Positions 1-64,000 of a stretch of DNA of 64,000 nt are shown piece after piece. The position numbers and the translations under genes are program-made. The stretch is from Propionibacteriaceae bacterium (GTDB taxonomy: Bacteria > Actinomycetota > Actinomycetes > Propionibacteriales > Propionibacteriaceae), in contig JAPUEI010000042.1 of assembly GCA_027492675.1 (NCBI GenBank), positions 1-64,000 on the forward strand, given 5' to 3'. The notes under the pieces were generated by a model. That model saw only the letters and a program-made list of their open reading frames with translations. It ran no database searches and was not told the origin of the DNA. Position 1 is the stretch's first letter; every line of letters begins with the position of its first letter.

Positions 1-20
1 TTCAAATCCTGTCAGCCCGA
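1..20 (+). tRNA. tRNA-Pro, 3' end only
   Basis: The window opens inside the T loop of a tRNA. The T-loop TTCAAAT, T-stem 3' strand CCTGT, acceptor 3' strand CAGCCCG and discriminator A can be read; CCA is not encoded. The acceptor strand implies a 5' end CGGGCTG, so a C1-G72 pair, which is characteristic of bacterial tRNA-Pro. The anticodon lies outside the window, so the identity is inferred. Confidence 0.75.
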
Positions 21-70
21 CCGCAAATTCCCTGGTGAGAGGCACTTTCGGAGGTTCCGAAAGTGCCTCT
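9..70. repeat. tRNA-Pro tail plus hairpin, copy 1 (att-like)
   Basis: This is copy 1 of a direct repeat made of the tRNA 3' end (CTGTCAGCCCGACCGCAAA at 9-27) and the hairpin after it. Copy 2 (12446-12508) shares all 19 bases of this tRNA part and copy 3 (13901-13961) shares most of it. Direct repeats of a tRNA 3' end are what site-specific integration into a tRNA gene leaves behind. No integrase is visible in the window. Confidence 0.7.
38..70 (+). terminator. Hairpin behind tRNA-Pro
   Basis: A perfect 15-bp stem (AGAGGCACTTTCGGA at 38-52, complement at 56-70) with a 3-nt loop is followed by a short TTCT run. Its position 18 nt after the tRNA 3' end fits a tRNA terminator. The same hairpin recurs at 12475-12508 and 13928-13961, each time behind a copy of the tRNA tail. 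Confidence 0.75.
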
Positions 71-347
71 TCTGCTGTCTGAGGTGTTCGTACAGCAACG
101 CGGTTTCACCGATTGCGCGGTAGGCGGCGGGAACCGGGCGCCTGGCCCGGCGCGGATGTTGTCGTCGGAGACCGAGGTCGCACAAATCTTCGTGGTGTCG
201 ACGCCCTTCGGTTGAGTGACACCCGGCAAGATCTCAGCGTCGAGTTCGGTGGACTTGGGCTACGCCGTGTCCACGGTGCTCCCTGGCTATGACGGTCGAG
301 GGAGTGAAGCGCCGCGGTCGTAGTCGTCCGGGCGCAGGGCAAAGCCG
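71..347. other. Non-coding, degenerate; related to 12150-12360
   Basis: No convincing gene. About 91-290 resembles 12150-12360 on the same strand: both begin with a block like GTACxGCAACGCGGxTTC and later share CCCTTCGG, GTGACACCCGGCA and GAGTTCGG in the same order and at similar spacing. These look like two diverged copies of one unit lying just inside the tRNA-derived repeats. What the ancestral unit was is unknown. Confidence 0.4.
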
Positions 348-495
348 ATGCAGGTCGTCGCGGTGCGACTCGCCGCCGAGGAACTCGACGCCCTAGGCGC
401 AGCGGCGGTGCGCGACGGGAGTCGCCCGATCGGATGTCATTCGAGCGGCGTTGGGCGAATCACGCAGCGTGAGGTCCGTCTCGTGCCGAGGCTGA
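348..495 (+). pseudogene. Frameshifted ribbon-helix-helix (CopG/Arc-like) protein
   Basis: Reading from the ATG at 348 gives VAVRLAAEELDALGAAA, typical of the first strand and helix of ribbon-helix-helix DNA-binding proteins such as antitoxins. The frame then runs into unlike sequence. Removing one G from the GGG at 417-419 restores ARSDVIRAALGE, the expected second helix, and ends at the TGA at 493-495. The gene is therefore probably inactivated by a one-base insertion, unless the base is a sequencing error. A short open frame follows (537-722) that could be a decayed partner toxin, but I cannot identify it. Confidence 0.5.
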
Positions 496-690
496 CGGCC
501 AGGTCGCACGAGGTGATGGGCTGATGGAGGGCGCACGTGCGGGATGTACAGCCCAGACGCATTGACGGCGTCAAGATTCTCCCCGGGCGTCCGCTGCTGG
601 TCGTTGACATTGTCGGGCGCGAGTGGAGTCGGGCGACTCTGCCGCTCAGAGCAAGTCCTGGCTACGCGACCAGGTGGCGCCCGCCAACAC

Positions 691-1356
691 TCAAAGGCGC
701 AGGGGGGTCAGATTGTCAGTGACCACGAAGTCCGCCTCCGTGGCGCTGCGCACTTCATCGATCGTGCAGTCCGGGTTGATCTCGGTGAGGACAAGATCGC
801 CGTCGTGGAACTCGAAGACGCCCATCTCCGTGACGATCAGATCGACGCTCCCGACGGCCGTCAGGGGCAGAGTGCATCGCCGCAGGATCTTCGGCTTCCC
901 CTTCTGTGTGTGCTCCATGGCGACGATGACGCGTTTCGCACCGACGACGAGGTCCATGGCGCCGCCCATTCCTGGCACGATCTTCCCGGGGACGATCCAG
1001 TTCGCGAGGTTGCCGTGCTGGTCGACTTCGAGAGCGCCGAGGACTGTAGCGTCGACGTGGCCACCGCGGATGAGGACGAAGGACATTGCTGAGTCAATGA
1101 AGGCGCCGCCGATCTTGATCCCTGCGGGTCGGCCGCCGGCATCCACGATGTAGCGGGGGTCGGGCTTGTCGGCCGGACCTGCCGCGATGATGCCGACTTC
1201 GGCCTGCAGGGTGACGCTCACGTCGGGGGGCAGATAGCTGGGGACAAGGGTCGGCAACCCGATGCCGAGGTTCACGAAGTCACCGTCGCGGAGTTCTCGT
1301 GCAACACGGCGGGCGATGAGCTCCTTGATCTGGCCGCGGTCGAGTTGGACGGGCAC
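691..1356 (-). CDS. 3-oxoacid CoA-transferase, subunit B
   Basis: This is the beta subunit of a family I CoA-transferase, which moves CoA from an acyl-CoA such as succinyl-CoA to a 3-oxo acid. The 221 residues match the usual subunit length. Residues 28-37 (VNLGIGLPTL) are the family opening motif, and Glu53 in QAEVGII aligns with the catalytic glutamate that forms the acyl-CoA anhydride. The common S-E-N-G context is changed to A-E-V-G here, so substrate choice may differ. The GTG start shares one base with the TAG stop of subunit A, so the two are translationally coupled. It is the last gene of the 11-gene operon. The exact keto acid is unknown. Confidence 0.88.
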   Translation of the reverse strand: MPVQLDRGQIKELIARRVARELRDGDFVNLGIGLPTLVPSYLPPDVSVTLQAEVGIIAAGPADKPDPRYIVDAGGRPAGIKIGGAFIDSAMSFVLIRGGHVDATVLGALEVDQHGNLANWIVPGKIVPGMGGAMDLVVGAKRVIVAMEHTQKGKPKILRRCTLPLTAVGSVDLIVTEMGVFEFHDGDLVLTEINPDCTIDEVRSATEADFVVTDNLTPLRL

Positions 1357-2012
1357 TAGAGGTCGCCCCCTTCGACGATGACATCGACGAGGACTCCCGG
1401 TGTGACGACATCTTCTGGTGGGATGTCGCCGAGTGCTACGAGGTGGTCTGCTTCGACGATGACGAAGTCAGCTGCAGTTGCCATGACAGGGTTGAAGTTC
1501 CGTGCGTCACCTCGGTACCAGATGTTGCCGAAGGGGTCGACGCGGTAGCCGTTGATGAGTGCGATGTCGGCGCGGAGGGGCAACTCGAGCAGGTACGTGC
1601 GGCCATCGACGGTGATGAGTTGCTTGTCCTTGGCGACAGGGGTACCGAGCCCAGTTGGGGTGAGTATTCCTCCCAAGCCGGCGCCGCCAGCCCGGATTCG
1701 TTCTACAAGGGTCCCTTGCGGTACGAGCTCGACCTCCAGTTCGCCGCTGTTCATGTGAACGCCCACCGCGGGATTGAGTCCCACATGGGACGTGATCAGC
1801 TTGCGCAGCCGCTTCTGCTCGACGAGCTTGGCGATCCCGTACCCGGGGACAGACGCATCGTTGCTGATCAGCGTGAGGTGCCTAGCCCCAGCCTCGATGA
1901 TCGCCTGGACTAGGTGGTGGGCATTGCCGCACCCCATGAAGCCACCGGCCATCACCGTCATGCCGTCCGTGATCATTGCTGCGGCCTCGCGCATGGTGGT
2001 GATCTTCGTCAT
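1356..2012 (-). CDS. 3-oxoacid CoA-transferase, subunit A
   Basis: This is the alpha subunit of the same CoA-transferase (218 residues), working as a heterodimer or heterotetramer with the product of the next gene. It has the family I features near residues 20-27 (TVMAGGFMGCGNA region) and the conserved central segment GGAGLGGILTPTGLGT at about 108-123, followed by the YLLELPLRADIALINGYRVD region usual in these subunits. It starts 9 nt after the thiolase stop. Pairing with a thiolase and an AtuA protein suggests that a 3-oxo acid made from the imported compound is activated with CoA and then cleaved. The real substrate cannot be read from sequence. Confidence 0.9.
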   Translation of the reverse strand: MTKITTMREAAAMITDGMTVMAGGFMGCGNAHHLVQAIIEAGARHLTLISNDASVPGYGIAKLVEQKRLRKLITSHVGLNPAVGVHMNSGELEVELVPQGTLVERIRAGGAGLGGILTPTGLGTPVAKDKQLITVDGRTYLLELPLRADIALINGYRVDPFGNIWYRGDARNFNPVMATAADFVIVEADHLVALGDIPPEDVVTPGVLVDVIVEGGDL

Positions 2013-2021
2013 GCCAGTGCC

Positions 2022-3212
2022 TCATGCCTCGAGAAGGAGAGCGTCGCCCTGGCCGGTCCCCCCGCAAAGCGCGGCGACAGCTCGACCATGCCCGCGGCGT
2101 TGGAGCGCGTGACTGAGATGGACGACAAGCCTGGCTCCCGACTGGCCGATGGGGTGCCCCAAGGCGATCGCGCCACCGTGGACGTTGAGCTTCTCGAGCG
2201 GGATGGCCAGCTGTCGCACCGTGTGTGCGGTGACCGCAGCGAAGGCTTCGTTGATCTCGACCAGATCGAGGTCGGCGATGCTCCACCCCTGCTTCGTCAG
2301 CGCGGCAGCGATCGCGTTGCCTGGCTGCGGTCCAAGAGCCTGGGAGGGTCCGGCGATCTGTGCCCAGGCGCGAAGGGTGGCGAGGACTGTCCAACTGTTC
2401 GCTCGGGCCAGGCCGCGGGTCGTCAGGACCACTGCCGCACCGCCATCGTTGATCGTCGACGAGTTGCCCGCGGTCATGGTGCCGTCCGGGGCGAACGCCG
2501 GTCGCAGCGTGGCGAGGGTCTCAACGGTCGTCTCGGGGCGGATGCCTTCGTCGGTGGGCACGACCACGTCGCCGCGCCGGCCGGGGACGGCCACGGCTAC
2601 GACCTCATCTGTGAAGTCGCCGTTCTCCCACGCCTTGGCCGCCAGCTCGTGTGATCGAGCGGCCAGCGAGTCCTGCTCGATGCGGGTGGCGGGGTACTCC
2701 GAGATCCTCCGCTCGGTGTCGAGTCCCATGGGTTCGTGTGTCCAGGCGTCGGACAGCCCGTCGTAGGACATCGAGTCCAAAGCGCTCACCGGGCCGAACG
2801 TCCATCCGCGGCGCGACCCGGGAAGCAGATGCGGTGCTTGGGACATGGACTCCATGCCGCCCGCCACGGCGACCCTCGCGTCACCGACGCGGATCGCGCG
2901 TGCGGCGTCGATGATCGCCGAGAGTCCCGATAGGCAGACCCGGTTGACGGTGCTGGCGGGAACATCCCAGCCGATCCCTGCACCGATCGCCGCTTGTCGG
3001 GCGGGGCACTGTCCGAGGCCGGCCTGAAGGACGTTGCCCATGACGACCAGATCGACGTCCGACGGGTCGATGCCTCCCCGGTCGAGTGCGCCGCGGATCG
3101 CCGCGGCCCCGAGGTCGACTGCGGAAAGGCTGCTCAGGGCACCGTTCAGCTTGCCGTTAGGCGTACGAGCGGCACCGACGACCACCAGGTCGTCATCGTG
3201 GGTGAGCGGCAT
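2022..3212 (-). CDS. Acetyl-CoA acyltransferase (thiolase)
   Basis: This 396-residue thiolase would split a 3-oxoacyl-CoA into acetyl-CoA and a shorter acyl-CoA. Cys93 in NRVCLSG is the acylated nucleophile; His353 in the GHP motif and Cys383 in CGGTGQG complete the active site, all at standard spacing. I start at the ATG at 3212, which has an AGGAG Shine-Dalgarno site and lies 2 nt behind the upstream stop, rather than at an earlier in-frame start that would overlap the previous gene by 34 nt. It sits directly before the CoA-transferase genes, so it should take the product of that enzyme. Whether it prefers acetoacetyl-CoA or a longer or branched chain is open. Confidence 0.92.
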   Translation of the reverse strand: MPLTHDDDLVVVGAARTPNGKLNGALSSLSAVDLGAAAIRGALDRGGIDPSDVDLVVMGNVLQAGLGQCPARQAAIGAGIGWDVPASTVNRVCLSGLSAIIDAARAIRVGDARVAVAGGMESMSQAPHLLPGSRRGWTFGPVSALDSMSYDGLSDAWTHEPMGLDTERRISEYPATRIEQDSLAARSHELAAKAWENGDFTDEVVAVAVPGRRGDVVVPTDEGIRPETTVETLATLRPAFAPDGTMTAGNSSTINDGGAAVVLTTRGLARANSWTVLATLRAWAQIAGPSQALGPQPGNAIAAALTKQGWSIADLDLVEINEAFAAVTAHTVRQLAIPLEKLNVHGGAIALGHPIGQSGARLVVHLSHALQRRGHGRAVAALCGGTGQGDALLLEA

Positions 3213-3214
3213 GG

Positions 3215-3562
3215 TCAGCTCCTGTCCGGAAGAGGTGCGCCTTTGCACGAGGACGCCGACAGGGGCAACTCGAGGAGGTGTGCTGCGAGCGTCTTGCCGT
3301 GGGGGTCGATGGTCAGTGACCGGGTGACTCCGCCCTGCAGCCGACCCCGGAGGACGACTGTGGCGGCGCGCAGAGTCGGGTGGATGGTGACCGTGACGTT
3401 CTCGACAGGCATGTCGAAGTGCGATGCCACCGCCGTGACGTCAAGCGCCGCTGCGACCGTCGTGAGGTCCTCGGAGCCGTACGGGGCCACGAGAATGATC
3501 GAATTGTCACCCTTGTCGCCAGCCCGCGCGTGGGCGATGTCTCGCAGCGTCACATTGGTCAT
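3215..3562 (-). CDS. AtuA-associated small ferredoxin-fold protein
   Basis: A 115-residue protein with the signature ARAGDKGDNS (residues 12-21) and the middle segment VTIHPTLRAATVVLRG. This matches the small domain often fused to the C-terminus of AtuA (DUF1446) proteins, the AtuA-like ferredoxin-fold domain. Here it is a separate gene whose ATG overlaps the AtuA stop in an ATGA. That arrangement supports a two-subunit complex with the upstream product. The family has no cysteine cluster and no established reaction; the fold name comes from structure comparison, not from an iron-sulfur cluster. The role in catabolism is inferred from the neighbours only. Confidence 0.72.
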   Translation of the reverse strand: MTNVTLRDIAHARAGDKGDNSIILVAPYGSEDLTTVAAALDVTAVASHFDMPVENVTVTIHPTLRAATVVLRGRLQGGVTRSLTIDPHGKTLAAHLLELPLSASSCKGAPLPDRS

Positions 3563-4887
3563 CGGATGATCTCCATCTTCGAATTGACCGCATCCCGGTC
3601 GATGAAGGTCGACACCAGTCCCACGGTCTCCCTGATGCGGCTGGTGACGCCGCCACCCCCGAACGGTCCGTTGGTGTAGAGCGCCCCGGTCTCTTCGACC
3701 AGCAAGCGGGCGACGGTCTTGTCGAAGGTGCGTAGCGCGAACCTCAGGCCGACCTCGGGCGGCTCGTGCTCCGGCTGATACCAGGCGCGACCTGCGTTGT
3801 GGCCGACAAAGTCGACGCGCACCTCCTGAGGATCGCGGCCGTGGACGACGCTCCAGCGCTCGGTGACGATCTCCGCCGCCAGCCGGGCCCGTCGTAACGA
3901 TCCGGTACCGACGTACATGATTTCGGCCACGGAGAGGAAGCCGTCACGGACGCCGACGGACACCTTGAGCTGGTCCGGTCGTCCGGCAGATCGCGCGCCA
4001 CTGACGCTTACCGTGTCTTCTGCCAGTTGCTCGATGGTGGCGTGGGACATGTCGAGGACGACGTCTGGCGTCAGGTAGCGACGCGGGTCGTCAACTTCGT
4101 AGAGCAGTTGCTCGAGCACTGTCTCGTGAGAGATCAGGCCACCCGTGCCGACGACTTTCGAGTACGTGGCCGACCCGTTCAGCTCGACATCCGCGAACGG
4201 GAAGCCGAGGGTTGCCAGCCCTGGGACCTGCTTGCGGTCGCCGTCGGCGAAGTAGCCGCCGCTGAGCTGACCGCCGCACTCCAGGAGGTGCCCGACCAGC
4301 ACGCAGTCAGCAACGCGGCCCCAGTCGTCGAGGCTCCAGCCGTAGTGGTGAAGAATCGGCGCGGCGAACAGGGCCGAGTCGGACACTCGGCCCGCGATGA
4401 CGACGTTCGCGCCTGACTCCAGAGCGGCGACCAGTCCGTCCGCGCCGAGATAGGCGTTGGCGGACAGCACCCGGTCCCCGAGATCGCGGAGGCACTGGTC
4501 TGTGCCAGCGATTTCGCTGTCTGGGCTCAGCTGGGCGAGGACGTCGTCACCGGTCACCGCCGCGACTACGACGTCAGGGACGCCGAGTTCGTCGGCCAGC
4601 GTGCGTGCTGCGCGAGCAGCCCCGATGGGATCTGCGGCGCCAGCATTGGTGAGGATCTTCATGCCCTGCGCTGTTGCACTCGGGAGGACCCCGCGCAGTC
4701 GGCGCAGGATGCGCGGGTCATATCCCGGCTTCCTCCCCGTGGCCATGGCTGCATGCGCGAGGGCGATGGTGCGCTCCGCGAGGCACTCGAACCCCAGCGC
4801 GTCCAACTCTCCGTCCGCGACGAGGCGCTCGGCCGGGTCCATACGGTCGTCCCCGAATCCAGCTCCGACTCCGATGCGGTACGTCAC
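3559..4887 (-). CDS. AtuA family protein (DUF1446)
   Basis: A 442-residue member of the AtuA/DUF1446 family, named for the acyclic terpene utilisation cluster of Pseudomonas. It opens with RIGVGAGFGDDRMDPA and has the family stretches ILTNAGAADP (about 79-88) and VVIAGRVSDSALF, ending with NGPFGGGGVTS near residues 408-420. The biochemical activity of the family is not settled. GTG start, sharing GTGA with the esterase stop, and followed by its small partner gene. Between an esterase and a thiolase/CoA-transferase it probably handles an intermediate acid or acyl compound of the pathway. No biotin carboxylase genes of a full Atu pathway are present here. Confidence 0.82.
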   Translation of the reverse strand: MTYRIGVGAGFGDDRMDPAERLVADGELDALGFECLAERTIALAHAAMATGRKPGYDPRILRRLRGVLPSATAQGMKILTNAGAADPIGAARAARTLADELGVPDVVVAAVTGDDVLAQLSPDSEIAGTDQCLRDLGDRVLSANAYLGADGLVAALESGANVVIAGRVSDSALFAAPILHHYGWSLDDWGRVADCVLVGHLLECGGQLSGGYFADGDRKQVPGLATLGFPFADVELNGSATYSKVVGTGGLISHETVLEQLLYEVDDPRRYLTPDVVLDMSHATIEQLAEDTVSVSGARSAGRPDQLKVSVGVRDGFLSVAEIMYVGTGSLRRARLAAEIVTERWSVVHGRDPQEVRVDFVGHNAGRAWYQPEHEPPEVGLRFALRTFDKTVARLLVEETGALYTNGPFGGGGVTSRIRETVGLVSTFIDRDAVNSKMEIIR

Positions 4888-6218
4888 GGCCGCTCAACTC
4901 CATTCCATATCTCGAGCAGTTGGGCATAGTCGGCGACGCTGCTGTCCAGCCTTCCGACCCGGACTTCCCGCACCTGCCCCGGGCCGGGGTCGTCGCCCGA
5001 CAGGAATGCCAGATACGCGCGCTGCAGGTCGTCGTCGCGTTCGTTCCGAGGCCTGGCGAAGATGGCGGAGGCCTCGAGTCCGTGTCCGGCGCGTTCGGCG
5101 CTGGCAGCTCCGATGTCGATGAGGGTCACGCGGCCGCCGGCGGCAGCCTGCGCGTTGGCGGCGCGTACGGCGGGCAGCCGGTAGATGTAGTCGCTGAGCA
5201 GTTGCTCTCTGGCCATGCAGGGGTCTCCCTGGTAGGCCGCCAGCACCTGGGCGGACGCGGGCCCGGCGATCTCGCCGAGCTCCTCTTCGAGGGCCTCCCG
5301 GCTGGTTGGCTCGAAGCCGGGGCGACGCAGGGTCGCGACCTCATGCTGACCGGTCGCCAGCAAGAGGGGGATCTCGCGGGCCGCTCCACGCTCCAAAGCG
5401 GTCAGCGGATGGCCGACGAGGAGTCTGCCCGGGCCATGGTCGCCCACGACCCCGAAGGCGTACGGGTTCCGGGAGTTGCGCCGTCCGATCTCCCGCGGGA
5501 TGACGGAGGCTTCGGCTCCGAGGATGTCGGCCGTGGACGCGGTGAGGAGCTTCTGGGGGTCGGCAGAGATGCCGAGCGCGGCGACGATGGCCGTACCGAT
5601 GTCGACGGCCGTGTCGCGACTGACGATGCGGGACGCGCCACCGGAGAACGCGGCCAGGCGGTGGAACAGGCCTTCGGCTTCGGGCACCGCGAGCAGGGCG
5701 GTGGCCAGGAAGGCTCCCGAGCTGGACCCCGAGAGCGTCACCTGGTTGGGATCGCCTCCGAACCGGGCGATGTGTTCGCGTATCCAGCGTAGAGCGCAGA
5801 CGACGTCCTGAAGCCCGAGATTGGAGGCTGCAGCAAGGTTGCCGCCGTACTGCTCTAGTTGGGCCCATCCGAGCGTTCCTACGCGGTGGTTGAGCGTGAC
5901 CACGACAGCACCGGTGGCGGCGGCGAGGGACGATCCGTCGAGCCAGGGCGCGGAGCCGGTACCCCCTTCGAAGCCGCCGCCATACACGTAGACGACGACA
6001 GGACGAGGCCCGCCGGGCAGGGTCCAGATGTTCAGGAAGAGGCAGTCCTCAGAGGTGCTGACGTCGCCCATCATCGGCGGGAACGCGGGTTGGACGGGCG
6101 CTGCGCCGAACTCGCCGCCGGGAGCCGGGACCCGATCGAGCTGAGCCAGCGCTGGAGCGGCGAACCGGTGGGGGATGGTGCCGAAGCGAAGTCCGCGCCA
6201 CACGATCACGCCCGTCAC
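4884..6218 (-). CDS. Type-B carboxylesterase
   Basis: A 444-residue alpha/beta hydrolase of the carboxylesterase type-B family. EDCLFLNIW at about 57-65 is the second family signature and GGGFEGG at 80-86 forms the oxyanion hole. The nucleophile is Ser166 in G-S-S-S-G, where most members have G-E-S-A-G. A likely catalytic His lies in AGHGLEASAIF near the C-terminus. There is no signal peptide, so it acts in the cytoplasm. The protein is shorter than typical members (about 480-550 residues). GTG start overlapping the stop of the upstream ATPase gene. In this operon it would hydrolyse an imported ester or lactone to free acid. Confidence 0.85.
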   Translation of the reverse strand: MTGVIVWRGLRFGTIPHRFAAPALAQLDRVPAPGGEFGAAPVQPAFPPMMGDVSTSEDCLFLNIWTLPGGPRPVVVYVYGGGFEGGTGSAPWLDGSSLAAATGAVVVTLNHRVGTLGWAQLEQYGGNLAAASNLGLQDVVCALRWIREHIARFGGDPNQVTLSGSSSGAFLATALLAVPEAEGLFHRLAAFSGGASRIVSRDTAVDIGTAIVAALGISADPQKLLTASTADILGAEASVIPREIGRRNSRNPYAFGVVGDHGPGRLLVGHPLTALERGAAREIPLLLATGQHEVATLRRPGFEPTSREALEEELGEIAGPASAQVLAAYQGDPCMAREQLLSDYIYRLPAVRAANAQAAAGGRVTLIDIGAASAERAGHGLEASAIFARPRNERDDDLQRAYLAFLSGDDPGPGQVREVRVGRLDSSVADYAQLLEIWNGVERP

Positions 6219-6997
6219 AGTTCGATCCTCGGGATCGCGGCGATGAGCTCAGCCGTGTACTCGTGTTGCGGATGGCGGATGATGTCGTCCGGGCAGCCTT
6301 CTTCGATCAGCTCGCCGCGGTTCATGACGCCGACACGGTCGGAGATGAAGTCGACCACGGCCATGTCGTGGGAGATGAAGAGGTACGACAGCTTCAAATC
6401 CTCTTGGAGGTCCTTCATGAGGTTGAGCACTTGTGCCTGGACAGAGACATCCAGGGCAGACACGGGCTCGTCCGCGATGATCAGGCGTGGGTCCATTGCC
6501 AGGGCCCGGGCGATCATGATCCGTTGTCGCTGACCGCCGGAGAAGTTGGTGGGCTTCTTCTCCAGCGAGGTCGAAGGCAACCCGACATGGTCGAGGAGCC
6601 CCTTCGCCCGCCTTAGGCGTTCGGCCTTCGTGTAGAGCTTGTGAACCGCGTACGGCTCAGTGATCAGCTCCAGCACGGTCATGCGGGGGTTCAGTGCGGC
6701 GAAGGGGTCCTGGAAGACCATCTGCACGTTCCTGCGGTACGACAGGAGGTCCCGTCCGGTGAGCGTCGCCACGTCCACACCGTCGAGGTCGATGCGCCCG
6801 CTGGTCGGGGTGCTGAGCCGCGAGACTAGCCGGGCGACGGTTGACTTCCCGGAGCCTGACTCGCCGACCAGCCCGAATGTGGTCCCTTCTTCGATCTCGA
6901 AGGACACGTTCTTGACAGCCTCGATGTCGGTGCGGCGGTAGAACGGGCCGCTGCGGAACGTCTTGCAGAGGTTCTCGACCTTCAGCACGGTAGTCAT
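6215..6997 (-). CDS. Dpp/Opp-type ABC transporter ATPase (DppF-like)
   Basis: The second ATPase of an oligopeptide/dipeptide-type importer (260 residues). Walker A is GESGSGKST at 45-53, the ABC signature is FSGGQRQR and Walker B is LIIADEP. The ATG at 6997 is preceded by GGGAGGTG and overlaps the previous stop in an ATGA; an earlier in-frame start would add 12 unrelated residues. Unlike many DppF proteins there is no clear C-terminal oligopeptide-transporter extension. The operon suggests that the cargo is not a peptide but the compound hydrolysed and degraded by the downstream enzymes. Confidence 0.92.
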   Translation of the reverse strand: MTTVLKVENLCKTFRSGPFYRRTDIEAVKNVSFEIEEGTTFGLVGESGSGKSTVARLVSRLSTPTSGRIDLDGVDVATLTGRDLLSYRRNVQMVFQDPFAALNPRMTVLELITEPYAVHKLYTKAERLRRAKGLLDHVGLPSTSLEKKPTNFSGGQRQRIMIARALAMDPRLIIADEPVSALDVSVQAQVLNLMKDLQEDLKLSYLFISHDMAVVDFISDRVGVMNRGELIEEGCPDDIIRHPQHEYTAELIAAIPRIEL

Positions 6998-7935
6998 GCC
7001 GCACCTCCCATGTTGTCGCGACCACGCAGCCACCGGCCGGGCTCAATCTCGATGAGGTCGTGGTGACCCCACTGGGACTTGGGAAGCGCACGTTCGTCTA
7101 CGAGCCACGGTGCGGTACCTGCGACGGTCGGCAGGCGGCGACGGGTGTCGTCGAGGACGGGGGAGCAGGCGACGAGTGCTTTCGTGTAGCCGTGCCGCGG
7201 GTCACCCAGAAGTTCCCTGGTGGGGGCGACCTCGACGACCTGTCCTGCGTAAAGGACGGCTGCCCGTTCACAGGTTTGGGCGACCAAGGGCAGGTTGTGT
7301 GTGATGAGGAGCAGAGTCAGGCCCATGTCCTCGCGCAGCTTCATGAGCAGGTCCATGATCTGCTTCTGCAGGGTGACGTCCAACGCCGTCGTGGGCTCGT
7401 CGGCGATGAGTAGGCTCGGCCCGCACGAGATCGCGATGGCGATCATCACCCGTTGACGCATGCCGCCGGACAGCTGCCCGATCCGGTTGGAGGCCACATC
7501 GCGCGTCTTGGCGAGGCCGACGGTCGTGAGTAGCTCACGGACTCGATCGGCGCGCTCCCGTCGGGTGAAAGTGAAGTGCGCCTTGAGCGATTCCTCGATT
7601 TGCTCGCCCACGGTGAGGATCGGGTGCAAAGCCGACATCGGTTCCTGGAAGATGTAGCCGATCTCGGATCCCGCGAGTGCGCGCCGCTCCGTCCAGGGGA
7701 GACCCACCACCTCCCGTCCGTGGAACGTGATCGACCCACGGGGGCGCAGGTTCTCCGCGAGAAGGCCTGCGATCGACAGCGCGGTGAGGGTCTTGCCTGA
7801 TCCGGACTCGCCGACAAGTGCGAGTGCCTCAGAGGTGTGGATGTCGAGCGACACGTCGCGGACCGCTGGGAAGCTCTCGCCGTCAGAGACGGCGTCGACG
7901 CTCAAGTGCTCGATGTGGACCAAGGTGGAAGGCAT
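6994..7935 (-). CDS. Dpp/Opp-type ABC transporter ATPase (DppD-like)
   Basis: The first ATPase of the importer (313 residues). Walker A is GESGSGKT at about 41-48, the signature is LSGGMRQR and Walker B LLIADEPTTALD. The C-terminal part (HGYTKALVACSPVLDD) matches the oligopeptide/dipeptide ATPase extension. Two starts are possible: a GTG at 7938 and the ATG at 7935 directly after it. The ATG is preceded by AGGAG at good spacing and overlaps the permease stop as TGATG, so I prefer it. It pairs with the next ATPase gene to drive uptake through the two permeases upstream. Confidence 0.92.
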   Translation of the reverse strand: MPSTLVHIEHLSVDAVSDGESFPAVRDVSLDIHTSEALALVGESGSGKTLTALSIAGLLAENLRPRGSITFHGREVVGLPWTERRALAGSEIGYIFQEPMSALHPILTVGEQIEESLKAHFTFTRRERADRVRELLTTVGLAKTRDVASNRIGQLSGGMRQRVMIAIAISCGPSLLIADEPTTALDVTLQKQIMDLLMKLREDMGLTLLLITHNLPLVAQTCERAAVLYAGQVVEVAPTRELLGDPRHGYTKALVACSPVLDDTRRRLPTVAGTAPWLVDERALPKSQWGHHDLIEIEPGRWLRGRDNMGGAA

Positions 7936-8891
7936 CACTTCTCCTGAGCGCCGAGTCGGACGCGTGGGTCGATGACTGCGTACAGCAGGTCGACGACGAG
8001 GTTGATCACGATGATGAAGAGCCCTGTGAACAGGACGATGCCCTGGACGAGCTGGTAGTCACGTCGCTGTACGGCCTCGAACAGCAGGCGGCCCATTCCC
8101 GGGAGCCCGAAGATGTTCTCGATGACCGCGCTGCCACTGAGTAGGCCGGCTGTTAGGAGACCCGCAACCGTGAGGATCTGTACTCCTGCGACACGGAGCA
8201 CGTAGACCATCGAGATCCGCCCCTCCTTGATCCCCTGGGAGCGTGCGGTCGTGACGTACGGCTCGCGAAGCACGTCGAGAACCGCGCCGCGCGTGATGCG
8301 GCTGACCCCACCGGCTTCCGCGAGCGCCAGGGCCAATATGGGCAGGCCGACGGTCCGGAGGTGCGGGGCCAGCCCCTTCGAGATGGGCACCCAGCCACCG
8401 ACCAGGAACAGCCGGAACTCGACGGCGAAGACCAGGATCAGCAGCAGGGCCATGACGAAGTTCGGCATCGAGATGCCGAGGATGCCAAGCGTCCTGGCGA
8501 CGCCACCGTCCAGACGATGTTGACGGAAGGCCGCCCAGCAGCCCAACCCGATGCCGAGGGCGAGTCCGAGGAGCAGCGCGCCCAGACTCACCTCCAACGT
8601 CACGGCGGCGGCGGGCGGGATCAGCTCGATGACGGGCTTGGCCAGAAAGTGGCTGTCCCCGAGCTGGAGAGTGGCGATCTGCCTACAGAACACCGTGAAC
8701 TGGTGCCACAGGCTGGCGTCCAGGCCCAGCTCGTGGCGCAGCGCCTCGACTTGCTCCGGCGTGGCCTGATCGCCCGCGAGGATGGAGGCGGGGTCTCCGG
8801 GGGCAAGACGAAGCATGAAGAAGACAAGTAGCAGGGGTACCGCGGCGGTTGGCAGCAGCAGAAGCAGGCGACGCCCGAGGTACGAGAGCAT
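7935..8891 (-). CDS. Dpp/Opp-type ABC transporter permease (DppB-like)
   Basis: A 318-residue integral membrane permease with an N-terminal membrane segment (residues 9-28), the DppB-type loop LRLAPGDPASILAGDQAT, and five further membrane segments in the second half. The cytoplasmic coupling loop is RSQGIKEGRI. The start at 8891 has GGAGG 6 nt upstream and overlaps the stop of the other permease as TGATG; the longer open frame upstream encodes only arginine/proline-rich shadow sequence. It forms the membrane channel with the DppC-like protein. Confidence 0.9.
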   Translation of the reverse strand: MLSYLGRRLLLLLPTAAVPLLLVFFMLRLAPGDPASILAGDQATPEQVEALRHELGLDASLWHQFTVFCRQIATLQLGDSHFLAKPVIELIPPAAAVTLEVSLGALLLGLALGIGLGCWAAFRQHRLDGGVARTLGILGISMPNFVMALLLILVFAVEFRLFLVGGWVPISKGLAPHLRTVGLPILALALAEAGGVSRITRGAVLDVLREPYVTTARSQGIKEGRISMVYVLRVAGVQILTVAGLLTAGLLSGSAVIENIFGLPGMGRLLFEAVQRRDYQLVQGIVLFTGLFIIVINLVVDLLYAVIDPRVRLGAQEK

Positions 8892-9769
8892 CAGTGGCCT
8901 CCGTGTCTGGGGTCGAGGGCGTCGCGGACCGTGTCGATCACCGTGTTGAGGGCCAGGATGGTGAGCACCAGTGCGGCGCCCGGGAAGGCCCACATCCAGG
9001 GGGCGACGCTCAGATAACCGCGGGAATCGGAGAGCTCGGCTCCCCAACTCGGTACGTCCGGTGGAAGCCCGGCGCCGATGAAACTCAACGCCGACTCAAC
9101 GAGGACTGACTGCGTGAAGACGATCGCTCCTTGGACGGTGATGGGAGTCAAGCAGTGGGGGAGCACGTACCTGGCGAAGATCCTGGTGTTTGAGGCGCCG
9201 ACCGCTTTGGCGGCGTCGATCATGGGCAATCCGCTCACGACCAGCGCGGCGCTGCGAACGACTCGGGTCATGCTCGGTCCGAAGACGATCACCAGGGCGA
9301 TGATCACGGTCGACAGGCCGCCGCCCATGATCGCCGTCAGGGCGAGCGCAAGCACGATGATGGGGAACGACATGATGCCGTCCACGATCCGCATCACGAC
9401 CATGTCGACCCAACGGAACATGCTGGCCAGGATCCCCAGGGTGGTGCCCACGGCAGCCGCGATGGCCGTGGTGATCAGACCGACAGTCAGAGACGCGCGT
9501 GCTCCGTACAAGGTGCGGGCGAGCATGTCCCTGCCGAAGTTGTCAGTGCCAAACCAGTGAGCAGACGACGGCCCCTTCAGACGTTGTCCTGCCGTGAAGG
9601 CATTCGGATCGAGCACGATCGGGGCGACGAGGGCGGTCACCACGAGGAGAACGAGGAACCCCACCGCCACCGCGGTCCCGGGGCGCCGGCGCAAGCGCCG
9701 CGCCAGCACCCCGAGCCACGTCGGCGCAGTGGCTGCGCCTGCGGATCCCTCGTGGATCTGGTCGATCAT
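8891..9769 (-). CDS. Dpp/Opp-type ABC transporter permease (DppC-like)
   Basis: A 292-residue permease with an N-terminal membrane segment (about 35-55) and the DppC signature HWFGTDNFGRDMLART followed by YGARASLTVGL near residues 71-97. The EAA-like loop AAKAVGASNTRIFARYVLP lies at about 190-208. Its ATG overlaps the solute-binding protein stop as ATGA. Together with the DppB-like protein it makes the transmembrane pathway of the importer. No change at key positions is evident. Confidence 0.91.
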   Translation of the reverse strand: MIDQIHEGSAGAATAPTWLGVLARRLRRRPGTAVAVGFLVLLVVTALVAPIVLDPNAFTAGQRLKGPSSAHWFGTDNFGRDMLARTLYGARASLTVGLITTAIAAAVGTTLGILASMFRWVDMVVMRIVDGIMSFPIIVLALALTAIMGGGLSTVIIALVIVFGPSMTRVVRSAALVVSGLPMIDAAKAVGASNTRIFARYVLPHCLTPITVQGAIVFTQSVLVESALSFIGAGLPPDVPSWGAELSDSRGYLSVAPWMWAFPGAALVLTILALNTVIDTVRDALDPRHGGH

Positions 9770-11343
9770 CCGAGCCAGACGTTGTAGAACGAGCCGGTGA
9801 ATTCATCCACGTGGCTCACGTGGACACTCTCACTCATGACGACCAGTGGCTTTGTGGTGCCGAACTTCAGGAAGGGAAGGTCCTGCCAGACGAGGGTCTG
9901 CAGCTTGTCCCAGGTCGCCTTCCGGTCCGACTGCGACGTCTGGCTGGCCAACTGGGCGAGCAGGGCGTCGCGCTCAGACGACTTCCATGTTCCGGGGAAG
10001 GTGCTCTGGAGGTACGGGAGCAGAACCGGGTCGGCATAGGTCGGGATCCCGGAGGAGAAGATGTCGAACTGGTCGGGGTGTGTTCTGCGGGCGATGATGG
10101 TCGCCTGGTCCACGACCTGAAGGTCGACGTTGAAGCCGGCCTTCTTCAACTGCTCCTGCGCGGGAAGGGACGGTGCATACCAGGTTGGGTCGTCCTTGGT
10201 AGTCAGCCACACGATCTTCTCGCCGTTGTAGCCGGCTTCGGTCATCAGCCGCTTGGACTTCGCAAGGTCCTGCTTGTTGTACACGTCGGTTCCGGCAGCC
10301 GACGTCCACTGCTTGTTGACCTCGGGGATGAAGCTACCGTCAACGGTGAAGGCAGAAGAGTCACCGAAACCGGCGGCCATGATCTCCTGCATATTGAGGG
10401 CGGCGAGGAACGCCTGGCGGAGCTTGACGTTGGCCATCGGGCCTTGGACCTTGTTGAACACGATCGTCGAACCCGAGGTGGCGCTGAGCATCTGGGCCTT
10501 CGCGGGGGACACGATCGACGGCTTCATGTCGAGCGGCACTGCGCCACCGATGTCGATTTGTCCGGTCTGCACGGCCTGGACCCGGGTCGAGGCCTCGGGA
10601 ATCGCCGTGAATGTCATCGTGTCCACGTAAGCGTTCTTGACCCCCGTCGCCCCGTCCGACTCACCCTCAGGTGTCTTGTAGCCGTCCCAGCGGGCCAAGG
10701 TGATCGTCTGGTCCTTTACATAGCTGGTGAGTTTGTACGGGCCGGTGCACACCAGGGTGTCAAGCGCCGAGGTGATGGGGCGCCCCTTCACCTGCGACGC
10801 CGGCATGATGTAGGCCGTGGTCAGCAGGGTGGGGACGATGGCGCTGGGCGACTTCAACGTGAGAACCACGGTCGAATCGTCGGGTGAGGACATGGACGCG
10901 GTCAGAGACTTCAAGATCGACCCGTTGCCGGGCGTATCCAGATACCGGGTGAGGCTGGCGACGACGTCGGCTGCTTTCAGGGGCTGACCGTCCTGGAACG
11001 ACACGCCGGAGCGCAGCGTGAAGGTGTAGGTCTTGTCGTTGTCGTACGCGGTCTTCTGCACCAGGACAGGCTTGATCTCGTACGAGGTGGAGACGTCAAA
11101 GAGGGGCTCGCAGACCTGTCGGGCGATCACCCAGTTTGCCTGGAGGGAGGTGGCGAAGGGGTCGATGACCGCCGGAATGCCAGCCAGCGAGATTCGCAAG
11201 TTGCCACCCTTCTTGGGGGTGGCGGCGCTGTCGACTGATGTACCAGCGTTGGTTGAGGAACATGCTGTGAGTCCCATGGTGACAGTCGCCACCGCGCACC
11301 CCAGTGCGAGGATCCCACGGATCGCTCTGTGCTTCATCGTCAT
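9766..11343 (-). CDS. ABC transporter solute-binding lipoprotein (family 5)
   Basis: A 525-residue extracellular solute-binding protein of the peptide/nickel-binding class. The N-terminus has a basic region, a hydrophobic core and the lipobox LTAC, so it should be lipid-anchored outside the membrane. Later segments such as YTFTLRSGVSFQDGQPLKAADV are the family 5 signature. I use the ATG at 11343, which has CAGGTG upstream; the ATG at 11337 has no ribosome site and earlier in-frame starts run into the promoter. It is the first gene of the 11-gene operon and lies divergent to the GntR regulator. Family 5 proteins bind peptides, glycosides, opines and other ligands, so the ligand is unknown. Confidence 0.9.
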   Translation of the reverse strand: MTMKHRAIRGILALGCAVATVTMGLTACSSTNAGTSVDSAATPKKGGNLRISLAGIPAVIDPFATSLQANWVIARQVCEPLFDVSTSYEIKPVLVQKTAYDNDKTYTFTLRSGVSFQDGQPLKAADVVASLTRYLDTPGNGSILKSLTASMSSPDDSTVVLTLKSPSAIVPTLLTTAYIMPASQVKGRPITSALDTLVCTGPYKLTSYVKDQTITLARWDGYKTPEGESDGATGVKNAYVDTMTFTAIPEASTRVQAVQTGQIDIGGAVPLDMKPSIVSPAKAQMLSATSGSTIVFNKVQGPMANVKLRQAFLAALNMQEIMAAGFGDSSAFTVDGSFIPEVNKQWTSAAGTDVYNKQDLAKSKRLMTEAGYNGEKIVWLTTKDDPTWYAPSLPAQEQLKKAGFNVDLQVVDQATIIARRTHPDQFDIFSSGIPTYADPVLLPYLQSTFPGTWKSSERDALLAQLASQTSQSDRKATWDKLQTLVWQDLPFLKFGTTKPLVVMSESVHVSHVDEFTGSFYNVWLG

Positions 11344-11375
11344 TGATTCACCTGTCCGTCGTTGGCCTGGTGCAG

Positions 11376-11422
11376 AGTGTATACACTGCATACCGTGCAT
11401 ACGGTAAGGTTCTAGGTATGGT
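11376..11422. promoter_or_regulatory. Divergent promoter with two palindromes (GntR operator candidates)
   Basis: Two palindromes lie between the divergent operon and regulator: AGTGTATACACT (11376-11387, perfect) and TACCGTGCATACGGTA (11391-11406, perfect 6-bp arms around 4 nt). Both have the TGTATAC/ATAC style of FadR-subfamily GntR operators. A -10 box TATGGT (11417-11422) faces the regulator gene. Binding by the neighbouring GntR protein would allow autoregulation and control of the catabolic operon. Confidence 0.6.
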
Positions 11423-11459
11423 TCGTCAAGGGGAGTTCGCACTGATCGGGAGGTGAGCC

Positions 11460-12098
11460 ATGGGCTCGCAAGAGATCGCAGATCAGCTGGCTGAGGACAT
11501 ACGCTCTGCGGTGTACCCGCCGGGCAGCCGCCTGGTGCAGCACGACATCGCCCAGCGGTTCCAGGTCAGCCGCATCCCAGTGCGAGAGGCACTTCAGAAC
11601 CTCGCGGCGCAAGGCCTGGTCGACTACAACCCCGGTGGTGGAGCGACCGTTCGCGACCGCAGCTCCCGCGAGATCCGCGAACTGTACGAACTCAGACTCC
11701 TACTGGAGCCTTCGTTGAGTCGACACATGCTCGGCGGAGTCACGCCGCGGCGTCTTCGAAGCCTGCAGACGCTCGCAGACGCGATGGACACGGACGTGGA
11801 ACTCGCGGCGTGGCGAGAACTCAACTTCGACTTCCACTGCGAGTTGAACGGACTCATCGAACGCCCCTACACCGAATCAGTCCTCCGGCTGCTACTCGCC
11901 GCGGTGCAGCCCTACTCGCTCGAGAACGTGGGAGCTCTCGGCGGGCGCGCACAAGCCACCCGAGAGCACCACTTGATGGTTCAGGCGCTCAAGAACCAGG
12001 ATGGCGACTCGCTGGCTGCCCTCATTCGACAGCACCTTGAGGACGCCATGGAGCGAGTGGCCACGGCTCACGACCAAGACAGCCCAGCCGTCCCCTGA
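11460..12098 (+). CDS. GntR family regulator with FCD ligand domain
   Basis: A 212-residue repressor-type regulator. The N-terminal winged helix-turn-helix spans about 5-70, with recognition region FQVSRIPVREALQNLAAQGLV; residues 75-200 form an all-helical FCD ligand domain with likely metal ligands in FDFHCELN and REHHLMVQAL. The ATG follows GGGAGGTGAG at good spacing. It is divergent from the transporter/esterase/AtuA operon, separated by about 115 bp holding two palindromes. It most likely represses that operon until a pathway acid or ester is present. Confidence 0.9.
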   Translation: MGSQEIADQLAEDIRSAVYPPGSRLVQHDIAQRFQVSRIPVREALQNLAAQGLVDYNPGGGATVRDRSSREIRELYELRLLLEPSLSRHMLGGVTPRRLRSLQTLADAMDTDVELAAWRELNFDFHCELNGLIERPYTESVLRLLLAAVQPYSLENVGALGGRAQATREHHLMVQALKNQDGDSLAALIRQHLEDAMERVATAHDQDSPAVP

Positions 12099-12660
12099 TC
12101 CTCGATCTCGCGCCGACCACCGTCAACCTGAGAAGCCCGTAGAGCAACGCGTACGGCAACGCGGATTCGCCGCCGTTGCGCTGACCGGAGGGAATGGGGT
12201 CTCATGCGCAGGGGCTGCCTGCGCATGATCCGTCGCCGGAGGAAGAATCTCAAACGGGTAGTCCGGGTGCCGACCCCCTTCGGCGTCGCGTGACACCCGG
12301 CACGCTTCTGGCGTTGAGTTCGGGTGAGTTGGCTCATCCGTGTCCGCGGGGCCGATCCGGAGCGCGTGCATCCAAGGTCCGAACGTCATGCCTAGTCAGG
12401 AGGGTATTGGCCCTAGTTGTGGCATGGTCGGCTGCATACTCGAATTCTGTCAGCCCGACCGCAAAGCAGTTTGCGAGAGGCGCTTTCGGAGCGATTCGGA
12501 AGCGCCTCTTGTGCAAAGCCTGACGTCGAACCGCGTCGGTGTATCGCCAGCGGGGGCGTCACGGTTTCGTAAGCATGAAGTAAGGACAACGCTCTAGAGC
12601 ATCTGCCCTGGTCGGCGTTGAGTGGCGCATGTCCCACACACACCCACAAGGGAGTACGAC
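12099..12660. other. Non-coding; diverged repeat unit and promoter region
   Basis: No gene is supported. It holds the second copy of the diverged unit seen near 91-290 (here about 12150-12360), then the second tRNA-tail/hairpin repeat (12446-12508), then the leader of the beta-propeller gene. A short palindrome GCTCTAGAGC lies near 12591-12600 upstream of that gene. Confidence 0.5.
12446..12508. repeat. tRNA-Pro tail plus hairpin, copy 2 (att-like)
   Basis: The 19 bases CTGTCAGCCCGACCGCAAA (12446-12464) are identical to the tRNA-Pro tail at 9-27. The following hairpin (arms 12475-12489 and 12494-12508) pairs over 15 bp with two G-T pairs. Relative to copy 1 an A-T pair has become a G-C pair on both arms, so the fold is kept while the sequence changes. 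No tRNA body precedes it, so it is not a functional tRNA. Confidence 0.7.
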
Positions 12661-13800
12661 ATGCAGCATTCACGCCTCCTCACGGTCCTGACCGCCGGCC
12701 TCGTCGCCGCCGGTCTCACGATCGTCTGCGCTCCGAACGCCAGCGCATCCTCAGGCTCCGAGGCCCGGGGCGCCGTGTTCGTTCAGACCGATGACCTGGC
12801 CCACAACTCCGTCATCGCGTACGACCGCGGGGCGGACGGACGTCTCACTCGCACCGGCACGTACGCGACGGGCGGTGCAGGTGCCGTGCTCACCGGCGCA
12901 GTGGTCGACCCGCTGGCGTCGCAAGGCTCGCTCACGTTGGACCTCGACCACAGGCTGCTGTTCGCCGTCAACGGCGGCAGCGACACGATCACTGTGTTCG
13001 GCGTTAACGGCAGCCGTCTGGAGCGCCGCCAGATCCTGTCCAGCCAGGGCGACCTGCCGGTCTCCGTCAGCGTGGAGGGCAATCTCGTCTATGTGCTGAA
13101 CGCACGAGGCGGCGGCTCGATCACGGGCTACAGGATCGATGGTCGCCTGGTCGAGCCGATCGCCAACTCCACCCGGGCGCTGAACCTCGTGCCCAACGCC
13201 AACCCCGAGTTCCTCCAGGCACCGTCGCAGGTGGCAATCACCCCTGACGGCGACGCCGTGGTGGTCGCGACGAAGACGCACGGCACGCTGATGGTGTTCC
13301 CGCTCAACCACGGCAAGCCCGCCTCATCCCCTGTGGTGACCTCGTCCGGCGCCGTACCCTTCGCCCTCTCCTTCGACCGCTCGGGCAGCCTGCTCGTGGT
13401 CGACGCCAGTGGCCTCGCCTCGTCGTACAAGGTCGGCCACTCCGGCAGCCTCGCCCTGATCTCCCAGGTGGGTCCGACCGGACAGGCCGCTGCGTGCTGG
13501 TCGGTCGTGATCGACGGCACCCTCTACGCAGCCAACGCAGGCTCGAACAGCATCAGCTCCTTCGGCGATCGCCGCAGCCAGCTGTCGATCAAGGCCACCG
13601 TGGCCGCCACGACTGGCGCTGGTCCGATCGACATGGCGGCCTCGCGGAACGGCCGCTTCGTCTATCAGTTGACCGGAGGCTCGGGGCAGGTCGATGAGTA
13701 CGTACGCGGCTCGAACGGGTCGCTGACCAAGATCGGGTCCGTCGATACCGGTCTCGGGGCAGCAGCCGGCAAGCCCATCGAGGGCATCGCCGCCAGCTGA
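12661..13800 (+). CDS. Secreted beta-propeller protein (lactonase/YncE-like)
   Basis: A 379-residue exported protein. Residues 1-31 form a Sec signal peptide ending in A-S-A, and the rest is a run of short beta repeats with segments such as LLFAVNGGSDTITVFGVNG, QVAITPDGDAVVVAT and LYAANAGSNSISSF, the pattern of seven-bladed lactonase-like propellers. The ATG at 12661 follows GGGAG; an upstream in-frame ATG lacks such a site. A terminator hairpin follows. It sits alone between tRNA-tail copies 2 and 3. 6-Phosphogluconolactonase (Pgl) activity is unlikely because the protein is secreted; a binding or structural role is possible. Confidence 0.75.
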   Translation: MQHSRLLTVLTAGLVAAGLTIVCAPNASASSGSEARGAVFVQTDDLAHNSVIAYDRGADGRLTRTGTYATGGAGAVLTGAVVDPLASQGSLTLDLDHRLLFAVNGGSDTITVFGVNGSRLERRQILSSQGDLPVSVSVEGNLVYVLNARGGGSITGYRIDGRLVEPIANSTRALNLVPNANPEFLQAPSQVAITPDGDAVVVATKTHGTLMVFPLNHGKPASSPVVTSSGAVPFALSFDRSGSLLVVDASGLASSYKVGHSGSLALISQVGPTGQAAACWSVVIDGTLYAANAGSNSISSFGDRRSQLSIKATVAATTGAGPIDMAASRNGRFVYQLTGGSGQVDEYVRGSNGSLTKIGSVDTGLGAAAGKPIEGIAAS

Positions 13801-13817
13801 GTGGGCCGCGTCGCGGG

Positions 13818-13849
13818 ATCGTGCCGACGCCGAGGGGTGTCGGCACGAT
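13818..13849 (+). terminator. Terminator hairpin of the beta-propeller gene
   Basis: ATCGTGCCGAC (13818-13828) pairs perfectly with GTCGGCACGAT (13839-13849), 18 nt after the stop codon. There is no strong T-run, which is common in high-GC actinobacterial terminators. Confidence 0.65.
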
Positions 13850-13900
13850 CAGCGGTCTGGTCACGTGAGACAGCCGCTCGGCATGTCCTGACCCACAAGG

Positions 13901-13961
13901 CTGCCAGCCCGACCGCAAGCCCTCACGAGAGGCACTTTCGGAAGGATCCGAAGGTGCCTCT
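13901..13961. repeat. tRNA-Pro tail plus hairpin, copy 3 (att-like)
   Basis: CTGCCAGCCCGACCGCAAG (13901-13919) matches the tRNA tail at 17 of 19 positions, and the hairpin arms (13928-13942, 13947-13961) pair with one G-T pair. Copies 2 and 3 bracket only the beta-propeller gene. I see nothing else in 13850-14092. Confidence 0.65.
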
Positions 13962-14092
13962 CTCAGCGTCCTTTGGCACCCACTGTCGACGCCTACACCT
14001 TTATGAAGATTCAGCCATCTAGGTGCGTCGTTTCCGAGAGTGGGGGATAGCGTCCGGCGTGTTACCAAGGTGTCGTAGCCGGGGGGCTTCGC

Positions 14093-16297
14093 GTGGCTGG
14101 TTCGGGATTCTCTGGACTGACGATCAGGCGCTGGCGCATCGTTCAGCGGACGAGCGCCCTGGCGTTGGCCGTGGCGCTGGTGGCTGCTGGTTGGGTGGTC
14201 GTACCAGTGCCGGCTGTCGCCGCCTCCGGTCCTGTGGCGGGGGCCTTCGTGCCGCTGTCACCGTCCAGGGTGCTGGACTCGCGGGTCGGAATCGGCTACT
14301 CGGGCGCGGTCTCAGGCGGTGGGACGATCGGGTTGCAGATCACGGGCCGGAGCGGGGTACCCGCGAGCGGTGTGGCAGCGGTCGTGTTGAACACGACTGT
14401 CACCGATACCCGTACGGCTGGCTTCATCACGGTGTTTCCCTCGGATGCGGCCAGACCTGTGGCGTCGAACCTGGCCTTCGCCTCAGGTCAGACGGTGGCG
14501 AACCTGGTCACGGTGAAGGTCGGTGCTGACGGCAAGGTGAACCTGTTCAACGCCTCCAACCAGCCTGTCAGCCTGGTCGCCGACGTGGCCGGCTACTTCG
14601 TGGCGGGGACGCCGAGCGTGGATGGGGCGTTCGTGTCGTTGTCGCCATCACGAGTGTTGGACTCGCGGTTAGGCAATGGCTTCTCTGGTCCGGTGCAGGC
14701 GGGCGGGACGGTCCCGTTGCAGGTGACTGGTCGCGGTGGGGTGCCGACCTCTGGGGTTGCGGCGGTGGTGTTCAACACGACGGTCACGAATACCAGGGCC
14801 AGCGGATTCATCACGGTGTATCCGTCGGGGACGTCGATGCCGACCGCGTCGAACCTGAACTTCGTGGCGGGGCAGACCGTCCCGAACCTCGTGACGGTGA
14901 AGGTGGGCGCCGACGGCAAGGTCAATCTGACGAACAACTCAAGCGCCTCGGTTGATCTGGTCGCCGATGTGGCCGGCTACTACCTCGCAGGGACGCCGAG
15001 TGTGGACGGGGCCTTTGTGCCCGTGGACCCGGCGCGGTTGTTGGACTCGCGGGTCGGGAACGGCTTCTCCGGGCCTGTGCAGGCGGGTGGGACCGTCCGG
15101 TTGCAGGTGACTGGTCGGGGTGGGGTGCCGGCATCTGGTGTTTCGGCAGTCGTGTTGAACACGACGGTCACGAATACCAGGTCCAGTGGCTTCATCACGG
15201 TGTATCCGTCGGGGACGTCCATGCCGACCGCGTCGAACTTGAACTCCGTGCCGGGGCAGGCGATCCCGAACCTGGTCACGGTGAAACTAGGCAGTGATGG
15301 GAAGGTCAACCTCACCAACACCTCCGGTGGCACGGTCGACCTGGTCGCGGACGTTGCTGGCTACTACCTGATCGCGGTGCCTAGCCCTGGGGCGACGAAC
15401 GCCACTGTCAGTCCCGCAATCGGAACCACGCAGGGGGGCGACGTGGTGACGATCACCGGAACGAACCTCGCCGACGTCACGTCGGTCACCTTCGACGGCC
15501 TCGCCGGTTCGATGGTGACGCCGATCTCGGACACGCAAGTGTCGGTGACGACCCCCGTCCATGCATTGGGAGCCGTCGACGTGACGGTGACCACACCTCG
15601 AGGCACCACGACCAGCACGGGCGCGTTCACCTACGTCGCTCCGGGCACCAGTCCCGCGGACGGACAGCTGCACACCGGGATCATCTCGACGACATTCTGG
15701 GTCGGTGAGATCTTCGACGCGTCAGCTGCCGACGGCAGCCAGATGATCTCGACGTACGACGGGTCGTGGTACGCCCACTTCGGCGGCTGTGACGGCATCA
15801 GCGCGAGTGGCTCCTGCAAGACCGAGAAGCGCACGGCCGACAACGGCTGGTTCCCGACGTCCATGACGCCGAAGGAGAATCCCTTCTACCTCGACCTCCC
15901 GTACGACGACGTCAACGACCCCACGGGGTTCAAGAACCGGTGCGCGGTCATCCCGTGGGCCAACGACCCGGGATATGCCGGTCACTGCGCCGATCGGAAC
16001 TTCTCCTACATGAAGAACCGTTGGGTCAAGCTCATCGGACCCAACGGCAACGCGTGCTACGGCCAGATCGAGGACGCGGGTCCGGCGATCTACCACGACT
16101 CCGCGTACGTGTTCGGGTCGGCGCGACCCGCCAGCACCAAGTTCAACAACGCCGGCATGGATGTCTCCCCGGCGCTCAACGGCTGCCTCGGATTCTCAGA
16201 GCTCGACGGCCAGTCGGACAAGGTGAGCTGGCAGTTCGTCAGTTCCCCACCCGCAGGCCCCTGGACCAGGGTCGTGACCACGCGCCAGGTCAGCTGA
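14093..16297 (+). CDS. Secreted protein: three 128-residue repeats, IPT/TIG domain, C-terminal barrel-like domain
   Basis: A 734-residue exported protein. A signal peptide (about 1-44) is followed by three repeats, each opening with S/A-R-V/L-L-D-S-R and ending D-V-A-G-Y-Y/F; the L-D-S-R motif falls at residues 62, 190 and 318, an exact 128-residue period. Residues about 430-515 are an IPT/TIG immunoglobulin-like domain. The C-terminal 210 residues contain cysteines and a segment CYGQIEDAGP followed by GMDVSPALNGCLGF that recalls the double-psi beta-barrel of RlpA/expansin proteins. The GTG start has GGGGGG upstream. Likely a cell-wall or polysaccharide-binding protein; enzymatic action is not shown. 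Confidence 0.75.
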   Translation: MAGSGFSGLTIRRWRIVQRTSALALAVALVAAGWVVVPVPAVAASGPVAGAFVPLSPSRVLDSRVGIGYSGAVSGGGTIGLQITGRSGVPASGVAAVVLNTTVTDTRTAGFITVFPSDAARPVASNLAFASGQTVANLVTVKVGADGKVNLFNASNQPVSLVADVAGYFVAGTPSVDGAFVSLSPSRVLDSRLGNGFSGPVQAGGTVPLQVTGRGGVPTSGVAAVVFNTTVTNTRASGFITVYPSGTSMPTASNLNFVAGQTVPNLVTVKVGADGKVNLTNNSSASVDLVADVAGYYLAGTPSVDGAFVPVDPARLLDSRVGNGFSGPVQAGGTVRLQVTGRGGVPASGVSAVVLNTTVTNTRSSGFITVYPSGTSMPTASNLNSVPGQAIPNLVTVKLGSDGKVNLTNTSGGTVDLVADVAGYYLIAVPSPGATNATVSPAIGTTQGGDVVTITGTNLADVTSVTFDGLAGSMVTPISDTQVSVTTPVHALGAVDVTVTTPRGTTTSTGAFTYVAPGTSPADGQLHTGIISTTFWVGEIFDASAADGSQMISTYDGSWYAHFGGCDGISASGSCKTEKRTADNGWFPTSMTPKENPFYLDLPYDDVNDPTGFKNRCAVIPWANDPGYAGHCADRNFSYMKNRWVKLIGPNGNACYGQIEDAGPAIYHDSAYVFGSARPASTKFNNAGMDVSPALNGCLGFSELDGQSDKVSWQFVSSPPAGPWTRVVTTRQVS

Positions 16298-16824
16298 CCA
16301 GCTCGTAGAGGGCTTCTCGTGATCGAGCGACCCTAGGTCTCTTGCGTCTGTTTGAACTCGATGACCAACGGGTTGGCGGACCGCGCCTCTCGCCGCGAGC
16401 CGCCACTCGGAGAGACGCCGTACGCGCGAGCGGGCGCAGGAGCGAGTCGCACGCAGTTCGCGCGTGAGCACGACGTCGATGTTCTAGGCGATCAGCCCCG
16501 ATGCCGACAGCTCTGGCCGTGGCCGGCGATCTCAGCGCCGAGGACTCGCGCACGAACTCGGTTTCCCTGTAGGAGCGGGGAACCATCGACGCCTGCGGGA
16601 TGCGGATCTCGCGAATGTCCGATCGACTCATTAGTAGGTCACGTCCACCCAATGCAGCAACTATGCCACTCGATATTTTCTCGAGGCCGTACGGCACACG
16701 GCGGCGGTCCGACGAGGGGTTGGGTATTTCGATGGGTATATCGCGGCCGCTGGCTCTCTTCGCGGTGTCGAGGGGGGTTTACTGAGCGGGGGATTCCGCC
16801 GGTTTCCCTTCGTGAGGCCAGCAT
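16298..16824. other. Non-coding spacer
   Basis: No gene is supported on either strand; open frames here lack ribosome sites and recognisable sequence. The last 250 bases are less GC-rich than the rest and lead into the large surface-protein gene, so they probably carry its promoter, but no clear -35/-10 pair could be chosen. A small palindrome GGTCAGCTGACC overlaps the preceding stop codon. Confidence 0.4.
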
Positions 16825-19800
16825 GTGAGGAACGTGATGAGGGGAAGATCCAGATCTGTGGGGGTGTCGAAGCGGAGAGCTCCGCGACCCAGGACCCGGG
16901 CGGGGGTTTCGCTGCTGATGAGTCTGGGATTGCTTGCGGGGTCGCTCGTCGTCGGGGTTGCAGCGCCTATCGCACAGGCCGTGGCGGGGAACCCTGGAGT
17001 GCCGGGTACGCCGACACCGATCTACGTGGAGGATTTCGAGAACGCTCCCGGGCAGAACTTGGGAGTCCGTGATTACGTCTCCGCTAGCGGCGAATCCTAC
17101 TCTGCCTCAGACTTCTGGTCGAGTCGTTCTGAATGCAACGGCTTCGTGACGAGCATGGCAACGCCGACGAACAGCACTGATTGCACTGTTTATGACTTTG
17201 GCAGCGAAGCGCGTCGGCTGTCATTCCAGAACACGGTGAGGCAGATGGTGAGCGCGCTTGCCGTCCTCAACGGGCAGGATCCGACGACCAACTCAGGCCT
17301 TGCCGAGCTCGCCAACTCCAAGGCGCCCAGCGGTGAGACGCTCTTCCAGACCGCTGGTCGGGTGCCGCTCAGCGCTGCCAATCGATTCGTGGCCTTCTCT
17401 GTGAATGCCGCAGCGACAACGTGTGGGCGTGCGCAGGCCAACCTCGCGTTCTTCGCAGTCGATGACAGCGGGCAGGAGATTCCTCTGACCACGTCGCCGT
17501 TGAACCCGTGCACGCAGGGACGGGTGTTGGCTCCCAACACGACGATCAACACCGGTCCGGTCTATGGCGGCTCCCTGTACTCCCAGGGGTCGATTCTCCT
17601 GAAGGGCTCGTCGCTGGGTTTGATCCTGCGGAATTCGACGGCTTCGACCGACGGCAACGGAAATGACTTTGCGATCGATGACATCAAGATCCTTGATGTG
17701 ACGCCGCAGCTCGACAAGTCATTCAGCCCGGCATCGGTTCCTGTTGGTGGCGTGTCCACGCTTACGCTGACGGTGACCAACACTTCAGACCTTGCTGAGA
17801 AGCGAGGATGGCAGTTCACAGATACTCTCCCAGAAGGTCTGGTAGTCGCGGCCACGCCAAACCTTGGCGGAACGTGCCACGCGGATACCTCTGCCCAGGC
17901 AGGAACGTCGGTGATCGACGTGACGAACGGCGTTCTTGCTGCGAAGGAAACGTCCTGCACGATCACTGTTGATGTGACTAGTAGCAGTCCTCGGGGTGGG
18001 AATACCTCCACCATTGGTTACCAGAACTGTGCGGCAAACATCTCGAACCAAGTAGGTATCAACAATCCCAATTGCGCCACGGTGAACTTCTTCTCTGAGC
18101 CCAAGCTCGAGATCGAGAAGACGTCCGATGCAGGGCAGAATGCTCGGGTGGGCCAGACGGTCACCTACGAGGTGCGACTCACGAACACCGGGTCCGCTGA
18201 CTTCACCAATGGGCTTCCCGCAGCTTTCTCGGACGACCTCTCGCAGGTGCTCGATGATGCGAACTGGAACGACGACGCTGCCGTGACGTTCTCGGCCGGC
18301 AGCATTGGGGTGCCGCCGACGCTCGCCGGCACCACCCTGAAGTGGTCGGGGCCGCTTCGCGAAAGCGAGACGGCAACCATCAGGTACTCCGTGACTCTCG
18401 CGGACACCGGGGACGGGACCGTGCTCAACACCGCGTGCGTACCGGAAGCCATCGCGGCGGGAGGTGGGAACTGCGCGTCGACGAGGACCCTCATTCCTCT
18501 TGTCAGCGTCACGAAGACCGTTGATCCGACATCTGGGTCGAGAGTCGAGGCCGGGCAGGTGCTCAGGTACACGCTGACTTTCGCCAACGTCGGTGCCGCG
18601 GATGGGGTCATCGCCTACACCGATCGCCTTTTCGACGTGCTTGACGACGGCGACGTCGCTGACGGACCGGTCGTCTCGGATGCGGCGGTGACGGCTGTGC
18701 GGGATGGTGACCACATCAACATCAACGGCCTGCTTACCCCTGGAAGTAGCGTGACGGTGGCCTACTCAGTAGTCGTGCGACCCGATGGGGAGCGCGGCAA
18801 CAATCTCGTCGCGAACGTGCTCGCAGATAGTCCTACTCCGAACCCCTCCTGCGGAGATGCGGGCGTCTACTGCACGGAGAACCCGATCGGCGAACTTGAG
18901 ACGTGGAAGACGGTCGATCCGGCATCCGGTACTTCCGTGCGTGCTGACGAGACCGCGACCTATACGCTCCACTTCGCGAACTCCGGAAAGGCCCCGATCT
19001 CGGTTGCTCGAGATGATGTTCTGAGCGGCGTGCTCGATGACGCCGACATCACTGAGAATCCGGTCGCCTCGTCGGAAGCGCTCTCTGTTTCGGTCATCGC
19101 TGACGGCCGCTTCGCTGTTGCGGGAGAGCTCGCCGCGGGTCAGACGGTGACCATCTCCTACACGGTCAAGGTCAGGGCGGACGGGAACAGGGGCGACGAT
19201 CAGCTCAGCAACTTCCTCGTACCGCAAGGCCAGGAGCCTCCAGCTACGTGCGATCCAGCATCGAGCGAACGCCCGAACTGCACCGTGAATCCCGTGTCAG
19301 ATGTCCTCGTTTCGAAGACCTCCGACCCTGAGTCCGGTGCCACCGTGAAGCCCGGGCAGGTCGTGAACTACACGCTCACCTTCACGAACCGGTCGAAGAA
19401 TGCCGAATCGGCCGCCGCACCGCTGGACTACACCGACCACATGCGTGACGTGCTCGATGACGCGCTACTGACGGGAGGGCCGTCGAGCTCGGGCGACCGG
19501 CTTCTCGCTCGTTTCAGTGGAGACGCCATCCGAATCACCGGACTGCTCGCCCCAGGCGAGACCGTCGTGGTGACCTATTCGGTGCAGGTCAAGTCGTACG
19601 GGGAGCAGGGAGATCACATCCTCGGGAATGTGGTCGCGATGACCGGCGACGCGCCGATCTGCGTTCCGGGATCGGGAATGTGCACCACGCACGACGTGCC
19701 GCCTCCAACGTCAGCCCTCGCGAGCACAGGTGCAAGCGCCCTACTGGGGCCCTGGACAGGCCTCGCCGGGTTGGGTCTGATCGTGACAGGCATGTTGCTG

Positions 19801-19857
19801 TTGCTGCGCCGAAAGCGCGTCCATCCTGATCGCGCTAGTGAGTCGTTGACTCAGTAG
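16825..19857 (+). CDS. LASTG-anchored surface protein with DUF11-like repeats
   Basis: A 1010-residue cell-surface protein. It has a long signal peptide (about 1-54), an N-terminal domain with several cysteines to about residue 290, then DUF11-type beta-sandwich domains. Four domains carry the motif V-L-D-D at residues 475, 605, 736 and 876, each about 130-140 residues apart and each followed by a conserved S/G-x-x-V-T-V/I-x-Y-S/T-V strand. The C-terminus is LASTG (965-969), a hydrophobic helix and RRKR, the signal for a class E sortase. The GTG start at 16825 is chosen from signal-peptide position. Codon use is visibly richer in A/T at third positions than neighbours, suggesting transfer. 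Probably an adhesin or stalk protein. Confidence 0.82.
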   Translation: MRNVMRGRSRSVGVSKRRAPRPRTRAGVSLLMSLGLLAGSLVVGVAAPIAQAVAGNPGVPGTPTPIYVEDFENAPGQNLGVRDYVSASGESYSASDFWSSRSECNGFVTSMATPTNSTDCTVYDFGSEARRLSFQNTVRQMVSALAVLNGQDPTTNSGLAELANSKAPSGETLFQTAGRVPLSAANRFVAFSVNAAATTCGRAQANLAFFAVDDSGQEIPLTTSPLNPCTQGRVLAPNTTINTGPVYGGSLYSQGSILLKGSSLGLILRNSTASTDGNGNDFAIDDIKILDVTPQLDKSFSPASVPVGGVSTLTLTVTNTSDLAEKRGWQFTDTLPEGLVVAATPNLGGTCHADTSAQAGTSVIDVTNGVLAAKETSCTITVDVTSSSPRGGNTSTIGYQNCAANISNQVGINNPNCATVNFFSEPKLEIEKTSDAGQNARVGQTVTYEVRLTNTGSADFTNGLPAAFSDDLSQVLDDANWNDDAAVTFSAGSIGVPPTLAGTTLKWSGPLRESETATIRYSVTLADTGDGTVLNTACVPEAIAAGGGNCASTRTLIPLVSVTKTVDPTSGSRVEAGQVLRYTLTFANVGAADGVIAYTDRLFDVLDDGDVADGPVVSDAAVTAVRDGDHININGLLTPGSSVTVAYSVVVRPDGERGNNLVANVLADSPTPNPSCGDAGVYCTENPIGELETWKTVDPASGTSVRADETATYTLHFANSGKAPISVARDDVLSGVLDDADITENPVASSEALSVSVIADGRFAVAGELAAGQTVTISYTVKVRADGNRGDDQLSNFLVPQGQEPPATCDPASSERPNCTVNPVSDVLVSKTSDPESGATVKPGQVVNYTLTFTNRSKNAESAAAPLDYTDHMRDVLDDALLTGGPSSSGDRLLARFSGDAIRITGLLAPGETVVVTYSVQVKSYGEQGDHILGNVVAMTGDAPICVPGSGMCTTHDVPPPTSALASTGASALLGPWTGLAGLGLIVTGMLLLLRRKRVHPDRASESLTQ

Positions 19858-19864
19858 CCGGGCT

Positions 19865-19899
19865 GGGTGACGCCCGCTGCCCCCTCGCGGGCGTCACCC
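19865..19899 (+). terminator. Terminator of the surface-protein gene
   Basis: GGGTGACGCCCGC (19865-19877) pairs perfectly over 13 bp with GCGGGCGTCACCC (19887-19899), starting 8 nt after the stop codon. Confidence 0.8.
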
Positions 19900-20174
19900 C
19901 CACCCGCTGCGTGCCTCTCACGTGGGTATCGATCGGGCAGGCTTCAGGCCACCCCAACGCCCGTCTGCTGCGGTGGGCTGGCGCCGTAGCATGTGATCCT
20001 TGGGATCTTGACCGCCGAGATCGGCAGGTGGTCTGCAGGAGGCGGCGCTGGCGCCGGCACGGGTGTGCTCGCCACAACGGTCGCGGCGTCGGCCGCCGAC
20101 CAGCCGGTCAGGGGTCGGCGATTCGTCTCTACTGTGAGCGTCACAGACGGTGGCGCGTAGATGGGGTGACAGGT
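19900..20174. other. Spacer before the LuxR-type gene
   Basis: Together with the terminator this makes a 317-bp gap. A 55-codon open frame (GTG 19993 to TAG 20160) has acceptable codons but no recognisable product and no good ribosome site. The longer frame reading into the LuxR gene is arginine-rich shadow sequence. I see no certain gene. Confidence 0.35.
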
Positions 20175-21743
20175 ATGGGATCGCGAAGAGCCGATCTTGC
20201 CGAGCAACTGTTCCGCGACAAGTGGTACGGGATCGACAAGCGCGATGGACAACAGATCATCGATGCCGCTCAGGACCTGAGCGATGAAGAGCTTCTGAAC
20301 CGTCCCGTTCTCGTCACGGCAGCGATCGTTGCCCTCCAGCTCCATGCGAATGCCGACTCCCGCGACCACGCGGTGGGCCTGGAACGATTCGCGAATCTGA
20401 TGATCCAGAGTCCCGAACGCGCGATGGGAGCGACGCTCACCGGGCAGCCACTGCGGCATTGGAGAATCATGGAGATGATCGCTCGAAGGTGGAGGCGGGA
20501 GTACGACGCCGCGCTCGCGTTGTCAGATCTTCTGGAGGAGCGCACTGCGACCACCTCTCTTCGTGAATCACTGTTCCCGGCACCCGTTGACGGTCTTTGG
20601 CCAGGTCATGTGACGCTGCAGCGCGGTGTCACCGAGGCGCTCGGTGGCAGAGTCAGCGCGGCAATGCGCAGCTTCACCCGCGCCTACGCAGAAGGTGGCG
20701 AGCCACCGTACGGGCACTTCGCCAAGGCGAACGCGGCCGCGAACGCCGCGATGCTCAGTGCGATTGAAGGAAACACGCAATCCGCTGAACTGTGGGCCGA
20801 GAGATCACGGACCCTTGGGCCCGTTCCCACGCAGATTCATCACCTCACCTTCGTCGGCCGCGACATCGCGGAAGCACAGATCGCGATGGACCGAGACGAG
20901 CTCGAGCACGCGGGAGAGATCCTGGCGAGAACGGCGGTGGCAGGGGAGACCATCGAGCTCTGGCCGTTCCTGCTCCACGTGACAGTCGCTCTCGACCTCG
21001 CCAACGACCGGGTGGTGCCCGCTTTCGAGCGGTTGAAGAGTGCCGGCTTCGAACGGAACCGGATCACCGCGATTGACCGAGTTGCGGATCATCTCGTGTT
21101 CCGTTCCTACTTGGATGTGCTCCTCGCGGCCGGTGAGGGCGGCATCGTGCTGCGTCTCGCAGATGACCTCGGCCATCCTCTGCGCGCACTCGTTCCCGTC
21201 GCCAGAACCCATCTACTTGCGGGCGACTACCCCCGCGCCTCGCGGGTCGCGGCGCATGCGCTGAGGCGGGCAGAGCTCTCGTTGCGCGACATGTGGGAAG
21301 CGACCTGGGTGCACGCTCTCGCAGAGATCGGGGCGGGCAACGTCGAGGCCGCGACGCGCCTGTACTCCTTGGTCCGTCAAGGTCAACCTGTGGGCCTGAC
21401 TGCGCTGGTCAACCGATCGCCTCGCGCGCTTGTCGAGCAGCTGTACGCCACGGTTGGCGAAGCACCGCCCGAGGGCACGAACCACGCTGGGCACATCAAT
21501 ATCTCGATGCCAAGCCTCACTCCCAGGGAGCGTCAGATCCTCCAGTTCATCGCTGAGGGGATCTCCCCCCGCGAGATCGCCCTTCTCGAAGTGACCTCGG
21601 AGCACACGGTGCGAACGCACATCAAGCACATCTACCGAAAGCTCGGCGCGACGACTCGCCGAGAGGCAGTCGTTGCGGCAGAACAGCTCGGACTTCTGCG
21701 CTGGTTCCATCTCGATGGTGACAACCACGCACTCACCACGTGA
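20175..21743 (+). CDS. LuxR-family transcriptional regulator
   Basis: A 522-residue regulator with a C-terminal LuxR helix-turn-helix at about 450-510, including LTPRERQILQFIAEG, EHTVRTHIKHIYRKLG and RREAVVAAEQLGLL. The first 440 residues are helical and repeat-like, resembling the TPR-type sensor part of large LuxR regulators, but no P-loop of the LAL/MalT ATPases is seen. The ATG at 20175 is chosen because residues encoded upstream are unlike the family. It follows the surface-protein gene after a terminator, so it has its own transcript; control of the neighbouring surface genes is a guess. Third-position A/T is also raised, as in the preceding gene. Confidence 0.8.
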   Translation: MGSRRADLAEQLFRDKWYGIDKRDGQQIIDAAQDLSDEELLNRPVLVTAAIVALQLHANADSRDHAVGLERFANLMIQSPERAMGATLTGQPLRHWRIMEMIARRWRREYDAALALSDLLEERTATTSLRESLFPAPVDGLWPGHVTLQRGVTEALGGRVSAAMRSFTRAYAEGGEPPYGHFAKANAAANAAMLSAIEGNTQSAELWAERSRTLGPVPTQIHHLTFVGRDIAEAQIAMDRDELEHAGEILARTAVAGETIELWPFLLHVTVALDLANDRVVPAFERLKSAGFERNRITAIDRVADHLVFRSYLDVLLAAGEGGIVLRLADDLGHPLRALVPVARTHLLAGDYPRASRVAAHALRRAELSLRDMWEATWVHALAEIGAGNVEAATRLYSLVRQGQPVGLTALVNRSPRALVEQLYATVGEAPPEGTNHAGHINISMPSLTPRERQILQFIAEGISPREIALLEVTSEHTVRTHIKHIYRKLGATTRREAVVAAEQLGLLRWFHLDGDNHALTT

Positions 21744-22146
21744 TCTGGCGTGGTCCCGTTCCACAGGACTGGCTACGGGTGACTCTTGTGGCCGCTGCCC
21801 GGCTCTCGATAAGAGGATGGGGGGACAGGGTGTCGACTGGTCGAGCGTGCGGACGTCGCGCTACAGCACGGCCCTTCGATCGTCCATCGGCCCTGCGGAA
21901 CGCCACCGAACGCCCTCTGTGGGGGTGTGCGGTCGAACTGGAGGCAGCGTGTCCTTGCGTGGTGGTACCCAGTTCGTCCCCAGCCTGGTAGCCTCATACA
22001 CGTTGTTGTTTGGAATTGCGTCTACTTGTCTGGTTGAACCGCCGGGACCGCCGGTGTGAGAAGTCCTTACGGGAAGCGTTCATTGCAGCTGCATCACTCG
22101 AGCCCCGCGACCGCGGGTGCTCCGCTTCCTACCAAGGAGACACATC
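21744..22146. other. Spacer and probable long leader of cspA
   Basis: No gene seen in the 403 bp. The final 100-150 bases probably form the untranslated leader of the cold-shock gene, as is usual for this family. A small stem CCCGC/GCGGG lies near 22105-22118 and AAGGAGA just before the start. I could not fix the promoter. Confidence 0.4.
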
Positions 22147-22353
22147 ATGGCTACTGGCACCGTCAAGTGGTTCAACGGCGACAAGGGCTTCGGCTTCATC
22201 GCTCCCGAGGATGGCTCGGCCGACGTGTTCGCCCACTTCTCGGCGATCAACGCGACCGGCTTCCGCTCCCTGAACGAGGGTGACCACGTCTCGTACGACG
22301 TCACCCAGGGCCCGAAGGGCCCGCAGGCGGCGAACATCACGGTCATCAACTGA
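22147..22353 (+). CDS. cspA: Cold-shock protein CspA family
   Basis: A 68-residue single cold-shock domain that binds single-stranded RNA and DNA and melts RNA structure. RNP1 is KGFGFI (13-18) and RNP2 is VFAHF (27-31). The opening [10 protein letters not shown] is the usual actinobacterial form. The ATG has AAGGAGA upstream, and a strong terminator follows. An earlier in-frame ATG at 22117 would place extra residues over the ribosome site and is rejected. Alone in its transcript; the leader length suggests post-transcriptional control. Confidence 0.95.
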
Positions 22354-22368
22354 CCTCAGCCTTCACAG

Positions 22369-22396
22369 AAGGGCCCGGCTTCGGCCGGGCCCTTTT
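22369..22396 (+). terminator. Rho-independent terminator of cspA
   Basis: GGGCCCGGC (22371-22379), a TTCG tetraloop, and GCCGGGCCC (22384-22392) followed by TTTT. A classic intrinsic terminator, flanked by AA/TT that extend the stem. Confidence 0.92.
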
Positions 22397-22459
22397 GCTG
22401 TCCCCGTTGAGGTGTAGTCTCCGAGGACCTGGCCAGTTCTGACATTTCGAGGTGCGTCA

Positions 22460-23761
22460 ATGAGTGCCGCTACCGACGCGAAGCCTGCCCTGCGGCTCGC
22501 ATCCGTCCCTGCTCGTACATGGGTTGTCGTCGTGGTTCTCGGGCTCGTGGGGCAACTCGCGTGGACCGTCGAGAACATGTACCTCAACGTCTTCATCTAC
22601 GACACCATCACCACTGACCCCACCGTCATCGCGGTCACGGTCGCCGCCTCGGCCATCGCCGCGACGCTGGCCACTCTGCTCATCGGCGCTGCCTCCGACC
22701 GTGCCCGCACCCGACGGCCGTTCATCGCCCTCGGCTACATCGTGTGGGGCGTGCTCACCGGCCTGTTCGGCGTCATTCGGCCCGGCAGCGGCGCCGGATC
22801 GATCGCGGTGGCCGTGGCCACCATCATCATTCTCGACTGCGTCATGAGCTTCGTCGGGTCCGGCGCCAACGACGCCGCATTCAACGCCTGGGTCACGGAG
22901 TCCACGACGACCGAGAACCGCGGTCGCGTCGACGGGGTGCTCGCGATCATGCCGCTGATGGGCATGCTGATCGTGTTCGGCGCCCTCGACTGGCTCACCC
23001 AGAAGGGGGAGTGGGTCACCTTCTTCGGGGTGGTCGGCGGTCTCGTCGTCGTCGTGGGGGCCCTGTCGTGGTTCCTCGTCCGCGACCCCGCGACGATCTC
23101 GCCGGCGTCCGACAGCTACCTCGCCACCGTCATCCACGGGCTGCGCCCGAGCACGGTGCGACAGAACCCCCGCCTGTACGTCCTGCTCGCGGCGTGGGCG
23201 ATCGTCGGTACCAGCACGCAGGTGTTCATCCCGTACCTCATCATCTACGTCCAGCGGTACCTGAGGATCGACGGGTACGCGATCGTCCTGGCCTGCACGC
23301 TCACGCTGGCGTCCGTCATCAGCGTGCTCGGCGGCCGCGTCATCGATCGGGTCGGCAAGCAGCGAGCGGTCCTGCCGGCAGTCTTCGTCATGGTCGTCGG
23401 CCTCGTCGCAATGTTCTTCGCGCGCGGAATGATCCCCGTGATCATCGCAGGCACGGTCATGATGGGCGGCTTCATGCTCTCTGTCGCCGCGTTGAGCGCG
23501 AGCGTGCGCGACGCCACCCCGGACGACCGGGTCGGCATGGTTCAAGGGTTGCGCATGATCGCCGTCGTGCTCGTCCCCATGGTGCTCGGGCCGATGGTCG
23601 GGGCCCTGGTGATCGTGGGCGCCAACGAGACGTACGTCGATCTCGGCGTCACCAAGCAGGTGCCGACGCCGTGGATCTTCCTTGCGGCAGCCATCGTCGC
23701 CGTCTTCGCCGCCCTGCCTTGGGCGGCCCTTCGCCGGTTTCCCCCGGCCGAGCAGCAGTGA
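22460..23761 (+). CDS. MFS transporter, probably for a sugar or glycoside
   Basis: A 433-residue membrane protein with about twelve hydrophobic segments. The loop between segments 2 and 3 has SDRARTRRPF and the equivalent loop in the second half has DRVGKQRAVL, both typical of the major facilitator superfamily. Its stop overlaps the ATG of the GH2 glycosidase gene as TGATG, so the two are coupled; a shared sugar substrate (uptake followed by hydrolysis) is the natural reading. The specific cargo is not determinable. Confidence 0.85.
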   Translation: MSAATDAKPALRLASVPARTWVVVVVLGLVGQLAWTVENMYLNVFIYDTITTDPTVIAVTVAASAIAATLATLLIGAASDRARTRRPFIALGYIVWGVLTGLFGVIRPGSGAGSIAVAVATIIILDCVMSFVGSGANDAAFNAWVTESTTTENRGRVDGVLAIMPLMGMLIVFGALDWLTQKGEWVTFFGVVGGLVVVVGALSWFLVRDPATISPASDSYLATVIHGLRPSTVRQNPRLYVLLAAWAIVGTSTQVFIPYLIIYVQRYLRIDGYAIVLACTLTLASVISVLGGRVIDRVGKQRAVLPAVFVMVVGLVAMFFARGMIPVIIAGTVMMGGFMLSVAALSASVRDATPDDRVGMVQGLRMIAVVLVPMVLGPMVGALVIVGANETYVDLGVTKQVPTPWIFLAAAIVAVFAALPWAALRRFPPAEQQ

Positions 23762-25551
23762 TGCTGACGCCGTGGGGTGAAGGGCTCGACCGTGAGCACC
23801 CACTGCCCGAGTACCCGCGACCCCAGCTCGTCCGTGACTCCTGGCTGAACCTCAACGGCGTCTGGCGGTACGCGATCGCGCCGGGCGCCGACGCGGACCC
23901 GCTCGCGGTCTCCGACCCGACCCGCCCACCGGCCACCACCGACGGCGAGATCGTCGTGCCGTTCTCCCCGGAGATGCCCTTGTCAGGGGTCAACCGGTCA
24001 CTGCGGCCCGACGAGACGTTGTGGTACGTACGGGAGGTCGAGCTCGACCCGCCGGCACCCGGCGAACGCGTGCTGCTGCACGCGGGAGCGGTCGACCAGA
24101 CCTGCCGCGTCGCGGTCGACGGCACCGACGTCGGGGGACACGTCGGCGGCTATCTGCCGTTCACGCTCGACATCACCGACGCGCTCAGCCCCTCCCGTAC
24201 ACACAGCCTCGTCCTCGCCGTCCGCGACGTCACGGACTCGAGCTGGATGTCGCGCGGCAAGCAGTCCAGCAAGCGGGGTGGCATCTGGTACACGCCGCAG
24301 TCGGGGATCTGGCAGACGATCTGGCTCGAGGTGGTGCCGCAGATCGCGGTCGACCGGCTCGACCTGACACCCGATCTGGCGGCGGGCACGGTCGAGGTCG
24401 TCGTCCACAGCGCGCGAGCTTCCCACGATGCCGCCGCCCGTGTCGTCGTCTCCGCAGCCGGCTCACCCGTCGCGACGGCTGACGTGCCCGTCGGGACCCC
24501 CACGGCGATCACCCTGCCGACCCCGGTCCGCACCTGGTCGCCCGAGGACCCGTTCCTGTACGACGTGGATGTCACCCTGGAGACCGACCACGTCACCTCG
24601 TACGTCGGCATGCGCTCCTTCGGCCTGGGCCACGACGCGCAGGGGAACCCGCGGCTGCTGCTCAACGGCGCGCCGTACCTGCCGGTCGGCCTGCTCGACC
24701 AGGGGTACTGGCCGGACGGCGGCTACACGCCCCCCTCGGACGAGGCGCTGCGCTACGACGTCCAGCTCGCCAAGGACCTCGGCTTCACCATGCTGCGCAA
24801 GCACATCAAGGTCGAGCCCATGCGGTGGTACCACCACTGCGACACCCTAGGCATGCTCGTCTGGCAGGACGCGGTGAGCGGCGGCACCTCATACAACCGT
24901 CTGGTCACCGACGTCCCCGCCATCAAGGGACCACACCTGTCCGACAGCCATCGACGGCTCTTCGCGCGGAGCTCAGACGAAGGACGCGAGCAGTACGAGA
25001 CCGAGCTGCGCGCCATGATCGATCATCTGCGGAGCGTGCCGTCGCTGTCGCTGTGGGTGCCGTTCAACGAGGGCTGGGGCCAGTTCGACGCCGCCCGGAT
25101 CGCGCGCGAGGTCGTCGACCTCGATCCGACGCGACCGGTGGACCACGCCAGCGGGTGGCACGATCAGGGAGCGGGGGACCTGCGCAGCCTGCACATCTAC
25201 TTCCGACCCGTCCGCGTGCCGCGCCGCCGCGACGACAGGGTGCTGGCGCTGACGGAGTACGGGGGGTACAGCTGGACCGTCGACGGCCACACCTGGGGTG
25301 AGAAGCCGTTCGGATACAGGCGGTTCCGCACCCGCGAGCAGCTTCTGGACGCCATACTGCGACTGCACGATGACGAGATCGTCCCGGCGGTTCACCAGGG
25401 GCTGGCCGCCACGGTCTACACCCAGCTGTCCGACGTGGAGGACGAGGTCAACGGGCTGGTGACCTACGACCGACGCATCGTCAAGGTCGACCGAGAGGCT
25501 GTACGAGCGATGAACGACCGCATTCGGGCGGCCGCGGGAGGACGAGCATGA
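23761..25551 (+). CDS. Glycoside hydrolase family 2 protein
   Basis: A 596-residue GH2 enzyme (the family of beta-galactosidase, beta-glucuronidase and beta-mannosidase). Domain order: sugar-binding jelly roll (about 20-190), immunoglobulin-like sandwich (about 195-290), TIM barrel (about 290-590). Glu437 in PFNEGWGQ is the likely acid/base and Glu499 in LTEYGGYS the nucleophile. It has no signal peptide, so it acts on imported sugar. I start at the ATG overlapping the MFS stop; the open frame continues upstream for 1 kb but is arginine-rich shadow over the MFS gene. The last bases overlap the DUF2804 gene as ATGA. Exact glycoside specificity is unknown. Confidence 0.9.
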   Translation: MLTPWGEGLDREHPLPEYPRPQLVRDSWLNLNGVWRYAIAPGADADPLAVSDPTRPPATTDGEIVVPFSPEMPLSGVNRSLRPDETLWYVREVELDPPAPGERVLLHAGAVDQTCRVAVDGTDVGGHVGGYLPFTLDITDALSPSRTHSLVLAVRDVTDSSWMSRGKQSSKRGGIWYTPQSGIWQTIWLEVVPQIAVDRLDLTPDLAAGTVEVVVHSARASHDAAARVVVSAAGSPVATADVPVGTPTAITLPTPVRTWSPEDPFLYDVDVTLETDHVTSYVGMRSFGLGHDAQGNPRLLLNGAPYLPVGLLDQGYWPDGGYTPPSDEALRYDVQLAKDLGFTMLRKHIKVEPMRWYHHCDTLGMLVWQDAVSGGTSYNRLVTDVPAIKGPHLSDSHRRLFARSSDEGREQYETELRAMIDHLRSVPSLSLWVPFNEGWGQFDAARIAREVVDLDPTRPVDHASGWHDQGAGDLRSLHIYFRPVRVPRRRDDRVLALTEYGGYSWTVDGHTWGEKPFGYRRFRTREQLLDAILRLHDDEIVPAVHQGLAATVYTQLSDVEDEVNGLVTYDRRIVKVDREAVRAMNDRIRAAAGGRA

Positions 25552-26555
25552 GCGCGCGCGAGATCACCGCTCCGGTGTCGTTGACGACTCCGGACGGGCG
25601 CCTCAACCCCGCCGCCGTGGGCTGGGCCCGTCGCCCGATGGTCGACACCGCCGGGCTGACAACCGGTACGAACCGTGCCTGGGGCCGTACGAAGCGCTGG
25701 GAGTACTGGAACGTCATCACCCCGACCCACATCCTGGCCCTCACGATCTCCGACATCGACTACGCAGCCGTGCATGAGGCGTTCGTCTTCGAGCGGCTCA
25801 CCGGACGTACGTGGGCCAAGGCCGCCACCGTCCTGCCCGCGCGAGACGTCTGGCTGCCCGCCAACCTCGGCGGTGGTCGCGCGCGCGCCCGGGCGAAGGA
25901 GCTGGAGCTCGCGGTCGAGCCTGTCCCGGAGGGGTTCCGACTGCGCGCCAGCTACCCGCACGTCGCGTTCGACGTCATCGTGACCCGGCCCGTGGACCAG
26001 GACTGCCTGGCAGTCGTCGTGCCGTGGTCGCAGACCCGCTTCCAGTACACCGTCAAGGACGTCGCCCTGCCCGCCGCCGGCACGCTGACCATCGACGGCG
26101 CCATCCACGAGGTGCCCGCGGGAGCGTCCTGGGCGGTGCTCGACCACGGGCGCGGCCGCTGGCCGTACAACGTGCGCTGGAACTGGGGCGCCGGCTCCGG
26201 CGTCTGGGGAGGCCACATCCTCGGGATCCAGCTCGGCGGCCGCTGGACGGACGGCACCGGTCAGACGGAGAACGGGATCCTCGTCGACGGCCACCTCTAC
26301 AAGATCCACGAGGACCTGACCTGGACGTACGACATCGCGGACTGGCGCCGGGTGTGGCACGTCAGTGGGGGAGGGCTCGAGGCGACGCTGACGCCGTTCC
26401 ACAACCGTCAGACGCGGACGAACCTCGGCCTGGTCGCGTCCCGTACGGACCAGTGCTTCGGCAAGTGGTCCGGCACGTACAGCACGCCACGCGGCGGCAC
26501 CATCACGTTCGAAGGCATCGACGGCTGGGCCGAGGACGTCCACAACCGCTGGTGA
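25548..26555 (+). CDS. DUF2804 family protein
   Basis: A 335-residue protein of the DUF2804 family, with aromatic-rich segments RTKRWEYWNVITP (about 48-60), GRGRWPYNVRWNWGAGSG (about 202-218) and a C-terminal Q-C-F-G-K-W-S-G-T-Y-S motif. No signal peptide or membrane segment. The function of the family is unestablished; the tryptophan/tyrosine clusters on a predicted beta fold fit a carbohydrate- or lipid-binding role. It is translationally coupled (ATGA) to the GH2 gene and belongs to the MFS-GH2 operon, so a role with the same sugar is inferred. Confidence 0.8.
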   Translation: MSAREITAPVSLTTPDGRLNPAAVGWARRPMVDTAGLTTGTNRAWGRTKRWEYWNVITPTHILALTISDIDYAAVHEAFVFERLTGRTWAKAATVLPARDVWLPANLGGGRARARAKELELAVEPVPEGFRLRASYPHVAFDVIVTRPVDQDCLAVVVPWSQTRFQYTVKDVALPAAGTLTIDGAIHEVPAGASWAVLDHGRGRWPYNVRWNWGAGSGVWGGHILGIQLGGRWTDGTGQTENGILVDGHLYKIHEDLTWTYDIADWRRVWHVSGGGLEATLTPFHNRQTRTNLGLVASRTDQCFGKWSGTYSTPRGGTITFEGIDGWAEDVHNRW

Positions 26556-26579
26556 CCGCCATCGCCATCGAGCCGGGCG

Positions 26580-27611
26580 TCAAGGACGGAAGCCCACGGT
26601 GGGGATCGTGCGACGCGGGTGCCGTGCCCAGGGTCGCTGCGGGTAGAGCTCGTCGATGAAGCCGTAGGTGTCCCGGACTGCGTCAGACGGCTCCTGCGAT
26701 CTGTACCAGCCGCCCACCTCGTCGCCGCACGGCGCGGACAGCGACCCGCCGATGCTCCCTACCGACAGGGCTGCCGCCACGCAGCCGAGCACGAGGCTCT
26801 CGCGCGGCGTACGGTCGCCCGCCAGCCCGGCGATGAGGCCGGCGAGGAACACATCGCCCGCCCCGGTCGGGTCCACGACGACATCCACCGGCAGCCCGTC
26901 GACAGCGACCACGTCGCCGACAGCCGCGCCCGCCGCGATCGCTCCGCGCGGGCCTCGGGTGACGACGGCGAACGGTACGTGCTCGGCGAGGGCCAGCACC
27001 GCCGCGTCGGCGTCGGACGTCCGCGTCCACCGCGTCGCCTCGGCCTCGTTGGTGACCAGCACGTCGGCCAGCGGCAATTCGTACAGGGCATTCAGGTCCC
27101 AGCGACCCGTCGGGTCCCAGCCGGTGTTCATCACGACCCGTGAGCCGGCGGCCTTGGCTCGCGGCAGCCAGGCGACTTCCTCCCCCGGGGTCAGCGAGGC
27201 GACCACGTACCGGGCCGCCGGCAGCACGTCACCCACGCCGGGGTGCTCGTTGATGTGCCCGTGGGAGACCATGGTGCGCTCGCCGTCGTAGGCCAGCGAG
27301 ATGGTCACCGGGGTGTGCCGTCCCGCCATCCTCACGGAAGGGCTGAGGTCGATGCTCTCCCCGAGCTCCAAGGAGTCGCGACAGAAGTCGCCGTACGCGT
27401 CGTCCCCGAACGCCGTCGCCAGGGCCACGTGGAGCCCGAGCCGAGCACAAGCGACCGCCATGTTCGCGACCCCGCCGGGGCAGGTCCCCATCGCCGAAGC
27501 CCAGGTCTCGGTCCCGAGCTCGGGTGCGTGCGGCATGCCCGCGAACACCAGATCGATGAACACAGGGCCGGCGACGAAGACGTCGCAGGTCTCGGACGGC
27601 CAGTCGGTCAT
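26580..27611 (-). CDS. PfkB family carbohydrate kinase
   Basis: A 343-residue ribokinase-type sugar kinase. CPGGVANMAVACARLG at about 44-59 is the first family signature and DPTGAGDVFLAGL at about 247-259 the second, with the second Asp acting as catalytic base. Substrate could be a hexose, ribose, nucleoside or similar. It is convergent with the DUF2804 gene (24 bp apart) and divergent from the DeoR regulator, which probably controls it. The carbohydrate setting suggests it phosphorylates a monosaccharide released by the local glycosidases. Confidence 0.88.
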   Translation of the reverse strand: MTDWPSETCDVFVAGPVFIDLVFAGMPHAPELGTETWASAMGTCPGGVANMAVACARLGLHVALATAFGDDAYGDFCRDSLELGESIDLSPSVRMAGRHTPVTISLAYDGERTMVSHGHINEHPGVGDVLPAARYVVASLTPGEEVAWLPRAKAAGSRVVMNTGWDPTGRWDLNALYELPLADVLVTNEAEATRWTRTSDADAAVLALAEHVPFAVVTRGPRGAIAAGAAVGDVVAVDGLPVDVVVDPTGAGDVFLAGLIAGLAGDRTPRESLVLGCVAAALSVGSIGGSLSAPCGDEVGGWYRSQEPSDAVRDTYGFIDELYPQRPWARHPRRTIPTVGFRP

Positions 27612-27640
27612 GACTCCTCCAGGGTGGGGCGGGCCGCTGC

Positions 27641-27646
27641 TATGGT
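27641..27646 (+). promoter_or_regulatory. -10 box placing the start of a leaderless message
   Basis: TATGGT ends 6 nt before the GTG start of the DeoR gene at 27653, and no Shine-Dalgarno site lies between. This spacing puts transcription start at or beside the start codon, as in leaderless actinobacterial mRNAs. No clear -35 is seen. Confidence 0.5.
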
Positions 27647-27652
27647 GACGGC

Positions 27653-28411
27653 GTGCTGCCTGACCGCCGCCACGACGCGATCATCTCGATGCTGACACAG
27701 CACGGGGCGATGCCACTTCGTGAGCTTGCCACCGCGCTGGGAGTCAGCGAGGCGACGGCGCGACGCGACATCGCCAAACTGGCCGATGACGGGCGTCTGG
27801 CCAAGGTGTACGGGGGCGCGGTGATCAAGGGCCCCAACGAGGCGCCCTTCGCCTTCTCCGATAGCACCGACCGCTCCGAGAAGCGCCGCATCGCTGCCGC
27901 GGCGGCGGAGCTGGTCGCGGACACGGACACGATCATCCTCGACATCGGCTCGACCATCCTCGAACTGTGCCGTCTGCTGGCAGGTCGCCGGATCACAGTG
28001 ATCACGAGCAATCTCGCCGCGTACGAGGTCCTGAAGAACGCCGAGCCGACCGAGGTGGTTCTCCTGGGCGGACAGCTTCGGCGCAACTACCTGTCCACGG
28101 TGGGCTTCCTCACCGAGAGCGCCTTGAAGGCCGTCCACGCCGACATCGCCTTTCTGGGGACATCTGGTGTCACTGCGTCCGGCAGCATCCTCGACACGAC
28201 ACCGGTCGAGGTCTCGGTCAAGCGCCAGATGATCGCCTCCAGTGACAGTGTGGTCCTGCTGGCCACCGGACGGAAGTTCCCGGGCCGCGGGATGGGTGTG
28301 GCGTGCGAGGCGAGCGAGATCTCGACGCTGGTGACCTCGACGGGAGTCGACGAGTCGTTCCTGCAGGCGTTCCGTGAGGGCGGCACCCGCATCATCGAGG
28401 TCCAGGCCTGA
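27653..28411 (+). CDS. DeoR family transcriptional regulator
   Basis: A 252-residue sugar-responsive repressor. Residues 1-55 form the DeoR helix-turn-helix (PLRELATALGVSEATARRDIAKL) and the rest is the phosphosugar-sensing domain, with the family segments DTIILDIGSTILEL and VTASGSILDTTPVEVSVKRQM. It is divergent from the PfkB kinase with 41 bp between. The GTG start directly follows a -10 box, suggesting leaderless translation. Likely effector: the phosphorylated sugar made by the kinase. Confidence 0.9.
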   Translation: MLPDRRHDAIISMLTQHGAMPLRELATALGVSEATARRDIAKLADDGRLAKVYGGAVIKGPNEAPFAFSDSTDRSEKRRIAAAAAELVADTDTIILDIGSTILELCRLLAGRRITVITSNLAAYEVLKNAEPTEVVLLGGQLRRNYLSTVGFLTESALKAVHADIAFLGTSGVTASGSILDTTPVEVSVKRQMIASSDSVVLLATGRKFPGRGMGVACEASEISTLVTSTGVDESFLQAFREGGTRIIEVQA

Positions 28412-28413
28412 GG

Positions 28414-29754
28414 TCAACATCGACAACCCTCCAGGACGGCGGCGAGCTCGGGCTGGGAGGCGACGTAGGTGTGCAGCAGCGTCTCGGCCACGGTGAACGA
28501 GTCGACGAGCGGATGGAGGCCGAAGGCGCCCAGTGCCGCCTCGGGGTCGCCATGGGTGGCGGCCGAGATCGCGAGCCGCTCGACGTGCTTGACCTGCTGC
28601 ATCAGCCCTGACTGGTGCAGGCTCGGCGCTGACACCGGCAGCGGTCGTGGCCCGTTCCGGTCCACCCGGCACGGCACCTCGACGACCGCGTCGGCGGGCA
28701 ACCCAGGCACGGTGGTTCCGTTGCGCACGTTGAGGATCGCCACTGTCGGATCGTCGAGCAGGATGGCGCGGACGACAGACACTGCCACGGCTGCGTACCC
28801 GTCGACGAACAGGTCGTCGCTCCAGGTCGTCGCGGCCTCCGCGTGATCGCCGCGCGCCTGCGCCATGTAGGTGGAGTTGCGCTCGAGCACGGCCGAATGC
28901 CACAGGTGCAATGCCTGCTCGGGCGTGTGGCTGAGCGCGTCGAACAGGGCATGCTGGGAGCGGCGTAGGTCGTCGCCCCGGCGCGGGGCGTCCCGTACAG
29001 CCTCCCGGTTCTCGTAGTAGTAGTAGAGGTATTCGTTCGGGACGGCGCCCAGGATCCGCAGCCAGCGTGGCCCGAAGATCGACGCCTCTTCCAGCGTCGC
29101 CAGACGCTCGTCGTCGGCCAGGAGATCGGCTAGGACGTCGCGGCCACCAGACCGGAGCCCGTTGAGCCAACCCAGGTGGTTGAGGCCGACATAGTCGGGG
29201 ACGGCGGTCGCGGGGTCCACACCGACGGCAGCGGAGACTCGTCGCACCAAGCCCGATGGTGTGTCGCAGACCCCCACCACGCGGTCGCCCAACACTGACT
29301 GCATGGCTTCGGTGATGATGCCGGCCGGGTTCGTGAAGTTGAGAACCCATGCGTCGGGGGCGAGTGCGGCGACCTGCTCGGCGTAGCGGAGCATCACGGG
29401 AATGGTGCGCAGGCTGAAGGCGATGCCACCCGGTCCGGTCGTTTCTTGTCCCAGAACACCCAGGTCGGCGGCCACCAACTCGTCGGTGCGGCGCCCCTCC
29501 AGGCCGCCGACCCGCACTGCCGTGAAGATGATGTCGCTGCCGGGGAAAGCCTCCTCCGGCCGCGTCGTCGTCGTCACACGTGGCGCACGTCGTCCCTGAG
29601 ACTGGGCCTCGAGGACCGCGCGCATCGCCGCGAGACGTTCCGCGGAGGGGTCGAGGAGGCAGAGCTCGTCAACCCACGGCTGCCGGTCGGCGAGCAGCTC
29701 GTGCATGATGTACGGCGTCCGGAAGCTGCCGCCTCCGATCACGGTGAGCTTCAC
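28414..29754 (-). CDS. Glycoside hydrolase family 4 (6-phospho-beta-glucosidase-like)
   Basis: A 446-residue NAD- and Mn-dependent GH4 enzyme that cleaves glycosides by an oxidation-elimination route. The NAD site is KLTVIGGGSFRTPYI (2-16); VLNFTNPAGI and GVCDTP carry metal and nucleotide contacts and GLNHLGW (about 195-201) is the family catalytic block. Sequence style is that of CelF/LicH 6-phospho-beta-glucosidases. No phosphotransferase system is nearby; an ABC importer is, so whether the substrate is phosphorylated is uncertain. It lies downstream of the PIG-L deacetylase on the same strand, 18 bp away, forming a two-gene operon. Confidence 0.9.
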   Translation of the reverse strand: MKLTVIGGGSFRTPYIMHELLADRQPWVDELCLLDPSAERLAAMRAVLEAQSQGRRAPRVTTTTRPEEAFPGSDIIFTAVRVGGLEGRRTDELVAADLGVLGQETTGPGGIAFSLRTIPVMLRYAEQVAALAPDAWVLNFTNPAGIITEAMQSVLGDRVVGVCDTPSGLVRRVSAAVGVDPATAVPDYVGLNHLGWLNGLRSGGRDVLADLLADDERLATLEEASIFGPRWLRILGAVPNEYLYYYYENREAVRDAPRRGDDLRRSQHALFDALSHTPEQALHLWHSAVLERNSTYMAQARGDHAEAATTWSDDLFVDGYAAVAVSVVRAILLDDPTVAILNVRNGTTVPGLPADAVVEVPCRVDRNGPRPLPVSAPSLHQSGLMQQVKHVERLAISAATHGDPEAALGAFGLHPLVDSFTVAETLLHTYVASQPELAAVLEGCRC

Positions 29755-29772
29755 GTGGTCCTCCTTCGTGGG

Positions 29773-30483
29773 TCAACGGGTGGGCACCCGCAGGAACGCC
29801 TCAGCCAGGCGGCCGTGTCCCATGCCGAAGACGGCAGCATCGCCGAGCATCGTGCGGCGCATGAGGTCGACGATCGCCTCTGGGTCAGGGAACTGGCTGG
29901 CGTGGGCGAGAACCGCCCGCGTCTTGAGGTCGGCGAGATCGGTGACGTCCTCGGCATGGTTGGGGGTGGGGTGGGCCTGGAGCCACATCTCGTGGACCGT
30001 CCACTCGAGCAGCCCTTCGGCGATCAGCTCAGGGAAGGCGAACGGGTTCCGTGAGGCCGGGTAGACCGCGCGGATCGTCGCTTCGCCGACCGCGAGGTGG
30101 TCAGGGTGGCCCTGGTGCAGCCGGCGCCAGTCGCGCTCGGGGCTCATGCCCATCACGACGTGCGGCCGTACATCGCGGATGGCGCGGACGATGTCGCGCA
30201 CCAGCTCGTCGGTGACGTGGACGGTGCCGTCGTGGTAGCCCTCGAGGAAGCGCACGTCCTCCACTCCGAGCAATCGTGCCGCGGCGAGCTGCTCCGTGCG
30301 TCGGGTTCGCACAAGGTCGCACGCGGGCACGCTGCCGAATCCTCCAGCATCGCCGGACGTCACCAGGAGGTAGGTCACGGCAGCGCCGGCGGCGACCCAT
30401 TTGGCGATCGTACCGGCGGCGTTGACGTCGATGTCGTCCGGATGGGCGACCACCGCCAGAACCCGGTTCTGCCCGTCGGCCAT
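29773..30483 (-). CDS. PIG-L family deacetylase
   Basis: A 236-residue metal-dependent N-deacetylase of the PIG-L/MshB/BshB family. The zinc motif AHPDDID is at about 13-19 and the downstream HPDH (about 126-129) supplies the third ligand. Members remove acetyl from GlcNAc-type sugars. GTG at 30486 and ATG at 30483 are adjacent; the ATG has the better spacing from GGGGGA. First gene of the operon with the GH4 glycosidase, and divergent from the sugar ABC operon. The pairing suggests a substrate containing an N-acetylated sugar. Mycothiol synthesis (MshB) is a less likely alternative given the context. Confidence 0.85.
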   Translation of the reverse strand: MADGQNRVLAVVAHPDDIDVNAAGTIAKWVAAGAAVTYLLVTSGDAGGFGSVPACDLVRTRRTEQLAAARLLGVEDVRFLEGYHDGTVHVTDELVRDIVRAIRDVRPHVVMGMSPERDWRRLHQGHPDHLAVGEATIRAVYPASRNPFAFPELIAEGLLEWTVHEMWLQAHPTPNHAEDVTDLADLKTRAVLAHASQFPDPEAIVDLMRRTMLGDAAVFGMGHGRLAEAFLRVPTR

Positions 30484-30499
30484 CACACGTCCCCCTTCG

Positions 30500-30544
30500 T
30501 TCCGTCCGCGACGGAACGTAGCAAGAACGCTCAGAATCCGTCAA
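30500..30544 (-). promoter_or_regulatory. Promoter and palindrome upstream of the deacetylase-GH4 operon
   Basis: On the minus strand TTGACG (30539-30544) and TACGTT (30515-30520) are 18 bp apart. A perfect 6-bp inverted repeat TTCCGT-ccgcg-ACGGAA (30500-30516) overlaps the -10 box, so a repressor bound there would block transcription. Regulator unknown. Confidence 0.5.
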
Positions 30545-30941
30545 TAGATGCCAGCCTGCACGGGCTTGGGGGACTTGTGGATGAGGCCAAAAGGCCTTGT
30601 CATGCAGCCGTAATCGCTGTTTCGCAACGATCTGATCACCCTCTTGCAAACTCCGTCATTTGGGGTATACGTTCATCGGCATCTCGGAACTGGCGCCGAG
30701 ATACGCTCGGCCCGAAATCGAGAGGGGACCATGGAAGGCACCGCGCGACGTCGTCACGTGACTGTGACCGACCACGGCCGCTCGCCCGACGTCGGCCCAT
30801 CACGTCCGGCCGCTTCGGTGGCGTCGCGACTGACGCCTGCTTCGCCGGCTCGACTCACCCGGCGACATCTCGCCGGGTCCGCCATCCACCCGCTCACGGC
30901 CTCCCGACAGGGACCACCCATTCCACGAAAGGACCATCTCC
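30545..30941. other. Leader region of the sugar ABC operon, with possible small upstream ORF
   Basis: A promoter lies at 30644-30671. After it a 72-codon frame (ATG 30731 to TGA 30949) begins behind a good ribosome site GAGAGGGGACC and ends 8 nt inside the next gene, which would couple their translation. Its arginine/proline-rich product is not recognisable, so it may be chance or a leader peptide. Confidence 0.35.
30644..30671 (+). promoter_or_regulatory. Promoter of the sugar ABC operon
   Basis: TTGCAA (30644-30649) and TATACG (30666-30671) with a 16-bp spacer, about 270 bp upstream of the binding-protein start. Confidence 0.5.
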
Positions 30942-32240
30942 ATGGCTGACAACAGCTTCACGGGGTTCCGACGCCCGTTCTCCCGTCGCTCGATGCTCGC
31001 GGCAGGTGGCGGCGTGGCGGCTGCAGCCGTGCTGGCGGCCTGCGGCAGCAACTCGGGCATGAGCTCCGGCTCGTCCAGCTCGGCGAGCGCCAAGGCGAAC
31101 CTCACCCAGTGGTACCACGAGTACGGCGAGGACGGCGTTCAGGCCGCCGTCACCAAGTACGCGGCCGCGTACGACAAGGCCAATGTCGCCGTGAAGTGGA
31201 CGACAGGCGACTATGAGAAGGCGGTCTCCGCCGCGCTGCTGACCTCGGCCGTCCCTGACGTCTTCGAGTACGCGAACGGCCCGACGGCCGACATGATCCT
31301 CGCAGGGCAGGTGCTCGATCTGACCGACGTCCTGGGCTCGGCCAAGTCCGACTTCAACCAGTCGATCATGGCCCCGCGTATGTTCAGGGACAAGGTGTGG
31401 GCGATCCCGCAGACGATCGACATGCAGATGCTCTACTACCGCAAGTCGGTGCTCTCCAAGGCCGGTGTCTCCGCCCCGACGACGTTCGAAGCGCTCGTGG
31501 ATGCGGCGGCGAAGGTCACCACCAAGGACATGGGCGGCTTCTACGCGGGCACGGATTCAGGCGTGGGCGTGCTCGGCCTCCCGTTCATCTGGTCCGCGGG
31601 CTTCCGATCGATCTCGTCAGATGGCAAGAGCCTCGACTTCATCGACCCCGCCTTCTACTCGGCGCTGACCGCATACAAGGCCTTCCGTGACGGCACCGGG
31701 CTGCTTCGCAACGCATCGGCCGAGTGGTACGACGCGGCGCCGTTCATCAATGGGGAATGCGCCATGCAGTGGACCGGTCTGTGGGCGCTGCCCAAGGTGA
31801 AGGCCGCCTTGGGCGACGACTTCGGCGTGATCGCCTTCCCGGGGTTCGGGTCGTCGGGCAAGCCGTCGGTCGCAGCCGGCGCCTACGGCGCGTGCGTCGC
31901 AGCGAAGGGCGCGAACCCGGACGCTGCCAAGGCCTTCGTCAAGTGGCTGTGGGTCGATCAGACTGACGACCAGGTTGAGTTCTCGACGGCGTTCGGCACG
32001 CACATCCCGGCCAAGCCGGCCCTGGCGGCGAAGGCGTCCACCCTCTCCTCGGGTGCCGGCGCGGACGCGGCCAAGCTGGTCGCCGATGTCGGCCACGTCA
32101 CCGACATCCGCTGGACGTCGGCGATCGGCACCGCCTACAGCTCGGCGCTGACGAACATCATCGTCGCCGGCAAGGATCCCGCCACGGAACTCGCTGCGGT
32201 CGCCTCGACCGCGAAGACCGAGCTCGCCAAGCTGAGCTGA
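30942..32240 (+). CDS. Sugar ABC transporter substrate-binding lipoprotein
   Basis: A 432-residue family 1 extracellular solute-binding protein. The N-terminus has an S-R-R-S motif, a hydrophobic stretch and the lipobox LAAC, so export may be by Tat or Sec and the mature protein is lipid-anchored. Segments such as AVSAALLTSAVPDVFEYANG and VWAIPQTIDMQMLYYRKSVL are typical of oligosaccharide-binding proteins. The ATG follows AAAGGACC. It starts an operon with two permeases; no ATPase is encoded nearby, so a shared MsiK-type ATPase elsewhere is likely, as is common in Actinobacteria. Confidence 0.92.
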   Translation: MADNSFTGFRRPFSRRSMLAAGGGVAAAAVLAACGSNSGMSSGSSSSASAKANLTQWYHEYGEDGVQAAVTKYAAAYDKANVAVKWTTGDYEKAVSAALLTSAVPDVFEYANGPTADMILAGQVLDLTDVLGSAKSDFNQSIMAPRMFRDKVWAIPQTIDMQMLYYRKSVLSKAGVSAPTTFEALVDAAAKVTTKDMGGFYAGTDSGVGVLGLPFIWSAGFRSISSDGKSLDFIDPAFYSALTAYKAFRDGTGLLRNASAEWYDAAPFINGECAMQWTGLWALPKVKAALGDDFGVIAFPGFGSSGKPSVAAGAYGACVAAKGANPDAAKAFVKWLWVDQTDDQVEFSTAFGTHIPAKPALAAKASTLSSGAGADAAKLVADVGHVTDIRWTSAIGTAYSSALTNIIVAGKDPATELAAVASTAKTELAKLS

Positions 32241-32241
32241 C

Positions 32242-33216
32242 GTGAGCGCGCCGACCGTTGACGGCGCGACGACCACGAGCCTGCGCGCCACCACCTCGTC
32301 CTCGGGGTGGCGGCGCGCGGTCGGTGGTCGCACGTTCTGGTTCTGGGTGTTCGTGGCACCCTTCCTCACCGGCCTGCTGCTGTTCGTGTACGTGCCGATC
32401 GGGTGGAGCGCCTACCTGTCCGTGTTCGACGCGCGCAACACCGTCACCCCGCGCCCCGACCAGTTCGTCGGCTTCGGGAACTACCTCTCGTTGCTCACTG
32501 ACAGCGCGTTCCTCACTAGCCTCGGCACCTTCACGGTGTTCACGTTGGGGATCGTGCCCCTCACGTACGCCTGCTCGCTGGGCCTGGCGCTGATGCTGCA
32601 ACGCATTCGGGTGGCCCGGACGTTCTTCCGGTCGGTCTTCTTCGTGCCGACCGCGGTGTCGTACGTCATCGCCTCGATGGTGTGGCGCATGTCGATCTTC
32701 AACGGGGCGAGGTTCGGCCTCGTCAACTCGGTCATCCGAGCGCTCGGTGGCAACCCGGTGAGCTGGCTGTCGGGCGACACCCCCGTGTACTGGGTGGTCC
32801 TCGTCAGCCTGCGACTGTGGCTGCAGGTGGGCTTCTACATGATCCTGTTCATCGCAGGCCTGAACCGGATCGGCAAGGATACGTACGAGGCGGCGGCCCT
32901 GGATGGCGCGAGCGGCTGGCGGCTGTTCCGGCACATCACCTGGCCACAGCTGGCCTCCACGTCGGCGGCGGTCGTGCTGCTCCTGGTGATCGGCGCGTTC
33001 CAGGCGTTCGACGAGTTCTACAACACCCTCGCCACCATCGGGAACTACCCGCCCTTCGCCCGGCCCCCCTTGGTGTACCTCTATCTCATCTCTCTGGGCG
33101 GTGGCACCCAGAACCTCGGGGTCGGCAGCGCCGGCACCCTCATCCTCACTCTCGTGATCGCGGCGTTCGGCATCGTGCAGCTCGTCATCACCCGCCGATT
33201 GGAGCGCTCACGATGA
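32242..33216 (+). CDS. Sugar ABC transporter permease (MalF/UgpA type)
   Basis: A 324-residue permease with a membrane segment at about 35-57 and five more. The coupling loop is EAAALDGASGWRLFRHITWP at about 217-236, the EAA motif with the usual conserved Gly. The GTG start is 1 nt after the binding-protein stop region, without an obvious ribosome site of its own, so it depends on coupling. Works with the next permease and the preceding binding protein to import a sugar or oligosaccharide. Confidence 0.92.
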   Translation: MSAPTVDGATTTSLRATTSSSGWRRAVGGRTFWFWVFVAPFLTGLLLFVYVPIGWSAYLSVFDARNTVTPRPDQFVGFGNYLSLLTDSAFLTSLGTFTVFTLGIVPLTYACSLGLALMLQRIRVARTFFRSVFFVPTAVSYVIASMVWRMSIFNGARFGLVNSVIRALGGNPVSWLSGDTPVYWVVLVSLRLWLQVGFYMILFIAGLNRIGKDTYEAAALDGASGWRLFRHITWPQLASTSAAVVLLLVIGAFQAFDEFYNTLATIGNYPPFARPPLVYLYLISLGGGTQNLGVGSAGTLILTLVIAAFGIVQLVITRRLERSR

Positions 33217-34058
33217 GGCAGCGACGCTGGGCCGTGGTCGCCACCTACATCGGGTTGGGCCTGCTCGCGGGCCTGTTCCTGGTGCCCTTCTACATCATCG
33301 TCCGCAACGCGTTCTCGACGAGCTCGTGGATCGCCTCTCCCGCCTGGCACCTTCTGCCCAACCAGTTCGGTCTGACCAATCTCAACAAGCTGCTGTCGAA
33401 CACCAACGTCGGGCTGCTGCAGGCGATGGGTGTCACCACGATCGTCTCCGTGACACAGACCACTTTGACGGTGCTCATCGCGGCGATGGCGGGGTACGCG
33501 ATGGCGAGGCTTGTTCCTCTGCGCGGAGCCATGCGCCGTGCGGGGTCGGTCGTCCTCAGCCTCACGCTCGTGACGCTCATGGTCCCCGCCGCGGTGACGT
33601 TCGTGCCGAGCTTCGTCATGGTCGCCGGGTTGGGGTGGGTGTCGAGCTTCCGTGGGCTCATCATCCCGGTGCTCTTCAGCGCCTTCGCGGTGTTCCTGTA
33701 CCGGCAGTTCTTCGAGGGTTTCCCCTCCGAGCTGGAGGAAGCAGCCCGGCTGGACGGTGCGGGGTACTGGCGCACGTTCTGGAGCGTCGTGATGCCGAAC
33801 TCCCTGGGGATCACCGCCGCCATCGGCACGATCACGTTCATCGGTGCGTGGAACGCATTCCTGTGGCCGATGCTCATCGGCCAGGACCGCGCGTACCGGA
33901 GTGTGCAGGTCGCCCTCAGCACATTCATGACGAGCCAAGGAGTCGACGTACCCCAGCTGTTCACTGGAGCGATGGTGGCGATCATCCCCGTCATCGTCGT
34001 GTTCATCGTGCTGCAGCGCTGGCTCGTGGAGGGCGTGGAGAGGTCGGGGATCGACTGA
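33213..34058 (+). CDS. Sugar ABC transporter permease (MalG/UgpE type)
   Basis: A 281-residue permease with six membrane segments and the EAA loop ELEEAARLDGAGYWRTFWSV at about 178-197. Its ATG overlaps the preceding permease stop as ATGA. The longer in-frame sequence upstream is a shadow of the previous gene. It completes the membrane part of the importer; the ATPase must come from elsewhere. Confidence 0.92.
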   Translation: MRQRRWAVVATYIGLGLLAGLFLVPFYIIVRNAFSTSSWIASPAWHLLPNQFGLTNLNKLLSNTNVGLLQAMGVTTIVSVTQTTLTVLIAAMAGYAMARLVPLRGAMRRAGSVVLSLTLVTLMVPAAVTFVPSFVMVAGLGWVSSFRGLIIPVLFSAFAVFLYRQFFEGFPSELEEAARLDGAGYWRTFWSVVMPNSLGITAAIGTITFIGAWNAFLWPMLIGQDRAYRSVQVALSTFMTSQGVDVPQLFTGAMVAIIPVIVVFIVLQRWLVEGVERSGID

Positions 34059-34109
34059 GGTGCCGGCTCGTGAAGGAGGCGGCCCGTCTGCCGGTGTGAT
34101 CGGCCGAAA

Positions 34110-34673
34110 CTAGCGGTCTCTGGCTGCCGTGATGGCTGACTCCAGCCCGTCCAGCATCTCGTCGAGGGAACCTGACAGCCGTACGGCGTCGGGGCGGGTC
34201 GCGATGAACGCCTCGAAGTCGTCGACCACACCCGCCATGGAGTCTCCCAGAAGGCCGCCGTGGACCACGGGGGAGAGGACGCCGGCACGTGCCCGCGCCT
34301 CCGCCTGACGTCGGTCGAACCGTGTCGCCGCCTCGGCGTGGCCGACGACCAGCGCGCACTCGAGGAACGCTGCGGACGCCGACCGGGCGGTCTGTGCGAG
34401 CTGGTCGATGAAGTCGATGCGGCGCAGATACTGCGGCACGACCACGTCGCGGCCCGACGAGAGGTGGGTTCCGATGGCGGCCAGGGCGACGGCGCGTGCG
34501 GCCAGGCCTGCGTCCCCGGGGGATCGCTGCCAGCCGCCGACCATCGAGCGGACGACGTCGACGTCGAGCGCCAGGGGGAGGTCACGCTGGGGTGACTCGG
34601 CCCAGGCTCGGGCCAGCGTCGACTTTCCGCTCGCCGGCGCGCCGTTGAGCAGGATGAGCACAGGCCGCGTCAT
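34110..34673 (-). CDS. P-loop kinase (AAA_33/zeta-toxin-like fold)
   Basis: A 187-residue small P-loop protein. Walker A is NGAPASGKSTLAR near residues 9-21, then D-V-D-V-V-R-S as in nucleotide or small-molecule kinases, and an arginine-rich lid region (ATRFDRRQAEARAR). Such proteins phosphorylate small molecules or nucleotides; no substrate can be assigned. The ATG at 34673 is preferred because the P-loop strand begins right after it; upstream starts would run into the desaturase stop region. It is 34 bp downstream of the desaturase gene on the same strand and convergent with the sugar permease operon. Confidence 0.72.
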   Translation of the reverse strand: MTRPVLILLNGAPASGKSTLARAWAESPQRDLPLALDVDVVRSMVGGWQRSPGDAGLAARAVALAAIGTHLSSGRDVVVPQYLRRIDFIDQLAQTARSASAAFLECALVVGHAEAATRFDRRQAEARARAGVLSPVVHGGLLGDSMAGVVDDFEAFIATRPDAVRLSGSLDEMLDGLESAITAARDR

Positions 34674-34707
34674 ACGAAGAGCCTGCCACACGCCCATGTC
34701 GTACCAG

Positions 34708-35808
34708 TCAGCGGAACTGGACGTTGAAGGGGCACTCGAACGGGTCGCGCGCAGCCAGACCGACACGGTTGAGGTAGTCGATGACGATGGCGTACGACCG
34801 CAGCAGCGACGTCTCCGTGTACGGCACGTCGTGCGTCTCGCAGTACTCGCGGACGATGATGCGTGCCTTGGCGAGGTACGGGCGGGCCATGCTCGGGAAC
34901 AGGTGGTGCTCGATCTGGTAGTTCAGCCCGCCCATGAGGGCTGTCGCCCACCAGCCACCGCGGATGTTGCGCGACGTCCGCACCTGCTTGGAGAAGAAGT
35001 CCAGCTTCGCGGCCCGGTCGATGACCGGCATGCCCTTGTGGTTCGGGGCGAACGTCGACCCCATGTAGACGCCGAAGACCGCGAGCTGCACGCCCATGAA
35101 CGCGAACGCCATGCCGAGCGGAAGGAAGACGAACACCGGGACCAGCAGGATGACGAACCGCGCCACGATGATGCCGACCTCGCTCCAGCGGGCCTTGACC
35201 TTCGCGCGCTGGGCGAGGTGCTTGAAGCTCTGCCAGTGGAGGTTGATGCCCTCGAGCGTCAGCAGCGGGAAGAACAGCCAGCCCTGGTACCGCGTGATGA
35301 GGCGGATGAAGCCCCGGGCCTTGGCCGCGTCCTCGGCCACGAAGGAGACCGTGTCCGATGCGATGTCCGGATCCTTGCCGACGCGGTTCGGGTTCTGGTG
35401 GTGGCGGGTGTGCTTGCTGTTCCACCACGAGTAGCTCATGCCGATCGACCCGGCGAGGAAGTACGCGAGTCGGTCGTTCCGCGGACCCGTACTGAGGATC
35501 TGGCGGTGGGCGGCCTCGTGGGCCAGGAACGCGACCTGTGTGAAGACGACGCCGAGCGCGGCCGCGATGAGGAGCTGGAACCAACTGTCGCGCAGGAGCA
35601 CGAAGCCCGTCACGCAGCCGCCGAAGGCGAGGCCCAGACCGATGCCCACGAGGATGTAGAACCATCGGGCCCGCCGCAGCAGGTTGTCGGCCTTCACTGT
35701 CTCGGAGACCTGCATGTACGCGCGGGTCAACGGCGGGAAGCTGTCGGCGTTCGCGTACGTCTGGCTGGTGGGGATGACGCTGGTGAGGGTCGGGACGGTG
35801 GTGGACAT
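34708..35808 (-). CDS. Membrane fatty-acid desaturase
   Basis: A 366-residue di-iron desaturase. Three histidine clusters are present: HEAAH (about 97-101), HTRHH (about 133-137) and QIEHH (about 299-303), with membrane segments between. The Q-x-x-H-H third box is the form of acyl-lipid/linoleoyl-CoA-type front-end desaturases and of mycobacterial DesA3-like enzymes. No fused cytochrome b5 domain, so an external reductase is needed. Upstream lies a perfect palindrome that could bind a membrane-lipid regulator. It probably adjusts membrane fluidity by introducing a double bond. Confidence 0.92.
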   Translation of the reverse strand: MSTTVPTLTSVIPTSQTYANADSFPPLTRAYMQVSETVKADNLLRRARWFYILVGIGLGLAFGGCVTGFVLLRDSWFQLLIAAALGVVFTQVAFLAHEAAHRQILSTGPRNDRLAYFLAGSIGMSYSWWNSKHTRHHQNPNRVGKDPDIASDTVSFVAEDAAKARGFIRLITRYQGWLFFPLLTLEGINLHWQSFKHLAQRAKVKARWSEVGIIVARFVILLVPVFVFLPLGMAFAFMGVQLAVFGVYMGSTFAPNHKGMPVIDRAAKLDFFSKQVRTSRNIRGGWWATALMGGLNYQIEHHLFPSMARPYLAKARIIVREYCETHDVPYTETSLLRSYAIVIDYLNRVGLAARDPFECPFNVQFR

Positions 35809-35894
35809 GGCACCTGGTTCCGTTCAGCGACGACGCAGGACGAAGTCGGTGCGAGTGCCAGGGCGATCGCCGGTGACAAAGTCGATACTACTCG

Positions 35895-35912
35895 ACCGTA
35901 GGTTTCTACGGT
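35895..35912. promoter_or_regulatory. Palindrome upstream of the desaturase gene
   Basis: ACCGTAG-GTTT-CTACGGT is a perfect 7-bp inverted repeat in the 180-bp space between the desaturase and the divergent alpha-mannosidase, about 87 bp from the desaturase start. The size suits a TetR-type operator. No regulator gene is adjacent. Confidence 0.5.
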
Positions 35913-35988
35913 CCTCCTCAGGTGAACAGGTCGCCACTAGAGTCGGAACGCGGCGCGCGGGGTGGACCCGAGCGAGTCAGGAGCTGTC

Positions 35989-38898
35989 GTGGGGTGGGGT
36001 GAGTTCCTGTTCGGTGTGATGGCCCGGGAGCCGCGCGAGTACGCCCGGCTTCGGCGGCTGCGCGACGCGATCTACACGCCCGTCGCCTCCCTCGACGCGG
36101 AGATCCTGCGCTCCGGGGAGCCCATTCCGTTCGCGGACCTCGGCGGCCGATCCTTCCGGCCGATCCGCCCCGGTACGGCGTGGGGGAGGAAGCTCGACTG
36201 CGCCTGGCTACACGTCACGGGCTCGGTCCCTGACGGCGTGGAGGCGCCACTCGTCCAGCTCGGCATCCGCGGCGAAGGCCTAGTCTACTCACCGGCCGGC
36301 GAGGTCCTCGACTCAGTCAGCACCGTCTTCATCCAGGGAGACCTGCCCCACGCGGGCGGCCACTGGCGCACCGTTGACCGCCTCGACCTCACCGACGGTC
36401 ACGTCGATTTCTTCGCCGACGTCGCCTACAACGGGCTGCTGCTGTACGACCTGGGCAAGGGCGTCTACCACGGCGCGCGGGTGGTGACGCGCGACGACGA
36501 CGCGTACGCCCTCTATTACGACTACCTCACGCTGCTCGTCCTCGCGGCGTCGACGGACGACAAGAGCCTGTCCTCGCGACATCGTGCAGTGCTGGGCGAG
36601 GCGTACGGACGGTTCACCGGTGGCGATGTCGCCGGCGCGCGCACCGTGCTGGCTGAGCCGCTCAGCCAGACGTCGACCAGCGACTTCACGTACAGCGCCA
36701 TCGGTCACGGCCACCTCGACATGGCGTGGCTGTGGCCGGTCCGAGAGACGCAGCGGAAGTCGGCCAGGACGTACGTGCGTGCTGTGAACATGATCGAGGC
36801 GCGGCCGGGCTATCTGTACGGGACGAGCCAGCCGCAGCAACTGTGGTGGCTCAAGCAGAACCAGCCTGCGCTGTACGAGCGGGTGAAGGCGGCCGTCGCG
36901 GCGGGCCGCATCGAGCTCCAGGGGTCGTTCTGGATCGAGCCCGACACCAACCTCCCCAGCGGCGAGTCCCTGGTGCGCCAATCGCTCGTCGGTCGGCGGT
37001 TCCTCGTCGACGAGTTCGGGCTGGACCCGACGGACATGCGGCTGTGCTGGCTGCCCGACACGTTCGGCTACAACGGCAACCTTCCGCAGATCCTGCGCAA
37101 GTCCGGAATGGACTGGTTCCAGACCATCAAGCTGTCCTGGAACAAGGTCAACAACTTCCCGTACCGCACCTTCACCTGGGAAGGCATCGACGGCTCCCGG
37201 GTGCTCGTCCACATGCCGCCGGAGGGTGACTACAACAGTCGGGCCGCCGCCGACGGGCTGCTGAACGGCGTCAGGCGCTATCCCGAGAGGGAGCTGAACA
37301 CGGCGCTGCTCGTGTACGGGGCGGGCGACGGTGGGGGAGGGCCGGGCGAGGTCCACCTCGAGCTTCTCGATCGTGAGCACAGCCTCTTGGGGCTCCCGAA
37401 GGTCGAGTTCTCCACCGCATCGGCGTTCTTCCGCGAGCTCGAGACGCGCGAGATCCCCCACACGCACGTCGGCGAACTGTACCTCGAGACGCACCAGGGC
37501 ACGTACACCACACAGGCCGCGATGAAGCGCTACAACCGGCTGATGGAGCGGATGCTCCACAACGCCGAGGCCCTGGCGGCGGTCGTCGGCGCCGACAGCC
37601 GCCTGCCGCTGGCCCAGCCGTGGCGCGACGTGCTGCTCAACCAGTTCCACGACATCATTCCGGGCTCGTCGATCGCCAGGGTCCATCACGAGGCGGTGGA
37701 GCTGTACAGAGAGGTCGAAAAGTCGCTTCAGTCATATCTCGACATGCTGCTGGGGGAGTTGCCCGCGGCCGACGCGCCGTCGGCGCTGAACCTGACGTCG
37801 TTCCCCCGGCGCGAGCACGTACGTCACGCTGACGGCTGGCACGCGGTCGAGGTCGGTCCGTACGCGGCCGCGCGCCTGGAGCCCGTCGGCGAGACCACGG
37901 TGACGTACGGGCCGGACTCGATGAGCAACGGCATCCTCACGGTGCGGTTCGGGCCGACGGGAGAGGTCGTCTCCTGCGTCGACGCGGCCGGCAGCGAGCA
38001 CGCCGCGGGGGGTCTCAACCGCCTCGTGCTCCACAAGGATCCCTACCAGTGGCCCTTCGACGCGTGGGACATCGCGATGGACTATGTGCAGACCGAGCCC
38101 ACGACCCTCACGCCGACGTCCACCGAGACGGTCGTCGACGGGCCGACGGTGGTCCGTACGACGACGTACCGGATCTCGACGTCGACCGTCGAGCAGCGTG
38201 TCGTGCTGGAGCAGGGGAGCCCCGTGGTGCGCTGCGAGACGCGGGTCGAGTGGCACGAGAATCACAAGATGCTGCGCGCCGAGTTCCGGCCGGTGCGGTA
38301 CGGCGACCAGGCTCGGTGCGAGATCCAGTTCGGCCACATCCAGCGCCCGACGACCGAGCGGGACTCGGTCGAGAAGGCCCAGTTCGAGGTCTGCGCCCAC
38401 AAGTGGATCGCGACCGAGGACGAGACGGGCGGCTTCGCGGTGCTCAACGACTCCAAGTACGGACACCGGGCGAAGAACGGGCTCATCAGCCTCAACCTGC
38501 TGCGCGCGCCGACGTTCCCGGACAAGACGGCCGACCGTGGCACCCACCACTTCACGTACGCCTTCATGCCCTTCGAGGAGCTCAGCGACGTGGTGCGCGA
38601 GGGGTACCGGCTGAACAACCCGCTGCTCGTCGTGGATGCCGCGCCGTTCGGGCCGGTCGTGCAGACGAGCGACCCCGGCGTGGTGGTGGACACGGTCAAG
38701 GGCTCCGAGGACGGGACCGGGGTCGTGCTGAGGCTGTACGAGAGCCTGGGCCGGGCGACCACCACCTCGGTGACGACCAGCCTTCCGACGGCGGCGGTGT
38801 ACGAGACGGACCTGCTCGAGACGCGACTCGGCGGCCTCGACCTGGCGAGCGTCCCGTTCGGGCCGTTCGAGATCAAGACCATCCTCCTGGAGCGCTGA
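35989..38898 (+). CDS. Alpha-mannosidase, glycoside hydrolase family 38
   Basis: A 969-residue GH38 enzyme that removes alpha-linked mannose. The zinc site begins with HGHLD (240-244), with His242 and Asp244 as likely ligands, and the nucleophile is Asp357 in WLPDTFGYNGNLPQIL. The C-terminal half is the usual beta-sandwich domain. No signal peptide: it acts on imported manno-oligosaccharide. I choose the GTG at 35989, which has AGGAG 8 nt upstream, over the GTG at 35962, which has none. Immediately followed by a GPH-type sugar transporter, suggesting uptake and cleavage of one mannoside. Total length matches the bacterial family. Confidence 0.92.
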   Translation: MGWGEFLFGVMAREPREYARLRRLRDAIYTPVASLDAEILRSGEPIPFADLGGRSFRPIRPGTAWGRKLDCAWLHVTGSVPDGVEAPLVQLGIRGEGLVYSPAGEVLDSVSTVFIQGDLPHAGGHWRTVDRLDLTDGHVDFFADVAYNGLLLYDLGKGVYHGARVVTRDDDAYALYYDYLTLLVLAASTDDKSLSSRHRAVLGEAYGRFTGGDVAGARTVLAEPLSQTSTSDFTYSAIGHGHLDMAWLWPVRETQRKSARTYVRAVNMIEARPGYLYGTSQPQQLWWLKQNQPALYERVKAAVAAGRIELQGSFWIEPDTNLPSGESLVRQSLVGRRFLVDEFGLDPTDMRLCWLPDTFGYNGNLPQILRKSGMDWFQTIKLSWNKVNNFPYRTFTWEGIDGSRVLVHMPPEGDYNSRAAADGLLNGVRRYPERELNTALLVYGAGDGGGGPGEVHLELLDREHSLLGLPKVEFSTASAFFRELETREIPHTHVGELYLETHQGTYTTQAAMKRYNRLMERMLHNAEALAAVVGADSRLPLAQPWRDVLLNQFHDIIPGSSIARVHHEAVELYREVEKSLQSYLDMLLGELPAADAPSALNLTSFPRREHVRHADGWHAVEVGPYAAARLEPVGETTVTYGPDSMSNGILTVRFGPTGEVVSCVDAAGSEHAAGGLNRLVLHKDPYQWPFDAWDIAMDYVQTEPTTLTPTSTETVVDGPTVVRTTTYRISTSTVEQRVVLEQGSPVVRCETRVEWHENHKMLRAEFRPVRYGDQARCEIQFGHIQRPTTERDSVEKAQFEVCAHKWIATEDETGGFAVLNDSKYGHRAKNGLISLNLLRAPTFPDKTADRGTHHFTYAFMPFEELSDVVREGYRLNNPLLVVDAAPFGPVVQTSDPGVVVDTVKGSEDGTGVVLRLYESLGRATTTSVTTSLPTAAVYETDLLETRLGGLDLASVPFGPFEIKTILLER

Positions 38899-40218
38899 AT
38901 GGACCTCGTCACGGCACCGGTGAGCGACCGGAAACAGCGGGTGTCGGTGATCGTCGCCGGGTTCGGGCAGAACTTCATCCTCACCACGGTGACGACGTTC
39001 ATCCTGGTGTACCTGATCGAGTACGCCCACATCAGCGTGGCCGGAATGGCTGTGGTGACGGGGATCTTGAGCGCCACGAAGGTGTTCGACGCCGTGAGCG
39101 ACCCGGTGATGGGCAGCATCATCGACCGGACGCGGACGCGCTGGGGCAAGATGCGCCCGTTCATCCTGTTCGCGGCGATGCCGGTGGCGCTGTTGACGAC
39201 GCTGCTGTTCGCGGTGCCGGACATCGCCGAGAGCGGCAAGCTCGTGTACTTCGGGGTCGTCTTCTTCCTGTGGGGCATCTCGTACACCGCCTGCGACGTG
39301 CCGTTCTGGGGCCTCATCGGGTCCGCCTTCCCGGAGCCGGCGGTCCGTACGGGCGTGATCTCGCAGGTCAGGGCGTACGGGGGCATCTCGCTCGGGATCG
39401 CGACCCTCGGCATGCCGTGGCTGGCGCAGGCATTCAGCGGCGGCACGACGACGGCGACCGGCTGGACGCTGGCGATCGGTGTGACGGCGTTCGCTGGCAT
39501 GGGGCTGTACCTGCTGGCGTTCGTCAACACCCGTGAGCGGCCGCGGCCCGACGCCGAGGAGCACCTGTCGATCGGGGTGCTGTTCGGCACGCTGGCCAAG
39601 AACACCCCGCTGCTGCTCGTGCTGGCGGGGTCGGTGCTGGGGTTCGGCCGCTACGTCGTCCAGGCCGGCGGTGCGGTGTTCGTCGTCCTCGCGTACGGCG
39701 ACGAGAAGAAGTTCACGCTCATCGGCGCAGCGATCATCGGTGGGCTCGTGCTGGCGTCGTTCGGCACCCCGCTGCTCATGAGGTGGCTCAGCAGCAAGGC
39801 GCTGATGGTGTACAGCACGGTGATCGCCGCGGTTCTGTACCTCGCGATGTACGTGGTGGGGTTCGCGAACATCGTCGCGGTCCTGGTGTTCATCTTCCTG
39901 ACCGGGCTCACGCTGGGGGTGTTCGGCGTCGTGCAGACCACGATGATCGCGGATGCTGTCGACGACGTGGAGCGACGTACGGGCGTGCGCAACGACGGCA
40001 TCTCCTTCTCGACGCTGACGTTCGTGGCCAAGATCATGAACGCTCTGGCCGTACTCGTCTTCGGCATCTTCGTCGTCATCGCGGGCTACCAGGCGGGCGT
40101 CCCGGTGACGCCGCGCATGCAGCAGGTCGTGTGGTCGGCGATCACGCTCGTGCCGGCGGTCAGCTGCGTGGTGTCCGTGGTGCCGTTCGCCTTCTATCGA
40201 CTGCGCACCGCCGACTGA
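38899..40218 (+). CDS. GPH-type sugar:cation symporter (MFS)
   Basis: A 439-residue twelve-segment transporter of the glycoside-pentoside-hexuronide class, with the signature DAVSDPVMGSIIDRTRTRWG near residues 55-74 followed by K-M-R-P-F. It starts directly after the alpha-mannosidase stop codon with no spacer, so the two are co-expressed. Likely carries a mannose-containing glycoside into the cell with H+ or Na+. Confidence 0.9.
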   Translation: MDLVTAPVSDRKQRVSVIVAGFGQNFILTTVTTFILVYLIEYAHISVAGMAVVTGILSATKVFDAVSDPVMGSIIDRTRTRWGKMRPFILFAAMPVALLTTLLFAVPDIAESGKLVYFGVVFFLWGISYTACDVPFWGLIGSAFPEPAVRTGVISQVRAYGGISLGIATLGMPWLAQAFSGGTTTATGWTLAIGVTAFAGMGLYLLAFVNTRERPRPDAEEHLSIGVLFGTLAKNTPLLLVLAGSVLGFGRYVVQAGGAVFVVLAYGDEKKFTLIGAAIIGGLVLASFGTPLLMRWLSSKALMVYSTVIAAVLYLAMYVVGFANIVAVLVFIFLTGLTLGVFGVVQTTMIADAVDDVERRTGVRNDGISFSTLTFVAKIMNALAVLVFGIFVVIAGYQAGVPVTPRMQQVVWSAITLVPAVSCVVSVVPFAFYRLRTAD

Positions 40219-40295
40219 GCAGTTCTTGAGAAGCACCCGGCGCATTGCGCCCCTATGGTTCACAGGCAGGAGAAGCTCCGAGGAGAGGGTGCGAG

Positions 40296-40757
40296 ATGTC
40301 CATGGTGGTCGACTACGAGACGGTGTCCACGGCGGGACTCGAGTCGTCGCCGTACGCTGCGGCGCTCGCCGGGCTGCGCGCGAACGAGGCGCGGTACTTC
40401 CGTAACAAGTACGCCCACGAGTTCACCGTGGTGAGTGCCGCCGACGCGCCCCAGACCGTCGACTGGGTGCACTCGATCCTCGCTGAGCGCGACCTGGTGA
40501 TCGCGTCGAAGCCCCTGGAGGCGACGGAGTTCGTCGCGGACGGCACGCGGTTCGCGTACGTCTTCTACGAGTCGGGTCTGTCGATCAACGTGATGTACGG
40601 GCTGGAGCCGGGCGCCAAGCGGGCCGTGGGCTTCAAGCTCTGCGACGGCATGCCCGTGCCCGATGAGCTCGCGGCGAAGTTCAAGTTCGCGAGGCAGAAG
40701 TCCAAGCTCGCGGGCACCATCCGCGGATCGTTCTTCGTGATCAAGGGTGAGCACTGA
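40296..40757 (+). CDS. Hypothetical protein
   Basis: A 153-residue soluble protein that I do not recognise. It has mixed alpha/beta character with no signal peptide, membrane segment or known catalytic motif. The middle has TVDWVHSILAERDLVIASKP and the C-terminus ends in a short basic stretch and GSFFVIKGEH. The ATG at 40296 follows GAGGAGAGGG, a strong ribosome site, and codon use is normal for the genome, so it is very likely real. It stands between the mannosidase/transporter pair and a palindromic repeat element upstream of recQ. Confidence 0.7.
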   Translation: MSMVVDYETVSTAGLESSPYAAALAGLRANEARYFRNKYAHEFTVVSAADAPQTVDWVHSILAERDLVIASKPLEATEFVADGTRFAYVFYESGLSINVMYGLEPGAKRAVGFKLCDGMPVPDELAAKFKFARQKSKLAGTIRGSFFVIKGEH

Positions 40758-40771
40758 GCCTGTCCGTGCCG

Positions 40772-40936
40772 CGATCGGAGTTCTGGTCGTGATGCGAGAC
40801 GGACAGGGGAGCGTCCCTGGTTCGATCGGAGTTGTGGTCGTCATGCGGCCGTTCTGAGGCCTGAGAACGACGACAACTCCGATCGAATCCAGGACCAGCC
40901 GCGCGGGCTCGCTCATAGCGACCACAACTCCGCTCG
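40772..40936. repeat. Nested inverted-repeat element (REP-like)
   Basis: Four copies of a 19-bp unit close to CGATCGGAGTTGTGGTCGT: two forward (40772-40790, 40823-40841) and two reverse (40867-40885, 40918-40936). They form an inner and an outer inverted pair, so the whole 165-bp stretch can fold into a large stem. This is the architecture of REP/BIME elements or a small non-autonomous mobile element. No other copy was noticed in the window. Confidence 0.75.
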
Positions 40937-40978
40937 GTCCCGTCTGGGAGGCGGAGGTCGACTGTCCGGTGCGGCGTC

Positions 40979-40984
40979 TAGGCT
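40979..40984 (+). promoter_or_regulatory. -10 box before a leaderless recQ start
   Basis: TAGGCT is followed after 7 nt by the GTG start of recQ, with no Shine-Dalgarno site. A weak -35-like GTCGAC lies at 40957-40962 with a 16-bp spacer. Confidence 0.5.
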
Positions 40985-40991
40985 GTCGCGC

Positions 40992-42839
40992 GTGCCGATC
41001 ACCCCGCCCTTGCCCCTGGAGGTGCTGCGCGCGACCTTCGGGTACGACGAGTTCCGGGGGGACCAGGCGGCGATCATCGATCGGGTCGTCGGCGGCGGGG
41101 ACGCGCTGGTCCTGATGCCGACGGGTGGCGGGAAGTCGCTGTGCTACCAGATCCCCGCGCTCGTACGGCCGGGCATCGGGGTGGTGATCTCCCCGCTGAT
41201 CGCCCTGATGCACGACCAGGTCACGGCGATGGAGGCGCTCGGCGTGCGCGCGGGCTTCCTCAACTCCACGCAGCAGAACGACGAGCGGGTGGCGACCGAG
41301 CAGGCGGCGCTCGCTGGGGAGCTCGACCTGCTGTACCTCGCCCCCGAACGTCTCGGCATGACCCGCACGCAGGACTTCCTCGACCGTCTGAGCGTCAGCC
41401 TGTTCGCCATCGACGAGGCGCACTGTGTGTCGCAGTGGGGCCACGACTTCCGGCCCGACTACCTACGGCTGTCGATGCTGGGGGAGCGGTGGCCCGGCGT
41501 CCCGCGCGTCGCGCTCACGGCGACCGCGACCCCGGCCACGCGGCAGGAGATCACGGCGAGGCTCGGCCTCAGCGGCGCGAAGACCTTCGTCTCCAGCTTC
41601 GACCGGCCCAACATCACGTACCGGATCGAGCCCAAGGCGCAGCCGCTGGACCAGCTCGTACGGCTCATCACCACCGAGCACGACGGCGACGCCGGCATCG
41701 TGTACTGCCTGTCGCGGGCGTCGGTGGAGAAGACGGCGGAGGCGCTCGTACGGCAGGGGATCACAGCCCTCCCGTACCACGCAGGCCTCCCCGGAGACGT
41801 CCGGTCAGCGAACCAGTCTCGGTTCCTCCGCGACGACGGCGTGGTGATGGTCGCCACGATCGCCTTCGGAATGGGCATCGACAAGCCCGACGTACGGTTC
41901 GTCGCCCACCTCGACCTGCCGCGCAGCATCGAGGGCTACTACCAGGAGACCGGACGCGCCGGCCGCGACGGGCTGCCGGCGACGGCCTGGATGGCGTACG
42001 GACTCGCCGACGTCGTCCAGCAGCGCCAGCTCATCGACTCGTCCGAGGGCGACGCGGCCCACAAACGTCTGCTGCAGCAGCACCTCAGCTCGATGCTGGG
42101 TCTGTGCGAGACGCTCGGCTGCCGCCGCCAGCTGATCCTCGGCTACTTCGGAGAGTCGAGTGAGCCCTGCGGCAACTGCGACACCTGCCTGGCCCCGCCC
42201 GAGGCATTCGACGGTACGGTCCCGGCGCAGAAGCTGCTGTCGACGGTTGTACGGCTCCGGCGCGAGCGCAACCAGAGCTTCGGCGCCGGTCAGGTCATCG
42301 ACATCCTGCTCGGTCGCCGCACGGCGAAGGTCGACCAGTGGGAGCACGACACGCTGAGCACGTTCGGCATCGGGGACGAACTCTCGGAAGCGCAGTGGCG
42401 GGCCGTCGTCCGCCAACTGCTCGCCTCCAGCCTCCTCGAGGTGTCGTCGGCCCACGGCACGCTCGTCGTCACCGACGATGCCTGGCCGGTGCTGCGCGGC
42501 GAGCAGCAGGTGCAGCTGCGGCAGGATGTCGTGACCAGGGCACCGCGGCCGAGTCGGAAGAAGGTCGGCCCCGACGGAGCCCCAGTGAGCCGATCGGCGG
42601 CCGCATGGACCCTGTCGGCCGACGACCGCGCGCTGTTCGAGCGACTGCGCAGCTGGCGTGCCGAGACGGCGAAGGCCGCATCCGTACCCGCCTACGTCGT
42701 CTTCCCCGACGCAACCCTTGCGGCCATCGCGTCGGCGCGACCGGCCACGACGCAGCAGCTCTTCGCGATCGGAGGGGTCGGCGCGAAGAAGCTCGAGACG
42801 TACGGAGACGACGTGCTCGCCATCGTTGCCGGCGCCTGA
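40992..42839 (+). CDS. recQ: ATP-dependent DNA helicase RecQ
   Basis: A 615-residue 3'-5' helicase for recombination and repair. Walker A is TGGGKS (about 42-47), the DEAH box is [13 protein letters not shown], motif VI is [10 protein letters not shown], and the RecQ zinc site includes C-x16-C-G-N-C-D-T-C near 377-400. An RQC winged-helix region and a C-terminal HRDC-like domain follow. The length matches E. coli RecQ. The GTG start is probably leaderless. The nested repeat element lies directly upstream. Confidence 0.95.
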
Positions 42840-42840
42840 A

Positions 42841-42888
42841 ACGACAACGCGACGGCCCGGGGAGTCCGGACCGCCGCGTTGCTGTCGT
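42841..42888. terminator. Bidirectional terminator between recQ and the sugar permease gene
   Basis: A long stem from ACGACAACGCG...CGG...CCGG on the left (42841-42860) to its complement on the right (42866-42888), with few mismatches and a 5-nt loop. It lies in the 61-bp gap between two converging genes and can serve both. Confidence 0.7.
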
Positions 42889-42900
42889 ACTGCGAGAAAA

Positions 42901-44313
42901 CTACTCGATCTCGCTCCCGCGCACCGGCGCGTCGTCGACGGACAGCTTTGCGCCGACACCTTCCGGTACGGAGTCATTCACACTGGTGGCGACGTGCTGC
43001 ACCTCGGACGACGCCGGGGCCTCCGCCGCTCGTACCGGCGACTGTTCGGCCGTGACCGAGGCCTTCGGGCTGAAGGCGTTCATGATCATCCCGATGAAGC
43101 TCGGCTTGCCCCGCATCTTGCTGAGGACGTCGAACGCGACGGCCGCCAGCAGGACCAGACCCTTGATGATCTGGATCCAGTTGGAGTCGACCGACAGGTT
43201 CGCCAGGCCGAGGTTCAGCACGCCCATGACGAAACCACCGATCATGGAGCCGGACACCTTGCCGACACCACCGGCGACCGCCGCACCACCGATGAACACG
43301 GCGGCGATGGCGTCGAGCTCGAAGCCCACGCCGTCCTTCGGGTTCGCGGCGTTGAGGTACGCGGTGAAGACCATGCCCGCGACGCCGGCCAGCAGCGCCA
43401 TGTTGACCATCACGAAGAAGTCGACCCGACGCGTGTCGACGCCCGACAGGCGCGCCGCGTTGCGGTTGCCGCCCACGGCGTAGATGTGACGGCCGAGCAC
43501 CGTGCGCTGGGTGATGAACGTGTAGATGAGCACGAGGCCGAACAGGATCAGGCCGACGACCGGGATGCCCTTGTACGAGGCCAGCAGCATGCCGAACAGC
43601 GCGATGACAGCGCCGACGACGACGATCTTGGCGATGGAGCCCCAGAGCGGGCCCTGCGGCATCCCGTACTTCTTGAGGTCGGCCCGCTTCCTCATCTCGA
43701 ACCACGCGAAGGCGAGGATCGCGATCAGCGTGAGGATCACGGTGATCAGGTGGTACGGCATGTCCTTGCCGCCCAATTCGGGCAGATAGCCGTTGGCGAT
43801 CTTCTGGAACGCCTCGGGCACGACGATGGACTCGGCGTTGAGGATCATCAGGTCGAGGCCGCGGAACAGGAGCATGCCGGCCAGCGTGACGATGAATGCC
43901 GGGATGCCGACGTAGGCCACCCAGAATCCCTGCCACATGCCCACGAGGATGCCGAGCGCCAGGCCGAAGAGGATGGCGAGCGGCCAGGGGAAGTGCCACA
44001 TCTTCATGGAGAGGGCCACGGTGGCGCCGACGAAGGCACACACCGAGCCGACGGACAGGTCGATGTGGCCGGCGATGATGACCATGACCATGCCGATGGC
44101 CAGGATCAACACGTAGCCGTTCTGCACCAACAGGCTGGTGACGTTGCGGGGCTGGAGGAACAGACCCTTGGTGAGGATCTCGAACAAGACGATGAGGGCC
44201 GCGAGGGCGATCATCATGCCGTACTGGCGGAAGTTGCCACCGAGAGCCTTCGAGATCTGCGAGGCAGTCGATTCAGTCTTCGCCGTCTGTGACACGGGCG
44301 CATCCGTGGTCAT
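42901..44313 (-). CDS. Pentose ABC transporter permease (XylH/GguB type)
   Basis: A 470-residue permease of the branched ribose/xylose class with ten or more hydrophobic segments and the conserved AGHIDLSVGSV block (about 82-92) typical of XylH/RbsC proteins. The C-terminal 70 residues are a polar, low-complexity tail beyond the usual family length (about 390-430). It begins 2 nt after the ATPase stop and ends the ara operon before a terminator. Together with the upstream ATPase and binding lipoprotein it imports a pentose, most likely L-arabinose given araBDA upstream. Confidence 0.93.
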   Translation of the reverse strand: MTTDAPVSQTAKTESTASQISKALGGNFRQYGMMIALAALIVLFEILTKGLFLQPRNVTSLLVQNGYVLILAIGMVMVIIAGHIDLSVGSVCAFVGATVALSMKMWHFPWPLAILFGLALGILVGMWQGFWVAYVGIPAFIVTLAGMLLFRGLDLMILNAESIVVPEAFQKIANGYLPELGGKDMPYHLITVILTLIAILAFAWFEMRKRADLKKYGMPQGPLWGSIAKIVVVGAVIALFGMLLASYKGIPVVGLILFGLVLIYTFITQRTVLGRHIYAVGGNRNAARLSGVDTRRVDFFVMVNMALLAGVAGMVFTAYLNAANPKDGVGFELDAIAAVFIGGAAVAGGVGKVSGSMIGGFVMGVLNLGLANLSVDSNWIQIIKGLVLLAAVAFDVLSKMRGKPSFIGMIMNAFSPKASVTAEQSPVRAAEAPASSEVQHVATSVNDSVPEGVGAKLSVDDAPVRGSEIE

Positions 44314-44315
44314 GG

Positions 44316-45848
<1,533 letters not shown>

Positions 45849-45880
45849 GCCTTGCTCCTTCGCTAGTGCTACGTGCGGAG

Positions 45881-45915
45881 GCGTGCGGGGTGGGGACGAG
45901 CCCCACCCCGCACGC
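45881..45915 (-). terminator. Intercistronic hairpin between binding-protein and ATPase genes
   Basis: GCGTGCGGGGTGGGG (45881-45895) pairs perfectly over 15 bp with its complement at 45901-45915, 6 nt after the binding-protein stop. There is no T-run in the operon direction. Such hairpins protect the upstream message or attenuate readthrough, giving excess binding protein over membrane components. Confidence 0.75.
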
Positions 45916-45921
45916 TGAGGG

Positions 45922-47022
45922 TCACTTCAGCTGATCCTCGGTGTAGTACTTCGCATCGAGCAGGATCTGCTTGCAGTTGCTCTTGTCACACGGAACGGGC
46001 TGCAGCAGCTCAGTCGGGACGACCTTGATGCCGTTGTCGTACGTCTTGGTGTCGTTCACCGTGACGGTCGCACCGGTGGTGATCTCCTGGATCATCTTGA
46101 CGGTCGCCTTGGCGAGCTCAGAGGTGTCCTTGAAGATCGTCGAGTACTGCTCGCCCGCGAGGATGGACTTCACGCTGTCCAGCTCGGCGTCCTGGCCGGT
46201 GACGACCGGGAGAGCCTTGCCGCCGGTGCCGTAGCCCGAGCCCTTGAGAGCAGCGATGATGCCGCGGGAGATGCCGTCGTACGGAGCGAGGACGCCGTTG
46301 ACGTCGCTCGAGGCGTAGGACTTGGTGAGGATGTTCTCCATCCGCTTCTTGGCGACGGCAGCGTCCCAACGAAGGGTGGCAACGACCTTGAAGTCGGTCT
46401 CACCGGACTGGATCTTGATCGTGCCGTCGTCGATCTTCGGCTTCAGGACGCTCATCGCGCCGTTGAAGAAGAAGGTCGCGTTGTTGTCGTCGGGAGAACC
46501 GGCGAACAGCTCGACGTTCCACGGCTTCGGCTTGCCGGAGGCCGCGAGGCCCGCGAGCAGCGAGGTGCCCTGCTGCACGCCGACCTTGAAGTTGTCGAAC
46601 GTCGTGTAGTACGAGACCGCGTCGGTCTCGCGCAGCAGGCGGTCGTACGCGATGACGGGAATGCCCGCGTCCTTGGCTTCCTTGAGGGCGCCCTTCAGCG
46701 CGACGCCGTCGATGGCGGCCACGACGAGGAGCTGGTTCTTCTTGGTCACCATGTCGTTGACCTGGGTGACCTGGGTCGGGATGTCATCGTTGGCGTACTG
46801 GAGGTTGACCGTGTAGCCGGCCGCCTCGAGCTGCTTCTTGATGTTGTCGCCGTCCTTGATCCACCGCTCGGAGGTCTTGGTCGGCATGGCGACGCCGATG
46901 GTGCCCTTAGCGGCAGCCGCGCCCGAAGACGCACCCGTCGTCGCGGAGCCGTTGTCACGGCCACACGATGCCATCGTGAGTGCAAGAGCTGCCGCAGCTG
47001 CGACAGCCAGGATCTTGCGCAT
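45922..47022 (-). CDS. Sugar-binding lipoprotein (ChvE/XylF type)
   Basis: A 366-residue periplasmic-binding-protein-like lipoprotein with signal peptide and lipobox MASC (about 17-20). The sugar-binding core has PTKTSERWIKDGDNIKKQLE at about 47-66, IPVIAYDRLL and VVTGQDAELDSVKSI, close to the ChvE/XylF family that binds arabinose, xylose and other aldoses. It follows araA with an 89-bp spacer holding a hairpin and precedes the ATPase and permease genes. Probable ligand L-arabinose, inferred from the operon. Confidence 0.93.
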   Translation of the reverse strand: MRKILAVAAAAALALTMASCGRDNGSATTGASSGAAAAKGTIGVAMPTKTSERWIKDGDNIKKQLEAAGYTVNLQYANDDIPTQVTQVNDMVTKKNQLLVVAAIDGVALKGALKEAKDAGIPVIAYDRLLRETDAVSYYTTFDNFKVGVQQGTSLLAGLAASGKPKPWNVELFAGSPDDNNATFFFNGAMSVLKPKIDDGTIKIQSGETDFKVVATLRWDAAVAKKRMENILTKSYASSDVNGVLAPYDGISRGIIAALKGSGYGTGGKALPVVTGQDAELDSVKSILAGEQYSTIFKDTSELAKATVKMIQEITTGATVTVNDTKTYDNGIKVVPTELLQPVPCDKSNCKQILLDAKYYTEDQLK

Positions 47023-47071
47023 GGATACCTACTTTCTCGGATCTCAGGCGGTGAGGTCCGATCCTGCGTCT

Positions 47072-47097
47072 CCCGGCGGGGAAGTCCCCGCGCCGGG
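47072..47097 (-). terminator. Hairpin between araA and the binding-protein gene
   Basis: CCCGGCGGGGA (47072-47082) pairs with TCCCCGCGCCGGG (47085-47097), with one unpaired base. It may separate araBDA from the transporter genes or stabilise the 3' end of araA. No T-run. Confidence 0.55.
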
Positions 47098-47111
47098 CAG
47101 TCGTTGAGTGC

Positions 47112-48596
47112 CTAGAGACCTAGGCGGTGGTACGCGGCATTCCACTGCAGCATCTGCAGGAACTGCCGTTCCGAGGTGTCGCTGGCGACCATTGCCAGCT
47201 CGATCCCGGTGATCTTCGCGAGGTCCTCGAGGTGCGTGGCGTTGAGCTGGGTGCTCAGCACCGTGTGGTGCGGGCCGCCTGCCGCGAGCCAGCACTGGGT
47301 GGACGTGGCGAAGTCAGGGAGGGGGCGCCACACCGCGCGGGCGACGGGCAGCTTCGGCATCGGGAACGGGGCCTTGACGACCTCGATCTCGTTCGCGACG
47401 AAGCGGAGCCGGTCGCCGAGGTCTGAAAGACCCAGCACGACGGCGTCACCGGGGGCGGCGTCGAAGACCATGCGGACGGGGTCCGAACGGTTGCCGATGC
47501 CCAGGGGGTGGATCTCGATGCGCGGCGTGCCCGCGGCGATCGTGGGGCAGACCTCGAGCATGTGGGCGCCGAGGCTGAGCTCGTTTCCGGGCTCCAGGTG
47601 GTACGTGTAGTCCTCCATGAAGGAGGTGCCGCCCGGCAAGCCCTTGGCCATCGCTTTGAGCGCGTGGCCGAGCACCGCGGTCTTCCAGTCACCCTCGCCG
47701 CCGAAGCCGATGCCCGACGCCATGAGGCGCTGCACCGCCATGCCGGGGAGCTGCTTGAGACCGCCGAGGTCCTCGAAGTTCGTGGTGAAGGCGCCGTAGC
47801 CGCCGTCGACGACGAACTGCTTCAGGGCGAGCTCGAGCTTGGCGGAGTAGACGAGCGCGTCGTGCCGGTCACCGCCGGAGAGCAGCTCGGGCGCCACCTC
47901 GTAGAGATCTGCGTACTCGGTCGTCAAGGACTCGGCGTCCGCGTCGCTGACGGTGTCCACCACGGCGACCAGGTCGTTCACGCCGTACGTGTTGACGCTG
48001 GTGCCGAAGCGACGCTCGACCTCGACCTTGTCACCCTCGGTCACCGCGACGAAGCGCATGTTGTCGCCGAAGCGGACGACCTTGAGGTTGCGCAGGGCGG
48101 CGGCGCCGACGCACGCGCGGGACCAGGCACCGATCCGGGCACGGACCGAGGGCGCACTGACGTGGCCGGACACGATCGTGCGGGGCACCGACAGCCGCGT
48201 CGCGATGTACGCGAACTCGCGATCGCCGTGCGCGGCCTGGTTGAGGTTCATGAAGTCCATGTCGATGGTGTCCCACGGCAGGTCGCGGTTCACCTGGGTG
48301 TGGAAGTGCAGCATCGGCTTGCGCAGCTGGTCGAGGCCCGTGATCCACATCTTGGCGGGGCTGAAGGTGTGCATCCAGGTGATGACGCCGATGCAGTCGT
48401 CATCGGCGTTGGCGTCGATCATGGCCCGGCGGATCGCATCGGTGTCGGTCAGCACGGGCTTGGCGACGATCGTGGCGACGACCTCGGGGGCGTCGACGAG
48501 GGCGTCGGAGATCGTGCGGGACTGGTCGGCGACCTGCTGCAGGACCTCGGGCCCGTACAGATGCTGGCTGCCGGTCAGGAACCAAATACTTGCCAT
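47112..48596 (-). CDS. araA: L-arabinose isomerase
   Basis: A 494-residue AraA (E. coli: 500) that converts L-arabinose to L-ribulose with Mn2+. The N-terminus [16 protein letters not shown] and the segments [29 protein letters not shown] and [13 protein letters not shown], which contain the catalytic and metal-binding glutamates and histidines, are all intact. It starts 12 nt after the araD stop. It is third in the order araB-araD-araA, followed by the pentose importer. Confidence 0.97.
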
Positions 48597-48608
48597 GAAA
48601 GCTCTTCC

Positions 48609-49289
48609 TTACTTCTGTCCGTAGACGTTCTGGTAGCGGGCGTACAGGGAGTCGATGTCGGCCTGGTCGAGGCGCCGCGGTTCGCCGTGGGCGCGGGCGA
48701 GGTGGACGGTGCGCGCGACGTCCTCGACCATGACGGCGGCCTTCACCGCTGCCTTGGCGTCCTTGCCGATCGTGAACGGGCCGTGCTGGGCCATGAGTAC
48801 GGCGGGGGAGCGGGAGCCGGTCAGCGTCTCGACGATGCCGCGGCCGATCGAGTCGTCACCGATGAGGGCGAACGGGCCGACAGGGATGTCGCCGCCGAAC
48901 TCGTCGGCGATCATCGTCAGTACGCACGGGATCGGCTCACGACGCGCGGCCCAGGCGGTGGCGTAGTCGCTGTGGGTGTGGACGACACCGCCGACGTGCG
49001 GCATGTGCGCATAGACGTAGCCGTGAGCGAACGTGTCCGACGACGGCGCGCGGTCGCCTTCGACGAGGGTGCCGTCGAAGTCGGTGACGACCATGGACTC
49101 GGGCGTCAGCAGGTCGTACGTCACGCCGGACGGCTTGATGACCAGCAGGTCGGCGCCCGGGACGCGAGCGGACACGTTGCCGGCGGTCCAGACGACGAGC
49201 TCGTTGGCGGGCAGCAGCGCGTGGAGCGCCGCCACCTCCTCCTTGAGCCGGTCGACCTCAGCACGCAGCGACTGCGGTACCCCTGTCAT
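48609..49289 (-). CDS. araD: L-ribulose-5-phosphate 4-epimerase
   Basis: A 226-residue class II aldolase/epimerase that turns L-ribulose 5-phosphate into D-xylulose 5-phosphate for the pentose phosphate pathway. Substrate loop TAGNVSARV (about 35-43), the zinc ligands in VVHTHSDYATAW and a third His in MAQHGPFTIGKD are present. The ATG overlaps the araB stop as ATGA. The length equals that of E. coli AraD plus or minus a few residues. Confidence 0.95.
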   Translation of the reverse strand: MTGVPQSLRAEVDRLKEEVAALHALLPANELVVWTAGNVSARVPGADLLVIKPSGVTYDLLTPESMVVTDFDGTLVEGDRAPSSDTFAHGYVYAHMPHVGGVVHTHSDYATAWAARREPIPCVLTMIADEFGGDIPVGPFALIGDDSIGRGIVETLTGSRSPAVLMAQHGPFTIGKDAKAAVKAAVMVEDVARTVHLARAHGEPRRLDQADIDSLYARYQNVYGQK

Positions 49290-50947
49290 GCGAGCACCTC
49301 GCGACGCAGCGCCTTGAGCCGACGCATGACGTCGTTGGCCCCGCGACCGAAGTAGTCGTGGATCGCCACGTACTCCGCGAAGAGCTTGTCGTACGTGGCG
49401 GCGCGGGTCTCGTCAGGCGTGTAGGCGGCGTACTCGCGGCTGCCCATGGACGCCGAGGCCGTCGGCACGTCAGGGTACGCGCCGGCGGCCACGGCCGCAT
49501 GGATGGCCGAGCCGAGCGCGGGGCCCTGCTCGGATGTGGCCAGCGACAAGGGCAGACGCAGCACGTCGGCGTAGATCTGCATCATCAGCTGGTTCTTCTT
49601 GAGTCCGCCCACGACGATGAACTCGTTGATCGGGACGCCGGAGCTGACGAACGCCTCGACGATGACGCGGGTGCCGAAGGCCGTCGACTCGAGCAGAGCG
49701 CGGTAGATGTCCTCGGGTTTCGTTCCGAGGTCCAGGCCGAGGATGACGCCGGACAGCTCGTGGTTGACCAGCACCGAGCGGTTGCCCGACCACCAGTCCA
49801 GCGCGACCAGTCCGTGCTCGCCGACGACCTGCTGGGACGCGAGGGCGGTGAGGTACTCATGAAGGCTCTGGCCAGCAGCCTTGGCGGCGTCTTGGTACGA
49901 GGCGGGCACGCAGTTCTTCGTGAACCAGGCGAAGATGTCGCCGACGCCGGACTGGCCGGCCTCGTAGCCGTACATCCCCGCGATCACGCCGCCGTCGACG
50001 ACCCCGCACATGCCGGGCACGACGTGCAGCGAGCTGTCGGAGACGATGTGGCACGTCGAGGTGCCCATGATGGCGACCAGCTGGCCGGGCTCGACCGCCT
50101 TGGCCGCGGGGTTGGAGACGTGGGCGTCGACGTTGCCGGCGGCGACCGGGATGCCGACGGGGAGGCCCGTCCACTCGGCGGCGCGCTCCGTGAGGTGTCC
50201 CGCGACGGCGCCGAGCTGGACGACATCGCCGGCGAGCTTGCTGGAGACGTACGAGTCGAAGCCGGGCGCCAGCGCGTTGAGGAAATCGGCATCGGGGTAG
50301 GCGTCGTCTTGCAGGTTGCCCTTGTAGCCCGCCGTGCAGGCGTTCTTGCCGTACGACCCGCCGAGCTGCCACACGATCCAGTCGGCCGCTTCGACGTAGC
50401 GCCACATCGCGTCGTACAGCTCGCGGTCCTCCTCGAACAGCTGCAGGCCCTTGGCCAGCTGCCACTCCGAGGAGATGAGGCCGCCGTAACGGGGGAGCCA
50501 GGTCTCGCCACGGCCGGAGGCGAGCGCCGTGATCCGGTCCGCCTGCGGTTGAGCGGCGTGGTGCTTCCACAGCTTGACGTACGCGTGCTTGCGGTCGCGG
50601 TACGCATCCAGCTCGCACAGGGGCGTGCCGTCCTCGATCACCGGGACCAGCGTGCAGGCCGTGAAGTCGATGCCGACGCCGATGACGGACTGCGGGTCGA
50701 TGCCGGCCGCGGCCACCGCCTCCGGAACCGCCGTCTTCAGAACGTTCACGTAGTCCGCGGGGACCTGCAGCGCCCACTCGGGAGGCAGCTTCTCGCCGGT
50801 CCCAGGCAGGACCTCGTCGACCACGGCGTGTTCGTACTCGTGCACCGCGCTGGCGAGCTCAGCTCCGTCGGAAACCCGCACGACGACTGCACGGCCACTG
50901 AGAGTTCCGTAGTCGATACCGACAACATGCCGCGCAGACGTGTCCAC
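49286..50947 (-). CDS. araB: L-ribulokinase
   Basis: A 553-residue FGGY-family kinase that phosphorylates L-ribulose. The N-terminus VVGIDYGTLSGRAVVVRV is the ATPase phosphate loop, and ACTLVPV, GNVDAHVSN and VGGLKKNQLMMQIYADVL fit ribulokinase. The GTG at 50947 has CGGAG 5 nt upstream; the longer frame would start inside the promoter. It leads the ara operon, with a promoter and a possible operator in the 141-bp gap behind the ROK gene. Confidence 0.95.
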   Translation of the reverse strand: MDTSARHVVGIDYGTLSGRAVVVRVSDGAELASAVHEYEHAVVDEVLPGTGEKLPPEWALQVPADYVNVLKTAVPEAVAAAGIDPQSVIGVGIDFTACTLVPVIEDGTPLCELDAYRDRKHAYVKLWKHHAAQPQADRITALASGRGETWLPRYGGLISSEWQLAKGLQLFEEDRELYDAMWRYVEAADWIVWQLGGSYGKNACTAGYKGNLQDDAYPDADFLNALAPGFDSYVSSKLAGDVVQLGAVAGHLTERAAEWTGLPVGIPVAAGNVDAHVSNPAAKAVEPGQLVAIMGTSTCHIVSDSSLHVVPGMCGVVDGGVIAGMYGYEAGQSGVGDIFAWFTKNCVPASYQDAAKAAGQSLHEYLTALASQQVVGEHGLVALDWWSGNRSVLVNHELSGVILGLDLGTKPEDIYRALLESTAFGTRVIVEAFVSSGVPINEFIVVGGLKKNQLMMQIYADVLRLPLSLATSEQGPALGSAIHAAVAAGAYPDVPTASASMGSREYAAYTPDETRAATYDKLFAEYVAIHDYFGRGANDVMRRLKALRREVLA

Positions 50948-51009
50948 CGTGACTCCGTTCGTATCAGCGGGGCCACCGGGCCCGCGGCTCACCAGTGAGC
51001 CTGGCCTGA

Positions 51010-51089
51010 CTCTAGTCCGGAGAGGGCTTTCTGTGTCAAAACATGACGACAACCGCTATCAAATCGTGATGATGTCGCCATTTCACGAT
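51010..51089 (-). promoter_or_regulatory. ara operon promoter and operator candidate
   Basis: On the minus strand TTGACA (51035-51040) and TAGAGT (51010-51015) form a promoter with a long 19-bp spacer. Just upstream, ATCGTGA (51063-51069) and TCACGAT (51083-51089) make a perfect 7-bp inverted repeat 13 bp apart that overlaps the ROK gene stop. It could bind the ROK repressor or a catabolite regulator. Confidence 0.5.
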
Positions 51090-52273
51090 CACACGAGAGC
51101 GCCTGGCGAATCCAGTCCGAGGGCGAGCGCGACGCCGCCCAACGCGAACACGCGCTCACCGAGAGGAGACGTCAGAAGTCGCAGCCCACTCGCGGCCGAG
51201 GGCATGGACAGTCGCGTCGCCATCGTGGTCATGGGCTCGATGACGACCTCCCCGGCACGGGCAAGGTCGCCGCCCACGACGATGACCTCGGGGTTCAGCA
51301 GGTTGACGACGTTGGCGATCGCGACGCCCGTCGCGCGCCCCATGTCGGTGAGCACTCGGATGGCGGGAGGAAGGCCCTGCGACGCCGCGTCCAGGAGCTT
51401 CTCGGCGGAGTCGATCTCGGGGTGGATGGGTGCCAGTAGCTCGAGGGCCCGGTAGATCGACGCGACCGTGTTGAGGCATCCTCGATTCCCGCACTGGCAA
51501 AAGTCCCCGGTCTCGTCGACCGTCATGTGGCCGATCTCCCCGGAGACGCCCGTGGCCCCTCGGAAGAGCACGCCCTCGAGGATGATGCCGGCGCCGAAGC
51601 CGTAGTTCATGCCGACGAAGACCATGGAGTGACAACCTCGTCCAGCACCCCAGTGATAGTCGGCCAGAGCGCCTAGATTCGCGTCATTGTCCACGAAGAA
51701 GGGCCAACCGAAGCGTTCCTCGAACCGACCCCCGATGTCGGTGTCCGCCCACGCGGGGAAGATCCGTGGTGACGAGGAGAGGACGCCGAACCGGTCGAGC
51801 GGGGCGGGCACGGCGACCGCGCCGCGGACGATGTCCTTGGTGGTGGCCTTCGCCTCCACCAGGAGCTCGCCGATCAGTGTCTCGACAAGATCGAGGGTCT
51901 CGGTGATCGATGCGCCACGCGCGAGTTCACGCCGAACGAAGCCGACGACGCGCGACGAGAGTGTCGCCATCGCGACGGAGATGTGACCGTTGCCGAGCTC
52001 GATCCCGAGGACGAATCGGTCCTCCAGGTCGAGCTGGACCAGTCGGCCGCGACGGCCGCCCGGCTCGTCGCCGACACGTACGTATCCTCGCTCTGCCAGG
52101 GTCGCCACGATGCCGGAGACAGTCGACGGAGCCAGGGCTGTACGACGGGCCAGCTCGGCCTGCGTCAGGGGCCCGGCAGTGCGCAGGGTGGCGACGATCC
52201 GCTGCTCGTTGGCGGCGCGGAGCGATGACTGTGAGCCAGGTCCCGGCTCGTCCTTGGGTGCATCTGTGGCCAT
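51089..52273 (-). CDS. ROK family transcriptional repressor
   Basis: A 394-residue NagC/XylR-type repressor. Residues about 15-75 form a MarR-like winged helix (TQAELARRTALAPSTVSGIVATL) and the rest is a sugar-kinase-like domain with the ROK zinc motif CQCGNRGCLNTVAS and V-D-N-D-A-N. It lies directly upstream of araB on the same strand and is divergent from the DUF2961 gene, so it most likely senses arabinose and controls both sides. The ATG at 52273 is preferred over a start six codons earlier. Confidence 0.9.
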   Translation of the reverse strand: MATDAPKDEPGPGSQSSLRAANEQRIVATLRTAGPLTQAELARRTALAPSTVSGIVATLAERGYVRVGDEPGGRRGRLVQLDLEDRFVLGIELGNGHISVAMATLSSRVVGFVRRELARGASITETLDLVETLIGELLVEAKATTKDIVRGAVAVPAPLDRFGVLSSSPRIFPAWADTDIGGRFEERFGWPFFVDNDANLGALADYHWGAGRGCHSMVFVGMNYGFGAGIILEGVLFRGATGVSGEIGHMTVDETGDFCQCGNRGCLNTVASIYRALELLAPIHPEIDSAEKLLDAASQGLPPAIRVLTDMGRATGVAIANVVNLLNPEVIVVGGDLARAGEVVIEPMTTMATRLSMPSAASGLRLLTSPLGERVFALGGVALALGLDSPGALV

Positions 52274-52392
52274 GCGTCCATGACACCACAAAAACCGTCA
52301 AGAAATGAACATTCCCGTGGCGGTGTCGGCGAAGGAACCCCTGACAAGGCAGGCTGATGCCACGATCACACACCTCGTCCATGGAGGACACC

Positions 52393-53451
52393 ATGCTTCG
52401 CGCCCGTGACGTCTCCCTTCTGACCAGCCTTCGGTCGCGCTCGTTCTGTCCGGAGAACCCCGACGGACTCCCGGGTGGGGCAGCACGGGCGGAGCAGGGT
52501 TCGGCCAGCCGTGCGGCCCGAGATCTGGGGCGGGGGTGGAAGGTGAACCCGTACGTCGACATCGCCCCGGGCGAGACTCACGAGCTGATGTCGATCGACG
52601 AGCCCGGCTGCGTCCGGCGATTCTGGGCGACGACGGACCGGCCCCACTGGCGCAGCCTCATCCTGCGTGCCTACTGGGACGACTCCGAGGAGCCGGCCAT
52701 CGAGGTCCCGTACGGCGACTTCTTCTGCAACGGCTGGGGCGTCTATGCGCACGTCGCCAGCGCCATGGTGGTGGCAGCTCCGCATGGCGGCATGAACTCG
52801 TACTGGCCCATGCCATTCGACGAGAACGCCCGGATCACGCTGGAGAACATCGGCGACACCACGGCGTGCGTCTACTACCAGATCGACGTCGAGACCTGCG
52901 GGGAGTACCACGGCCACGGCTACCTCCACACCCAGTTCCGACGGTCCAACCCCTTGGCGACGGGGGAGACTCACGTCATCGCCGCCGACGTGAAGGGCCG
53001 CGGCCAGTACGTCGGCACCTACCTCGCGTGGAGCCCCTCATCCGAGGGCTGGTGGGGAGAGGGCGAGGTCAAGTTCTGGTTGGACTCCGACGACGAGTTC
53101 CCGTCGATCGCGTCCACAGGCCTCGAGGACTACATGGGCGGGGCCTGGAACTTCGATGTGGGCGGGCGGTACCAGACCTTCACGACCCCGTACCTAGGGC
53201 TTCCGCAGGCATTGCCCATCGACCAGGCGTACGTGCCGGGGCAGAGGTTCGGCATGTACAGATGGCACGTTCCGGACCCGATCCGGTTCTCGAGGCGGCT
53301 GGGCTGCGTCGACGTCCAGGCCTTGGGCTGGGGCGAGGACGGTCGCTATCAGCAGCTCACCGACGACATCGCGTCGACGTGCTGGTTCTACCTCGACCAC
53401 CCGTCGACCACCCGACCGCAGCTGCCGAGCGCATCGGAGCTCGCCATCTGA
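52393..53451 (+). CDS. DUF2961 family protein (GH172-like glycosidase)
   Basis: A 352-residue DUF2961 protein. This family contains the GH172 enzymes, which act on difructose anhydride and on D-arabinofuranosides. Family blocks present are SIDEPGCVRRFWATT, EVPYGDFFCNGWG, MPFDENARITLEN, FWLDSDDEFPSIASTGLEDY and GMYRWHVPDPIRF, with several acidic residues that could be catalytic. No signal peptide is seen, so it acts inside the cell. I choose the ATG at 52393, which has GGAGG upstream, over the ATG at 52357. Divergent from the ROK repressor and next to araBDA: an arabinofuranoside substrate is plausible. Confidence 0.85.
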   Translation: MLRARDVSLLTSLRSRSFCPENPDGLPGGAARAEQGSASRAARDLGRGWKVNPYVDIAPGETHELMSIDEPGCVRRFWATTDRPHWRSLILRAYWDDSEEPAIEVPYGDFFCNGWGVYAHVASAMVVAAPHGGMNSYWPMPFDENARITLENIGDTTACVYYQIDVETCGEYHGHGYLHTQFRRSNPLATGETHVIAADVKGRGQYVGTYLAWSPSSEGWWGEGEVKFWLDSDDEFPSIASTGLEDYMGGAWNFDVGGRYQTFTTPYLGLPQALPIDQAYVPGQRFGMYRWHVPDPIRFSRRLGCVDVQALGWGEDGRYQQLTDDIASTCWFYLDHPSTTRPQLPSASELAI

Positions 53452-54023
53452 TGGGGGAGAGGTTCTTCGCGGCCGTCATCCCGCCGCCCGAGGCCATCGC
53501 CGAGCTCACTCGTTGGGTGGATCCCCGGCGGGACAGTGAGTGGCGATGGGTCGAGGAGACCGACTGGCACGTGACGTTGGCGTTCTACGCCGACGTCGAG
53601 GCGTGGCGCTACGAGACGTTGACCGAGCGGCTCGCCGACGCCGCGGCCAGGACCACGTCGTTCTCGCTCATGCTGTCCGGTGTGGGCTGCTTCAGGTCGG
53701 TCGCGAAGGCGCACCTCCTGTACGCGGCGACCGAGGACCCCACCGCGACGCTTCCCGATCTGGCCTCGCGTTGTCACACCACTGCCACGACGTCCGGCGT
53801 CGAGGTCGCCAGGCAGACGTTCCACCCCCATCTCACGCTGGCACGGCGCAACCGACCGTCCGACGCGAGCCGGTACGTACGGGCGCTCGACGGCCTTCTG
53901 ACCTCCGTCTGGACGGTCGACGAGATCTGCCTCGTGCAGAGCTTCCTCGGTGAAGGACCGGGAGGACGTCCCCGCTACGACGTCAGGGAGCGGCTCCCAC
54001 TCGGCCCAGCGGTCCACCGATAG
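53451..54023 (+). CDS. thpR: RNA 2',3'-cyclic phosphodiesterase (2H family)
   Basis: A 190-residue 2H phosphoesterase of the ThpR/LigT family. The two H-x-T motifs are HVT in WHVTLAF (about 39-41) and HLT in FHPHLTLAR (about 124-126). Members open 2',3'-cyclic phosphates on RNA. The ATG shares TGATG with the DUF2961 stop, so it is coupled to a gene of unrelated function. The longer upstream frame is a shadow of the previous gene. The biological RNA target is unknown. Confidence 0.9.
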   Translation: MGERFFAAVIPPPEAIAELTRWVDPRRDSEWRWVEETDWHVTLAFYADVEAWRYETLTERLADAAARTTSFSLMLSGVGCFRSVAKAHLLYAATEDPTATLPDLASRCHTTATTSGVEVARQTFHPHLTLARRNRPSDASRYVRALDGLLTSVWTVDEICLVQSFLGEGPGGRPRYDVRERLPLGPAVHR

Positions 54024-54061
54024 TCTCGGCGTCAGCCCACCACCTCACGAGGAGTTGAAGG

Positions 54062-54334
54062 ATGATCATCGCTGTCGAGTACGCGTTCGTCGCCGAGGCG
54101 ACTGAGAGGCGTCTGGCCGCGCGGCCCGCCCACCGGGAGTGGCTGACGGCGCTCAAGGCCGACGGCCGACTCGTACAGGGAGGTCCTTTCGCCGACGGCA
54201 CCAGCGCCTTGTTGGTCTTCGACGTCGACGACATGGCCGCCCTCGACGCGCTCCTCGCCGAGGACCCGTACCCGAAGGACGCGTTCGTGGTGGCGTCGAA
54301 GCGCCCCTGGACGACCCTGTTCGCCACGCACTGA
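54062..54334 (+). CDS. YciI family protein
   Basis: A 90-residue protein of the YciI-like (dimeric alpha-beta barrel) family, with the conserved R-P-A-H-R-E-W-L segment (about 21-28) that holds the His/Asp-type active-site pair, and D-G-R-L-V-Q-G-G-P-F at about 34-43. AGGAG lies 8 nt before the ATG. Catalytic role of the family is mostly unassigned. Normally monocistronic; here between a phosphodiesterase and a membrane protein. Confidence 0.82.
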   Translation: MIIAVEYAFVAEATERRLAARPAHREWLTALKADGRLVQGGPFADGTSALLVFDVDDMAALDALLAEDPYPKDAFVVASKRPWTTLFATH

Positions 54335-54347
54335 GCGGTCCGCGAGC

Positions 54348-54788
54348 ATGGTCCTGATCTGGAAGGGCTGGGGAATCCTGGCCCCGGCTGTCGGCGCCGC
54401 CGTGGCGCTCCTGGGTGTCTCGTTCGCGTTCGTCTCGCCTCTCATGCCCGGGATCATCGTGATCCTCGGGGGCGGTGGGCTGTTCCTCCTGGGGTACTGG
54501 CTGAACGTGCTCCGTCCGCCCGCAGAGGTGGGGGCCGCCGTCGCCGCACGACGCGCCTCGCTGCACCGGCTCGTGGATGCAGGCCAGTACGCGATCCCGG
54601 GGGCTCCTCTGCCGCGGACCTTCGACGAGGCGCACGCCATGGCCGAGGCGCAGGTCGGGGCGGAAGCGCCGCTCATCGCCAAGGCGCTCACCAACCGGCA
54701 CACGTTCTTCTGGATCCCGATGCAGTGGTGTGGTCCTCTCGGGTCGGCGGTAGGCGTCGTCTGGCTGGTCCAGGCGCTCATCTCCTGA
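54348..54788 (+). CDS. Small membrane protein, hypothetical
   Basis: A 146-residue protein with two close membrane helices in the N-terminal 55 residues (about 9-30 and 33-53) and a weaker hydrophobic segment at the C-terminus (about 128-145). The middle is a soluble helical region. I do not recognise the family. The ATG follows a purine-rich stretch 14 bp after the YciI stop, so the two may be co-transcribed. Confidence 0.65.
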   Translation: MVLIWKGWGILAPAVGAAVALLGVSFAFVSPLMPGIIVILGGGGLFLLGYWLNVLRPPAEVGAAVAARRASLHRLVDAGQYAIPGAPLPRTFDEAHAMAEAQVGAEAPLIAKALTNRHTFFWIPMQWCGPLGSAVGVVWLVQALIS

Positions 54789-54867
54789 GCCTCCTCGGCC
54801 AGTGAGACGGGAGCCCTGTTCCGGGAGGGACCGATAGCCTTTCGGGACGCCCGAACGAGGAGTTCCG

Positions 54868-56151
54868 ATGACGCAGCCCGAAACGCTGGCGATCCACGCC
54901 GGCCAGACTGTTGACCCCACGACACACGCGTTGGCCGTCCCGATCTATCAGACGGTGGCGTACGGGTTCGACGATGCGGAGCACGCCGCTGATCTGTTCG
55001 CTCTGAAGACGCCCGGCAACATCTACACGCGCCTGATGAACCCCACGACCTCGGTGCTCGAGGAGCGCGTGGCCGCGCTCGAGGGCGGCATCGGGGCCCT
55101 GGCGACGTCGTCCGGAGCGGCCGCCATCACGTACGCCGTGCTCAACCTCGCGCGCGCCGGCGACAACATCGTGTCGGTCTCGACGCTGTACGGCGGCACG
55201 TACGCGCTGTTCGCGAACACGCTTGCTCAGTTCGGCATCGAGGCCCGGTTCGTGAGCCCCGACGACCCGGCGGCGCTGGACGCCGTCGTGGACGAGAACT
55301 CCAAGCTCGTGTTCTGCGAGTCGATCGGCAACCCCGCGCTCAACATCATCGACCTCGACGCCTGGTCGGCCAAGGCACACGAGCTCGGCCTGCCGCTGAT
55401 CGTCGACAACACGGTCGCGACACCGATCCTGTGCCGTCCGTTCGAGCACGGCGCGGACGTCGTCGTGCACTCGACGACCAAGTACATGGGTGGTCACGGC
55501 ACGGCCCTCGGTGGCGTCCTGGTCGACTCCGGAACGTTCGACTGGGCGGCCCACGCCGACCGGTTCCCGGTCATCACCGCGCCGGACCCCGCGTACCACG
55601 GGGTCGTCTGGACCGAGGCGGCCGGCGCGGCGGCGTACATCATCCGTGCCCGCACGGTGCTCCTCCGCAACACGGGCGCCACTCCGGCGCCGATGAACTC
55701 GTTCCTCACCCTGCAGGGCATCGAGACCCTCGCGTTGCGGATGGAGCGGCACTCGACCAACGCGTTGACGATCGCCCAGTGGCTCGAGGCCAACGACGCC
55801 GTGGCGTGGGTCAAGTACCCTGGCCTGGAGTCCAGCCCGGAGAAGGCGATCGGCGACCGCGTGCTCACGGGCAAGGGCTCGTCAGGCCTGGTGTCGTTCG
55901 GCCTCAAGGCCGGCCGGGCGGGCGGCGAGGCCTTCATCGGCGCGCTGGAGCTGTTCAGCCACGTGGCCAACATCGGCGACGTCCGGTCGCTGGCGATCCA
56001 CAACGCGTCGACGACGCACTCGCAGCTCAACGAGGCGGAGCTCGTCGCCGCGGGTGTTCCGGCGGAGATGGTGCGGCTGTCCATCGGCATCGAGCACGTC
56101 GACGACTTGATCGCCGACATCGCGCAGGCACTGGCGAAGGCAGGTGCCTGA
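54868..56151 (+). CDS. metY: O-acetylhomoserine sulfhydrylase
   Basis: A 427-residue PLP enzyme of the Cys/Met-metabolism family that makes homocysteine from O-acetylhomoserine and sulfide. Lys205 in HSTTKYMGGHG binds PLP, and YTRLMNPTTSVLEERVA (about 52-68) and the long C-terminal SHVANIGDVRSLAIHNASTTHSQL block are typical of MetY rather than MetB. GAGGAG precedes the ATG. It is directly followed by metX, which supplies its substrate. No SAM riboswitch was found in the short leader. Confidence 0.95.
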   Translation: MTQPETLAIHAGQTVDPTTHALAVPIYQTVAYGFDDAEHAADLFALKTPGNIYTRLMNPTTSVLEERVAALEGGIGALATSSGAAAITYAVLNLARAGDNIVSVSTLYGGTYALFANTLAQFGIEARFVSPDDPAALDAVVDENSKLVFCESIGNPALNIIDLDAWSAKAHELGLPLIVDNTVATPILCRPFEHGADVVVHSTTKYMGGHGTALGGVLVDSGTFDWAAHADRFPVITAPDPAYHGVVWTEAAGAAAYIIRARTVLLRNTGATPAPMNSFLTLQGIETLALRMERHSTNALTIAQWLEANDAVAWVKYPGLESSPEKAIGDRVLTGKGSSGLVSFGLKAGRAGGEAFIGALELFSHVANIGDVRSLAIHNASTTHSQLNEAELVAAGVPAEMVRLSIGIEHVDDLIADIAQALAKAGA

Positions 56152-56157
56152 AAGCAG

Positions 56158-57294
56158 GTGAACGGCCAGAAAGGTGTCGGGGTCGTCGAGACCCGGACTG
56201 TACGACTGTTCGACGCGGAGTCCCCGCTCCACCTGGTGCGCGGCGGCACGCTGTCGCAGGTGGACGTGGCGTACGAGACGTACGGCACGCTGAGCCCTCA
56301 GGGCGACAACGCGGTCTTCATCTGCCATGCCCTCACCGGCGATGCGCACGTCGCGGGCTACCACGAGGGCGCCAGACGGCCCGGCTGGTGGGACAACATG
56401 ATCGGACCCGGGCGGCCACTCGACACCGACCGGCTGTACGTCATCTGCGCGAACCTGCTCGGAGGCTGTCAGGGCACGACGGGCCCGTCGAGCATCGACC
56501 CCGCGACCGGACATGCGTACGGGCTCGACTTCCCTCTCCTCGACATGGGCGACTTCGTCACCGTGCACAGGGCGCTCTGCCACCACCTCGGCGTCGACAC
56601 GCTGCTGGCCGCGTTCGGTGGGTCGCTGGGTGGCATGCAGGTGCTCGAGTGGGCCCTGACGCACCCCGAGGACATGCGGAACGCCGTCGTCATCGCCGCG
56701 TCGTCGCGCCTGTCGGCGCAGAACATCGCGTTCAACGCCGTGGCCCGCGAGGCGATCACGAGGGACCCGGGGTTCCGGGACGGTCAGTACGAGGCCGCCG
56801 GGACCGTGCCCGATCACGGGCTGTCGATCGCCCGGATGATGGCGCACATCACGTACTTGTCCGAGGAGTCGATGGCCGACAAGTTCGGTCGGATGCCGCA
56901 GGACGCTGAGCTCGCGCCGGGCTTCGGTGCCGACTTCGCCGTGGAGAGCTACCTGCGCCACCAGGGCGAGACCTTCCTGGAGCGGTTCGACGCGTTGAGC
57001 TACCTGTACCTGACCCGGGTCATGGACTACTACGACCCGTTCGAGCGTCCGGGGATCACCGAGGCGGCGGCCGCACAGGGCGTACGGTTCCTGGTCGCGA
57101 GCTTCACCTCCGACTGGCGCTTCTCCTCGACGCACTCGCGCCGCATCGTGCGCCACCTGGAGCAGGCGCGGATCCCGGTCTCCTACCGCGACATCGAGAC
57201 CGCTGGCGGTCACGACTCGTTCCTGCTCGAGATCGAGCCGTACCACGAGACGATCCGGGCCTACATCGACAACGCTCTGGAGGCTCTGCGATGA
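56158..57294 (+). CDS. metX: Homoserine O-acetyltransferase
   Basis: A 378-residue alpha/beta-hydrolase-fold acyltransferase that acetylates L-homoserine from acetyl-CoA. The nucleophile is Ser156 in GGSLGGMQVLEW; Asp in FTSDWRFS and His in GGHDSFL complete the triad. The oxyanion block NLLGGCQGTTGPSS is present. GTG start 6 nt after the metY stop; the end overlaps metW as ATGA. Acetyl rather than succinyl donor is inferred from the family found with metY in Actinobacteria. Confidence 0.95.
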   Translation: MNGQKGVGVVETRTVRLFDAESPLHLVRGGTLSQVDVAYETYGTLSPQGDNAVFICHALTGDAHVAGYHEGARRPGWWDNMIGPGRPLDTDRLYVICANLLGGCQGTTGPSSIDPATGHAYGLDFPLLDMGDFVTVHRALCHHLGVDTLLAAFGGSLGGMQVLEWALTHPEDMRNAVVIAASSRLSAQNIAFNAVAREAITRDPGFRDGQYEAAGTVPDHGLSIARMMAHITYLSEESMADKFGRMPQDAELAPGFGADFAVESYLRHQGETFLERFDALSYLYLTRVMDYYDPFERPGITEAAAAQGVRFLVASFTSDWRFSSTHSRRIVRHLEQARIPVSYRDIETAGGHDSFLLEIEPYHETIRAYIDNALEALR

Positions 57295-57887
57295 CCCTGC
57301 GCAGCGATCTGGCTCTCGTGGCCGACCTCATCGAGCCGAGCTCTCGTGTGCTCGACCTCGGGTGCAGCACCGGGGCTCTCCTGAGCCATCTGGCCGCCAC
57401 CAAGGACTGCGCGGGCACCGGGGTCGAGATCGACGCGGACGCGGTGCTCGCCGCCATCCGCTCGGGCGTGCCGATCATCGAGCTCGACATGGACCACGAG
57501 CTCACGGAGTTCGCCGACGGCTCGTACGACGTGGTCGTGCTCTCGCGCACCCTTCAGACGCTGCACCGGCCGTTCGAGGTGTTGCAGGAGATGATCCGGA
57601 TCGCTCCGCGGATCATCCTGTCGATGCCGAACTTCGGCTATTGGCGCAACCGTTTCCGGCTGCTACGCGGGCGGATGCCGATGAGCAAGGACATCCCGTA
57701 CGACTGGTACGACACCCCGAACCTGCACCATGCGACCCTCGTCGATCTCGAGGACCTGTTCGCCGCCGTCGGTCTCGTCGTGCAGAAGCGGATCCCATTG
57801 ACGGCCGACGGCCGCACGCTGCGACTCCCTGAGGGAACCGCGACGTGGGCCGCCGGATCTGCCGTCTACGTGCTGGGCGCTGTCTGA
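57291..57887 (+). CDS. metW: MetW, methionine biosynthesis methyltransferase-like protein
   Basis: A 198-residue class I methyltransferase-fold protein. The SAM-binding motif is VLDLGCSTGALL (about 19-30), followed by V-E-I-D-A-D and, near residue 63, I-E-L-D-M-D. MetW is found beside metX and is thought to activate or complex with it. Gene order metY-metX-metW is intact, with 4-nt overlap to metX. Confidence 0.93.
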   Translation: MTLRSDLALVADLIEPSSRVLDLGCSTGALLSHLAATKDCAGTGVEIDADAVLAAIRSGVPIIELDMDHELTEFADGSYDVVVLSRTLQTLHRPFEVLQEMIRIAPRIILSMPNFGYWRNRFRLLRGRMPMSKDIPYDWYDTPNLHHATLVDLEDLFAAVGLVVQKRIPLTADGRTLRLPEGTATWAAGSAVYVLGAV

Positions 57888-57888
57888 A

Positions 57889-58809
57889 TCAGAGCAGGCC
57901 CTGCGCCTTGAGCCAGGTCGAGGCGATCTCCGAGGACTTCTTCTGATCATCGACGCTCTGGGCGTTGAGCTTCTGCAGCTCGGATGCGGAGAGCTTCGCG
58001 CTGACCGCGTTGATCGCGGCCTCCGCAGCCGAGTCGACCTTCGAGGAGACCAGCGGCACCAGGTTCTGCGGCAGGATCAGGCTCTTCGGGTCGCTGAGGA
58101 CGACGAGGTTGTTCTTGGCGATCGCCGGGCTGGCCGAGTAGATGTCAGCCAGGACCGCCTGGCCGTCGACGAGCGCCTTGACCGTGAGCGGGCCTCCGCC
58201 GTCCTCGACCGGGATGACGGTGGCGTCGACCCCGTACATGCTCTTCAGACCCATGGGGCCGTACGGACGGGTCGCGAACTCGCTGTTGGCAGCGACCGTG
58301 ATGGCCTTCTGCCCGTTGAGCTTCGTGAGGTCCGCAAGCGAGGACAGCCCGTACTGGTCGGCGAGCGCCTTGGTCGTGGTGTACGTGTCCTGGTCGCTCG
58401 CCTGCGCCGGCGTCAGCACACGGAGACCCGAGGGGAGCGCGCTAGTGAGAGCCGTCTGTACGGAGGCGGAGTCGGTGACCTTCGCGGCCTTGTTGAAGTA
58501 CTGCAGCAGGTTGCCGTTGTACTCGGGGAAGACGTCGATCTTGCCGGAGGTGATCTCCGGCAGGTACACCTCGCGCTGGCCGATCTGGTACTGGCGGGTG
58601 ACCTTCCGGCCAGCCTTCTCGAGGACCTGCGCGTACAGCTCGGCGACGATCTCGTTGGAGTAGTACTGCTGGGAGCCGACCACCAGCGGGGCACCCGCGG
58701 ATGCCGACGCGGCCGAGGTGCTGGGCGTGCTCAGGGGGTTGCTCGTCGAGCACGCGGCCAGAGCGCTGACTCCGGCGATGGCGAACAGGCTGCGGCGGGT
58801 GAGAGTCAT
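57889..58809 (-). CDS. Osmoprotectant (glycine betaine/choline) binding lipoprotein, orphan
   Basis: A 306-residue solute-binding lipoprotein of the OsmX/ProX (QAT) class with lipobox LAAC near residue 20. The segments SQQYYSNEIVAELYAQVLEKAG, KIDVFPEYNGNLLQYF and ILPQNLVPLV are typical. The ATG at 58809 follows AGAGG. No permease or ATPase genes are adjacent: metW is convergent at the end and the exonuclease gene lies upstream on the same strand 79 bp away. It must serve a transporter encoded elsewhere or be a remnant of one. Confidence 0.9.
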   Translation of the reverse strand: MTLTRRSLFAIAGVSALAACSTSNPLSTPSTSAASASAGAPLVVGSQQYYSNEIVAELYAQVLEKAGRKVTRQYQIGQREVYLPEITSGKIDVFPEYNGNLLQYFNKAAKVTDSASVQTALTSALPSGLRVLTPAQASDQDTYTTTKALADQYGLSSLADLTKLNGQKAITVAANSEFATRPYGPMGLKSMYGVDATVIPVEDGGGPLTVKALVDGQAVLADIYSASPAIAKNNLVVLSDPKSLILPQNLVPLVSSKVDSAAEAAINAVSAKLSASELQKLNAQSVDDQKKSSEIASTWLKAQGLL

Positions 58810-58888
58810 GGACAGGCCTCTTTCGGTACAGACGTGCGATACGGGTCCGTGCATGCGCGCCAACCATCGTCATCGTGCCTGTATTCCC

Positions 58889-59839
58889 TCAGCGGGTGCG
58901 CATCGCCTCCGCGAGACGCGTCGCGGCGGACCCCAGCTGCAGGTCGTGGGCGAGCGTCTCGTACGCCACCGGGTCGGCCACCTCGCGGGGAAGGGTCAGA
59001 TCACCGGTGAGCCGAAGGTCCGTCCGTACGGCCACCACCTGTCGTGCGCGGCCGATGTAGTCGACCGCGGCGGCGATCTTGGCGGCGACACTGGCCGACA
59101 GGTCCGGGGCGGCGACGATCCCCTCGAGGTCCCCATGGACCGCGAGCAGCCGCGCGGCCGTGGTCTCGCCGATCCCGGAGACCCCTGGGAGACCGTCGGA
59201 GGCGTCGCCGCGCATCACGCTGAAGTCGACGTACTGGGCTCCGGTGACGCCGTACTTCGTGGCGAGCCAGCCGTCGTCGACCCGCTCGTACTTCGAGATG
59301 CCGCGCGCCACGTACAGCACGGTCACGTCGTCGGTGACCAGCTGGAACAGGTCCCGGTCGCCGGTGACGATCTCGACGGGCCCGGGCGCTCCGGTGGCCA
59401 GCGTGCCGATCACGTCGTCGGCCTCGTAGCCGTCCGCACCGACCATGGGCACCCCAGCGGCCCGCAGGACCTCCGCGATGAGCGGCACCTGCACGCTGAG
59501 CGCTTCGTCGGCGATCTCGGCGACCCCCGACTCGGCGCCACGGCCACCGGCGCCGATCGGCAGCCGGGGATCGGCCCGATGCGCCGAGGGGCCGCCGGCG
59601 ACGCGATGGGCCTTGTACGAGTCGATGAGCGCCACCCGCCAGCTCGGCCTCCAGTCGTTGTCCCAACAGGCGGCGACTTCGTCCGGATGGGTCTCGCGGA
59701 CGAACTTGGCGATCATGTCCAGCAGCCCGCGGACCGCATTCACCGGGGTGGTGCCGTCGAGGGCGTACCTCGTCGGCACCCCGTAGTACGCGCGGAAGTA
59801 CAGCGAGGCCGTGTCCAGCAGCAGGCGGCGTGTCGGCAT
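58889..59839 (-). CDS. 5'-3' exonuclease (PolI N-terminal/FEN-like)
   Basis: A 316-residue stand-alone 5'-3' exonuclease. RLLLDTASLYFRAYYG and D-N-D-W-R-P-S-W-R at the N-terminus, ADGYEADDVIGTLA and VTGDRDLFQLV in the middle, and the helix-3-turn-helix GLPGVSGIGETTAARLL hold the conserved metal-binding aspartates. It lacks the polymerase part of DNA polymerase I and resembles the ExoIX/XPG-like nucleases common in Actinobacteria. Divergent from lnt with 39 bp between. Confidence 0.92.
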   Translation of the reverse strand: MPTRRLLLDTASLYFRAYYGVPTRYALDGTTPVNAVRGLLDMIAKFVRETHPDEVAACWDNDWRPSWRVALIDSYKAHRVAGGPSAHRADPRLPIGAGGRGAESGVAEIADEALSVQVPLIAEVLRAAGVPMVGADGYEADDVIGTLATGAPGPVEIVTGDRDLFQLVTDDVTVLYVARGISKYERVDDGWLATKYGVTGAQYVDFSVMRGDASDGLPGVSGIGETTAARLLAVHGDLEGIVAAPDLSASVAAKIAAAVDYIGRARQVVAVRTDLRLTGDLTLPREVADPVAYETLAHDLQLGSAATRLAEAMRTR

Positions 59840-59864
59840 GGGCAGAGGCTACCGGGCGCCCGCG

Positions 59865-59870
59865 TATGCT
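59865..59870 (+). promoter_or_regulatory. -10 box before the lnt start
   Basis: TATGCT is followed after 8 nt by the GTG start of lnt; no Shine-Dalgarno site is present. Third such arrangement in the window, consistent with leaderless translation. Confidence 0.5.
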
Positions 59871-59878
59871 CAGCCCCC

Positions 59879-61504
59879 GTGACGACATCCACGGCTGCAC
59901 GGACGGCGGCCGCTGAGCCAGCGAAGGGGAACCTGACGCGGGGTGCCCGGCGTGGCCTGGCGCTCGGTGGGGGCATCCTGGCGGCGCTCGCCTTCCAGCC
60001 GTACAACATCTGGCCGTTGGTGGTGCTGGGCGTGATGGCGCTCACGCTGCTGGTCCGTGGCGTCACCTGGCGACGCGCGTTCGGCGCCGGGTACCTGTTC
60101 GGCGTGGCCTTTCTCGCGCTGACGGTGGGCTGGACGTACGTCATCGCCGTGCCGGTCGCTCTCGTACTGATCGTGGCCTGGGCTCTGTGGTTCGCCGGGC
60201 TTGGCGCCTTGTCGGGGCTGGTGTCCCGGCTGCCCGCGTGGCCGCTGTGGACCGCCGCCCTGTGGGTGCTGGCGGAATACCTCTACTCGCGCGTTCCCTG
60301 GGGCGGCTTCGGCTGGACTCGGCTCGCGTTCACCCAGGCCGACTCGCCGCTGGCCGGGCTGTTCCCGTACGTGGCCACCACGGGCGTCTCCTTCGTCGTG
60401 GCGCTGCTCGGCACCGGACTCGCCTGGGCGGTGGTCGTGGCCCGCACCGAAGCGGGGCGGCGTCGGTTCCTCGCCATGGGAACCGTGGCGCTGGCCTATG
60501 CGCTCGCGGTCGGCGGCGGCGTCGTGCTCCGCGGGCAGACCCATGTCTCCGCCACCACGGACACGATCACCGTGGGCATGGTGCAGGGCAACGTCGACGG
60601 CGTGGGCCTCGAGGCCTTCGGGCGCGCCCGCACCGTCACGAACAACCATCTCTCCCAGACGGTCACCCTCATGGCGCAAGCCAGAGCCGGACTCGTACCC
60701 ATCCCGGACTTCATCCTGTGGCCGGAGAACTCCACCGACATCGACCCCGTGCTCGACACGGAGACCAACGCGGTCGTCCAGACGTCAGCCAAGGTCGCCG
60801 GCGTACCGATTCTCGTCGGCGCCGTCACCCAGGGGCCCGGGGACTACGAGCGGCAGACCACCGCCATGTGGTGGGACCCGGTCACCGGGCCGGGCGCGAT
60901 CTACCACAAGCGCAACCTCGTGCCCTTCGGCGAGTGGATCCCGTTCCGCGCGCAGCTCCTCCCGCTGATCCCGATGCTGAAGCTCGTGGGTGCGCAGGGC
61001 GTACCGGGCACGGGGCCGGGGGTCCTCACCGTCGACGTCCCCCAGCACGGCTCGACCCGCGTCGGGGTGCTCATCTGCTTCGAGCTCGCGTACGACCAGA
61101 CCGTGCGCGAGATGATCGGCGGGGGAGCGCAGATCGTCACCGTGCAGAGCAACAACGCCACGTACGCCGGAACCGGCCAGATCAGCCAGCAATGGGCCAT
61201 CACGCGGATCCGTGCGATGGAGACCCAGCGGGAGATCCTCGTGGCCACGACCAACGCGCTCAGCGGCTACATCGAGGCTGACGGCACGGTGGTGTACGAG
61301 ACGAGGCAGCGTACGCCGGCGTCGACGAGTGTCCGCATGCCTGTACGTGAGGGGCTCACGCCCGCGATGTCGTACGGAGCCGGCATCGAGCTGGCTCTGG
61401 TCGTGGTCGCCGTCGTCGGGATCATCCTGGCGGCGTGGCGGAACCGGCCCCGGCGGGTCCGTGCTTCGGCCGTACGACAGAATGGAGCGAAGGCTTCAAG
61501 CTGA
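59879..61504 (+). CDS. lnt: Apolipoprotein N-acyltransferase
   Basis: A 541-residue membrane enzyme that adds the third acyl chain to lipoproteins. Six to eight hydrophobic segments (about 25-210) precede an extracytoplasmic nitrilase-like domain. The catalytic triad is Glu283 in WPENST, Lys344 in YHKRNLVPFGEW and Cys400 in ICFELAYD, matching the E. coli order. The GTG at 59879 is chosen because the membrane region starts soon after; the long frame upstream is antisense to the exonuclease. Followed after 10 nt by the polyprenol-phosphomannose synthase, the two being fused in some mycobacteria. Confidence 0.94.
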   Translation: MTTSTAARTAAAEPAKGNLTRGARRGLALGGGILAALAFQPYNIWPLVVLGVMALTLLVRGVTWRRAFGAGYLFGVAFLALTVGWTYVIAVPVALVLIVAWALWFAGLGALSGLVSRLPAWPLWTAALWVLAEYLYSRVPWGGFGWTRLAFTQADSPLAGLFPYVATTGVSFVVALLGTGLAWAVVVARTEAGRRRFLAMGTVALAYALAVGGGVVLRGQTHVSATTDTITVGMVQGNVDGVGLEAFGRARTVTNNHLSQTVTLMAQARAGLVPIPDFILWPENSTDIDPVLDTETNAVVQTSAKVAGVPILVGAVTQGPGDYERQTTAMWWDPVTGPGAIYHKRNLVPFGEWIPFRAQLLPLIPMLKLVGAQGVPGTGPGVLTVDVPQHGSTRVGVLICFELAYDQTVREMIGGGAQIVTVQSNNATYAGTGQISQQWAITRIRAMETQREILVATTNALSGYIEADGTVVYETRQRTPASTSVRMPVREGLTPAMSYGAGIELALVVVAVVGIILAAWRNRPRRVRASAVRQNGAKASS

Positions 61505-61514
61505 AAGGTCACCC

Positions 61515-62285
61515 GTGGTCGACACTGCGCCTCTGGACAAAGTCCTGGTCATCATCCCCACCTACAACGAGGCAGAGAACATCGAGCCCATCGTCGCGCG
61601 CCTGCGGCGTTCGGTTCCGACCGCGCACGTGCTGGTCGCTGACGACAACTCGCCGGACGGCACCGGGGAGATCGCCGACCGCCTCGCCGCGGCTGACGAT
61701 CAGGTGCACGTGATGCATCGCAAGGGCAAGGAGGGCCTGGGCGCCGCCTACCTCGCGGGCTTCACCTGGGGCCTCGACCAGGGGTACGACGTGCTCGTGG
61801 AGCACGACGCGGACGGTTCCCACCAGCCCGAGCAGCTGCCCGCGGTGCTCGACGCGCTGAAGACGGCCGACATGGTCAAGGGGTCGAGGTACGTCAAGGG
61901 CGGCAGCGTCGTCAACTGGCCGAAGTCCCGCGAGCTGCTGTCGCGCGGCGGCAGCATCTGGACCCGGCTCATGCTCGGCATCCCGGTCAAGGACATCACC
62001 GGCGGCCTGAACGCGTTCCGTGCGGCCACGTTGCGCAAGATCATGCCGAAGATCTCCAGCGTCGGCTACAACTTCCAGGTCGACCTCACCTGGCAGACGC
62101 TGCAACAGGGCATGGTCGTCAAAGAGGTGCCGATCGAGTTCGTGGAGCGCGAGCGGGGCCAGTCCAAGATGAGCTCGAAGATCGTGGTGGAGGCCCTCGC
62201 CCGCACGACGGCGTGGGGGATCAAGCACCGCGCAGGTCAGGTGGGCAACGCGCTCCGCCGCCTCGCCGGCAAGGCGAAGGTCTGA
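61515..62285 (+). CDS. Polyprenol monophosphomannose synthase
   Basis: A 256-residue GT2 glycosyltransferase that moves mannose from GDP-mannose to polyprenyl phosphate for lipoglycans and protein mannosylation. VLVIIPTYNEAENIEPIV (about 13-30), the D-D-N-S-P-D-G-T-G metal region and EHDADGSHQPEQLP are the family motifs. The GTG start has AAAGG upstream. It lies behind lnt as in Mycobacterium Ppm1, where the two domains form one polypeptide in M. tuberculosis. No membrane helix: it acts at the cytoplasmic membrane face. Confidence 0.93.
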   Translation: MVDTAPLDKVLVIIPTYNEAENIEPIVARLRRSVPTAHVLVADDNSPDGTGEIADRLAAADDQVHVMHRKGKEGLGAAYLAGFTWGLDQGYDVLVEHDADGSHQPEQLPAVLDALKTADMVKGSRYVKGGSVVNWPKSRELLSRGGSIWTRLMLGIPVKDITGGLNAFRAATLRKIMPKISSVGYNFQVDLTWQTLQQGMVVKEVPIEFVERERGQSKMSSKIVVEALARTTAWGIKHRAGQVGNALRRLAGKAKV

Positions 62286-62293
62286 GGGCGGGC

Positions 62294-62824
62294 ATGGCGA
62301 AGCGTCGCGGCTGGATCGGATGGGTGGTGATCGGCGCGATCATCGCGCTCCCCATCGCCGAGGTGGCGGTGCTTGTCGCGACCGGTCGATGGATCGGCGC
62401 GTTGCCGACCATCGGCCTCATGCTGGTCACCTCGCTGCTGGGCGCCTGGCTCAGTCAGCATGAAGGGCGACGCGCCTGGAAGGCGCTACGCGAGGCGTTC
62501 GACAGCGGACGGCTGCCGACCGGCGAGCTGGCGGACGCGGTGATCATCCTCGTCGGCGGATTGTTCCTCATGCTGCCGGGCTTCGTCTCCGACATCATCG
62601 GCCTGTTCTGCCTGCTGCCCTTCACCCGGCCGCTCGGTCGGCGTTTCCTCACCTGGCTGGTCTCGAAGACCGCTGCTGGGCGTGGCGTCGACCTGGGCCT
62701 GCTGCGTACTCAGGCGACCATGGTGACCGATCCGTCGTCGGTCATCCGCGGAGAGACGGTTCCCGATGCAGGCGCACCTACACCCGCGGAGGACATCGTC
62801 ATCCGCGGGGAGGTGGAGCGCTGA
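62294..62824 (+). CDS. fxsA: FxsA family membrane protein
   Basis: A 176-residue small membrane protein of the FxsA family, with hydrophobic segments at about 9-28, 33-50 and 78-112 and the conserved I-A-E-V-A-V-L-V and L-M-L-P-G-F-V-S-D-I-I-G blocks. FxsA of E. coli reduces exclusion of phage T7 by F plasmids; the bacterial role is otherwise unclear. The ATG at 62294 is preceded by GAGGGCGGG. Convergent with rbpA, whose stop follows immediately. Confidence 0.88.
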   Translation: MAKRRGWIGWVVIGAIIALPIAEVAVLVATGRWIGALPTIGLMLVTSLLGAWLSQHEGRRAWKALREAFDSGRLPTGELADAVIILVGGLFLMLPGFVSDIIGLFCLLPFTRPLGRRFLTWLVSKTAAGRGVDLGLLRTQATMVTDPSSVIRGETVPDAGAPTPAEDIVIRGEVER

Positions 62825-63157
62825 TCAGTCCTGCTTGCGGAGCAACTCCAGACGCTCGGCCATGAGCTCCTCGAGCTCGGGGATCGTGCGGCGTTCCCGC
62901 AGCATGTCGTAGTGGGTGCGGACCGGCTTCACGTCCTTACCCTCGGCGCGCGTCCCGTCGGATCGCAGGGCGATCTTGCCGCACTTCTGGCACTCCCACT
63001 CGACCGGTAGGTCAGCCTCCTCGGAGAACATCACCGTGAAGTGGTGGCCCATGGGGCAGTCGAACGCGACCTCGAGGCGCGGAGCGAACTCCACGCCCGT
63101 TTCGTCCTCGAAGCTCCTCGAACCCAGGCCACTGCCACGCAGCGCTCTGTCAGCCAT
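62825..63157 (-). CDS. rbpA: RNA polymerase-binding protein RbpA
   Basis: A 110-residue RbpA, an actinobacterial protein that binds sigma factors of group 1/2 and RNA polymerase and helps open promoter DNA. The N-terminal tail, the zinc-ribbon-like core with C-P-M-G-H-H and C-Q-K-C-G-K, the basic linker and the C-terminal sigma-interacting helix THYDMLRERRTIPELEELM are all present. The ATG follows AGGAGGT. Stop shared closely with fxsA (convergent). Strong lineage marker. Confidence 0.96.
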   Translation of the reverse strand: MADRALRGSGLGSRSFEDETGVEFAPRLEVAFDCPMGHHFTVMFSEEADLPVEWECQKCGKIALRSDGTRAEGKDVKPVRTHYDMLRERRTIPELEELMAERLELLRKQD

Positions 63158-63179
63158 GTCGGACCTCCTTCTGGTTACC

Positions 63180-64000
63180 TCAACGCGTCGGGGAGGCTCC
63201 CTGTTCCAGCGCGGGCGCCTTCACGAACAGCATGACCACGAAGCCGGCCACCAGGATGACCGCTATGCCCAGGATGCCCCAGTACTGGGCGTTCGACTCG
63301 TGCCGCAGCAGGAAACCCAGCTGGACGGCGAGACCGAAGAACACGGGGGACAGGAAGGAGATCGCGCGGCCGGTGGTCGCGTACAGTCCGAAGACCTCGC
63401 CCGACTTGCCCTCGGGGATGAGACGCGCGAGGTAGCTACGGGAGGCCGATTGCGCGGGTCCGACGAAGACCGTGAGGCCGAGCCCCACGGTCCAGAAGAC
63501 CGGCTTGCCGCCCCCGTGCAGGATGAAGATCAGCGACGACAGCACGGCCAGGCTCGCCAGCGAGATGAGGATCACTCGGCGCGCGCCGATCTTGTCGTCG
63601 AGGAAGCCGAAGAGCATCGTCGACACACCGGCCGTGATGTTGGCCGCGGCGCCGAAGATGATGACGTCACCGGGGCTGAAGCCGAACGTGCCGGCCGCGA
63701 TGACGGCTCCGAACGAGAAGACACCGGCGAGCCCATCGCGGAACACCGCGGAGGCGATCAGGAACGTGATCAGCGGACGGTCGGTGCGCCACAGCCGCAC
63801 GAGGGTGCGCCAGAGCTCGACGTACGCGCCGAAGAAGCCAGGGTGCTTGCCATCGGAGATGATCGGAGGCCGGTTCTTCAGCATGACCAGGGGCGCGATC
63901 GTGAACACGATCGTCCAGACGGCGCAGACCAGCATCGACACCCGGATGTTCGAGCGGTCGGCAGCGGAGACTCCGAACAGTCCCACCTCCGGCTTGATGA
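63180..64000 (-). CDS. MFS transporter (UMF1/Atg22-like), N-terminus outside the window
   Basis: At least 273 residues of a transporter whose reading frame remains open to the window edge. The visible part has six to seven hydrophobic segments and the loops LDDKIGARRVIL and YLARLIPEGKSGEVFGLYATTGRAISF, typical of the UMF1/Atg22-like branch of the major facilitator superfamily. An in-frame GTG at 63986 is unlikely as the true start since the similarity to family members continues through it. It lies 22 bp upstream of rbpA on the same strand. Confidence 0.85.
   Translation of the reverse strand, partial: IKPEVGLFGVSAADRSNIRVSMLVCAVWTIVFTIAPLVMLKNRPPIISDGKHPGFFGAYVELWRTLVRLWRTDRPLITFLIASAVFRDGLAGVFSFGAVIAAGTFGFSPGDVIIFGAAANITAGVSTMLFGFLDDKIGARRVILISLASLAVLSSLIFILHGGGKPVFWTVGLGLTVFVGPAQSASRSYLARLIPEGKSGEVFGLYATTGRAISFLSPVFFGLAVQLGFLLRHESNAQYWGILGIAVILVAGFVVMLFVKAPALEQGASPTR

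Follow-up and report, generated by a model that had tools for sequence, protein, structure and literature searches.

A probable wall-anchored fibrillar adhesin with predicted isopeptide stalk domains and a neighboring LuxR-type gene in a Propionibacteriaceae genome

Within the window (the whole stretch of DNA that was analysed, 64 kb long), the open reading frame at 16825-19857 of the forward strand encoded a surface protein of 1010 aa, followed on the same strand by a gene for a LuxR-type regulator. The features of both genes and of the region between them are collected in Table 1. The true start of the surface gene may be ATG 16837 and not GTG 16825. An earlier note on this DNA had described a sortase-anchored repeat protein with four V-L-D-D motifs and a LASTG sorting signal; every one of these positions was recovered in the translation of the surface ORF, with a chance expectation for V-L-D-D of 0.037 given the composition of the protein, and the description itself was borne out by four DUF7927 matches together with the anchor signal. 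At 14093-16297 (+), the window also encoded a protein that looks secreted, with three LDSR-type repeats of 128 residues each, a TIG domain, and a C-terminal portion that matched no Pfam family.

Table 1. Features of the surface gene, the intergenic region and the LuxR-type gene (positions in the window, residues of the surface protein)
Feature	Positions	Strand	Basis
Putative Sec signal peptide, residues 1-52	16825..16980	+	Arg-rich n-region, hydrophobic core, AQA/VAG cleavage site; translation read by eye
N-terminal domain, residues 63-292, CBM4-like jelly-roll model	17011..17700	+	Predicted model; without Pfam family
DUF7933, residues 294-413; predicted triad K298-D333-N401	17704..18063	+	Pfam; Z 11.2 to 9IFR
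Repeat 1, DUF7927/DUF11, residues 428-539; predicted triad K432-D470-N535; V-L-D-D starting at 475	18106..18441	+	Pfam, alignment
Repeat 2, DUF7927, residues 560-688; predicted triad K564-D600-N664; V-L-D-D starting at 605	18502..18888	+	Alignment
Repeat 3, DUF7927, residues 690-824; predicted triad K695-D731-N796; V-L-D-D starting at 736	18892..19296	+	Alignment, model
Repeat 4, DUF7927, residues 828-958; predicted triad K831-D871-N935; V-L-D-D starting at 876	19306..19698	+	Alignment
Sorting signal: LASTG (965-969), hydrophobic segment, basic tail	19717..19854	+	Motif scan
13-bp perfect hairpin, 9-nt loop, between surface gene and LuxR gene, without T run	19865..19899	+	
LuxR-type regulator (522 aa if started at ATG 20175); N-terminal region outside any Pfam family, GerE HTH	20175..21743	+	

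The C terminus of the surface protein carried LASTG, then a run of hydrophobic residues and a tail with Arg/Lys, and the surface gene was the only ORF of at least 180 aa in the window to pass the sortase-anchor test. Class E sortases process LAXTG signals, as stated in an excerpt of PMC5148588. The class E sortase gene for which the earlier note had proposed to look elsewhere in the genome was found, and it was the single sortase gene found in the draft (NF033747, 196.4 bits against a cut-off of 160). Motif and enzyme together suggested that the class E sortase anchors the surface protein. The published class E substrates share with it the LASTG motif, the hydrophobic segment, the basic tail, and a class E sortase in the genome; the LAXTG substrates named in the PMC5148588 excerpt differ in serving aerial hyphae formation, whereas the window protein is an adhesin-like stalk.

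The long ORF of the LuxR gene was 19911-21743 (+). The best relatives of its product aligned from residue 79-104 of this long ORF, in which ATG 20175 is residue 89, and the stretch before that ATG had a non-coding codon-position pattern (GC2 0.648); for both reasons, the gene probably starts near ATG 20175. The hairpin between the two genes is a possible transcription end, and it was not flagged by the terminator scan. A promoter scan stayed at chance level. Transcription of both genes as one operon was considered and rejected, because of the hairpin and the probable LuxR start.

Both genes stood out in their third codon positions. The GC3 of the surface gene was 0.737, and that of the LuxR gene was 0.725 when counted from 19911 or 0.736 when counted from ATG 20175, the two lowest of the 44 window genes. 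Genes of the window and of the genome baseline were called by an amino-acid score blind to GC3, and the baseline so obtained (178 genes on 20 other stretches) had a mean of 0.892 and an sd of 0.053, with 5 of its 178 genes as low as the surface gene and 4 as low as the LuxR gene. Corrected for amino-acid content, the deficits were -0.136 (surface gene) and -0.140 (LuxR gene). The higher third-position A/T content that had been claimed for the pair was thus confirmed, as both values lay well under the genome mean. Two other ways of choosing genes were set aside. Calling by length only gave a mean of 0.829, with 33 and 29 out of 148 genes reaching values as low as the two, and was replaced by the amino-acid score because it seemed to be spoilt by antisense frames, many of its rows looking antisense; when GC3 itself guided the choice, three doubtful ORFs had lower values than the LuxR gene and four had lower values than the surface gene.

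A foreign origin of the surface and LuxR genes is likely, judging from their composition, and their joint acquisition, as proposed in the earlier note, is plausible because the low, foreign-looking GC3 is common to both. It is less probable, though still to be reckoned with, that low GC3 is a trait of the gene class or of the local region. The GC3s of the genes at 1-12 kb averaged 0.806 (11 genes) compared with 0.896 at 22-64 kb (26 genes), and the nearest relative of the surface gene (G065, 54% identity) had a GC3 of 0.785. However, related surface genes at 13 other loci had a GC3 of 0.899-0.950, so a high third-position AT content is not a general trait of the gene class, and the surface protein had a match in none of the six other genomes of the genus, which are drafts of 69-98% completeness. 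In the family as a whole, matches, mostly partial, occurred in at least 53 of 198 genomes, its own included, when four candidates per genome were scored; relatives in named genomes were found in Luteimicrobium and Sediminihabitans, which together with the class E sortase points to an actinobacterium as the source. No plasmid matched in a search at near DNA identity.

Between its N-terminal domain and sorting signal, the protein consisted of five tandem domains. The four DUF7927 stretches scored 423 bits in Pfam against a curated cut-off of 31 (E 2.4e-128), preceded by DUF7933 at residues 294-413 (E 3.9e-21). Pfam matches to DUF11 and DUF7507 overlapped the DUF7927 repeats, and NCBIfam reported TIGR01451 (DUF11 repeats) and, at 294-421, TIGR04226 (an isopeptide-forming domain). 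DUF7927 was present in three of the seven genomes of the genus, its own included. In its own genome, two further genes had DUF7927 matches barely above the cut-off (L006 on G000:C2; L007-L009 on G000:C73), one of them a 3173-aa open frame.

DUF7927 (PF25549) and DUF7933 (PF25564) are already listed as predicted Lys-Asp-Asn isopeptide families, CnaA-like in fold, in an excerpt of the survey by Costa et al. 2025 (PMC12617251), with Lys 125/Asp 161/Asn 225 and Lys 973/Asp 1008/Asn 1068 as their respective example triads. The DUF7927 spacing given there (Table 1 of the survey) is +36 from Lys to Asp and +100 from Lys to Asn. In the surface protein, Lys, Asp and Asn stood at the published positions in all five stalk domains, with spacings of +36 to +40 and +100 to +104 in the four repeats; in the DUF7933 triad, the Asn lay further on because of an insertion. 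The protein therefore shared with the surveyed families the family match itself, the triad spacing, the tandem placement in a stalk, and the fold, the bond here being predicted.

Conservation was examined with a profile of the four repeats, which yielded 308 domains, 248 of them distinct and 165 spanning both ends, the latter remaining after removal of 60 copies and 83 partial rows. Among these 165 related domains, many of which come from the same proteins and are not independent, the Lys was kept in 162, the Asp in 162, the Asn (in either of two adjacent columns) in 151, and the full triad in 150. The corresponding counts in the 57-row alignment of the structural model were 56, 57 and 57. Two Cys followed the triad Asn in each repeat of the surface protein, and the same rows had two Cys at a spacing of 4-16 in 43 cases, none in 9, one in 3, and two at another spacing in 2, a pattern that would suit disulfides.

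The model of repeat 3, built with 56 relatives, had a pLDDT of 97.3 and placed the Lys on strand one, the Asp close to where strand three ends, and the Asn in strand 106-113. This predicted model fitted a CnaA-like Ig fold, and both Foldseek (5.1e-07) and VIA (Z 12.0, 113 residues, 2.4 A) ranked 9IFR first, a solved CLIPPER (DUF11) isopeptide domain that also matched the DUF7933 part of a second model, of residues 40-424. The likeness was one of fold, with 16% identity to repeat 3 and 14% to the DUF7933 part, and 9IFR comes from a Gram-negative adhesin. Further VIA matches of repeat 3 were pilins, antigen I/II domains, and 2wza, a structure titled with two isopeptide bonds; integrin Ig domains also matched (Z 10.4), and these are not known to carry such a bond. 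When solved structures were searched with the whole protein and with the repeat profile, only chance-level rows were returned (best E for the repeat profile 0.088), and no solved member of DUF7927 or DUF7933 was found; a single repeat would for that reason be well suited to testing what the survey predicts.

The stalk domains are likely to have an isopeptide role. We regard as improbable a stalk that keeps the isopeptide fold and lacks the bond in some or all of its domains, which would make the protein a plain spacer: the bond is absent in some DUF11 domains according to the survey excerpt (PMC12617251), and of the nine DUF7933 relatives, two (L032 and L023) had lost Lys and Asp, but all three residues were kept in five of five stalk domains of the surface protein.

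An isopeptide bond, which the earlier note had suggested as one possible role of the conserved acidic pair, is likely for the domains, but the V-L-D-D pair is not its acid. All four V-L-D-D domains matched DUF7927, so the motif is a mark of that family. The pair was ruled out as the isopeptide acid by the published family position, at which the triad Asp precedes the V of the motif by five residues. Over the 165 domains, the first acidic residue of the motif was Asp in 111, the second in 92, and both in 87; the triad is favored because it was complete in 150. In the model of repeat 3, V-L-D-D extends over a short helix (47-50) and the turn that leads into the following strand, and its role is most likely structural; this may hold in particular for its first Asp, well kept among the closest repeats (53 of 57 model rows, against 49 for the second). 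It is highly improbable that the pair itself binds calcium within or between repeats, a metal and not a covalent bond rigidifying the domains: that well-kept first Asp does lie in a turn before a strand, but the pair is far less often complete than the triad, inspection by eye revealed no classical calcium motif, and the annotation of DUF7927 in the survey excerpt (PMC12617251) is isopeptide. The correction is a clean one, in that the eye-catching V-L-D-D marks DUF7927 and differs from the predicted cross-linking site.

The N-terminal domain, residues 63-292, had no Pfam match. The model of residues 40-424, built with nine relatives, had a pLDDT of 81.2, its tip-part blocks being less sure at 59 to 94. 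In VIA, the tip matched CBM4-2 of a Rhodothermus xylanase (2y6j), 155 of its 167 residues aligning at 2.8 A with Z 12.9, which indicated the same jelly-roll fold. Other jelly rolls scored near CBM4-2, namely meprin (12.0) and gingipain adhesin and Eph receptor domains (11.4), and a CBM4 fold alone is no proof of sugar binding. The two domains also differ, with 16% identity and with the tip placed on a wall-anchored stalk and CBM4-2 on an enzyme, and ligand binding by the tip is putative. On the predicted fold, residues 63-292 are likely a ligand-binding tip, the ligand probably being a glycan.

Fibrillar adhesins are recognised by an adhesion domain, repeated stalk domains and a surface anchor in one long protein; of these, the stalk domains and the anchor were present, along with a tip whose adhesion role is putative. 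The surface protein is most probably an ordinary fibrillar adhesin built of known kinds of parts. The Sec signal peptide would export it, and the genome's class E sortase would cleave LASTG and join the protein to the cell wall. At the free end, the CBM4-like jelly roll would bind its ligand, carried on five Ig-like stalk domains, of which one is DUF7933 and four are DUF7927. Within each of these, an intramolecular isopeptide bond is predicted to link Lys and Asn, catalysed by the nearby Asp, and five such covalent locks would make the stalk resistant to force and proteases. The neighboring LuxR protein may control the surface gene, as its repeated neighborhood suggests. We consider this joint reading well supported overall, with a sortase-anchored fibrillar adhesin, a likely ligand-binding tip, a five-domain isopeptide stalk, a LuxR protein possibly in control, and two genes that look acquired.

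The neighborhood of the LuxR gene was compared among relatives. Relatives of the tip domain occurred in 23 of the 391 genomes of the order, its own included, and 23 loci were read (22 of the 28 places outside its own genome and one from the family-wide search). A LuxR gene lay within 2.5 kb at nine of these loci (L051, L052, L053, L103, L104, L106, L107, L113 and L114), compared with 0.8 loci expected from per-genome LuxR counts, and nine was reached in none of 2 million draws, in a test that is rough since the counting model does not agree with the LuxR profile, related species lack independence, and contig ends cut some loci. Two further loci, from named genomes (L010 and L011), had no LuxR gene within 2.5 kb. 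The LuxR gene was divergent from the surface gene in L051-L053, L107 and L114, downstream of it in the window, L104 and L106, and upstream on the same strand in L113. In L103, the surface ORF was overlapped at its end by the LuxR frame, so this locus may be broken.

Two of these loci had structures of their own. At L106:7603-11658 (+), the same tip and a DUF7933/DUF7507 stalk ended in a C-terminal sortase domain (PF04203, residues 1239-1350) and not in a sorting signal, with the LuxR gene following. At L104, an in-frame stop split the relative into two ORFs, one with the tip and one with the repeats (8342-9904 and 9908-12070, +), and three consecutive LuxR-type genes came after them.

From the regulator side, a profile of the LuxR N-terminal region (A4, eight rows) found 37 places in 33 of the 391 genomes. 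An LPxTG/LAxTG gene lay within 1 kb at 6 of the 30 places outside the profile (L073, L127, L132, L133, L143 and L104), of which L073 nearly duplicates a profile seed and L104 was already known from the adhesin side; three more had one at 1.3 to 3.8 kb (L148, L126 and L128). The other 24 of these 30 profile-independent places had no such gene within 1 kb. Among the first 20 (L123-L142), three had an anchor gene within 1 kb compared with 0.25 expected (P 0.002, on a baseline of two genes only). Pilin-like SpaA-domain genes stood beside the LuxR gene in L072, a seed that also has a sortase gene, and in L127, a DUF7507 stalk in L132, and a DUF5979 protein in L133. At L072:8099-15414, a SpaA-type pilin operon with a sortase was divergent from the LuxR gene, and LPLTG genes of like make also lay beside LuxR genes in L073 and L127.

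The N-terminal region of the window LuxR was 16-18% identical to those of the adhesin-adjacent LuxRs and 30-31% identical to those of the L069 and L071 LuxRs from another genus, which had no LPxTG/LAxTG gene beside them. A single LuxR family for all adhesin neighbors was accordingly rejected, the window LuxR being nearer to other LuxRs. A functional LuxR-adhesin pair is a fair hypothesis and not a finding, because of the 24 places without an anchor gene and because of this nearness to L069 and L071. Tentatively, and with slightly less than even confidence, we suggest for the whole order that LuxRs with a large non-Pfam N-terminal region pair repeatedly with sortase-anchored isopeptide adhesins or pili and control their display, that the pairing survives changes of gene order and LuxR type, and that the pair moves as a unit, as in the window.

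A search of a limited body of literature found nothing linking LuxR regulators to sortase-anchored adhesins, DUF11 or sortase-dependent pili. The parts of the protein are known, and the LuxR pairing is the new and less expected lead. If functional, it would be a clue to how these bacteria switch their sortase-anchored adhesins and pili.
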